The position numbers and the translations under genes were made by a program. Positions 1-36,469 of a stretch of DNA of 36,469 nt are shown in pieces. The notes beneath the pieces were generated by a model. The model did not search any database. It was given only the letters and a program-made list of their open reading frames with translations, and had not been told where the DNA came from. The DNA is taken from assembly GCA_029213065.1 (NCBI GenBank), contig JARGPH010000044.1, positions 3,786 through 40,254 on the forward strand, given 5' to 3'. The stretch's first letter is position 1. Each line of letters starts with the position of its first letter. The DNA is from Verrucomicrobiales bacterium. GTDB lineage: Bacteria > Verrucomicrobiota > Verrucomicrobiia > Verrucomicrobiales > DEV007.

Positions 1-168
1 TGTCGGAACCTAAGGTATCACCACCAGCAGTCGAACCTGACGTGTCGGAACCTAAAGTACCACCACCATCAGTCGAACCTGATGTGTCGGAACCTAAGGT
101 ATCACCACCAGCAGTCGAACCTGACGTGTCGGAACCTAAGGTATCACCACCATCAGCGGAACCTGACG
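1..168. repeat. 42-bp tandem repeat, four copies, continuing off the left edge
   Basis: Four near-identical 42-bp units lie at 1-42, 43-84, 85-126 and 127-168, each beginning TGTCGGAACCTAA. They differ at a few positions. The unit starting at 169 breaks down after TGTCGATTCC. The unit is a multiple of three and encodes the 14-residue repeat of the minus-strand secreted protein, so copy-number change would keep the frame. Position 1 falls at a unit boundary, so the array probably continues outside the window. Confidence 0.95.
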
Positions 169-685
169 TGTCGATTCCGAAAATCTCGTCGCCATCATCA
201 TCGTCGCCATCATCATCGTCATCGTCGCCACCTGAGGAACTGCCTCCTGTCGTTGATCCCGGCATTGATCCGCCCGCTACAGGATCCGCGACGTCATCAT
301 CCCCTGAGAGCATATCATTCAAATCACCGACCGCTCCGACAATGGCATCACCCATATCAGAGAGCATCCCCGATGCACCGGACGAACTATCCGCAGCGCT
401 CGCAGAATCAGCCGAGGAACTCGCTGATGCGGCGCTGCCGGTGAGAGGATCAAAAACCCTGGACTGCGCCTCAGCAGACAGAAAAGAAATCGTCTTCGCA
501 AGCGAAGTCGCATACTGATCGTAATCAGAAAGCGTAACATCAGTGCGACCGGCCTTCTTGGCACTGATCAAACACTGAACAGCCAGCAGACTGTAGGAAT
601 CTTCGTCATCCTTAATCTGCCCCTGCGAAGGGGTAGCAGAGCAAAGGAGCGCGAGACAGGATGCTGTGATCAAGAACGGTTTCAT
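1..685 (-). CDS. Secreted Asp-rich protein with 14-residue tandem repeats (partial, C-terminus off window)
   Basis: An open frame runs on the minus strand from ATG at 685 to the left edge with no stop, giving about 228 residues. It begins with a clear signal peptide (MKPFLITASCLALLCSA...), probably cleaved near the SQGQ segment around residues 20-23. Residues about 24-75 form a small globular-looking segment with one Cys (Cys41). This is followed by an Ala/Ser-rich stretch, a Gly/Ser linker and a block of Asp residues (DDDDDDGDDDDGDE). From about residue 173 there are at least four copies of a 14-residue repeat of the form DTSGSTAGGDTLGS. I do not recognise the family. The Asp/Gly/Ser composition suggests an exported, possibly calcium-binding or surface-stalk protein, but that is inference. 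An open frame exists on the opposite strand, but it lacks a signal peptide and mirrors the repeat, so I treat it as a shadow. Confidence 0.8.
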   Translation of the reverse strand, partial: MKPFLITASCLALLCSATPSQGQIKDDEDSYSLLAVQCLISAKKAGRTDVTLSDYDQYATSLAKTISFLSAEAQSRVFDPLTGSAASASSSADSASAADSSSGASGMLSDMGDAIVGAVGDLNDMLSGDDDVADPVAGGSMPGSTTGGSSSGGDDDDDDGDDDDGDEIFGIDTSGSADGGDTLGSDTSGSTAGGDTLGSDTSGSTDGGGTLGSDTSGSTAGGDTLGSD

Positions 686-709
686 GAGATCGTATTAAAG
701 GATTGCCAC

Positions 710-738
710 AATATCCTACAATAATTATGATTTTTCAA
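710..738 (-). promoter_or_regulatory. Candidate sigma70-type promoter for the repeat protein
   Basis: Read on the minus strand, TTGAAA (738-733) is followed after 17 bases by GATATT (715-710), 25 bases before the ATG at 685. The -10 element matches the consensus at only four of six positions. The surrounding region, about 710-780, is strikingly AT-rich compared with the rest of the window, and the + strand also carries a TATAAT at about 754-759. The intergenic gap 686-907 therefore probably holds divergent promoters for the repeat protein and the von Willebrand A gene. Confidence 0.3.
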
Positions 739-907
739 TTTTTTTATTGATTTTATAATTTAATATGTACTGACATTCATTCTTTGAAGAATTTCATGCA
801 GGAACGAGCAGTTCTTTGATTCCCCCTTCGAGTCTGAAAGAGCGATGAATCCGCGAATTAGGTCTTTCCGCTAACCGACAAGTGCCTAGAATACGTGAGT
901 CCTCTCT

Positions 908-3610
908 ATGACATTCGGTTCCCCGCAGTTTTTTTTCCTGATTCCCCTGCTCATCCTCCTGGGCTGGATGGTTCCCCGTCTCGAATTGTGGAAGCCGCTT
1001 CGGATCATCCTTCTCTTGCTCATCACGATGGCGCTCTGCGATCCCGGAATGATTCTGAAATCCGGCGGCATCGATCTCTGGGTCCTCCTCGATCGATCAA
1101 AATCTGCTGAGAGTCTCGTTGAATCAGGCGAGTACGAATGGCGAACGCTTTTGGAACGCTCCAAACCGGGAGAATCAGACACCCTGCATTTCATCGACTA
1201 CGCCACTGAGGTCTCGGCGGTGAACAATCCCGAAACCTCGCAATACCCGGGAGGACGCGAACAAACGCGCACCGCTCTCGCGCTTCGGGATTCCCTCGCG
1301 CGCATGGACGGCTCAAAGCACAATCGCATCCTTCTCTTCACCGACGGCTACAGCACCGAACCGCTCAGCGGAGTCGGCGCAAAACTGATCCAGCAGGGGG
1401 TTCCCCTCGACTACCGGCTCATCAAAGCCCCCGAAACGACCGATTTCCAGCTTTCGGAATTCAACCTCACCGAGAGGGTCCAGATTGGAGAACCCTTCAT
1501 TGTTGACCTCGTCATTTCCGGAAATCGGGACGCAACGATCCCTCTGACGATTTCCAGAGGAGGCGAAAAGCGTTTTACGAGATCGATTGAAGTCAAGAAC
1601 GGGCAGGGCCGCCTCCGCTTTTCGGATCGGATCACGAAGCCGGGCTCCCACGAATACACCGCATCGATTGCTCCGGAGACGGATGCCTTCGCCGGTAACA
1701 ACCGCCGCAAAGCCTGGATCGAAGTCGCTTCGGGCCCGCGTGTCGTTTTACTGAGCAAATACGAGAACGATCCCGTCGGCACCGTTCTCAAAGCGCAGGG
1801 ATTTGAAGTGGAGCAAACCAAAGACCTTCTCTCAATCAGCCCGGGAATCCTCACCGGCGCAAAGGCCGTCATTCTCAACAACGTCCCCGCCTACGAACTT
1901 CCATCGACCTTTCTCAACGCTCTCACCTTTTTCGTGACCGAACAGGGCGGTGGCCTTCTCATGGCGGGCGGGAAGAAGAGCTTTGGATCCGGCGGCTACT
2001 ATCAATCGGCGATCGATCCCCTTCTCCCCGTTTCGATGGAACTGAAATCCGAGCATCGCAAACTCGCCGTGGCGATGGCGATTGTGATGGACCGATCCGG
2101 CTCGATGGCTATGACAACTTCCAGCGGCAACAGCAAGATGCAGCTCGCCAATGAAGGCGCTGCCCGGGCGGTTGAGCTCATGAGCGAGATGGATGCCGTG
2201 ACCGTCTTTGCGGTCGACAGTCAGGCCCACAAAATTGCAGGTCTCCTCAACGTGGGAGCGAGCCGCGGTGAACTCCTCAACCGTATTCGCAGCATCGAAT
2301 CGATGGGTGGTGGCATTTTCGTTTACACGGGAATGAAAGCCGCCTGGGAGGAGTTAAAAAAAGCGGAAGCGGGGCAGCGACATCTCATTCTCTTCACTGA
2401 CGCGGCAGATTCTGAAGAGCCCGGCAACTACAAAAAACTGATCGAGGAAATGCGAAACGAGAACGCGACAGTCAGCGTGATCGGCCTGGGAACCCGCTCC
2501 GATCCCGATGCTCCCTTTATCGAAGACATCGCGAGCCGTGGCGAAGGAAGGATGTTTTTCACCGACGTCCCCGGCGACCTTCCCAATATCTTTGCGCAGG
2601 AAACCGTGACCGTAGCCCGGTCAACCTTCATCGACGAACCGGTCGGAACTCAGGCGACAGGGCGCTGGTATGAACTCGCGCGACAGAACATGGACTGGCT
2701 CAGTGAAGTGGGCGGTTACAATCTCAGCTACGTGCGCGAGGGTGATGAAGCCGCTCTCATTTCAACCGACGGCTACGATGCGCCTCTCGTCGCCTTCGGA
2801 AGACGCGGCATCGGAAGAACCGCAGCGATATCCTTTCCGCTCGGCGGTGAGTTTTCCAGTCAGACCCGGACCTGGGACAAGATGGGCGACTTCACCCAAA
2901 CCCTGACACGATGGCTCATGGGTGATGAGGTGCCCGGCGGGATCGGCTTGAAACACCACCTCGATGGCTCCGAGCTCACACTTGACCTCCTTTACGATCC
3001 TGAACAATGGGGCGCGGAACTTTCCAAAGCCCCGCCCCGAATCCGGCTGCAACGTGGCTTCCGGAAAGAGTCACCAACCGAACTGACCTGGGAAAGGCTC
3101 TCGCCCGGACACTATCAGGTAACGACATCACTCAAGGAGAGCGAGCCGGTCAGAGGTGCGATTCAGGTCGGCGGCGCCGCGATTCCATTCGGACCCTTCG
3201 TGGTCGGCGCAATCACCGAATGGGAATTCAATCCCGGGCGTATCAGCGAGCTGAGAGAAACTTCCCGCGCCAGCGGTGGGTCCGAACTGCTTGACCTCAC
3301 CGACGCATGGAAGAAGCCGAAATCCCCCGAATCGGCATCGATCAGAGACTGGTTTCTCAGCGCCGCTTTTCTCCTCTTTTTGCTGGAGGCATTCGTCACC
3401 CGAACCGGTTGGCGGCTCCCCGTTCTGACACGATCGGCGTCGAAGAGAGCCACAACCGTTCCGGCGACAGCGGCATCGAAAAAGCCAATCGCGAAATCCG
3501 AGGCGATTAAAACGCCGGAACCCGAGCCCAAAGCGGCGGAGCCGAAAGTCGAGGAGCCGTCAGGCGAATCCAGGAGGAGACGGTTTCAGCGCGCAAAAAA
3601 GAGACTTTAA
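908..3610 (+). CDS. Membrane-anchored von Willebrand factor A / GATase1-like protein
   Basis: This is a 900-residue protein. Two hydrophobic segments (about residues 8-22 and 31-45) form an N-terminal BatA-like membrane hairpin. A first A-type fold begins at about residue 55 and has a degenerate metal site (DRSKS at 62-66, later LLFTDG). A segment at about 276-375 resembles the glutamine-amidotransferase-like domain often seen in such proteins. A second A domain (about 387-565) has a canonical MIDAS motif DRSGSM at 395-400 and a later LFTDA. A C-terminal membrane helix lies at about 813-830. It is followed by a Pro/Lys/Glu-rich tail ending in a very basic RRRRFQRAKKRL. The large middle part should lie outside the cytoplasm. 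The family is common in Planctomycetes and Verrucomicrobia, with unknown ligands. It stands alone between an AT-rich promoter region and the ThuA operon, and the start at 908 keeps the first membrane segment. Confidence 0.9.
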   Translation: MTFGSPQFFFLIPLLILLGWMVPRLELWKPLRIILLLLITMALCDPGMILKSGGIDLWVLLDRSKSAESLVESGEYEWRTLLERSKPGESDTLHFIDYATEVSAVNNPETSQYPGGREQTRTALALRDSLARMDGSKHNRILLFTDGYSTEPLSGVGAKLIQQGVPLDYRLIKAPETTDFQLSEFNLTERVQIGEPFIVDLVISGNRDATIPLTISRGGEKRFTRSIEVKNGQGRLRFSDRITKPGSHEYTASIAPETDAFAGNNRRKAWIEVASGPRVVLLSKYENDPVGTVLKAQGFEVEQTKDLLSISPGILTGAKAVILNNVPAYELPSTFLNALTFFVTEQGGGLLMAGGKKSFGSGGYYQSAIDPLLPVSMELKSEHRKLAVAMAIVMDRSGSMAMTTSSGNSKMQLANEGAARAVELMSEMDAVTVFAVDSQAHKIAGLLNVGASRGELLNRIRSIESMGGGIFVYTGMKAAWEELKKAEAGQRHLILFTDAADSEEPGNYKKLIEEMRNENATVSVIGLGTRSDPDAPFIEDIASRGEGRMFFTDVPGDLPNIFAQETVTVARSTFIDEPVGTQATGRWYELARQNMDWLSEVGGYNLSYVREGDEAALISTDGYDAPLVAFGRRGIGRTAAISFPLGGEFSSQTRTWDKMGDFTQTLTRWLMGDEVPGGIGLKHHLDGSELTLDLLYDPEQWGAELSKAPPRIRLQRGFRKESPTELTWERLSPGHYQVTTSLKESEPVRGAIQVGGAAIPFGPFVVGAITEWEFNPGRISELRETSRASGGSELLDLTDAWKKPKSPESASIRDWFLSAAFLLFLLEAFVTRTGWRLPVLTRSASKRATTVPATAASKKPIAKSEAIKTPEPEPKAAEPKVEEPSGESRRRRFQRAKKRL

Positions 3611-3659
3611 CACTTGTTTCGCCCCCTTCCCTCTCGTTCAATCTTCAACTCATCACCCT

Positions 3660-4655
3660 ATGAAAAAATCCATTATCCTCATCACCCTGGTGGTCTTCGG
3701 AACCGCTTGTTTCACCCAGGCTCAGGAGTCCGCGAGCGAAGCCACCAAAACGTGGAGGAAGAAGGCAGCGGAAAAGTATAAAGGAAAGCCGACCGATGAG
3801 CACAAAGCGATCATCGAAGCAGCCATTCCCACTCCCAAGGCAGAGCCTAAATCAAAGCGGAAGGTTCTCGTTTTCCACCGTTGTGAAGGATTCATCCATA
3901 CTTCAATTCCTTTCGGAAACTATGCGATGGAGGCGATTGCGAAAAACACGAACGCCTTCAGCATCGATCTCGCTGACGAATACGAAGTGTTTACGAAAGA
4001 AAACCTCGCTCAATACGATGCGATTATTTTCAACAGCACGACCAATCTTGTCCCCGACGAAGCCCAGCGCGCTGCGATCCTTGATTTCATCAATGGAGGA
4101 AAAGGCATCGTCGGTTTCCACGCAGCGGCAGACAATTTTAAACAGTGGGAGGAAGGCATCGCTCTCATCGGGGGCGTCTTCACCGGCCACCCCTGGACTG
4201 CCGGAGGCACATGGGCCTTCAAACTTGAGGATCCCGATCACACCCTCAACGAGGCGTTCGGAGGAAACGGATTCTGGCACAAGGACGAGATTTACTGGTA
4301 CAAGCCGGAGAACTTTCAGGGTCGGGATCGCCTCCGCGTTCTCATGAGCCTCGACATGTCACGCCCTGAGAATCAGAAGCCTGTCGAAGGGGAAAAACAT
4401 GCGAAAGCACTCGGCGACACGAAACCGGCTGACGTTGATGTTCCCGTTTCCTGGCTCAAAGAAGTTGGCAAAGGTCGCCTCTTTTTCACCAACCTCGGTC
4501 ACAACGACATGACCTATGCCAATAACAGAGTGCTGCAACACATGCTCGATGGCATCCAATATGCTATGGGAGACATCGAAGCGGATGCAACGCCTTCGAG
4601 CAAAGTGGAAGTCAAAACGGCAAACGCCCCGGAAACTGCGCCCTCAAAAAATTAA
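3660..4655 (+). CDS. Secreted ThuA-domain (trehalose-utilisation-like) protein
   Basis: A 331-residue protein begins with a signal peptide (MKKSIILITLVVFGTACF...). A ThuA-like, glutamine-amidotransferase-fold domain spans about residues 66-300. Typical segments are VLVFHRCEGFIHTS, YDAIIFNSTTN, GKGIVGFHAAADNF, GGVFTGHPW, and KGRLFFTNLGHNDMTY near the end. ThuA proteins are linked to conversion of disaccharides to 3-keto derivatives. In Verrucomicrobia and Planctomycetes they are abundant as secreted proteins whose precise chemistry is unsettled. The gene starts a four-gene operon: its TAA overlaps the next ATG by one base (TAATG at 4653-4657). There is no obvious Shine-Dalgarno sequence before the ATG. 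The residues after about 303 form a low-complexity tail. Confidence 0.92.
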   Translation: MKKSIILITLVVFGTACFTQAQESASEATKTWRKKAAEKYKGKPTDEHKAIIEAAIPTPKAEPKSKRKVLVFHRCEGFIHTSIPFGNYAMEAIAKNTNAFSIDLADEYEVFTKENLAQYDAIIFNSTTNLVPDEAQRAAILDFINGGKGIVGFHAAADNFKQWEEGIALIGGVFTGHPWTAGGTWAFKLEDPDHTLNEAFGGNGFWHKDEIYWYKPENFQGRDRLRVLMSLDMSRPENQKPVEGEKHAKALGDTKPADVDVPVSWLKEVGKGRLFFTNLGHNDMTYANNRVLQHMLDGIQYAMGDIEADATPSSKVEVKTANAPETAPSKN

Positions 4656-5425
4656 TGCTGTCCGAGTATCTGAAATTTGCCGAAGAGACCGCCCGGGAAG
4701 CAGGGAGACTCACTCTCGACTATTTCCTGACCGATGAAGCGCGCCCCGAATTCAAGGGCGACGACACACCTGTCACGATAGCAGATAAAAAAGCGGAGCA
4801 GCTGATACGCTCGCGAATTGCAGAATCCTTCCCCGATCACGAAATTGTCGGGGAGGAATACGGTGCCTCTGATGGGGACTCCACCCACCGGTGGATTATC
4901 GATCCGATCGACGGGACGAAGTCTTTCGTCCACGGAGTGCCTCTCTACTCGGTTTTAATCGCTCTTGAGATCGACGGCAAAGTTGAGGTCGGGTGCGCCT
5001 ACTTCCCCGCCCTCGACGAGATGATCTCCGGAGCGACCGGAATCGGAGCTTTCTGGAACGGGAAGCCGTGCAAAGTCTCAGACGAACCAAATCTGGATCG
5101 GGCCGTCTGCGCCCATATCGACACCGCCTACTTCGGGAAAAACGGAAAAGGTGAGCCCTGGGAACGCCTCCAGAAAGAAGTCTACTACAACGCCGGATGG
5201 TGCGACGCCTACGGCTACCTCCTCGTCGCCACGGGACGTGCTGAAATCATGCTCGACCCGGTCATGGCGGAGTGGGATTGTGGTCCCTTCCCCCCTATTT
5301 TTAAAGAAGCGGGTGGCTACTTTGGAGACTGGAAAGGAAACGAGGGGAAAATCGATGCCGGTGAGGCACTGGCAACCAATGCCCACCTCAAAGATATCGT
5401 CGTTAAAACACTTGCCGGAAAATGA
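4655..5425 (+). CDS. hisN: Inositol-monophosphatase-family phosphatase, HisN-like
   Basis: A 256-residue cytoplasmic enzyme with all motifs of the Mg2+-dependent IMPase superfamily: GDDTPVTIAD (35-44), GEEYG (66-70, metal ligand Glu67), IDPIDGTKSF (82-91, Asp83 and Asp86) and EWDCGP (206-211, Asp208). The segment WCDAYGYLLVATGRAEIMLDP (182-202) closely matches the HisN-type histidinol-phosphatase subgroup, so histidinol phosphate is the best guess for substrate. The context argues for caution. It is translationally coupled on both sides, sharing TAATG with the ThuA gene and ATGA (5422-5425) with the beta-helix/GH105 gene. No histidine genes are nearby, so a sugar- or polyol-phosphate could be the real substrate. 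The length is normal for the family. Confidence 0.88.
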   Translation: MLSEYLKFAEETAREAGRLTLDYFLTDEARPEFKGDDTPVTIADKKAEQLIRSRIAESFPDHEIVGEEYGASDGDSTHRWIIDPIDGTKSFVHGVPLYSVLIALEIDGKVEVGCAYFPALDEMISGATGIGAFWNGKPCKVSDEPNLDRAVCAHIDTAYFGKNGKGEPWERLQKEVYYNAGWCDAYGYLLVATGRAEIMLDPVMAEWDCGPFPPIFKEAGGYFGDWKGNEGKIDAGEALATNAHLKDIVVKTLAGK

Positions 5426-7959
5426 TTAGACAGCTGAACAGCCTTTCAGGAATTCTCTGCTGGTTGGCTTTCGCCACGATCTGCACAAGCACGGCTATCT
5501 CAAGAGACTGGTATATCAACCCTGAAACGGGAGATGACCAAAATCAGGGCAGTGAAACAGCGCCTTTGGCGACCGCTCAGGTCGCGGTGAACCGGGCCTC
5601 CGATCAGGACCGGGTCATCCTCCTTCCCGAGAACGCGATTTACCGCCAGTCGATCAAGATCGGGAGTAAGAACTCGAATCTCGTTATTATCGGAAATGGT
5701 GTCACCCTGACAGGCTCGACACCTCTCGATGCTTCCAAATGGGAGGAGCTCGAACCTGATCTGCACCGGATCAAATTGCCCCCCCCGCCCCTGGACCGGC
5801 ACATGCTCGTAATCGATGGGAAAGCGGTGAAATTTGGAAACGACACCACCGGGATCAAGGGGTTCCCCGAATCAAAAGATCTCAAAACCAGCGAGTATCG
5901 CTGGGAGGTCATCGATGAGAATTCCGGTTGGCTCATCTACCGTGGCCCTCTTGAAAAGGTTGAACGCGCGACGAAAACGAATGGACTCGCCACATCCGGA
6001 AAAGTCAGAAATGTGAAAGTCTTCAATCTCAAAGCCCGCCATTTCCTGAACGACGGATTCAACATTCACGGCGACGCAAGAGGGATACAGTTCTTCGAGA
6101 TAGAAGGATATGAGAATTTTGACGAGGGATTCAGCGCCCACGACACCTCGGAGTGCTGGGTCACTGACGGTATATTTCTTCGCAACGAGAACGCCATCGC
6201 CGATGTTAACGACGCCGACACCTACTATGAAAACTGCACCATGGGCGAAAGCGAGAACTTTGAAATTCTCTTTCAGGGAGGACGCCACAGTCTCGTCAAC
6301 TGCTCCGTAATTCCGGGCGACGGCTCCGTTCCTATTTCCATCGCACCGGGAACTCAAGGGGGGGACAAGACGGCATCCCAGGCTCCCTCCACCGTTGTCA
6401 TTCAATCCATGAATCTGGATCTCTCGAAGGGATCTCCCGCCGATTCACGAGTGGGCCCGTATTGCTTTCTCTATTACGACGATGAGACAGCTGAGTCACT
6501 CGTAAAAATCAAGTTGGCGATTGATGCCAGTGCCCAGGTCAAACAGTCGCTCTACAATTCCTACGCGATAGGGCGATACAAAAACCAGTCACCTATTCTG
6601 GCCTGGTCAGGCGGAGTGAGTGGCGGCGCACCTTCAAAAGCCTACCGCATCCTGCATTTCGGAAAACACGCCCCGCAGGAAATTGCCCCGAAACTGCTGC
6701 CTGACAATGATTGGCTTGGACTGAACGAGCCTCTTTCCACTTCAAATTTTCCCCCTTCCGGTGATGCCTTCGTCGACGATCCCGAAGCCCATGCTATTTG
6801 GCGTTGGATCGGACTGGTGGCACCGGATGTTGTTTTTGTGCCTGACACTCCGGAAGGCATCGCCCTCGGGGAAGCCCTCAGACATTCCCCTCCTGCCGGG
6901 GTGGGAATGGTCAATATTTTCCTAACCAAAACCGAAGATGACGGCTCCACGCGAACGGTGGTGCTTCCCCTCAAATCGGAAAGCGTCGTCACCGCGAAGC
7001 AGGCCATGCTGAGTCGACTTGCCCGCACTCCGAGAGAAGTTTTCATGCAGCTTTCCGCCAATTACGGACATCAATACAGCGGGAGCTATATCGATGCCAC
7101 CGCCCTCTTAGCCAAGCGGGCCCTCAAGGTAACCGAGGAGAGTGAAAAACTGGCAGCTGAGATTTTGCAAACTGAGGCACTCCCGAAAAACGGAGGCCAA
7201 ATCGCGGGAACGATGCTCTTCGTGGGAATTGACAACGAAGTCTCGCGTAAGCACGTCATCAAAGTTGCCAACCTTGCCTTTGCTGAGGACGGCTCGCCGC
7301 TCGAAGCCATGCCGACCCATAGCGAAATGAGCGACGCGATCTACATGGCCTGCCCGATACTCGCCGCCGCCGGCACCGTTTCGGGTGAACAGCGCTACTT
7401 CGATCAGGCGGTAAGGCACTTCAAATTCATTCAATCAAAGTGCCAGCGTGAAGACTTAATCTACCGTCATTCCCCCTTGAACGACGCCGCATGGGGTCGA
7501 GGCAACGGATTCCCTGCGCTTGGACTCGCCAGCACACTTGAGAATTTTCCCGAGGATCACCCCGACTACCACTTTCTTCTCGAAGCCTACCGCAGCCACC
7601 TCACTGCGCTCGTAGAGCATCAGGATCACGACGGGATGTGGCATCAGCTCATCGACCTCCCTGACAGCTACGCCGAACTGACCGCGACCTGTATGATCTC
7701 GGCTGCAATCGTTAAAGGGATTCGACACGGCTGGCTCGATCAGACAAGATGGCTCCCCTCCGTCAACAAGGCTTGGGAGGCAGTCAAAGCGAGAATTGAC
7801 CTCGAGGGGGATACACTGATCAACGTTTGTACCGGCACGGGAAAGCAAAAAGCACTCGAAGACTATTACAATCGAACGGCAATCCTCGGTCGCGATTCGC
7901 GCGGTGGAGCAATGGCGCTGCTTTTCACCTCCGAGATCATTCTGCTCCAGAATCAATAG
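5422..7959 (+). CDS. Secreted right-handed beta-helix / GH105-like fusion protein
   Basis: An 845-residue protein with a signal peptide (about residues 1-27). Residues about 29-330 look like a right-handed parallel beta-helix of the pectate-lyase type: an N-terminal WYINPETGDDQNQGS segment, then repeated short strands such as VKVFNLKARHFLNDGFNIHG. Residues about 400-550 form a linking domain I cannot place; APDVVFVPDTPEG faintly recalls carboxypeptidase-like folds. Residues about 556-843 resemble GH88/GH105 unsaturated-uronyl hydrolases, with EMSDAIYMACPIL (635-647, candidate catalytic Asp638), WGRGNG (691-696) and DDGMWHQLID (736-745). GH105 enzymes remove the unsaturated uronic acid that polysaccharide lyases leave, so lyase-like and hydrolase folds in one chain make functional sense. 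The start overlaps the phosphatase stop (ATGA). Confidence 0.88.
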   Translation: MIRQLNSLSGILCWLAFATICTSTAISRDWYINPETGDDQNQGSETAPLATAQVAVNRASDQDRVILLPENAIYRQSIKIGSKNSNLVIIGNGVTLTGSTPLDASKWEELEPDLHRIKLPPPPLDRHMLVIDGKAVKFGNDTTGIKGFPESKDLKTSEYRWEVIDENSGWLIYRGPLEKVERATKTNGLATSGKVRNVKVFNLKARHFLNDGFNIHGDARGIQFFEIEGYENFDEGFSAHDTSECWVTDGIFLRNENAIADVNDADTYYENCTMGESENFEILFQGGRHSLVNCSVIPGDGSVPISIAPGTQGGDKTASQAPSTVVIQSMNLDLSKGSPADSRVGPYCFLYYDDETAESLVKIKLAIDASAQVKQSLYNSYAIGRYKNQSPILAWSGGVSGGAPSKAYRILHFGKHAPQEIAPKLLPDNDWLGLNEPLSTSNFPPSGDAFVDDPEAHAIWRWIGLVAPDVVFVPDTPEGIALGEALRHSPPAGVGMVNIFLTKTEDDGSTRTVVLPLKSESVVTAKQAMLSRLARTPREVFMQLSANYGHQYSGSYIDATALLAKRALKVTEESEKLAAEILQTEALPKNGGQIAGTMLFVGIDNEVSRKHVIKVANLAFAEDGSPLEAMPTHSEMSDAIYMACPILAAAGTVSGEQRYFDQAVRHFKFIQSKCQREDLIYRHSPLNDAAWGRGNGFPALGLASTLENFPEDHPDYHFLLEAYRSHLTALVEHQDHDGMWHQLIDLPDSYAELTATCMISAAIVKGIRHGWLDQTRWLPSVNKAWEAVKARIDLEGDTLINVCTGTGKQKALEDYYNRTAILGRDSRGGAMALLFTSEIILLQNQ

Positions 7960-7974
7960 CCTCCCTCCACTTCC

Positions 7975-8865
7975 ATGACCAGTAAGATCAACCACAGAAT
8001 CGCTCCTCTTCTTGGACTGCTTTTCTGTGCTGCGATATTACCGTCGGAAGCGCTGGAAACGCCGGAGAACTTCAAAGAGGAAAGTCTTGTCGCCTGGTGC
8101 ATTGTCCCCTTCGATGCAAAGAAACGCTCACCGGAGGAACGGGCGGCAATGGTAAGTGCCCTTGGCCTGAAACGAGTTGCCTACGACTGGCGTGAGAAAC
8201 ACGTTCCGGAGTTCGAACGTGAAATGATTGCCTACAGGGAGAATGGAATTGAGTTTTTTGCTTTCTGGAAAGGACACCCCGAGGCCTATCCCCTTTTTAA
8301 GAAGCACGGAATCCATCCCCAGATCTGGAAAACGATTCCCTCAGGCAAAGGCCTCTCCACTTCTGAAAAAGTAATCTCAACAGCAAAAGCTCTCGCACCG
8401 ACAGCCGCTGAGGCGAAGGAGCACGGGTTGAAATTCGGACTCTACAATCACGGCGGCTGGGGAGGACTCCCTGAAAACATGGTCCTCGTCTGCGAAGCAT
8501 TGCGCAAAATGGGCTACGGGAACACCGGGATCGTTTACAATTTCCATCACGCTCATCACCGCATCGATTCCTTCAAAAGGGATCTCGCGAAGATGAAGCC
8601 CTTTCTGCTTTGCCTGAATCTCAACGGGATGGTTCACCCGAAGAACCACGATGTCACGCAACGGGAATACAAAATCCGTCCGATCGGTAAAGGGCAACTG
8701 GAAGAAAGCCTCATCCAGACAGTCATCAAGTCCGGCTACGACGGCCCCATCGGCGTTCTCGGCCACGATGCCACACGCGATGTGAAGACCGTTCTGACCG
8801 AGAACCTGAGCGGCCTCCAAGCCATCCTTGGAGTCGAAGAGCTCAGTTCTGAAAACTCAGAATAA
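7975..8865 (+). CDS. Secreted sugar-phosphate isomerase/epimerase-like TIM-barrel protein
   Basis: A 296-residue protein with a signal peptide (about residues 1-26), followed by a single AP-endonuclease-2/xylose-isomerase-like TIM-barrel. Visible barrel segments are LKRVAYDWREKHVPEFEREM, NGIEFFAFWKGHPEAYPLF, LKFGLYNHGGWGG, GNTGIVYNFHHAHH, LLCLNLNGM and YDGPIGVLGHD. The His-rich NFHHAHHRID and Glu/His/Asp residues on strand ends would fit a metal site, but I cannot confirm one. Secreted members are common in Verrucomicrobia and Planctomycetes, often beside ThuA and DUF1080 proteins, and have been connected with 3-keto-sugar metabolism. It is the last gene of the operon, 15 bases after the GH105 gene. 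Its 3' end overlaps the convergent CHAT gene by 23 bases. Confidence 0.85.
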   Translation: MTSKINHRIAPLLGLLFCAAILPSEALETPENFKEESLVAWCIVPFDAKKRSPEERAAMVSALGLKRVAYDWREKHVPEFEREMIAYRENGIEFFAFWKGHPEAYPLFKKHGIHPQIWKTIPSGKGLSTSEKVISTAKALAPTAAEAKEHGLKFGLYNHGGWGGLPENMVLVCEALRKMGYGNTGIVYNFHHAHHRIDSFKRDLAKMKPFLLCLNLNGMVHPKNHDVTQREYKIRPIGKGQLEESLIQTVIKSGYDGPIGVLGHDATRDVKTVLTENLSGLQAILGVEELSSENSE

Positions 8866-11812
8866 AGGGACCGGCGAGCTTCACCGCTGCGGTCAGTCCC
8901 TGCTTCTCCCGGAACGCTTTCAAGTAAGCCGCCTGAACCCGGGCTGCCGTCTCGATCGGGGAATTCTTACCTGCTTTGAGGTTCGTGTAAAAATCCATCA
9001 TGAAAAGCGCGGTCTCGCGGTCAGCAACCGGCCAGAGCGTGAGGAGGAGGTGCTGTGCCCCGGCCTGACTCAATCCCCTACGCATCCCGAGGACGCCCTC
9101 CCCCGCTCTCGCTTCACCGAGTCCGGTTTCGCAGGCTGAGAGCACCACCATCCAGGTTCCCTCGAGATCAAGTTGCGCCATTTCATCCGCCGTCAGAATA
9201 CCATCATTGGCCGTGTCCAAAACCGTTCCCGCGCCCCAGCTTTTCAGAGTTGATTCTGCTCCTGTCAGGGCAACCCCACTGCGATACATCGGATTGTCGA
9301 GCACGACATCACTGAAGGCCTCCAGTGGAGTGGCACGCTGTCCGCCGCTTCCCGAATCCCAATAACGCTGCCCGCGCTGCAGGGCATCGCTGCGCCCCGC
9401 CCTCGGAAGGAAAAATCCGTGCGTGGCGAGGTGGAGCACCCCGGGGGAATCCACCTCATTCACCGACGCCTCAGTCGCGTTGGTTTCGAGATAGGAATCA
9501 ATGTCCCATTTCCACTGTTCCTTAATCAATTTCGAAAGCGCCTCCTCCTCCGCCTTTGTTCCCGGAAGTGGAGACAGACCAATCCGGCCGAGAATCCCCC
9601 GCATCGTCAGGGCTGCGCCTCCTGCTGCAGAAGCCCGCTGTCCCGCGACCTCCTCCGTAGCAGGAGTTTGAAAATCCGGATTGGCGATAATCTTCATCGT
9701 CTCATTCCGCTTTGAATTCGTCTTGCGGAGCAAATCACGCCCCGAAGCGACATAGGACAACATCCAGGTCTCACCCACGAATTTGTCCCCTTCCAGTAAA
9801 GTCGCGAAGGAGAGGAAATTGAGCACCCCGTCCGGAGAGAGAATGATATGCTGTCCCGCTGCCGGCAAGTGAGGCTTCAGCGGATCCCAGACGCTGGCAG
9901 CAGCCGCTCTCAGAAACTGCTCCATTTTATCGTCCTCCAGCTTGGCACGCACGGCCTTCGCGTAGAGAGCCATCCCCGCCTCGACATTCTTCGCGGTGTC
10001 GAGCGGCACAAAGACCGGTTCCTCCCCCGCTTTGATCACAATCGCGCCGTAGCGGGGAATGAATCGCCCCGGGGCCGAGTAATCCCGGTAGCGAATGTAT
10101 TCGACAAGCGCGCCGCCTTTGGGGATCACGGAAGAGACTGCTTTCGCTGAGGCTTTGAGACTGTCCTCGACGCGGCCCTTCTTCTTCCCGTCCACCGCCA
10201 GCTTGGATTCCAAATCGCCGAGCCGTTCTTTCAGGGGCACGGTTTCAGCGTCGCTTTTGCCGCCGAGAACCGCTTCCATGAGCTTTCGCTGAACCGCTTT
10301 CAACTCAACCAGGGTTTCAGCGAGCGCAGGATCATTTCCCTGTTTGGCGACGCCCCTGTCTTCGAGAATTGATTCGAGAACAATTCCCTTCGTCTTCAGA
10401 ACGGCTTCGTAGAGTTCGTTGGGAAGGCGCAGGCTCGCGTAGAGACTCCAGGGATCGACCGAGCTGCGATAGGCAAGGCGCTGTGACTCGTCTGCAAAAG
10501 AGAGAACCGCCTCCAAATTCTCCATCCGTCCGGCGAGCACTTCCGCGGCGATCTTTGCAGCAGCGGCATCGTTCCCCCTCGTTCGCTCGAGCAGGGCCTG
10601 ACTTTCACGGATTTCAAGATCCGCAGGGTGCGCCTCGGGATACTGAGAGCGAATCAGTTTCAAGGCTTTTTCATACGACACTGCCGCTTCGTCATGCTGT
10701 CCGAGAATGGCCTGAAGATCACCGATCAGCTGGAGACTCTCCTCGGGACGAATCACGTTGTATTCCAGCGTCAGCATGCGCTGCTGCTCAAAGTCCTCGC
10801 CACGACGATTGATTCCCTCGACCATCAGATCCAACGCCGCCTTTTCCTCTCCGGCGGCACGGAAGACGATCGCAGCCCGCTCGAAGATCAGGTAGTTCGA
10901 ATTGATCTGCACTCCTTCGAGCGTCTTCTCAATCGTCTCCTTCGGGATCGCCGGATTGGTTTTCAAAGTCGTCTCGGCCCACTTCCGATACAACGGCATC
11001 ATCTGCGCCGATGACTCACGGGCCTGCTTGCAAAATCCAACCGCCTCTTTGTGCTTTTCGGTGAGCGAGGAAACCTCCGCCAGCTCCATGAGCAAATTGG
11101 CCCGCCCGCGAAGATAGTTCATTTTCATCTGATCCGTGAAATCGCTCTCGTTGCCACCGTTCATTTGAAGAACCATCGCCCAGGCCGCGTCGATCTCTTC
11201 GAGCCGCGCGAGGAAAGCCTGCGCCGCCTTCGCGTAGTCGCCCGAGGCCCGGTAAAAAGTGCCTTCCATCGAAGAAATCTCCGCCGCGAGGATCTGATAG
11301 CCGATCGCGGGATTGTTCTCGGCCTGTTGCTTCCAGAGCGGAACAATTTTCAGTGCCTCCTGAAAGGACTCCGTAGCCCGCTCGAGGTCACCGGCGGCGA
11401 GATAGAAATTCGTGAGTCCCCGGAGACTGATACGAACCCGGTCATCGACCATGACCATCATTTGCGGTGCCGCCTGAGCCGGGATTCCCGCTGGAGGTTT
11501 GATCGAACGGGCCTGCTCGACGCTTCGTTTGAGATCTTCCTCCGCACCGAGGTAGTCCCCCACGTTGTAACGAAGCGACGCCCGGTTGTGCAGCGCAGAG
11601 TTCATCTGAATCCCCATCGTAAAATCTGCCGCGACCGGCTCCAGCGCCTCGACCAGCTTATTCGAAGCCTCAACCGCACCGGGCATATCATTGGCCGACC
11701 AGCGAGCCGAGAGTTCATCCCACAGCGGCATCACATCCGCGTGCGTCTGCGCCGTCGCAGAAGTCCCTATCAAGGTTAGAAAAAAAACGGCAAAAAGTCC
11801 CCTGAGAATCAT
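8843..11812 (-). CDS. Exported TPR-CHAT caspase-like protease
   Basis: I chose the ATG at 11812 (989 residues) because it gives a clean signal peptide (MILRGLFAVFFLTLIGTSATA). The open frame extends 12 codons further to 11848. Residues about 25-440 are helical repeats of the TPR type (for example YLGAEEDLKRSVEQA, GDLERATESFQEALKI, GDYAKAAQAFLARL, GQHDEAAVSYEKALKL). The C-terminal part, about 560-989, is a CHAT domain with GVLHLATHGFF (catalytic His798) and LSACETGLGEARAGEG (catalytic Cys894). LTLWPVAD and a final LAGPFILSFQN are also typical. CHAT proteins are clan CD cysteine proteases related to caspases and separase. The TPR part probably recognises a partner. Export predicts a periplasmic or surface role rather than a cytoplasmic one. 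No CRISPR or effector gene is adjacent. Confidence 0.93.
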   Translation of the reverse strand: MILRGLFAVFFLTLIGTSATAQTHADVMPLWDELSARWSANDMPGAVEASNKLVEALEPVAADFTMGIQMNSALHNRASLRYNVGDYLGAEEDLKRSVEQARSIKPPAGIPAQAAPQMMVMVDDRVRISLRGLTNFYLAAGDLERATESFQEALKIVPLWKQQAENNPAIGYQILAAEISSMEGTFYRASGDYAKAAQAFLARLEEIDAAWAMVLQMNGGNESDFTDQMKMNYLRGRANLLMELAEVSSLTEKHKEAVGFCKQARESSAQMMPLYRKWAETTLKTNPAIPKETIEKTLEGVQINSNYLIFERAAIVFRAAGEEKAALDLMVEGINRRGEDFEQQRMLTLEYNVIRPEESLQLIGDLQAILGQHDEAAVSYEKALKLIRSQYPEAHPADLEIRESQALLERTRGNDAAAAKIAAEVLAGRMENLEAVLSFADESQRLAYRSSVDPWSLYASLRLPNELYEAVLKTKGIVLESILEDRGVAKQGNDPALAETLVELKAVQRKLMEAVLGGKSDAETVPLKERLGDLESKLAVDGKKKGRVEDSLKASAKAVSSVIPKGGALVEYIRYRDYSAPGRFIPRYGAIVIKAGEEPVFVPLDTAKNVEAGMALYAKAVRAKLEDDKMEQFLRAAAASVWDPLKPHLPAAGQHIILSPDGVLNFLSFATLLEGDKFVGETWMLSYVASGRDLLRKTNSKRNETMKIIANPDFQTPATEEVAGQRASAAGGAALTMRGILGRIGLSPLPGTKAEEEALSKLIKEQWKWDIDSYLETNATEASVNEVDSPGVLHLATHGFFLPRAGRSDALQRGQRYWDSGSGGQRATPLEAFSDVVLDNPMYRSGVALTGAESTLKSWGAGTVLDTANDGILTADEMAQLDLEGTWMVVLSACETGLGEARAGEGVLGMRRGLSQAGAQHLLLTLWPVADRETALFMMDFYTNLKAGKNSPIETAARVQAAYLKAFREKQGLTAAVKLAGPFILSFQN

Positions 11813-11983
11813 AGCAAAAGCATAAGTCACCGATTGGACGTAGAGCAATCACCGATTACGCACGGATTTGTGACATTTTTAAAAGTACCGATCTTTTCGA
11901 TCCCTTAACGACTTCAAAATGGCCTATTGTTACACTCGTTTTACCTTGAGCTGGAACGTCATTGCATGATTTCATCAGGATGA

Positions 11984-12691
11984 ATGACGCCCCGCCTTCT
12001 CATCATACTTCTGATCGGCTCCGTCGCGGGGATTTGTGAGGCATTCTTCAATCCGGTAAACAATTTTCATCTGCGAGTCCTCCTTATTGCCGGAATCGCC
12101 GGAGCGTTCTTCACCCTCTTTTTCCTCGCCGGGAAAAGCGCCTTCAGAAAGATCGCTCTTCTATTCATTCTCCTTCTGACACTGATACCGTTTCTCCTTC
12201 CCTCCCGTGAGATCAATTCGAACGATGTCAGGGAAGACTATCTCAATCGACTCATTCAACTTAACGATGTCCCCTACCATTGGGGCGGCGAGAGCGCCGG
12301 GGGAATTGACTGCTCAGGACTTCCCAGAAAAACGCTGCGTGAGGCAATGTTCTGGCATGGAGTGAAAACAGGTAACGGAAAGCCGATACGGGCTGCGGTC
12401 TCCCAATGGTGGAACGACGCCAGCGCCAAAGCCATCAGCGAAGGGTATCGCGATTACGCAACGAAGCTGGGGACCGAAGGCTCCATCGCTAAAATGTCAT
12501 ACGCCGAACTCAAACCCGGCGACCTCGCCGTGAGCATGGGAGGCGTTCACGTGCTCGTATACCTCGGAAACGACCAGTGGATTCAAGCGGCACCGGAAGT
12601 CGGACATGTCGCCATTTTTGACGGAAGAAAAGACAACAACCGCTGGCTCAAAGTGGCGGTGACGACTCACCGCTGGAAGGTTTTCGAATGA
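11984..12691 (+). CDS. Membrane-anchored NlpC/P60-family hydrolase
   Basis: A 235-residue protein. Three hydrophobic segments (about 5-22, 31-49 and 55-72) are followed by an NlpC/P60 domain. The catalytic Cys110 sits in YHWGGESAGGIDCSGL, His189 in GGVHVLVYLG, and Gln201 in WIQAAPEV occupies the third catalytic position. These papain-like enzymes usually cut peptidoglycan stem peptides, so it probably acts in the periplasm while tethered to the inner membrane. An insertion of about 60 residues (about 116-175) lies between Cys and His. AGGA precedes the ATG with a four-base gap. It is divergent from the CHAT protease gene and ends nine bases from the convergent downstream gene. Confidence 0.88.
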   Translation: MTPRLLIILLIGSVAGICEAFFNPVNNFHLRVLLIAGIAGAFFTLFFLAGKSAFRKIALLFILLLTLIPFLLPSREINSNDVREDYLNRLIQLNDVPYHWGGESAGGIDCSGLPRKTLREAMFWHGVKTGNGKPIRAAVSQWWNDASAKAISEGYRDYATKLGTEGSIAKMSYAELKPGDLAVSMGGVHVLVYLGNDQWIQAAPEVGHVAIFDGRKDNNRWLKVAVTTHRWKVFE

Positions 12692-12700
12692 ACACGAAAC

Positions 12701-13567
12701 TTATTCGTTAGAGAATTTATATTCCACCACGTCGGAATTTCCAGTACTCACCGTATTCACCGTTCTGCTGAACTCCATCTTAACGAGGTTTGCACCAATG
12801 CCTATATTTACGGAGCACGAAACCGTCGAAACGCTATCTACCTCAAGTTCTACAATAGCGGTCTCTACACCCTCGTGCTTCCTACGAAATGATGCTTTCC
12901 CGGGAGTCCACGCAAACACGGCTTTGGCAGTCGCATCGCCCATCATATCCCAGGATGCGATCGACTGTGTAGAACTCCTTTGCGAGTCAGTGCGGTCCGA
13001 TTCTTCGCCTAAATGATGCCCGACAGAATCACTCCAATTGTAAGGAGGGGATGAATTCAAGTCGCAGTTGGCGGCAAATCCAAAGGGTTGTGCTTTAGCC
13101 CACTCCGCATTTACAGCCCGATGGAGTAGCGCCTTAACATCAGCAAGCGTTTTCTCTTTGGCTCCCATGATCTTTCGAGAAAATACAGCTTCAATTTCCT
13201 CAGTTGTCATCTGAGCGTTTACATCTTCGGGCGCAGCCCCATCAATTCGATCACAAATTGAATCCCACCATGCTTTCGTTGGAACCGTATTCCCGTCAGA
13301 TTCACCTGTGCTTTCCAGCATCATGTCAACCATCCGCTTATCATAAAACTCGCTTAGGTGATCCAGAATCTCCTGCTGCATGTTAACAAGTCCCAGTCGC
13401 ATGACCGAGAGATCCGATGTCACCTGCCCCTTCTTTAGCGTTAACCCGGGCTTTGTAATCGATTCGATTTCTGCGGCAAAGCTGGCAGGCTCAGCAACAG
13501 CATGATCAGCTAAGGTGAAGGCCATTGTTGAAACAGTTATGAGAACAGGAAGTAACGTAAGCTTCAT
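12701..13567 (-). CDS. Secreted protein of unknown function, lower GC than neighbours
   Basis: I chose ATG 13567 (288 residues) over 13618 because it gives a standard signal peptide (MKLTLLPVLITVSTMAFTLA...). I do not recognise the mature protein. It is mainly helical at the N-terminus (residues about 30-160). It then has a middle segment with a Ser/Thr/Asp-rich linker (about 185-205) and ends in beta-like sequence (AIVELEVDSVSTVSCSVNIGIGANLVKMEFSRTVNTV). It has two Cys residues outside the signal, in ANCDLN and VSCSVN, plus one in ICDRID. Two 60-base lines I counted (13201-13260 and 13321-13380) are about 45-47% GC, against 53% in a line of the CHAT gene. This suggests an acquired or fast-evolving gene. 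Confidence 0.7.
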   Translation of the reverse strand: MKLTLLPVLITVSTMAFTLADHAVAEPASFAAEIESITKPGLTLKKGQVTSDLSVMRLGLVNMQQEILDHLSEFYDKRMVDMMLESTGESDGNTVPTKAWWDSICDRIDGAAPEDVNAQMTTEEIEAVFSRKIMGAKEKTLADVKALLHRAVNAEWAKAQPFGFAANCDLNSSPPYNWSDSVGHHLGEESDRTDSQRSSTQSIASWDMMGDATAKAVFAWTPGKASFRRKHEGVETAIVELEVDSVSTVSCSVNIGIGANLVKMEFSRTVNTVSTGNSDVVEYKFSNE

Positions 13568-13616
13568 CCTTGTGAGGATATACAGCTCCCCCCCCGACGT
13601 CAACTGTCGACACCCC

Positions 13617-13632
13617 AACTCAAGATTGAGTT
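13617..13632. repeat. Small perfect hairpin upstream of the orphan secreted gene
   Basis: AACTCA-AGAT-TGAGTT is a 6-bp perfect inverted repeat with a four-base loop. It lies between the end of the DUF1552 gene and the start of the orphan secreted gene, both on the minus strand. No T-run follows on either strand, so it is not a convincing terminator. It might be a regulatory dyad. Confidence 0.3.
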
Positions 13633-13720
13633 AGAAACGGACAGACTACTCTCATAGGTGTAGTCGAGAAGTCGTCTCTTTCTACCGATTGCCGAACAGC
13701 AACCCATGTATATAAGGAGA

Positions 13721-15076
13721 TCAGCCCAACTGCCCAACGCGACCGGTTGAATCGCCGAAACGCTCTTCTTTGACCCCGACGCGATCCATCACACTGAGGA
13801 ACAAATTACTCATCGGGGTGTCCTGGCCCAGATCCGTGTGGATCCCGGTTTTGATGGTGCCGCCACCCTGGCCCGCGACGAGAATCGGTAAATCTTCGTG
13901 ACGGTGACGATCCGGATCAGCAAGTCCGCTTCCCCAGACGATCATGGAGTTGTGCAAAAGCGTTTTACCGTCGGCATCTTTCTTCGACTTCAACCGCTCA
14001 AGGAAATAGGCGAGCTGCTGCGAGTAAAAATAATCGATCTTCGCAAGCTTTTCCATCAACTCAGGGTCCTTACGGTGGTGCGAAATGGTGTGGTGACCGT
14101 CCGGCACCCCGATTTCCTTGAAGCTCCGGTTACTGCCATCGTGGGCGAGGAGAAATGATGCCACGCGGGTTGAATCGGTTTCAAAGGCGAGGACGAGCAG
14201 ATCCATCATGAGTCGAATGTGATCTTCATAGGAACCCGGAACGCCATCCGGCATTGCCATTTCACCGGCGTCAGCGAGTCCAAACTTCTCAGCTTTTACA
14301 ATACGGTTCTCGATTTCACGAACGCCCGTCATGTATTCGTCGAGCTTGTGCTGATCGTTGCGGCCGAGCTGCTTATTGAGGATTCTCGCATCCTCCATCA
14401 CGAAATCGAGAATGGAACGCTGCTGTTCGTTTCGCAGAGCAAACCCCTTCTGACGCTCCTCCTTGCTACCGGTACCAAAAAGACGCTCAAAGACGTGCCT
14501 TGGATTGTATTCCGGCGTCATTGGAGTGACATCGGAACGCCACGAGAGATTGAACTGATAAGCGCAGGAGTAACCGGAATCACAAACGCCACTCTTCCGC
14601 ACGCCATCGCAGGAAAGCTCGAGTGAGGAGAGACGAGTGAGATCACCAATATTGCGGGCGATGACCTGATCGACCGAGACACCCAGTTTAATGTCAGCTC
14701 CGGCAGTTTTGCGAGGGCGGGCACCGGTCAGGAAGGAAGCATTGGCGCGTGCGTGATCACCACCACCATCTCCTCCCGAGGTTCCATTCTGATGCTCGAA
14801 CTTGCTGAAGAGATGAATATCTGACTTATACTTCGCGAATGGCTCCTGCGTTTTATTGAACTGATAGTCCGCTCCGGTTCCGGTTACGGTCCATTTATCA
14901 ATATTAACGCCGTTCGGTTTGTAGAGGAATGCGGTCCGCAGGGGCATGCCTGACGCCGTCGTCGCGAGCTTTCCACCCTCTGCGGCTGCAGCAGTGCCCG
15001 GGAGGAAAGTCTCAAAAACCGGCAGCGAAAGACTCGCTCCGACTCCTCTCAAAAAGTTACGGCGATCAGTGTTCAT
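13721..15076 (-). CDS. DUF1552 secreted protein with Tat-type leader
   Basis: This 451-residue protein begins MNTDRRNFLRGVGASLSLP, with a twin-arginine motif (RRNFLRG) and a hydrophobic leader. The body matches the DUF1552 family of Planctomycetes and Verrucomicrobia: MPLRTAFLYKPNGVN near the start, SFLTGARPRKT, SLELSCDGVRKSGVCDSGYSCAYQ, LGRNDQHKLDEYM in the middle, and MIVWGSGLADPDRHRHEDLPILVAGQGGG near the end. The late HRHEDLP segment and several conserved Asp/His residues recall the alkaline-phosphatase/sulfatase-like fold of the related DUF1501 group, but no activity is proven. DUF1552 genes usually pair with large DUF1592/DUF1588 cytochrome proteins. Here the upstream neighbour is instead a small di-heme cytochrome c, separated by 83-98 bases. 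Confidence 0.93.
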   Translation of the reverse strand: MNTDRRNFLRGVGASLSLPVFETFLPGTAAAAEGGKLATTASGMPLRTAFLYKPNGVNIDKWTVTGTGADYQFNKTQEPFAKYKSDIHLFSKFEHQNGTSGGDGGGDHARANASFLTGARPRKTAGADIKLGVSVDQVIARNIGDLTRLSSLELSCDGVRKSGVCDSGYSCAYQFNLSWRSDVTPMTPEYNPRHVFERLFGTGSKEERQKGFALRNEQQRSILDFVMEDARILNKQLGRNDQHKLDEYMTGVREIENRIVKAEKFGLADAGEMAMPDGVPGSYEDHIRLMMDLLVLAFETDSTRVASFLLAHDGSNRSFKEIGVPDGHHTISHHRKDPELMEKLAKIDYFYSQQLAYFLERLKSKKDADGKTLLHNSMIVWGSGLADPDRHRHEDLPILVAGQGGGTIKTGIHTDLGQDTPMSNLFLSVMDRVGVKEERFGDSTGRVGQLG

Positions 15077-15174
15077 GGGAAAAATCAGTTAAGGAACAGG
15101 TGTTTACTAATGACAGGATACGACTGTGATTCGTTCAAACAATTAACGCGATTAGGTGCAATATCCGCCCCTAA

Positions 15175-15960
15175 TTAGTCATCCGCGGGGAGAGACTGAA
15201 TATACGCGACAAGATCCCAGATCGATTCGGCATCCAGAATGTCATGAAAACCAATCATCGGCGTGCCATTGAGGCCGGTGGCAACGGTGCGAAAGATGTC
15301 TTCGGGGGTGTCTCCGGACTTGTGATGCGGTCCGGAAAGATCAGCGGGGACAATGGGATGCTCCCAGATATCGATCAATCCAACACTGGCAGGCCCGTCG
15401 CCCTTCCCTTTCTCGCCATGACAGGACACACAATTCACCGCGAACAATGCCTTCCCCTTCTTCACCCGGAGCTTTTTCGCATCCGCATCCCCATACCACT
15501 CGGGACGCGGGGCCAGCGCAATCGGTTCTGCCTTCAGTTCCTCGTCATCCCATTTTCGGGACAGGTTCTGCAAATAGACAATCAGCGCTCCGACATCGTC
15601 GTCGGAAAAGTCTTTAAAAAAGGGCATCGCCGTCCCCGAAATCCCGCTGCGAATCGTCCGCCGCACATCAGCCTCCACCGGCAGTTTTCCGAACGGGGTA
15701 GTCCTGAACTTAAAGACCCCCACCCTGAAATTCCGGGGTTTGTCTTTCAAATCCGCCGCCCAGGGACCGTCACCGCGACCCGTTTCCCCGTGACAGGTCG
15801 TGCAATGTTTCTGAAAAAGATAGCGCCCCTTCAGATACTGATGCAGCTCCTGACGCCTCGCTTCATCCCCCTTCTCTGACCTCGCGGCAACTGGTGCAGA
15901 CAAGACGGCACAAAAGAAAAGAGCGAGCACCCCCGAAGTAGATTTGAAGCCTGATAGCAT
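15175..15960 (-). CDS. Secreted di-heme c-type cytochrome
   Basis: Two c-heme sites are visible. CTTCH and CVSCH are at residues 53-57 and 177-181 counted from the chosen start, each followed by a GxGDG loop. Candidate Met sixth ligands are in GTAMPFF and GTPMIGF. I prefer ATG 15960 (261 residues, signal MLSGFKSTSGVLALFF...) because GGAGA lies about eight bases upstream. ATG 15975 is also possible and adds five residues. Two tandem class I cytochrome domains of about 100 residues each suggest a periplasmic electron shuttle. It sits between the FtsK-type ATPase gene (90-105 base gap) and the DUF1552 gene, so it may pass electrons for the latter; that is inference. Confidence 0.9.
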   Translation of the reverse strand: MLSGFKSTSGVLALFFCAVLSAPVAARSEKGDEARRQELHQYLKGRYLFQKHCTTCHGETGRGDGPWAADLKDKPRNFRVGVFKFRTTPFGKLPVEADVRRTIRSGISGTAMPFFKDFSDDDVGALIVYLQNLSRKWDDEELKAEPIALAPRPEWYGDADAKKLRVKKGKALFAVNCVSCHGEKGKGDGPASVGLIDIWEHPIVPADLSGPHHKSGDTPEDIFRTVATGLNGTPMIGFHDILDAESIWDLVAYIQSLPADD

Positions 15961-16065
15961 ATCTCGAATCTCCATGACCTTCGCCGATTCCGCCGTGCAT
16001 TACTTGTTAAGTGTCATGCATTTCTTTCGAATCGACTGAAAATCAAACCCCGTTTGGCAAACCGG

Positions 16066-19000
16066 TCAACCCCGGAACCAGTCGAGAGACGGCTGCGCAA
16101 AGGGACGGAAAATCTCGTTCTCGCCGGACGGCTCATCGTAGAACAGGGCACGGTTTAATCCGAGATCTGACGCTTTCCCTGTATCGATCAAACTCGCCGA
16201 ATCGGCCGCACTCATTTGAAAGAGAACCTTCTTCTCAAACTCCCCGGCAGCCTTCCGTCCGAGGGTGCGCTGGACACTGTTGTAGGAATCGAGCGATGCA
16301 ACAAGGTGATAGCCCCAACCGGGCCCTTCGCTAATGAGATCATGAAGCGAGGCGGAGGCTTTCGCCCCGGTATCCTCCTCCAGCGAGAAGCTGAAATCCT
16401 CCTCGTGGCGCAGCTTTTTGTATCGGTGTAAACCCGGGATAAAAAGAATCGTCGTTTTCGAAGAGGCCGGTGACTCCCCTTCGGAAACCAATTTCATTTC
16501 CGCTGCGAGAGAGTTGATCACGCTCTCCATTTCGTGCATCGCAGGAGTTTCCACATGACCCACTGCCCTGACAGCCTCACAAAACCAAGTCTTGTCATCG
16601 GGCTGAGAGAACCGGTTGTCGATCACAATGAGCCGCACTTTCTCAGCTTGCTCGGCCCTGAGAACGCGCAACGACACCGCCACAAACGAATCCATGACAT
16701 CATCCCGCTGGCCAACAACGATCAAGTTTGCACCGCTCTGCCGCGAGAGACGCACTTCCGTCGGTCCCTTGATCGCATTCGGAGCACCTAGGAAAAACCG
16801 GGGAACGGTCGAAGCCTCGACATCGGGTCCACCTTCAACGATGCGTTGAATCACCCTGTCCTCCTCTATCTTCGCCGGCGCATTACCTTCAAAAATGACA
16901 CGCTCAGTCGGTTCGATCCCCTGCTCTTTTGCGAGCCTCTCGACATCGACAAGATAGCCGTTTCTCTCCTCTTCACCGAGCCACACCACCTGAAACGGTG
17001 AATTGGCTTCGATCGCTCCGGCTCTGTCGTTGTAAATACCTTCACCGGGTCGAGTCAACATCCTCGGGGCCGGGTTCGAATCGTCCATAATCAAATAGGC
17101 GTCCGCCTCGTTACAGGCCAGCGCGATACGAACCGTCATTTGCCCGAGAGTCGCTCTCGCCAGCGTAAACGCTCCGCCGAGGGTCTGTGACCCTAACACC
17201 GCATGAATTCCAAAGGCACGTCCCTGTCTCACAATCCGGTCAAGCAACACCGCCGCCTGCTGCGAGATCTGATCGTCTTCGGTGAAAAACTCCTGAAATT
17301 CATCGATGAGAAGCAAGGTTCTCGGCATCGCAATCCCGCCGGGAACCTTGCGATAGGAGGCAACATCCTGCACTCCTGCGGCACGGAACAGCTCACCGCG
17401 TCGTTTCAATTCATCATCGAGTCGCTGGAGAACACTGAGCCCGAACTCGCGGTCACTTTCGATCGCGACCACCCTCGCATGAGGCAGCAGATGATCCGCG
17501 TAACACTTGAACTCGACCCCTTTCTTAAAGTCGATCAGATAAAATTCCACCTCGTTGGGGTCACACCACAACGCGAGATTGGTGATCATGATGTGGAACA
17601 GGGTCGATTTACCCGAACCGGTTTTTCCGGCGATGAGGGCATGCTGACAAGTGCCTTTCCCGAGGGCGAGTTCCTGCAATTTCGTCGCTCCGCTCCTCCC
17701 GATCGGGACTCTCAATTCCGCAGCTGTCGAAGAGCTCCAGCGTTGCCCTTCCGGAGGGGCAATAAAGGAAAATGGAACCTCAATCCGGTTCGAATCACGA
17801 TTTGCTTCACCGATTCGATGCACCCATTTCGCAAAAAGATCCTGAGGTGGCGCTTCGTTCAACATCAACTCTGAGCCCGCAACCGGATTGTCCTTCAGGA
17901 AAAAGCCATCGGCATTGCTTCTCACGCAAAGCGTGGCCTTGCGAATATCGTCCATCTGAAAACCGGTCGGCAATTCGGCACGCTGATCGCAATGCATCAA
18001 TAGAAACACACCGCACCGGGCACCCGAAGCAGCAATGCTGAGCAACCGCGTCACCGCGAGGTCTGAGAAACCGTGAGGAAAGTCTGCCACTACCAGAAAA
18101 TGATACCGCTCCGCGATCGTGCCGGCTGCCTCATTGTATTGCGTGATCGTCTCGTAATCGCTGCGCAGATACATTTGGATCACCTTTTCCATGTGATCAC
18201 ATAGCTCCCCGAGGCGTTGCTCAATCTGCTCGGACTGGGTCCGGATGCGGGTATTGATCAGAATCTCCTCGTAGTCGGCGAGGTGCATGAGACCGGCAAA
18301 GCTTTCCCCCAACCCTACCGGATCAACCAGGGAAAAGGACACACGTCCCGCAGGCGCTCCCGTAAGCCAGCCAAGAACGAGGTAGTTCAAAAACGATATC
18401 GCCTTCTCCCGTCCGAAGTTTTTTGTCTCGAGAAGGATTGATCCCTGATCAGGAATGCGAAGGCGAAGCGGCACCGAGTAATCCGGCTCTGAAGGAAGCG
18501 TAAAACGCTCCGATGCAGGGAGTTTCAGCTCGGCTGCCTCCGCCGAATAACGAACCTGTGCGATGGGCAAAGCCTCGCGGAACGCAGCCGGCGGGCTCCA
18601 TTCCTCCGGAGCGCCCACCAGCGGAGAGCCATCCTCCGACGCCTCCTCTCTCACGAGAACTTCGTGAACGGGAACGAGCGATACAGCCCATTGCTCGACC
18701 ATGGCATCAAACTGCCCCTCGAGATCATCAGAACTTCCTCCACCACCTTCCGAGAGCGCGGCGACGCGCTCATCTTTAATTGCCGTCAATTCGGCTGAGG
18801 CCGCATCGAGTTTGGCATTGATAGAGTCGATCCGATTCTGAGCGGCCGTTTCAAGCCGTCCTCTTATCTGATGCGCCCGGGCCTCCACTTCATCGGGCCC
18901 CGCATATTTCAAACTGCTGTCCGCTTCGGCGGTCGAATCTTTGATCCCTGCATCAAACGCCTTTTTGATTTTGAGATAAGCCGCATCCGCTTCCTCCATT

Positions 19001-19905
19001 GCTTTCTCCTGCCCCTTCGCGATTCCCCCTTTGAGCTGAAGGCGCGCCTGCTTTGCTTCGATAAAATCCGCGAGGACGGCATCAAGAAACTTCTGTGCCT
19101 TGACCCGTCCCAGAACAAACATCACCCCGAGAATAAGGGCACCTCCGACGCCTGCAGCAACACCGTATAGCGTTGGAACTTGCGGCCCACCCAGCGCCTG
19201 CACGGTGAAAGGCATTGCGCCTCCCAATGCGAGAACTCCCAGAATCTGAACGGCAGCAGGAATACCCCGAAACCAGCCCGCGAAAGGTGATTTTCGAAAC
19301 GCTGCCACCTCGGAGGCGAGCCCCTTGTATCGGTTGGAAAGCGCTTCGGGATCAATCTCGCCCCCGGTCGGTTTGGCCTCTTTTAATCCGGCAATCAGCG
19401 TCTTCCTCAATGTCTGGTAACCCCCAAGACTCTTCACCGCTTTCTTCTCCAGCTTCAGGGCGGCATTGTGAATCGAAATGGACTTCTTCCGTCTCTCCTC
19501 AAACTCCGACTCGATCTGACTGACCCGGGCGCTTCGCGTTTTCCCTGCCTGCATGAACTCGCGCTGAAGCGCGCCGCGTCGACCGCCGATGACCGCCTGA
19601 ATCTGAGCAACCACTTCGTTGCGGACTCGAATCTGCGCCTGGTCGACCCTCACCTTCCGCCCCGCCAGGACGCGGGCAACCTGAGCCGCATCCGCTTCAG
19701 CTTTTTCGCGCAATTTTGAAATCGCAACGGCGCACTCTTTCTCAATAGCAGCCTTATCTTCGGCGAGGCTCTGGCGCAAACTGGAGTCACGCAACTGACG
19801 TGCTTTACTGAGACCGATCTCGCGATCGGCGAAAGACCTGATCCCCGAAGTGACCTCCTCGAGTGCCTTGAGTGTTTCCCCTGCTGATAAAGATCTAGCT
19901 TTCAC
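16066..19905 (-). CDS. FtsK/SpoIIIE-type ATPase of a type VII-like (EssC/EccC-like) system
   Basis: A 1279-residue protein with a GTG start at 19905 that overlaps the stop of the preceding small gene by 11 bases. Layout: charged coiled coil (about 5-160), membrane hairpin (about 215-237 and 245-266), second coiled coil (about 270-385), then three RecA-like regions. The first (about 475-700) lacks a Walker A motif but has FLVVADFP. The second (about 705-985) has a canonical Walker A GKTGSGKST (760-768), Walker B LLLIDEFQEFF (864-874) and LGSQTLGG. The third (about 1035-1260) is degenerate, with VVGQRDD and LFIPGLHRY in place of the Walker motifs. Three tandem FtsK/SpoIIIE modules beside WXG100 genes are the mark of EssC/EccC. 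Unlike EssC there are no FHA domains. Unlike FtsK there is no four-helix membrane domain and no gamma DNA-reading domain at the end. Confidence 0.9.
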   Translation of the reverse strand: MKARSLSAGETLKALEEVTSGIRSFADREIGLSKARQLRDSSLRQSLAEDKAAIEKECAVAISKLREKAEADAAQVARVLAGRKVRVDQAQIRVRNEVVAQIQAVIGGRRGALQREFMQAGKTRSARVSQIESEFEERRKKSISIHNAALKLEKKAVKSLGGYQTLRKTLIAGLKEAKPTGGEIDPEALSNRYKGLASEVAAFRKSPFAGWFRGIPAAVQILGVLALGGAMPFTVQALGGPQVPTLYGVAAGVGGALILGVMFVLGRVKAQKFLDAVLADFIEAKQARLQLKGGIAKGQEKAMEEADAAYLKIKKAFDAGIKDSTAEADSSLKYAGPDEVEARAHQIRGRLETAAQNRIDSINAKLDAASAELTAIKDERVAALSEGGGGSSDDLEGQFDAMVEQWAVSLVPVHEVLVREEASEDGSPLVGAPEEWSPPAAFREALPIAQVRYSAEAAELKLPASERFTLPSEPDYSVPLRLRIPDQGSILLETKNFGREKAISFLNYLVLGWLTGAPAGRVSFSLVDPVGLGESFAGLMHLADYEEILINTRIRTQSEQIEQRLGELCDHMEKVIQMYLRSDYETITQYNEAAGTIAERYHFLVVADFPHGFSDLAVTRLLSIAASGARCGVFLLMHCDQRAELPTGFQMDDIRKATLCVRSNADGFFLKDNPVAGSELMLNEAPPQDLFAKWVHRIGEANRDSNRIEVPFSFIAPPEGQRWSSSTAAELRVPIGRSGATKLQELALGKGTCQHALIAGKTGSGKSTLFHIMITNLALWCDPNEVEFYLIDFKKGVEFKCYADHLLPHARVVAIESDREFGLSVLQRLDDELKRRGELFRAAGVQDVASYRKVPGGIAMPRTLLLIDEFQEFFTEDDQISQQAAVLLDRIVRQGRAFGIHAVLGSQTLGGAFTLARATLGQMTVRIALACNEADAYLIMDDSNPAPRMLTRPGEGIYNDRAGAIEANSPFQVVWLGEEERNGYLVDVERLAKEQGIEPTERVIFEGNAPAKIEEDRVIQRIVEGGPDVEASTVPRFFLGAPNAIKGPTEVRLSRQSGANLIVVGQRDDVMDSFVAVSLRVLRAEQAEKVRLIVIDNRFSQPDDKTWFCEAVRAVGHVETPAMHEMESVINSLAAEMKLVSEGESPASSKTTILFIPGLHRYKKLRHEEDFSFSLEEDTGAKASASLHDLISEGPGWGYHLVASLDSYNSVQRTLGRKAAGEFEKKVLFQMSAADSASLIDTGKASDLGLNRALFYDEPSGENEIFRPFAQPSLDWFRG

Positions 19906-20110
19906 AATCGTTTCGTAATTTCTTCAGCAATTTCTCAAGATCATCCACCGCAAGACCGGCATTCTCGACCGATTCAAAAAGCGGCTGCATGTAGGTCTTG
20001 TCGAACTCACGCCCCTTCTGATCCCGCCATACTTCCTGTGTCTCCTGCCACGAACGCAACAGTTCACGTGTTAGGCCTGAGAGGCGACTGCGATTGGAAT
20101 TTAAACTCAT
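19895..20110 (-). CDS. Tiny WXG100-like helical protein
   Basis: A 71-residue, highly charged helical protein starting MSLNSNRSRLSGLTREL. Around the expected hairpin turn it has VWRDQKGREF (27-36). This is the same W-x-D-x5-F spacing as in the larger WXG100-like protein encoded two genes upstream, and the same Trp-to-Phe spacing as the WxG-x5-F core of classical Esx proteins. It is shorter than the usual 95-100 residues, mainly in the first helix. Its stop (19895-19897) lies inside the ATPase gene and its start is three bases after the coiled-coil gene, so the three are probably translationally coupled. It is plausibly an Esx-like partner or a dedicated chaperone of the ATPase. The sequence match is short, so the family call is tentative. 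Confidence 0.75.
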   Translation of the reverse strand: MSLNSNRSRLSGLTRELLRSWQETQEVWRDQKGREFDKTYMQPLFESVENAGLAVDDLEKLLKKLRNDCES

Positions 20111-20113
20111 TTA

Positions 20114-20593
20114 TCAGAGAGCGTCGCCTGAGCCATAGGCGTTCAAATTTTTGACCGATTCTGCAAGAAAGGTATTCGCCCTCTTCATATCGATGTCGAG
20201 GAAATGCCTCAGCTTCTCCACTTTTCGCGCCTCTGTCTCCACAACGGAGTCGTAATTTCGCAACCACCCCGCAACGGCCCGGATTCGCTCCTCCAACTCG
20301 CGAATTTCACGACGTTGCTTATTAATCTGCATTTGTGCGCCCGTTTTGGACGACTCAAGTTTTGAAAGCCTCGCGCTGAACATCTCCTGCTCGAGTTGCT
20401 CCAACTTCCGCTGCCGGCGTTTCATCTCATGCTGGAGCGCGAGTTTCTGGTCGCTCTGCAGCCAGATGCGGGTGCGTTTCACTTCCTCACTGACCTCGTC
20501 GAGGACCGAATTAAGCCGCTCCACATACACAGCAAGAGTCGCCCGAAATCGTTCGAGAGCCTCAACATCGCTGACATGTGCCTTATCCGCCAC
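20114..20593 (-). CDS. Coiled-coil protein of the type VII-like locus
   Basis: A 159-residue protein with a GTG start (encoding MADKAHVSDVEAL...). It is almost entirely predicted coiled coil. Heptad-like stretches run through residues about 10-45 (ALERFRATLAVYVERLNSVL) and 50-125 (MKRRQRKLEQLEQEMFSARL, then INKQRREIRELEERIR), ending in AYGSGDAL. It has no signal peptide, membrane segment or Cys. It lies 13 bases after the WXG100-like gene and three before the next small gene. Possible roles are a structural secretion component, a substrate with LXG-like N-terminal helices, or a chaperone. I do not recognise a named family. Confidence 0.8.
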   Translation of the reverse strand: MADKAHVSDVEALERFRATLAVYVERLNSVLDEVSEEVKRTRIWLQSDQKLALQHEMKRRQRKLEQLEQEMFSARLSKLESSKTGAQMQINKQRREIRELEERIRAVAGWLRNYDSVVETEARKVEKLRHFLDIDMKRANTFLAESVKNLNAYGSGDAL

Positions 20594-20606
20594 GGATGGA
20601 AAACGG

Positions 20607-20879
20607 TTAGCGTTGGCTCAGATAGTCCTCGATTCGCTGTGCTTTACGCAAAAGAAACGGCCCCTGCTGACTTGAGCTTTCAATAAAACGGCGAAGCGTT
20701 TTCATCGTGTCCTGGAAATCCTGCGCGAACTTCACGTGCTCATGATCCTGCCAGGTATCACTCAAGGCCGAAAAGCGGGCCTGAAGAGATGACATCGAGT
20801 TTTGCATATCGCCATTGAACCGCTTCAGTTCCTCGGCAAATCGACGCAATTCATTCGGATCTACTATCGCTTTTGACAT
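20607..20879 (-). CDS. WXG100-family (Esx-like) small protein
   Basis: A 90-residue helical-hairpin protein. Helix 1 covers about residues 8-38 and the turn carries SDTWQDHEHVKF (40-51, Trp43). Helix 2 runs about 48-67, followed by an extra helix FLLRKAQRIEDYL. The size, the central Trp, the absence of Cys or a signal peptide, and the W-x(D/G)-x5-F core fit the WXG100 superfamily, in which this WQD variant is familiar to me from Planctomycetes-type sequences. WXG100 proteins are small dimeric substrates or co-substrates of type VII secretion. There is no Y-x3-D/E export signal near the C-terminus. It is the first small gene of the locus, 50 bases after the DUF4404-like gene. Confidence 0.88.
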   Translation of the reverse strand: MSKAIVDPNELRRFAEELKRFNGDMQNSMSSLQARFSALSDTWQDHEHVKFAQDFQDTMKTLRRFIESSSQQGPFLLRKAQRIEDYLSQR

Positions 20880-20929
20880 AGTTGAAAGCTATCAGGAATA
20901 GGATTCTCCGACAACCTTATACTCATCTC

Positions 20930-21244
20930 TCAAAGACCTATCGACGCGAAAGCACTCGCCATGCGACCAATCACCAAAGTTACGGCGGGATGATCCTCTT
21001 CCCAATCTTTGATCTGCTCCTTCAGCTGAGACCACCTCCCCGCAAGAACGCCCTCTTTCGATGCGGAAGCAGCCGCTGCATTCGCGGTTGTCTCGCGAAA
21101 GGTGGTTCTCACGACCCCGACCTCCGGATGGGATTCGATCTCGTCAAGGGCCTCCTCCAGCGAAGCCAAAGCGTCCGCCGTTTCACCGTCCAGAGCCCCT
21201 ATCGCTTCAAGCGCATCGCGCATTTCTTTCACTTCGTCTCTCAT
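20930..21244 (-). CDS. DUF4404-like small protein
   Basis: I chose ATG 21244 (104 residues, MRDEVKEMRDALEAIGALDG...). The open frame extends 17 codons upstream, but that part overlaps the end of the cytochrome gene. The protein is helical with a conserved-looking end, WEEDHPAVTLVIGRMASAFASIGL. This matches the DUF4404 pattern of a short coiled coil followed by a xxHPxLxxxxxRxxxxLxxMGI-type tail. The function is unknown. It is 19 bases after the cytochrome gene and 50 bases before the WXG100-like gene, all in one direction, so it may be co-transcribed with the secretion-like locus. Confidence 0.72.
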   Translation of the reverse strand: MRDEVKEMRDALEAIGALDGETADALASLEEALDEIESHPEVGVVRTTFRETTANAAAASASKEGVLAGRWSQLKEQIKDWEEDHPAVTLVIGRMASAFASIGL

Positions 21245-21263
21245 AATAAAATGGTGTTTCAGG

Positions 21264-21725
21264 CTACTTCGATTTCCCGAAATCAGGTTGCGCATTCACG
21301 TAAACTTCGTTCAAAAAGGTAACGAGGTCCATGAGTTGACGAGCCGTCATGTCCTCGGTTAACTCCGGCATCATAGGCTTGATTGCCCCCTTCACTTCGG
21401 CGTCATTTAAAATGGCCTTGTACTGCTCAGCAACAACGTGCTGTGGATTGGTAATCGCCACGATCAAATCTTCATACTTCCGTGCAAATCGGGGAACTTC
21501 CCCAAGAGGCAAACTGAGCAATTGCTTCCCCTTCGGCTCCGGCAGGAGAACTCCCGTCACGGTGTGGCACTGCACACAATTGAGCGAGATAAAGGCCTCC
21601 CGCCCGAATTCACTGTCTCCTCCCGGAAATCGGAATCCTTTGGAATCTTCAGCAAGGCCGGAGACTGCAAAGGTAATAGTCAATGCGATGATAAAAAGGG
21701 CCTGCCCACTGAGTGTTTGTTTCAT
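21264..21725 (-). CDS. Secreted mono-heme c-type cytochrome
   Basis: A 153-residue protein with a signal peptide (MKQTLSGQALFIIALTITFA..., about residues 1-25). It has one heme c site, LNCVQCHTVTG (Cys50, Cys53, His54), and a likely Met sixth ligand in AIKPMMPELTEDMTARQ (Met118 or Met119). The closing segment LMDLVTFLNEVYV is the usual C-terminal helix of class I cytochromes. It is probably a periplasmic electron carrier or a sensor-type domain. It lies 69 bases downstream of the spermidine-synthase-like gene and 19 bases before the DUF4404-like gene. Confidence 0.9.
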   Translation of the reverse strand: MKQTLSGQALFIIALTITFAVSGLAEDSKGFRFPGGDSEFGREAFISLNCVQCHTVTGVLLPEPKGKQLLSLPLGEVPRFARKYEDLIVAITNPQHVVAEQYKAILNDAEVKGAIKPMMPELTEDMTARQLMDLVTFLNEVYVNAQPDFGKSK

Positions 21726-21794
21726 AATAGCGAAATGTTCGACCGTAATTACGCTGCCACTCTAACAATATAGTCTATCAAAGTGAAGAATATT

Positions 21795-22688
21795 CTAGTC
21801 CCTCACGGATTCGATGAGTTCGGAAAAGGACACCTCTGAGCCCACCGTTTGATCCAATTCAACCGCCCGCTCTTTGAGCGTTGATTCGAGAATCCTCTCC
21901 TCACCTTTCAGCGCGATCACAACCATATTACCCGTCCCCGGAACCGAGAACTCGTAGACCTGCGGAAACACCTTCCGAATAGACTCCAAATCCTCCGGCG
22001 TTGACTCCTCCGCCTCGATCAAATTGAAAGCGACGGCGCCTTCCGCAGTCAATCGCCCGGCAATGTCGGCCAAAAAGGAGACCGTCTTCAATCGTGCTGT
22101 CTTCACATCGAGACCGCTCGACTCCGGAGCGCGGAGAAAAGCATCCATATAGACAACATCGTATTTGACCGCCTCCTCCTGCCTCCCGAAAAACTCAAAA
22201 GCGTCTTCGGTGTGAATTTTGAGTTGATCATCCTCGCGCGTCCCGAAAAATTCGCCCGCAAGCCGAACCACGACCGGATCGATTTCGACCGCTTCAACCA
22301 GCGTTTCCGGAAACACCTCGTTCATGAACTGAACCATTCCGCCCGCCCCCAACCCGACGACGAGAACGCGCTTCTGAGGATGAACAAAAAGATGCGACGC
22401 GAAAATCGTTTTCGAATACCCGAGGATCAACTCCCCGGGGTGATCGAGATCGATCGATGACTGACATTGCTCCAAACCTTCCGGATCGACGAAGAGAAGG
22501 CTTCGCATGGAACCCTTCTCCCTGATGCGAATAGTTGAAAAGTCTGACACCTCCTCGTGAATGACATCGCCATAGCGAGTCTCAATCGCATGATTCGGCC
22601 CGGGTCGAATCGACAGCAGGGCGACCAGCACTGCAAAAGAGACCGCAACAAGGGTGAAGCTGAGAAATTCAGGGGATCTTTTCGACAT
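21795..22688 (-). CDS. Membrane-anchored spermidine-synthase-like methyltransferase-fold protein
   Basis: ATG 22688 gives 297 residues; a start five codons upstream (22703) is possible. One hydrophobic segment (about 9-27) precedes a Rossmann-fold domain of the SpeE superfamily. It contains VLVVGLGAGGM (108-118, nucleotide-binding loop), VEAVEIDPVVVRLA (acidic loop, Glu134), HTEDAFEFF and YDVVYMDAF (Asp182). The spermidine-synthase gate-keeping DSTDP is replaced by MDAFLRAP, so aminopropyl transfer is not assured. A membrane-anchored polyamine or methyl transferase-like role is all I can say. It stands 142 bases downstream of a DUF1080 gene. Confidence 0.85.
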   Translation of the reverse strand: MSKRSPEFLSFTLVAVSFAVLVALLSIRPGPNHAIETRYGDVIHEEVSDFSTIRIREKGSMRSLLFVDPEGLEQCQSSIDLDHPGELILGYSKTIFASHLFVHPQKRVLVVGLGAGGMVQFMNEVFPETLVEAVEIDPVVVRLAGEFFGTREDDQLKIHTEDAFEFFGRQEEAVKYDVVYMDAFLRAPESSGLDVKTARLKTVSFLADIAGRLTAEGAVAFNLIEAEESTPEDLESIRKVFPQVYEFSVPGTGNMVVIALKGEERILESTLKERAVELDQTVGSEVSFSELIESVRD

Positions 22689-22830
22689 AAGAGCAACAAA
22701 CACAGGCCTTTTTGAAATAGATCAGAGTCCGGCCCCGTATTCAACCGGCAATGATTCTCAGGCAGGCAAACACACAAACGATGAAGCTCCCGCTTTTCCC
22801 GCTGACCGGCCGGGCGATTCCCACCGGGTT

Positions 22831-24102
22831 TCAATCCAAAGACCGAATCCGGATCTCGCGAAAGTGAAAGGTGCTTTTGTCATCATGAGCCTGAAGCGCG
22901 ATCGCCCCGCCAAGTGGATTCAAAAGCCTCCCGACCCGCTGCGGGGAGCGTTCCGGATTTTCCGGCTCCAGATAATCAACCGTTTCCCTGTCATTGACCC
23001 AGGCCCGAATTCGTTGTCCCTCCACCCTGACACGAACCTGAAACCAATTGGCTTCGTCCACGGGCGACTCGCTCAAATCGAGAACATCGTAGAGGCTCCC
23101 CGTCTTTCGCTTTTCTTTCTCAGTACTGTTGAGCTGAATCTCATAACCGTTCTTGAGATGCAACTTCCCGTCTCTCGTTTCCATATCTGTATGGAAGAAA
23201 ATACCTGAATTGGAGCTCGGCTCGCCCTTGGCCTCGACCACCATTTCAAAATCCTTGAAGCGACGCAAACCGCCCTCCTCATCCACCGTGAAAAGATGCC
23301 CCCAGTTCTCCGGGTGCGTCGCGTGCGCGGTGAGAACTCCGTCAGACACCGTGAACGCACCGGGATCCGTATTCACCTTCCACCCGGTCAGGTCTTTTTG
23401 GTTAAACAGCGGAATCCACGGATTCTTCTCATCGAGCGATTTCACCACGATATCGTCGATTTCAATCCCCTTCTCTCCACCATTCTGCATCCACAAGAGC
23501 TTCCGTTTCACCCCGTCGAAGCAAGGACGAACCAGCGTCCTGCTCCAAAGACCGTCGCCTACCGTGATCTCGACCCAGGCGCCGCGAAAAACCAGCTTCA
23601 CCTCGCGCCACTCACGCCCTGACAAATCCACCTTTTCCGCCGGGAGCATCTCATTCAACCGATACGCTCCGCTCACTTTATCGGCAGGCCGCCCGTTCTT
23701 TTGCGCCAGCGGATGATCAGGATCAAGCGAGTGGGCATCGACCTGCAACTGGATCCGGTCACGCAACAGCTTGACCCGCAGCATGTGATCGACCGAACCA
23801 AACCCGTCGTCCCCATCGACGAAAAACCAGATCATTCCGCCCGGTCCGAGGTGACGGTAACGAAAGGAAATCTCGAGATCCGTCCCCTCCACCGGGAGGT
23901 AGACCATGGGAGGATATTTTCCACCGCTCGCGCCTCGCGTCCAGAGAACACCGTCGCGGACCTCGGTGTTCTTATTCGGGATTTTGGTCGTAAAAGCCGA
24001 AGTGTCGACCGTTTCGAACGTCTCACGGGCAATGAACAGCTCCTCAGCCGAACCGCTGACCACGAGAAACAATCCGAGAGCAACTACGCTGCGACCTGTC
24101 AT
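22831..24102 (-). CDS. Secreted DUF1080 protein with duplicated beta-jelly-roll architecture
   Basis: A 423-residue protein with a short signal peptide (about 1-19). Residues about 20-225 form an N-terminal concanavalin-like domain (YRHLGPGGMIWFFVDGDDGF, EITVGDGLWSRTLVRP). Residues about 230-422 form a DUF1080 domain: PWIPLFNQKDLTGWKVN, GAFTVSDGVLTAHA, FEMVVEAKGEPSSNSGIFFH, GYEIQLNS, and IALQAHDDKSTFHFREIRIRSL at the end. DUF1080 enzymes include hydrolases of 3-keto-glucosides. The two-domain form may bind a longer glycan. It is the last gene of a same-strand set with a PQQ-type propeller and a smaller DUF1080 gene. Confidence 0.9.
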   Translation of the reverse strand: MTGRSVVALGLFLVVSGSAEELFIARETFETVDTSAFTTKIPNKNTEVRDGVLWTRGASGGKYPPMVYLPVEGTDLEISFRYRHLGPGGMIWFFVDGDDGFGSVDHMLRVKLLRDRIQLQVDAHSLDPDHPLAQKNGRPADKVSGAYRLNEMLPAEKVDLSGREWREVKLVFRGAWVEITVGDGLWSRTLVRPCFDGVKRKLLWMQNGGEKGIEIDDIVVKSLDEKNPWIPLFNQKDLTGWKVNTDPGAFTVSDGVLTAHATHPENWGHLFTVDEEGGLRRFKDFEMVVEAKGEPSSNSGIFFHTDMETRDGKLHLKNGYEIQLNSTEKEKRKTGSLYDVLDLSESPVDEANWFQVRVRVEGQRIRAWVNDRETVDYLEPENPERSPQRVGRLLNPLGGAIALQAHDDKSTFHFREIRIRSLD

Positions 24103-24185
24103 TTTTTTACGATGGCTCTTAACCCATGTGGCGGCGAGCGCGCAGCGAGTGGAATCCTCAGCCCACCCGCATCTTAGCCTGACAC

Positions 24186-25442
24186 TTACTTACTACCGAT
24201 GCAAAAAAGATGCGTCTCACCGCGAAGGAGAAGCTTGTCATTCACCGGAACCGGAGCAGCAGCAATCAGCTCACCCATCAAATTTTGACTGAGCACTTCC
24301 ATCCCGGAATCACTCACCTTCACACTCGCAACCATACCGTCCTCGCGAATGCAATAGAGGATCTCGCCGGCGAGAATCGGAGACGCGTAATACTTGGTGT
24401 TATCACGGGGAATCGCATCCTCCCAGAGATCTTTGCCTGTTTCAGCGTCGAGGCAGTTGATCTGCCCGCGATCCGAAAGCAGGTAGACTTTCCCGTCAAT
24501 CCCGACGGGAGTTGGGCAATCCGCGCCGATGTCCTTGCGCTCCCAAATCCGGGCACTCTCAGTGATATTGCCCTTGCCGCCCATCTTCACGCCTGCGGCA
24601 AATTTGGTGCGTCCGTAAGGAACCACCGCGATGCCATTGGTAAATCCCGGCGAAGCGATGACCCGCCACATTGCTTCGTCCTCTGGATTGAATCCCTCAC
24701 ACGTCCAAATGGTTTCACCTGTCGCAGGGTCATGTCCGGTGAGACGATCTGCCCCCCAAATCACAATCGTTTCGACACCATCAATTGTGGTAAGGTAAGG
24801 CGTCGTGTAGGCCTGGCCGGTTTCCTTTTTCACGTCGTAGGTGCGATCCACCTTCCACGCGACACTGCCGTCACTCTGTTTGAGAGCAACGACGTAGGAT
24901 TCGTCTTCCTGCATCACCGCGATAACGATGTTCTCCCCGCTGAAAATCGGCGACGTTCCGAGATCCCACCAGAGGGTGTCCTCACCGTATTTCTCCTGAA
25001 TGTTGACCTTCCAGTTCAACTCGCCGTCAACCGTAAGCGAAGCGACCGTGCCGCTTTTGTAGTAAACAAACACGTTCTCTCCATCGGTGATCGGAGAAGG
25101 ATTTGATCCACTGCCGTTCTTGTGTTTCCCGGCCCGCTCTTCGCCGAGCGTCTTCTGCCAGAGCTGCTTCCCGGTCCAATCATAGGACGTCACAGCATCC
25201 TGTCCCTCCTTGCCACTCGTCACAATAATCCGGTCACCCCACACTGCCGGAGTGCTGCTTCCTTTGCCGGGCAGTTCCACTTTCCACAGCACATTCTTCT
25301 CATCCGAAAACTCCGTCGGGTAGTCCCCTGCTTTTGCGACGCTGTTTGCATCAGGTCCACGCCACTGCGGCCAGTTGTCAGCCTGAGCGACCGATACCAA
25401 TGCCCCGGCCAGAACGAGAAGTGAGAGAGACGATTTCATCAT
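24186..25442 (-). CDS. Secreted PQQ-type beta-propeller protein (BamB/quinoprotein-like)
   Basis: A 418-residue protein with a signal peptide (MMKSSLSLLVLAGALVSVAQ, about 1-21); a start one codon later is equally possible. The mature part opens with NWPQWRGPDANSVA, the signature of this Planctomycetes/Verrucomicrobia family. Repeated blades follow: NVLWKVELPGKGSSTPAVWG, VTSYDWTGKQLWQKTL, ASLTVDGELNWKVN, TGHDPATGETIWTCEG, INCLDAETGKDLWED. No heme-binding motif is present and the PQQ ligands of alcohol dehydrogenases are not obvious. A scaffold or ligand-binding role is as likely as redox chemistry. It lies between two DUF1080 genes on the same strand. Confidence 0.92.
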   Translation of the reverse strand: MMKSSLSLLVLAGALVSVAQADNWPQWRGPDANSVAKAGDYPTEFSDEKNVLWKVELPGKGSSTPAVWGDRIIVTSGKEGQDAVTSYDWTGKQLWQKTLGEERAGKHKNGSGSNPSPITDGENVFVYYKSGTVASLTVDGELNWKVNIQEKYGEDTLWWDLGTSPIFSGENIVIAVMQEDESYVVALKQSDGSVAWKVDRTYDVKKETGQAYTTPYLTTIDGVETIVIWGADRLTGHDPATGETIWTCEGFNPEDEAMWRVIASPGFTNGIAVVPYGRTKFAAGVKMGGKGNITESARIWERKDIGADCPTPVGIDGKVYLLSDRGQINCLDAETGKDLWEDAIPRDNTKYYASPILAGEILYCIREDGMVASVKVSDSGMEVLSQNLMGELIAAAPVPVNDKLLLRGETHLFCIGSK

Positions 25443-25515
25443 GGTAAATTTCTACAGGGAAGCGGCGAAGTTGGCCAATGAAACTTCTGGCGTTCTTGAG
25501 GGGAGCAGCGCCTGA

Positions 25516-26205
25516 TCAGGGAAGCGTCTTAAGCCTCAGGTTGCGAAACGCAACGAGGCAGCCCTTCCCATGGTCCTGCAGAGCAATAAAGCCCTTTCGC
25601 CGGCTCATCTCTTCGTCATTGTCGATTACCGTGGAGAAAACCACCCCGTTAATCTTCTGGATGATTTTATTGCCTTTGGCGACAATCGACAACTCGTTCC
25701 AGCCGTGTTCCTTAACGAGGCTTTTTAATTCTTCCGCATCGCCGACCTGCTCAACTGTTTTCGAACCATCCTTCGCAATCGTAACGGCCTGTCCCGCCGT
25801 CGCCATGAGATGGCGCTCGGTCTTACGCGGGTGATCCTTTTCCAACAGGGAATGATGCCACAACCCCATCACCTCCTGTCTCGCGACCTCAACCTGATAA
25901 CCGAAAATCTGGTAGTCCCCGAGATCATCGCTCCGCACCTGCACGCCTGAATTTCCGGCCTGCCATTTGAACTCCAACTTGAGAATAAAATTCTCAGGCT
26001 CCTCTTTCCTCCAAATAAGCCAGTTCTTCTCTTTGTCCTTTCCCGTGCACCGGATCTCCCCGTCCTGCACTTCCCAGGCACCGGCACGCCACTCCCAGCC
26101 CTCGAGATTTTCGCCATTGAAAATCGGGACGAATCCCGCTTCTTCGGCTCCCGCGAAGGAGAGGAGGGCAGCAGCAGCCGCGACGGAAATAAACAAACTT
26201 TTCAT
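25516..26205 (-). CDS. Secreted DUF1080 (3-keto-glycoside hydrolase-type) protein
   Basis: A 229-residue single-domain DUF1080 protein with a signal peptide (about 1-20, MKSLFISVAAAAALLSFAGA). Typical motifs are GFVPIFNGENLEGWEWRAG, AWEVQDGEIRCTG, FILKLEFKWQAGNSGVQVRS, GYQVEVAR, GWNELSIVAKGNKIIQKING and IALQDHGKGCLVAFRNLRLK. This is the classic short form of about 200 residues. It is the first gene of the minus-strand DUF1080-PQQ-DUF1080 set. The region upstream contains a dyad and a direct repeat that could be its control region. Confidence 0.93.
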   Translation of the reverse strand: MKSLFISVAAAAALLSFAGAEEAGFVPIFNGENLEGWEWRAGAWEVQDGEIRCTGKDKEKNWLIWRKEEPENFILKLEFKWQAGNSGVQVRSDDLGDYQIFGYQVEVARQEVMGLWHHSLLEKDHPRKTERHLMATAGQAVTIAKDGSKTVEQVGDAEELKSLVKEHGWNELSIVAKGNKIIQKINGVVFSTVIDNDEEMSRRKGFIALQDHGKGCLVAFRNLRLKTLP

Positions 26206-26267
26206 GCCGCTAAACTGTCAAAACGTCCTGCCACCGGCAACCCCGTTCCGAGGCGTGATTCCGTTGC

Positions 26268-26303
26268 CATTCAACCCTGTTGAATGCTCGACTCAACCCT
26301 GTT
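26268..26303. promoter_or_regulatory. Candidate operator: 8-bp hairpin and 11-bp direct repeat spaced 22 bp
   Basis: CATTCAAC-CCT-GTTGAATG (26268-26286) is a perfect 8-bp inverted repeat with a three-base loop. Overlapping it, the 11-mer TCAACCCTGTT occurs at 26271-26281 and again at 26293-26303, start to start 22 bases (two helical turns). The pair sits 63-98 bases upstream of the DUF1080 gene starting at 26205. The structure is seen directly; a regulator-binding role is inferred. Confidence 0.4.
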
Positions 26304-26343
26304 AAACGCCCGCCAACGGTATGATAGAAATCCTCACGGATTC

Positions 26344-26391
26344 CTCTACATCGCAAAACCGTAGAGAAACTGCGTAAGCATTTCTACGCAG
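26344..26391. repeat. Two consecutive hairpins in the 26206-26460 intergenic region
   Basis: CTCTAC (26344-26349) pairs with GTAGAG (26361-26366) around an 11-base loop. CTGCGTA (26370-26376) pairs with TACGCAG (26385-26391) around an eight-base loop. Neither has a T-run immediately after it on either strand. They could be part of a termination or leader structure after the hypothetical gene ending at 26461, or of a small RNA. Evidence beyond pairing is lacking. Confidence 0.35.
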
Positions 26392-26460
26392 AGCCTATCC
26401 GCCGTTTAGGCCTGAAGCGAAAATTGAGGGCAATCGTTTTTACCGATTCCAAGGAGCCTG

Positions 26461-27063
26461 TCAGTTCGCCACCTTCACCTCACTCACGATTTGTGAGCGC
26501 TGCCCCTCGATGAGATCCCGGGCGTGGTAATTGACAATCGCGGCCTCGAGGTGATCGTAAAGCTGCCCGACGGTCTCCTCTTTCGCGACGCGATACTCGA
26601 CCATGTGAGCGTGGGTCGTTGTCGGATATTGCTTAAACGGGTATGGCCAGTCCTCCTTACCCGCTGACCTCGCGATCTGCTGAAGTCGTTTCGCCTTGTC
26701 GGCAAGCCGCTCGCTCGCGCTCCCAAGCGGCTCGATGTAATAAATACGAATGAGACTCTGCGATTCCGTGCAAATCGTGAGCTCGCGCACCCGTGTCTGG
26801 GAATCGGTGTCGTAAATTTGAACGCCATAGTATTCAACAGAACGAAGCGGCACAGCAATGACCGCCTCATCAATCGTCGCCCGCCAGATCAGAGGGACAA
26901 TGTTCGCCTTCACCGCCGCAACCGGAGCCGGTTCGGTGACTTCCTCAACGTTCTTCTGATTAGGGCTCTCATTTTCCTGACCGAATGAAAAAACAGGAAA
27001 AGCAAGGACTGATGCCAACACGGCAATGGAAGTGATCCGTCGGTTAATTGCTTTTGAAAACAT
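26461..27063 (-). CDS. Secreted protein of unknown function
   Basis: ATG 27063 gives 200 residues with an N-terminal export signal (MFSKAINRRITSIAVLASVL..., about 1-28). The open frame continues nine codons upstream to 27090. The mature protein has a low-complexity Glu/Pro/Ala segment, then a mixed alpha/beta region: VPLIWRATIDEAVIAVPLRS, EYYGVQIYDTDSQTRVRELT, RIYYIEPLG, a basic helix ERLADKAKRLQQIA, HAHMVEYRVAKEE, and a final helix. I recognise no family. It stands alone between the DUF1080 set and the ABC permease gene. Confidence 0.72.
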   Translation of the reverse strand: MFSKAINRRITSIAVLASVLAFPVFSFGQENESPNQKNVEEVTEPAPVAAVKANIVPLIWRATIDEAVIAVPLRSVEYYGVQIYDTDSQTRVRELTICTESQSLIRIYYIEPLGSASERLADKAKRLQQIARSAGKEDWPYPFKQYPTTTHAHMVEYRVAKEETVGQLYDHLEAAIVNYHARDLIEGQRSQIVSEVKVAN

Positions 27064-27199
27064 AGGAAAGCGTAGAACGATCCACGACACACGGTCAAGA
27101 TTTCACGGCCACTAACTCGTTGGCTCTCGCCGCCATGTTCAGCCTGATCACTTCCAATGCTTCCCGCGCCTTTCGCGCTTCATCGCGGCAAAAACCTCT

Positions 27200-29830
27200 T
27201 CACCGCCCCACGATCCGATCGGAACGCACCTCCCCGTTCCGATAGCCGACGGCAGAGGCGACAACTGCGGCGCATAGAATCGTGACGCCAATGAGAAAGG
27301 CAAAGGCTCCCCAGGGAATCTGGTAGGTGAGAGTCCAACCGAAACTTTGCGGGTTGATCACGTGGATCAAAACCCAGCCGAGGGCGAAGCTGAGAAGGAT
27401 ACCTCCTGACAAACCGACAATCGAGAGCCCGACTCCCTCCCACATCGCGGCCGCGGCGATTTCACGCCTCGTCGCCCCGAGTGATTTCAAGGTGATGAGT
27501 TCCCGACGCCTTTCGAGCAGCAGCCCCGCCAGCGCCAATCCCAAACCGGCCACGGCAATGAGCACCGCGATCGCTTCGAGGGCGTAAGTGACGGCAAAGG
27601 TCTGGTGAAAAATGCGCAGTGATTCCTCGCGGAGACGGGCGTTGGTTCTCGCGACGAGCGTTGGAAACTGGGACTCGATTTCGGAGAGAACCACCTCCGG
27701 ATCGATTCCCTCACTCACGTAAACCGACATCTGAGTGATGCGATCATCGGAGAACCACTCGCTGGTGAACTTCCTCGAAACCATGACAGTGCCGGTCTCA
27801 CCTCCGTATTCGGCGTAGACGCCCTCACAGCGGATTTCTTTCGCCCCCTGTGGGGTCGGAACCGTGAAAAGATCTCCTTTCCCGACTCCGAAGATCCGCT
27901 GAAAAGGTTCACTGATCCACCCCGATATGACGCCTCCGCTGATCTTCTCAAGTGCGTCAGGCCCGCGATCTTCGGGCGGGTCGAGCCAGATGAGCTGGAG
28001 GTGTCGCTCCGAATCCTGATTGTAGTCGGCCCCGCCGAGAAACGCTCTCGTGCCGTCGATGCTGACCGGGTATCGTCTCAGTCGATCCATTCCCGCAACG
28101 CCGTCAATCGAATCAATCGCTTTCCAGGTCGAACTGGAAATAGTGTTTTCGTTAGTAACGGAGCTGATCCCCGGCGCGGACACGTAGAGGTCGGCCTTGA
28201 GGAGTTGTTGAATCCACGAAGTCAGGGTCGTTTCAAAACTCGCCACGAGAATCGCCATTGCCGCCGACATCCCGATCGCAGCGGCGAGGCCGGCGGCGGT
28301 GAGTCGATGACGCCCGCCCGGTTTTCGCAGCTGGCTGGCAGCATAGCGAAAAGGCGCACTCCTTTTACCCACTCGCCCTAACAAACGCGAAACCGGCCTG
28401 AAGAGCAGACCAATGAGCACGCTGCTACTGAGGACCAATAAAATCGAGGAGAGGTAACCTCCCACAGAGACAACCGATCCGGAAGCGCGTTCCCATGGCG
28501 GCAGAGCAGCCGCTGCGATGCCCGCTATAAAAAGGACAATCCCAACCGGCCAGAACCTGAGCACTTTCAATCCCCCGCTGCGTGCGCCGTGCCTCATTGC
28601 CTGAGCCGGAGGTGTCGCTGCGGCATCACGAGCCGGAATCCACCCCGCGAGAACACTCGCAACGGTTCCGAAGACGAGGCAGAAAAGCACCTCCCAGCCA
28701 CCGAGCGTGACCGCTGTCGTCGTCGTTTCGTAGTAGAGCGTGTTCACGGTTCCGGCGATCGCTCCGACCATGCCCATCGCGAGGATGCGTCCGAGGACAA
28801 TCCCCAAAACACTTCCTGCAAATCCAAGTAAGAGCGCTTCAAGAATCCAGGCACGCTTGATCTCAGCCGGCGTGACGCCGAGCGAACGCATCACCGCTAT
28901 TTCGGCGCGCCGCTTTACGACGGATGCCTCCATCGCCTGCATGATCAAATACACCCCGACAAGCAGGGCCAGCCCCGAGAGGATCGTAAGATTGAGTCGA
29001 AAGGCGGCGCTCATTTGGGTGACCGAGCTCTTCTGCTCCTCCGGCGTTTCGAGGATGAGATCGTTCGCCTCTGCAAAGGCGGTGAGAAGCGCGAAGCCAC
29101 TCTCCCGATTCGCCGCCGCATCGGCTCCCGGCGGGATACGAAGCTCGACCCGGCTTATTTTTTCGGCCTCACCCGAGAGCGCCTGCAGTCCCGGAAGATC
29201 CATCAAGACCAGATTCGCCGGCACCGCAGCGACGTTGGGAGAATCCGGCAGAACCGCTTCGATGACGAGTTCCCTTACGCGATCGCTCACGGTCACCGAT
29301 ACGGTTTCACCGGCTGCGACTCCCGTTTTCCCGACAAACCCCTGCCCCACGAAAACAGCACGACTGCTGCCGAGCAGTTGATTGGTGGACTCCCCGTTCA
29401 GCCCGTTGCCACCGCTGCCGGCCGACTCGCCTTCGAGGTATTGCGCTGCATTCTGCAAGCCCACGAGATCGACACCGACGAGACGCAAGAGCCCGGGTTC
29501 CGGATCGTCGGCGATCGCTCCCGTCACTTCAAGGACGGGAAAAATCCCGAGAGGCGCACTTCCTGTTGCCTTCCGAATCTCGAGCAGGATTCGCTCGTCG
29601 AGCTTTCCGGCGGGAGACCGGAGAATGAAGTCACTTTGCCCGACGATGGACTCGGTAAAGAGCCCGAATCCGGTCACGGCAGCTTTGTTCGCCAGCCTGA
29701 CCGAGAGAAAAACGGCGATCCCGAGAGCAAGTATCCCCACGAGCATCGCGGTGAGCTTCGCTTCTTTGAGCCAATACCGCCAAATCATCCGCGACCAGAT
29801 GAGGCGTCCTGTCCGCGGTTCACTCGTCAT
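27200..29830 (-). CDS. ABC transporter permease, double FtsX-domain type
   Basis: ATG 29830 gives 876 residues; a GTG three codons upstream (29839) is an alternative. The first membrane segment is about 28-48. A large periplasmic MacB-like domain follows. The first FtsX block is about 280-420, containing the conserved cytoplasmic EIAVMRSLGVTPAEIKRAWILE. A central pair of membrane segments and a second periplasmic domain (about 560-760) follow, then a second FtsX block (LITLKSLGATRREIAAAAMW). Both blocks carry the typical LGATxxEI coupling motif, so one chain supplies both halves of the permease, as in YbbP-type proteins. It overlaps the stop of the ATPase gene by 11 bases. The likely role is export or extraction of a lipoprotein, lipid or peptide. 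Confidence 0.93.
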   Translation of the reverse strand: MTSEPRTGRLIWSRMIWRYWLKEAKLTAMLVGILALGIAVFLSVRLANKAAVTGFGLFTESIVGQSDFILRSPAGKLDERILLEIRKATGSAPLGIFPVLEVTGAIADDPEPGLLRLVGVDLVGLQNAAQYLEGESAGSGGNGLNGESTNQLLGSSRAVFVGQGFVGKTGVAAGETVSVTVSDRVRELVIEAVLPDSPNVAAVPANLVLMDLPGLQALSGEAEKISRVELRIPPGADAAANRESGFALLTAFAEANDLILETPEEQKSSVTQMSAAFRLNLTILSGLALLVGVYLIMQAMEASVVKRRAEIAVMRSLGVTPAEIKRAWILEALLLGFAGSVLGIVLGRILAMGMVGAIAGTVNTLYYETTTTAVTLGGWEVLFCLVFGTVASVLAGWIPARDAAATPPAQAMRHGARSGGLKVLRFWPVGIVLFIAGIAAAALPPWERASGSVVSVGGYLSSILLVLSSSVLIGLLFRPVSRLLGRVGKRSAPFRYAASQLRKPGGRHRLTAAGLAAAIGMSAAMAILVASFETTLTSWIQQLLKADLYVSAPGISSVTNENTISSSTWKAIDSIDGVAGMDRLRRYPVSIDGTRAFLGGADYNQDSERHLQLIWLDPPEDRGPDALEKISGGVISGWISEPFQRIFGVGKGDLFTVPTPQGAKEIRCEGVYAEYGGETGTVMVSRKFTSEWFSDDRITQMSVYVSEGIDPEVVLSEIESQFPTLVARTNARLREESLRIFHQTFAVTYALEAIAVLIAVAGLGLALAGLLLERRRELITLKSLGATRREIAAAAMWEGVGLSIVGLSGGILLSFALGWVLIHVINPQSFGWTLTYQIPWGAFAFLIGVTILCAAVVASAVGYRNGEVRSDRIVGR

Positions 29831-30497
29831 CGTTCTCACCCGAAGCGATCAACCCGTCGCGCATTTTAAAAGTTTGGTCGCAGATGCGGGTAACGTCAGG
29901 GCTGTGCGTCACAATAAGCATCGCGATTTCGTGGGATTCGCTGACGCGTTGGAGCAGATCGAGAATCGCCTCACCGGTTGCCGAATCGAGATTACCGGTC
30001 GGTTCGTCCGCGAGAATGAGCCGCGGGCGGATCGAGAGAGCCCTGGCGATCGCGACCCGCTGCATTTCGCCACCACTGAGTTCGTCGGGCAGGGCACCGG
30101 CGCGGTGCACGAGACCGACCTCTTCGATCAATTCAGCAACGCGGCTGAGCCGGTCTTTCTCCGCCATCCCTGTCAGTTGGAGGGGAAATTCGATGTTTTC
30201 AGAGGCGGTCAGTGTCGGGAGGAGGTGAAAAAACTGGAAAACGGTGCTCACTTTCCGCCGTCTCAGGCGGCAGAGCCCTTCTTCGTCGAACTGGCTCAGT
30301 TTTTCCCCGTCGATCTCGATTTCGCCGTCGTCAGGACGATCAATACCGCCGACACAGTTGAGCAGCGTGCTTTTACCCGAGCCTGAGGGCCCCATGAGAG
30401 CGGCTCTTTCCCCGGGCGCGAGCGACAGGGAAACGCCCTGAAGGACAGGGGTTGTCCCGTATGATTTTGTAAGCCTCGATACTTGCAGCACGTTCAT
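29820..30497 (-). CDS. ABC transporter ATP-binding subunit (LolD/MacB type)
   Basis: A 225-residue nucleotide-binding subunit with Walker A GPSGSGKST (36-44), Q-loop VFQFFHLLP, signature LSGGEMQRVAIARAL (140-154), Walker B LILADEPTGNLD (160-171) and H-loop His198 (IVTHSPD). The FFHLLPTLTASENIEFPL segment is typical of the LolD/MacB/FtsE-like branch. It precedes and overlaps the double-FtsX permease gene, so the two form a complete transporter. It is divergent from the E2 gene across a 153-base gap that contains a strong dyad. Confidence 0.96.
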   Translation of the reverse strand: MNVLQVSRLTKSYGTTPVLQGVSLSLAPGERAALMGPSGSGKSTLLNCVGGIDRPDDGEIEIDGEKLSQFDEEGLCRLRRRKVSTVFQFFHLLPTLTASENIEFPLQLTGMAEKDRLSRVAELIEEVGLVHRAGALPDELSGGEMQRVAIARALSIRPRLILADEPTGNLDSATGEAILDLLQRVSESHEIAMLIVTHSPDVTRICDQTFKMRDGLIASGENDDE

Positions 30498-30524
30498 TTT
30501 TCTACAACTTAGGACAGGTCATCA

Positions 30525-30554
30525 CCGTAATTTACGACCCTCCCTGAATTACGG
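30525..30554. promoter_or_regulatory. Candidate operator dyad between the divergent ABC and E2 genes
   Basis: CCGTAATT (30525-30532) and AATTACGG (30547-30554) form a perfect 8-bp inverted repeat with centres 22 bases apart, two helical turns. It lies 28 bases upstream of the ATPase start, between two divergent genes, where a dimeric regulator could control either. A second, looser inverted repeat, ATGATAG (30561-30567) with CTATCAT (30599-30605), lies nearer the E2 gene. The pairing is seen directly; the regulatory role is inferred. Confidence 0.5.
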
Positions 30555-30650
30555 ACGAGAATGATAGCAGGAAGACTCAGAATTTGTGATGAGCTTTTCT
30601 ATCATGGCCGTAGCTTGACTCAACTCCAACCATCTCATTAACTAACTGAT

Positions 30651-31865
30651 ATGCCACGTTTTCCCATTCAAATGCCCCAGCTGGGCGAGTCGATTGCCGA
30701 AGCAACGATACGGGAGATTCTCATTTCGACCGGAGACGAGGTGAAGTCGGATCAGGATATTTTCGGCGTCGAAACCGACAAGGCGATGATGGAGGTGACT
30801 ACTCCCTGCAGCGGAGTGATTGCGGAAATCACCGCCGATGTGGGAACCAGCTACGCCGTCGGTTCCACCCTCGCCTTCATCGAGGCAACCGAGGAGGACG
30901 CCACCAGAGCCGGACTGATCAAGCCCACTCCGGAGACCAAGTCCGAGGAGGTTGAAGAAAATCTCCATTTTGCGGTCGATCAGAAAGACGTCATCGATCA
31001 GGACGCACCATTGCCGGTAACCCCGACGGTGGAAGGCGGACTCCCTGTCCCCGTTCGATCCAGTGTCTATCTGAGCCCGCGCCTCCGTCACCGCATGGAG
31101 GAACTGGGCTTGAACTCGGCCGACCTCGCCGGACTTCCCGGGAGCGGAGCGGGCGGACGCGTCACGGTGGAGGATTTTGAAAAGTTCATCAGTGAGCTTG
31201 AGCAGAACCACACCACCGATGCCTCCCCGATGCGAATCGCGGTCGCGGATTCGATGCGTCGCAGCTGGACCCGCCCTCTCGCGAGCGTGACAGTCCCCAT
31301 CATCATGGACTCGGTTCTGGCTCACCGGAAAAGCCTCGATCCCAAGCCGGGGGTGACTCTTTATGCGATCCGGGCGCTGGCGATTGCAGTGGCGGAAAAC
31401 ACAGCCGTGGCGGGGCGACTCATCGGAACACGAATCGTTCACCCCAATGCGATCGACATCGGTTTCGCTGTCGAAGCAGAAGACGGCGTGCTCGTGCCGG
31501 TTATCAGAGAAGTGGACAAAAAACCTCTCGCCGACCTGCAGGAAAACTACGCAGGATTGCTCGAACAGGCCAAAAACCGCCGCCTCTCCCCCGAAGCCAC
31601 CGGCGCGGGAATCGCGACAATCACGAATGTGGGGCCGTTTGGAATCACCGCGGCGAGCCCGATTCCGCTGCCCGAGCAGAATCTCGTCCTCGGACTCATG
31701 GCCGGAAAAACCGTTCCAGTCTGGGATCCTGAGAAAGGCAGCTTTGTTCCCAAGATGGAGTCGAATTTCATCCTCAGTTTTGATCACCGCATTCTCGACG
31801 GCGGAGCAGCGGGCCGCCTGCTACAGCGAATAGGCCAGTTGCTCAATGAGCCCGAGAGTCTTTAA
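30651..31865 (+). CDS. 2-oxo-acid dehydrogenase E2 (dihydrolipoyl acyltransferase)
   Basis: A 404-residue protein with the full E2 layout. A single lipoyl domain (1-78) has the lipoylated Lys44 in [10 protein letters not shown]. An acidic linker follows, then a peripheral-subunit-binding domain (about 140-178, [14 protein letters not shown]...[13 protein letters not shown]). The catalytic domain (about 190-404) has the active-site [16 protein letters not shown] (His379, Asp383) and [12 protein letters not shown]. It could belong to a pyruvate, branched-chain or other 2-oxo-acid complex. The motifs do not decide which, and no E1 or E3 gene is present in the window. The catalytic domain is slightly short. 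It is followed after seven bases by a NagB-family gene. Confidence 0.93.
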
Positions 31866-31872
31866 TAGCCCT

Positions 31873-32613
31873 ATGAATATTCATATCGATCCGACTCCGA
31901 AAGCTTCCGGGGCCGCAGCAGCCTTACTTGGTGCCGAAAAACTGAGATCCGTTCTCGCAACCGGCCAGGACGCCAACATCATCGTGGCCACCGGCGCCTC
32001 GCAATTTGAGATGCTTGAAGCGCTCATAAAGGAGCAGGATATCGAATGGCATCGCGTCCGTATTTTTCACCTCGACGAATACATCGGCATCCCGATCAGC
32101 CACGGCGCCTCATTCCGGAAGTATCTCTGGGAACGTTTTGTGAGCCAGCTCCCCTACCCGCCGCTCGCCTTTCACGCCCTCAACGGGGAGTGCGACGCAG
32201 AAGCGGAATGCAAACGGGTCGGTGAGCTCATTTCGGAAATTGAGATCGATGTCGCCTTCATCGGAATTGGCGAGAACGGCCACATTGCCTTCAATGATCC
32301 GCCCGCCGATTTCGAAACTCAGGAGCCCTACCATGTCGTCGATCTCGACGATGCCTGCCGCCGGCAACAGCTCGGCGAAGGCTGGTTCCCGACGTTTGAC
32401 GACGTCCCTGAACAGGCGATCTCAATGACGGTCTCTCAGATCATGAAAAGCCGAAGCATCATCTGCACCGTCCCCGACGAGCGAAAAGCCGAGGCGGTCA
32501 AAAACAGCGTTGAAGGTGAAGTTTCCAATTTGGTGCCCGCCTCCATTCTCCAAAACCACAGCGATACCGAGCACTTCCTTGATGAAGCCGCTGCGAGCAA
32601 GTTGAGCAGGTAA
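31873..32613 (+). CDS. nagB: NagB-family glucosamine-6-phosphate deaminase/isomerase
   Basis: I chose ATG 31873 (246 residues, [17 protein letters not shown]...), seven bases after the E2 stop. The open frame reaches back nine codons into the E2 gene. Family motifs are NIIVATGAS (phosphate loop, about 35-43), [10 protein letters not shown] (Asp68, matching the proton-shuttle Asp72 of E. coli NagB) and [13 protein letters not shown] (131-143). The residue matching E. coli Asp141 is Asn135, as in some Gram-positive enzymes, and His137 is kept. Substrate is therefore glucosamine-6-phosphate or a related aminosugar phosphate. It overlaps the RecQ start by one base (TAATG). Confidence 0.88.
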
Positions 32614-34823
32614 TGGCTCAGCTGCCCCCTCCTGAGAGCGCCGTGCTTCACGAAGCGCTCAAAAGCAACTTCGGATACGATTCGTTCCGCCCGCTTCAGG
32701 AGGAGATCATCTCCACCTCTCTTGAGAACCGTGACGTCGTTGCGATTCTCCCGACAGGTGCGGGAAAGTCGATTTGCTACCAACTCCCCGCACTGGTTCG
32801 CGAGGGGCTCACGCTCGTAATTTCTCCGCTCATCGCCCTGATGAAAGATCAGGTCGATGCGCTGATTTCGAACGGAGTCTCAGCGACTTTTCTGAACTCA
32901 TCACTCAGTTTTGATGATCTCCAGATGCGGACCTCCGGTCTCGATAGAGGCGAGTATAAGCTTCTTTACGCCGCTCCGGAACGCATCCTCTCGCCCGGGT
33001 TCATCGACAGCCTGAAACGATGGAACGTCACTGCCGTGGCCATCGACGAAGCCCACTGCGTCAGTGAATGGGGACACGATTTCCGCCCGGAATATCGTCA
33101 GCTTTCGACGCTTCGCGCGGCACTTCCCGAGGTTCCCTTCATCGCTCTTACCGCGACAGCGACGGAGCAGGTCCAGGACGACCTCATCAATCAGCTCACC
33201 CTGAAAGACCCCGCGCTTTTCAACGCGAGTTTCAACCGGCCGAATCTCAGCTACACTATCATTCCCAAAGAGAAGCCGGTGCGACAGGTCTTTGAGTTTG
33301 TATCGGAGCGAAAGGACGAATCGGGCATCGTCTATTTGCAGTCACGCAAGTCGACTGAGAGCCTTGCCGCAGCCCTGAAAGCAGAAGGCATTTCGGCTCT
33401 CGCCTACCACGCCGGCCTTGAGCCTGAAATTCGAGCTGCAGCGCAGGACGCCTTTCTCCGCGACGAGGTCAACATCATCTGCGCGACCGTCGCTTTCGGC
33501 ATGGGGATCGACAAACCGAACGTCCGCTATGTGATTCATTCCGACCTGCCGAAGAATATCGAGAGCTACTATCAGGAAACCGGTCGAGCCGGTCGCGACG
33601 GGCTCCCTGCCGATTGTCTCCTCCTTTTCTCGAAGGGCGACTTGATGAGAAATCTCAAATTTCTCGACGAAGTGACCGATCAACGCGCCGCCGCGACAGC
33701 AAGACGTCAGATGAACCAGATGGTCGCCTACGCCGAGAGCCAGGTCTGCCGCCGCGTCGAATTACTCGGGTATTTTGGCGAAGTTCACGAAGAGGAAAAC
33801 TGCGGCGGCTGTGATATCTGCCTCGACCCCCGTGAGGAGTGGGACGCCACCGTCGAAGCGCAGAAATTCCTTTCCTGCCTCATCCGGATTCAGCAGAAAA
33901 GCGGTTTCTCCCTCGGGATGAACCACGCCATTCAGGTGCTCACCGGAGCTAACACCGAGAAGATCCGAAAGTGGGGCCACAACACAATCACGACCTACGG
34001 GATCGGTAGCGACCACACCCGCCCCGAATGGGCTGAGATCGGTGGCCAGCTCGTTCAGCGGGGTTTGGCGGCGCTGAGCAACGATAACTTTCAGACGCTC
34101 AATATTACCGAAGCAGGTCAGGCCTTTCTCAAAAACCGCGACACCCTGACACTGACACGCCGCCCCCACAAGGAGGGTGCAAAAACGAGCGGCTCGGTCG
34201 CCCGATCCGGTTCTGTTGCCTGTGACGAGGGGCTTTTCAATCAACTGCGCGAAGTTCGTAAACAACTCGCCACCGCGAGGAGTGTTCCTCCTTATGTCAT
34301 TTTCGGTGATGTCACCCTGAGGCACATGGCACGCCACTACCCCGAAAGCGACGCCGCCTTCCTCGCCCTTCCCGGCGTCGGAGCGAAAAAGCTCGCTGAC
34401 TTCGGCGTCGACTTTCTCACCGCAGTGAAGAACTGGCTCGCGAGCAACCCGAAGCAGACCTTCACAGACGAACCGGCTTCGCCCCGGGCCAAGCCGAAAA
34501 TGAAGAGCGAGAACGGCGTTCCGGGAACGGCTTTGGAATCGCTCGAACTTTTCAAAAGCGGGCTCGATCTCGACGGCATCGCCGCGAAACGCAATCTCAC
34601 GAGCGGCACGATCTGCGGTCATCTCACCAAGGCGATCGACGCCGGGCTCATCGAGATTCCGCGCGAGACATTTCTCAGCCCCGAAGAAGATGCACGCATC
34701 CGCGAAGCGGTCGATCAACACGGTCTCGAATCGATCGGCAAGCTCCACCACGCGCTGAATCGGGAGATCTCCTACGAGAAACTCAATTTCTACCGCGTCT
34801 TCGAAAAGCAGAGAAAGAAGTAA
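32613..34823 (+). CDS. recQ: ATP-dependent DNA helicase RecQ
   Basis: A 736-residue 3'-5' helicase. Helicase motif 0 is FGYDSFRPLQEEII, Walker A is LPTGAGKS (46-53) and motif II is IDEAHC (DEAH 145-148). Motif III is ALTATAT, motif V is VNIICATVAFGMGIDKPNVR and motif VI is QETGRAGRDG. The RecQ zinc site uses Cys379, Cys397, Cys400 and Cys403 (CGGCDIC). A winged helix (about 410-520) and an HRDC domain (about 540-612, FLALPGVGAKKLADFG) follow. The C-terminus has an extra helix-turn-helix domain (about 640-735, DLDGIAAKRNLTSGTICGHL), found in the long RecQ forms. It acts in recombination and replication-fork repair, and is the last gene of the E2-nagB-recQ run. Confidence 0.97.
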   Translation: MAQLPPPESAVLHEALKSNFGYDSFRPLQEEIISTSLENRDVVAILPTGAGKSICYQLPALVREGLTLVISPLIALMKDQVDALISNGVSATFLNSSLSFDDLQMRTSGLDRGEYKLLYAAPERILSPGFIDSLKRWNVTAVAIDEAHCVSEWGHDFRPEYRQLSTLRAALPEVPFIALTATATEQVQDDLINQLTLKDPALFNASFNRPNLSYTIIPKEKPVRQVFEFVSERKDESGIVYLQSRKSTESLAAALKAEGISALAYHAGLEPEIRAAAQDAFLRDEVNIICATVAFGMGIDKPNVRYVIHSDLPKNIESYYQETGRAGRDGLPADCLLLFSKGDLMRNLKFLDEVTDQRAAATARRQMNQMVAYAESQVCRRVELLGYFGEVHEEENCGGCDICLDPREEWDATVEAQKFLSCLIRIQQKSGFSLGMNHAIQVLTGANTEKIRKWGHNTITTYGIGSDHTRPEWAEIGGQLVQRGLAALSNDNFQTLNITEAGQAFLKNRDTLTLTRRPHKEGAKTSGSVARSGSVACDEGLFNQLREVRKQLATARSVPPYVIFGDVTLRHMARHYPESDAAFLALPGVGAKKLADFGVDFLTAVKNWLASNPKQTFTDEPASPRAKPKMKSENGVPGTALESLELFKSGLDLDGIAAKRNLTSGTICGHLTKAIDAGLIEIPRETFLSPEEDARIREAVDQHGLESIGKLHHALNREISYEKLNFYRVFEKQRKK

Positions 34824-34854
34824 AGCCCCGGGCCGTCCCTGCTCACTTCAATCC

Positions 34855-34883
34855 GATCACTTCCTGCTTGAGTGATCGCTTTT
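34855..34883 (+). terminator. Weak terminator candidate after recQ
   Basis: GATCACT (34855-34861) pairs perfectly with AGTGATC (34871-34877) around a nine-base loop and is followed by GCTTTT. The stem is AT-rich and the T-run short, so termination strength is doubtful. It sits 32 bases after the recQ stop and just before the next gene, where a terminator would be expected. Confidence 0.35.
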
Positions 34884-34902
34884 GAATCGCTCTCCTCACA
34901 GG

Positions 34903-36042
34903 ATGCGCTCTATATTCGTGTTTCTGCTCGCGAGTCCCCTTCTATGGACGACACCTCTCCGGGCAGAGGAGCTTTCCTATTCCCATTTCGAAGGATCACA
35001 GGAAACCGCATCGGTATCTGTGAAACGCGGAGGACTCGTTCACACCCGACTTTTCAATGCCGCACCAATGGACTCAAAAGAAAGAGCGGTCGCGGACCTC
35101 GTTGGACAAATTGCAGGGGTCGCGCGCGCCTTTGACTCATCTATCGAAATGGTGGCGAAACTGAATCTCTACTCGGCCTCCTCCGACTCGAACGACCAAG
35201 CCGGGATCCGTAAAGCAATCGCCTCCCATTGGCCTGCGGGAAAACAGCCCGCGATCACCCTGATTCCATCAGCCATTCCCGGTGACGCACTCCTCGCCGG
35301 CGATGCCGTCATCGCGGTTCCCTCTCAAAGTTCCGAAGTCGAAATCTTCGAACGGGATGCCGCTCTCATGCCCGCGACTCGCGACATCATTTACGTCTCC
35401 GGACGAGCTGCCAGCGGTGAGCTCGCCCCGGCTACCGCCGGAACGATGACCCAACTCTTCGACGTCCTCGGCCATCTCGGCAGTAACCCGAAAGATGTCG
35501 TTCAGGTAAAAGCCTTCATACAACCGATAGATAAATGGGAAATCGTGGAAGCTGAGATCGAAAAGTCATTCGGAGGTAATCCCCCGCCAGTCGTCTATGT
35601 CGAATGGATTTCGTCCTCGCGTTCCACCGAAATCGAACTCATCGCAGCCGCACCGGATCAGCTGGGTGACAAGGGAACGATCTCCTACTTCACGCCGCCG
35701 GAAGATAAGAGGTCCCCTGTCTACAGCCGCGTCGCGAGGGTTCACTCGGACCGGGTGATTTACCTGTCCGGGCATCACGGCGCCGGCAGCGAGTCAGACG
35801 CAAAAGCTCTTTACGCGCAGCTCAAACGAACCGCCACCGCAGCAGGAACTGATCTCCGTCACTTTGCCAAGGCGACGTATTACGTGACCACCCCGGAAGC
35901 CTCCGCATCGCTCAACACGGTAAGACCTCGCCACTACGATCCCGAAAGACCTCCCGCCGCATCGAAGGTAATGATTCGCTCACTTGATCAGGAATACACT
36001 CAGCTCCTCATCGATATGGTTGCTGCTCCGGTGGAACAATGA
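34903..36042 (+). CDS. Secreted triple RidA-like (YjgF/YER057c) domain protein
   Basis: I chose ATG 34903 (379 residues) because it gives a clean signal peptide (MRSIFVFLLASPLLWTTPLR, cleaved near residue 21). A TTG 21 bases upstream is open but less likely. Three consecutive RidA-like domains are visible at about 36-140, 155-250 and 272-376. The second and third show the usual opening (DIIYVSGRAASG, RVIYLSGHHGAG), the DVVQVKAFIQPID or FAKATYYVTT strand and the Pro-Pro segment before the final strands. The Arg that RidA uses for imine hydrolysis (PPAR in canonical members) is replaced by Ile118, Val230 and Ala353, so deaminase activity is unlikely. RidA proteins are homotrimers, so this chain could fold as a covalent trimer. 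It is transcribed alone. Confidence 0.82.
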   Translation: MRSIFVFLLASPLLWTTPLRAEELSYSHFEGSQETASVSVKRGGLVHTRLFNAAPMDSKERAVADLVGQIAGVARAFDSSIEMVAKLNLYSASSDSNDQAGIRKAIASHWPAGKQPAITLIPSAIPGDALLAGDAVIAVPSQSSEVEIFERDAALMPATRDIIYVSGRAASGELAPATAGTMTQLFDVLGHLGSNPKDVVQVKAFIQPIDKWEIVEAEIEKSFGGNPPPVVYVEWISSSRSTEIELIAAAPDQLGDKGTISYFTPPEDKRSPVYSRVARVHSDRVIYLSGHHGAGSESDAKALYAQLKRTATAAGTDLRHFAKATYYVTTPEASASLNTVRPRHYDPERPPAASKVMIRSLDQEYTQLLIDMVAAPVEQ

Positions 36043-36140
36043 CAGGTGGGTGCATCCTTGCGCCATGCCATCTCAAGCGACGCCCGTAGCAGAATGAAAC
36101 TCATTCCGACCTCAGAGCCCATTCGCCTCTTGCTCCGAAT

Positions 36141-36158
36141 GGAAGGAATTCTCCTTCC
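36141..36158. repeat. Perfect hairpin downstream of the triple RidA-like gene
   Basis: GGAAGGA-ATTC-TCCTTCC is a 7-bp perfect inverted repeat with a four-base loop. A smaller one, CATTCG (36120-36125) with CGAATG (36136-36141), lies just before it. No T-run follows on the + strand. They may assist 3'-end formation of the RidA-like transcript between the convergent genes. The rest of 36043-36236 holds only the terminator listed next. Confidence 0.3.
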
Positions 36159-36179
36159 TCTACCTAAATCCCTAAACAC

Positions 36180-36210
36180 AAAAAAACGCCGCAGCCCGAA
36201 GACTGCGACG
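36180..36210 (-). terminator. Rho-independent terminator of the glutamine synthetase gene
   Basis: On the minus strand CGTCGCAG (36210-36203) pairs with CTGCGGCG (36194-36187) with one G-T pair, around an eight-base loop TCTTCGGG. It is followed directly by seven T (36186-36180). It lies 26 bases after the stop codon of the glutamine synthetase gene. It has all features of an intrinsic terminator and also separates that gene from the convergent RidA-like gene. Confidence 0.88.
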
Positions 36211-36236
36211 TTCTCTGAACAAGATAATCAAAAAGA

Positions 36237-36469
36237 TTATGGAAGTGGCACTTCCGAAATCGTGCGGGAAACACGGGAAACGATCTTGTAAGGGTCACCC
36301 TGTGAGTTAGGACGACGATCTTCAAGGTATCCCTTGTAACCATCTTTGACGAAGTTCACAGGCATACGGATCGATGCACCGCGATCAGAAAGACCGTAGC
36401 TGAACTGATCGATGGACTGAGTCTCGTGAAGACCGGTCAGACGAAGGTGGTTGTCGGGACCGTAAGCAG
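36237..36469 (-). CDS. glnII: Glutamine synthetase type II (eukaryotic-type), C-terminal part
   Basis: The last 77 codons of a minus-strand gene enter from the right edge and stop at TAA 36239-36237. The sequence begins [16 protein letters not shown] and continues with [18 protein letters not shown], then [20 protein letters not shown] and ISEVPLP. The NHLRLTGxHET, RGASIR and GYLEDRRP motifs are those of the GSII family rather than bacterial GSI. GSII makes glutamine from glutamate, ammonia and ATP. The Arg of RGASIR binds substrate and the Glu/Asp-Arg-Arg-Pro loop closes the active site. The start lies outside the window. Confidence 0.92.

Follow-up and report, generated by a model that had tools for sequence, protein, structure and literature searches.

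A conserved four-gene WXG100 and EccC-like ATPase cassette in Verrucomicrobiota, a candidate minimal type VII-like translocase

Introduction

Type VII secretion is generally regarded as a Gram-positive trait; T7SSa is built of EccB-C-D-E, and T7SSb of EssA-B-C, EsaA and YukD. The window analysed here, a 36,469-nucleotide stretch of a Verrucomicrobiales genome, encodes a WXG100-like protein close to an FtsK/SpoIIIE-type ATPase, which raises the question of whether such genes form a type VII-like machine in a two-membrane bacterium, and which neighbours belong to it. A preliminary description had taken five genes for one locus. The features are as follows.

16066-19905, minus strand: ATPase, 1279 residues, Pfam FtsK_SpoIIIE
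17296-17316, minus strand: Walker B motif of the ATPase, LLLIDEF, from sequence and conserved columns
17602-17628, minus strand: Walker A motif, GKTGSGKST, of the sole intact nucleotide-binding module, from sequence and conserved columns
19102-19290, minus strand: membrane hairpin of the ATPase, about residues 206-268, two hydrophobic segments
19895-20110, minus strand: WDF71, 71 residues, with W28-R-D30-x5-F36; likely a second, shortened WXG100-like partner
20114-20593, minus strand: CC159, coiled-coil protein without a catalytic domain, predicted to form a single long helical hairpin
20607-20879, minus strand: WXG90, 90 residues, Pfam WXG100 family, with W43-Q-D45-x5-F51 replacing W-x-G
20930-21244, minus strand: DUF4404 gene, 104 residues, a neighbour outside the cassette

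Results

A four-gene unit conserved across the phylum

The five same-strand frames lie where the preliminary description placed them, and the spacing that it gave is correct (gaps of 50, 13 and 3 bases, and an overlap of 11 bases); the DUF4404 frame has an ATG at 21244 and is open to 21295. Its family assignments also held in Pfam, the 104-mer passing DUF4404 (32.0 bits, cut-off 27), the 90-mer WXG100 (32.7 bits, cut-off 27.3) and the ATPase FtsK_SpoIIIE (117.2 bits, cut-off 24). Its type VII-like reading stands in kind but was one gene too wide. The DUF4404 gene accompanies the cassette in the window only, being absent from all 87 other distinct loci that hold WXG90 and at least 500 bases beyond it, and was therefore rejected as a fifth component; in a first set of 32 loci, several of which are contig ends, it adjoined the cassette in one. 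The unit is four genes: WXG90, CC159, WDF71 and the membrane-hairpin ATPase.

Minus DUF4404, the set is kept together in relatives. Of the three refuting conditions named in the preliminary description, the reading thus survives two, a 90-mer that fails WXG100 profiles and a gene set that is not conserved together, and has a mixed outcome on the third, the grouping of the ATPase. Order and strand of the four genes are preserved in 87 of the 92 distinct loci with enough upstream sequence (100 distinct loci minus eight with less than 1.2 kb upstream). The full set is missing from L049, L055, L109, L138 and L060, the last being a TerY-P-type relative excluded from the motif counts and codon comparison. 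Among 383 genomes of the phylum, WXG90 occurs in 27, CC159 in 26 and both in 25 (hypergeometric P about 1e-35, ignoring shared descent), and in all 25 the two genes adjoin, 4 to 283 bases apart. Between the window and four genus-mates, most differences in each cassette gene, even the one of 71 codons, lie at third codon positions; this bias, together with the phylum-wide gene order, sets the cassette genes beyond chance.

The surroundings are variable. After clustering the flanks of 99 loci, no family recurs in more than 11, and the most frequent (11/99) resembles, by eye, an ABC-transporter ATP-binding protein. Neither conserved cargo nor immunity genes were found among the 13 most frequent flank families, and clustering of these flanks identified no outer-membrane partner. 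At L048 and L090, genes are inserted between CC159 and WDF71; those of L090, considered as cargo, look toxin-antitoxin-like by eye and were rejected. The window's own genome holds no further WXG100, WDF71 or CC159 copy at E <= 0.001; raising the limit to 10 added one WDF71 match (E 0.3), which lies in sequence interrupted by stop codons.

Twin W-x-D proteins and a bare coiled coil

WXG90 falls under the NCBIfam TIGR03930 cut-off (27.8 against 44.85 bits), and the solved structure nearest to it is that of Helicobacter pylori HP0062 (3fx7, E 5.3e-12), a protein that likewise carries W-x-D, as W-R-D. The central W-x-G turn is replaced by W-x-D in every WXG90 copy labelled in cassette loci (88/88) and in every WDF71 copy (93/93), each time as W-x-D-x5-[FY]. 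The HP0062 structure was reportedly published in 2009 without a function. WXG90 changes slowly, with dN of 0.07-0.13 versus 0.31-0.36 for the ATPase, which would be odd for a released effector.

WDF71 passed no Pfam family, and an iterated HMM unites it with WXG90. CC159 has no Pfam or NCBIfam family above its cut-off; its AlphaFold2 model (pLDDT 87, pTM 0.59) comprises helices 7-76 and 80-154, and the protein ends after this hairpin, with no LXG family match and no C-terminal toxin domain. A fold search returned nothing for CC159 at E <= 0.001, its long-hairpin matches being uninformative. PADLOC matches to DruC, LmuB and similar proteins (E 1e-4 or worse) were taken as coiled-coil noise, and CC159 was rejected as a defence coil. 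Profile-profile homology is weak between WXG90 and WDF71 (probability 14%) and between WXG90 and CC159 (7.5%), and undetectable between CC159 and the nuclease-bearing coils of relatives (0.3%), so that the links among these proteins rest on motif and gene position. On these grounds WDF71 is likely a second, shortened WXG100-like partner.

An EccC-like ATPase with one intact motor

The ATPase consists of an N-terminal coiled coil, the membrane hairpin, a stalk and three nucleotide-binding-like modules in the model, in agreement with the three-module protein with a membrane hairpin described earlier. Specifically, module 1 (about residues 419-704) is degenerate and EccC-DUF-like, module 2 (about 707-918) is the active FtsK/EccC-type, and module 3 (about 971-1278) is degenerate, while the hydrophobic segments begin at about residues 215 and 243. 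Along the conservation line of 27 aligned ATPases, which include that of the window but not the distant L060, Walker A and B can be seen by eye to persist in the middle module alone.

Both profile and structure scores (NCBIfam, PDB) put EccC- and YukB-types above FtsK. The best NCBIfam match is EccCa, below its cut-off (108 against 509 bits), and the best Foldseek match of the whole model is EccC (4nh0, E 2.5e-28), on which the model superposes poorly as one body (TM 0.31, r.m.s.d. 17). In the structural alignment listing (VIA-align), where other families may match too, module 1 resembles the EccC5 DUF domain (8rin; Z 15.1, 223 aligned, r.m.s.d. 4.1) and parts of the model give a good alignment with the FtsK motor (Z about 22). 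The best PADLOC match is SspH (87 bits), over the FtsK-like part only.

In the tree, the ATPase falls in a clade with TerY-P/CoCoNuT-type, Helicobacter and Rhodococcus relatives (support 100/99.7), and this clade is a weak sister of EccC/EssC (86/66). Another branch (98/91) holds four rows labelled FtsK (chromosomal, this phylum) and one of the two labelled conjugation-type, both labels being assigned in this analysis; the other conjugation-type row remains unplaced on a very long branch. On tree and scores, an FtsK grouping was rejected. The outcome for the placement raised in the preliminary description is therefore mixed: the ATPase does not group with FtsK, but it forms a clade of its own, only weakly sister to EccC/EssC, and scores far below the equivalog cut-offs.

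By a looser, alignment-based cut with L060 left out, 83 of 94 full-length cassette ATPases have the hairpin, 10 lack it and 1 is unsure; a first, stricter hydrophobicity cut had found two segments in 75 of the 94. Presence and absence imply three changes on the tree. No paired hydrophobic segments were found in four TerY-P/CoCoNuT-type relatives.

Nuclease-like domains in the second slot of relatives

In relatives, the protein in the coiled-coil slot joins its coil to a nuclease-like domain, while CC159 is bare. The Helicobacter protein carries WHH and colicin-DNase domains over cut-off, with a SUKH immunity gene adjoining. The CoCoNuT-type protein has an REase-like domain with D-ExK, recognised by eye without a Pfam match and likewise named in passages of PMC11090510. 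Those of L145 and Rhodococcus look ParB-like by eye, sub-threshold in Pfam for L145 and with no match for Rhodococcus. Loci of the ATPase clade also include VWA, PP2C, kinase, helicase or CARF-nuclease genes, and passages of PMC11090510 read such TerY-P/CoCoNuT loci as restriction-type defence.

Type VII hallmarks

As the preliminary description stated, no other type VII core part is seen beside the cassette. YukD and YukC/EssB were over cut-off in none of 10 cassette genomes, with a positive B. subtilis control; one genome (G025) gave a sub-threshold YukD match (25.1 against 27 bits). EccB was likewise over cut-off in 0/10, a search that is uninformative because no control genome matched. A Pfam scan of ten window genes showed no EccD, EccE or mycosin. 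The YxxxD/E export signal is not conserved on any of the small proteins, being found in the last 20 residues of WXG90 in 0/88, in the last 25 of WDF71 in 0/93, and at the conserved tyrosine of CC159 in only 13/91.

Discussion

What the cassette may do

We consider the chances about even that the four genes are a minimal cassette that stands on its own and translocates protein in a type VII-like way. WXG90 and WDF71 would pack against CC159 to give a helical shaft, as small WXG100-like partners do on T7SSb LXG domains; the shaft may dock onto an inner-membrane hexamer of the ATPase, whose middle module could hydrolyse ATP to drive the shaft, or shaft-bound cargo encoded elsewhere, across that membrane. 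The nuclease-like ends of the relatives' slot protein and the one immunity gene suggest that the wider family probably handles toxic effectors, in which case the verrucomicrobial version may have lost the fused head or never had it. WXG100 membership, kinship to HP0062, conserved order, the EccC-like ATPase, the slot-2 nucleases and the LXG shaft precedent speak for a translocase. Against it stand the unconserved YxxxD/E, the hairpin missing in 10/94, the four TerY-P/CoCoNuT-type relatives in which no segment pair was found, the lack of an outer-membrane partner or of a widely recurring flank family, the slow WXG90, the undetectable homology of CC159 to the relatives' nuclease-bearing coils and the low support (86/66) for EccC/EssC as sister.

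Alternatively, the ATPase and its coiled-coil and WXG partners may form an intracellular machine for conflict or stress, such as has been proposed for TerY-P/CoCoNuT modules: the hexamer and these partners would operate in the cytosol against foreign nucleic acid or damage, and the hairpin would be no more than an anchor. The defence-type genes beside its clade relatives, the hairpin-less ATPases, the patchy presence (27/383 genomes) and the SspH match would suit this; yet the scanned window neighbours include no nuclease or TerY-P gene, none is evident in the 13 recurrent flank families, the small proteins match defence models weakly (E 1e-4 or worse), and 83/94 ATPases retain the hairpin. 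We judge this account unlikely, though a serious competitor. A pump for DNA or nucleoprotein, related to the ATPases of FtsK type or of conjugation and using the small proteins as adaptors bound to DNA, would fit the active module's place within Pfam FtsK_SpoIIIE and the alignment of the FtsK motor to parts of the model. It is improbable given the separate branch on which the FtsK rows fall together with one conjugation-type row of the two, the scores favouring EccC and YukB, the EccC-DUF-like module 1, and flank families among whose 13 most recurrent no relaxase or integrase is evident. Finally, the DUF4404 gene is just what a chance neighbourhood of unrelated housekeeping genes would contain, but order and strand conserved in 87/92 loci and the WXG90-CC159 co-occurrence, its P value ignoring shared descent, leave hardly any room for that explanation.

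Returning to the translocase reading, a wider version seems possible but doubtful: a third class of type VII machine in two-membrane bacteria, made of W-x-D proteins and a one-motor EccC-like ATPase, 'headless' in Verrucomicrobiota and with a series of hairpin losses. In the 'headless' version the LXG-like shaft would be the function in its own right, or would serve as adaptor for cargo not linked to it, and repeated hairpin loss would display working stages between an export machine and a soluble weapon inside the cell. Passages of PMC3935865, where WXG100 targets come almost all from Actinobacteria and Firmicutes with few from Chloroflexi, count against so wide a reading.

Novelty and meaning

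The preliminary label 'under-described' is fair. The new elements are a cassette that spans the phylum, the two W-x-D proteins paired in it, a shaft that is bare, and a membrane hairpin that some lineages have lost. WXG100 proteins of Verrucomicrobiae, stand-alone WXG/FtsK operons and the ATPase design are already in print, and 'new to Gram-negatives' would be a wrong description. Specifically, passages in the literature cover Verrucomicrobiae WXG100, H. pylori HP0062/HP0066 and the CoCoNuT/TerY-P WXG/FtsK modules; Anantharaman 2012 and Sutcliffe 2011 are taken as reported in parts of PMC11090510 and PMC6471051. A compact Gram-negative cassette of this breadth provides a minimal set for defining the core of a type VII machine, and lets one ask whether WXG100 proteins require export at all. 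It also bears on the sharing of type VII parts between secretion and anti-phage systems, a question for which the contrast between lineages that keep the hairpin and those that lack it serves as a natural experiment. HP0062 fits the same frame.

Comparison with known systems

TerY-P/CoCoNuT loci share with the cassette WXG100 proteins, a coiled-coil protein and an EssC-like ATPase of one clade; the III-A ATPase, as passages on it describe, also has three modules, of which the centre alone is active, and a long N-terminal coiled coil. Unlike them, the cassette has no adjoining VWA, PP2C, kinase or nuclease gene (five window neighbours; 13 flank families), is a four-gene unit across Verrucomicrobiota with a bare CC159, and usually has the membrane hairpin that CoCoNuT ATPase homologues lack according to passages of PMC11090510.

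Parts of PMC4978471 and PMC3397514 call H. pylori HP0062/HP0066 a 'WXG100 secretion system'. Both this pair and a plasmid of Helicobacter sp. NHP19-012 combine a W-x-D WXG protein with an FtsK-type ATPase, and the plasmid likewise places the WXG gene first and a small gene just before the ATPase. However, its ATPase is shorter (823 residues, a much shorter N-terminus, one hydrophobic segment at residue 120 and no pair), and its slot 2 is a nuclease followed by a SUKH gene.

T7SSc-j, in passages of PMC11217815, share the minimal core of ATPase and WXG100; they are confined there to Bacillota and Actinomycetota, the main text holding 0 occurrences of Verrucomicrob- or Planctomyc-. In EsaD-EsxBCD and Lap1/Lap2, as parts of PMC10653861 describe, small WXG100-like partners pack on LXG domains; such T7SSb toxins resemble the cassette in encoding small hairpins next to a long helical protein, whereas CC159 has neither toxin head nor LXG family match. 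Relative to T7SSa/T7SSb, the cassette has no other core parts seen adjoining, only one intact motor, no conserved YxxxD/E and, on our reading, one module fewer than EccC. It shares with them a WXG100 partner and the EccC/EssC-like order of hairpin, stalk, DUF-like module and active module.

A conserved four-gene WXG100 and ATPase cassette

Checking the sequence confirmed the positions and spacing of the five genes that the preliminary description had reported:

16066–21244, minus strand: a DUF4404 gene, and a cassette comprising WXG90 (90-aa WXG100-family protein), CC159 (159-aa coiled-coil protein), WDF71 (71-aa W-x-D-x5-F protein) and a 1279-aa membrane-hairpin ATPase of FtsK/SpoIIIE type

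The 90-mer proposed to be WXG100-like indeed matches Pfam WXG100 (32.7 bits against a cut-off of 27.3), the DUF4404 gene scores 32.0 bits (cut-off 27) and the ATPase reaches 117 bits for FtsK_SpoIIIE, while no Pfam family passed for CC159 or WDF71. The top NCBIfam scores of the ATPase are EccCa 108 bits, EccCb 88 and EssC 86, with FtsK reaching only 30; all of them lie well under their respective cut-offs. Of the scanned window neighbours, one has no Pfam family over cut-off, and the others are cytochrome c, DUF1552 and spermine-synthase-like genes. The window's own genome holds one match per small protein at E ≤ 0.001.

A scan of named genomes, from which the best 80 of at least 280 relatives were kept, returned mostly titles of Verrucomicrobiota lineages, the genus names being ones that we take to belong to this phylum. 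The other titles among these 80, with labels as recorded, are 'bacterium' (L080, L123), 'Bacteroidetes' (L100), 'PVC group' (L108) and 'Omnitrophota' (L119). Removal of duplicates left 100 distinct loci, 92 of them with at least 1.2 kb upstream, and 87 of these 92 carry WXG90, CC159, WDF71 and the ATPase in this order on a single strand. The locus had been described as five genes; the four-gene unit stands, and DUF4404 drops out as a member, since it adjoins the cassette in the window alone (0 of 87 other distinct loci with WXG90 and at least 500 bases beyond it). By our reading of the match rows, a close ATPase occurs in 30 of the 56 same-order genomes and in 21 of 33 within the genus, several of these loci being broken at contig ends; the remaining genomes of the order gave FtsK-like matches alone, or none. 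When 383 genomes were drawn evenly from the phylum, WXG90 was found in 27 and CC159 in 26, and 25 hold both at a spacing of 4 to 283 bases. A variant is present in the two genomes that gave WXG90 alone (G240, G398), and the CC159-only genome (G292) gave a weak match within a 504-aa frame. Additional open frames lie between CC159 and WDF71 in two loci (L048, 12083–12947; L090, 3063–3966), those of L090 looking toxin-antitoxin-like by eye. The parts, kinship and co-inheritance of the cassette are shown by the analysis.

Small proteins

The solved structure nearest to WXG90 is H. pylori HP0062 (E 5.3e-12), followed by EsxB entries such as 4j42 (about 1e-6). HP0062 forms a hairpin dimer, bears W-R-D in place of WXG and has an FtsK/SpoIIIE gene as neighbour (PMC3397514). 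The signature W-x-D-x5-[FY] is present in all 88 WXG90 and all 93 WDF71 sequences, and because the two families have it in common, WDF71 is probably a second, shortened WXG100-like partner; profile-profile support for this pair is weak. CC159 is predicted to be one long helical hairpin (pLDDT 87); its tail shows poor conservation. In four comparisons, dN was lowest for WXG90 (0.07–0.13) and highest for the ATPase (0.31–0.36), with dS saturated or undefined.

Architecture and phylogeny of the ATPase

In an alignment of 27 ATPases, Walker A and B are both retained in the middle module alone, as judged by eye from the conservation line. The structural model, which covers residues 200–1279 (pLDDT 78, pTM 0.53), runs from the hairpin and stalk through a degenerate module and the active module to a degenerate third module. 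Its top Foldseek match is EccC (4nh0, E 2.5e-28), with a poor whole-body superposition (TM 0.31, rmsd 17), and in the model the first degenerate module resembles the EccC5 DUF domain (8rin, Z 15.1, 223 residues, rmsd 4.1). Parts of the model also match FtsK motors well (Z about 22), as is to be expected within this superfamily. We favour reading the modules as DUF, NBD1 and NBD2, with NBD3 missing; PMC11090510 reads those of comparable ATPases as D1, D2 and D3.

Of 94 full-length cassette ATPases, 83 have the membrane hairpin, 10 lack it and one is uncertain; where it is lacking, the segment is cleanly excised. This distribution requires three changes on the tree, two of them forced by strongly supported branches. 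Eight loci (L117, L120, L121, L124, L128, L133, L136, L138) encode ATPases of 1214–1226 aa with the hairpin cleanly lost. A shared open frame of ~247 aa, partly hydrophobic by eye, lies upstream on the opposite strand in L117, L120, L124, L128 and L133.

A 47-row tree of the active module unites the 15 cassette rows, 4 TerY-P types and 5 variants in one branch (100/99.7), within which the cassettes form a branch by themselves (99/99). A separate branch (98/91) holds the four FtsK rows together with one conjugation-type row; the other of the two conjugation-type rows and the second EccC domains are placed elsewhere on long branches. The sister of the cassette-containing branch consists of six EccC/EssC-type rows, with support of only 86/66. 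The check set by the preliminary description, whether the ATPase would group with FtsK or conjugation proteins rather than with EssC/EccC, gives a mixed outcome: it is separate from FtsK, and its EccC/EssC kinship is this weakly supported sister relation. The row nearest to the cassettes (97/90) comes from a Rhodococcus plasmid (L161); Rhodococcus is an actinomycete, and therefore the ATPase clade is not limited to Gram-negatives.

Relatives with an armed second slot

In relatives, the position of CC159, the second slot, is armed in Helicobacter, CoCoNuT-type, L145 and Rhodococcus kin, and it is bare in the cassette. Specifically, a Helicobacter plasmid row comprises WXG, a coiled coil with a WHH/colicin-DNase nuclease, a SUKH gene, a 77-aa protein and the ATPase; its WXG protein falls below the Pfam cut-off (24.0 against 27.3) and matches the WXG90 profile at E 3e-21. 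PMC3482391 links Tox-WHH in its lists to T7SS export and to Imm-SUKH, and Tox-ParB to T7SS. L145 and the Rhodococcus plasmid encode a coiled coil whose end looks ParB-like by eye, with a sub-threshold Pfam match in L145 and no match in Rhodococcus. On the latter (L161, 8591–14021), the ATPase is followed by 314-aa, 73-aa and WXG-like 87-aa genes and then by TerD genes.

On a Caballeronia plasmid (L160), the annotated order is VWA, WXG, coiled coil, two small genes, ATPase, CARF gene, VWA, PP2C, kinase and AAA. VWA, PP2C and kinase matches pass the cut-off in L143; VWA, PP2C and helicase pass in L060, with the kinase under it; the genes scanned in L144 gave a CARF-nuclease and a sub-threshold kinase. 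These loci agree with what PMC11090510 describes as the EssC-type extension of Type III-A CoCoNuTs; citing Anantharaman 2012, that paper also reports that in other genomes the WXG100/FtsK operon can occur by itself as a secretion system. The coiled-coil proteins of these loci end in a domain in which D and ExK motifs are visible by eye and which has no Pfam match. In L144 (genome G221), the CARF-PDDEXK (Card1-like) nuclease gene (14775–16550) directly follows the ATPase of this WXG cluster of TerY-P/CoCoNuT type, the place that the CARF gene takes in L160. Sequence homology between CC159 and the coiled coils of armed kin is not detectable; what links them is their position and coiled-coil character, together with an N-terminal motif that looks similar by eye.

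Elsewhere in the clade, L141 (2834–4105) and L142 (8554–9939) encode 423- and 461-aa proteins with an unassigned N-terminal domain and a C-terminal WXG100 domain, adjoining Schlafen_AlbA_2-like genes and an ATPase of this clade. A faecal 'phage' contig (L162, MT836827.1, an unverified record) encodes an ATPase relative over 47% of the query and is perhaps a mislabelled bacterial contig.

Proposed mechanism and comparison with known systems

PMC4978471 names a WXG100 secretion system in H. pylori, as well as a TerY-P island that includes WxG and FtsK. HP0062 is counted among structural homologues of Esx proteins (PMC3843698), and HP0066, called FtsK, is listed as a two-hybrid partner of a universal stress protein (PMC11944479). 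PMC11217815 treats only Gram-positive variants. No description of the verrucomicrobial four-gene cassette was found in the literature searched, most subscription papers being outside its reach. The cassette is real, conserved and, as had been suspected, under-described.

We infer that a shaft of WXG90, WDF71 and CC159 would dock on the membrane ATPase, whose active module would power inner-membrane transport of the shaft or of unlinked cargo. Several observations weigh against this mechanism: the YxxxD/E signal is missing as a conserved feature, the membrane hairpin is dispensable, a search of 10 genomes gave neither YukD nor YukC over cut-off, and relatives sit in defence-type loci. The shaft of T7SSb is a bundle that small WXG100-like hairpins form with a toxin's long helical N-terminus (PMC10653861); WXG90, WDF71 and CC159 would be the natural counterparts of these parts, with no toxin head.
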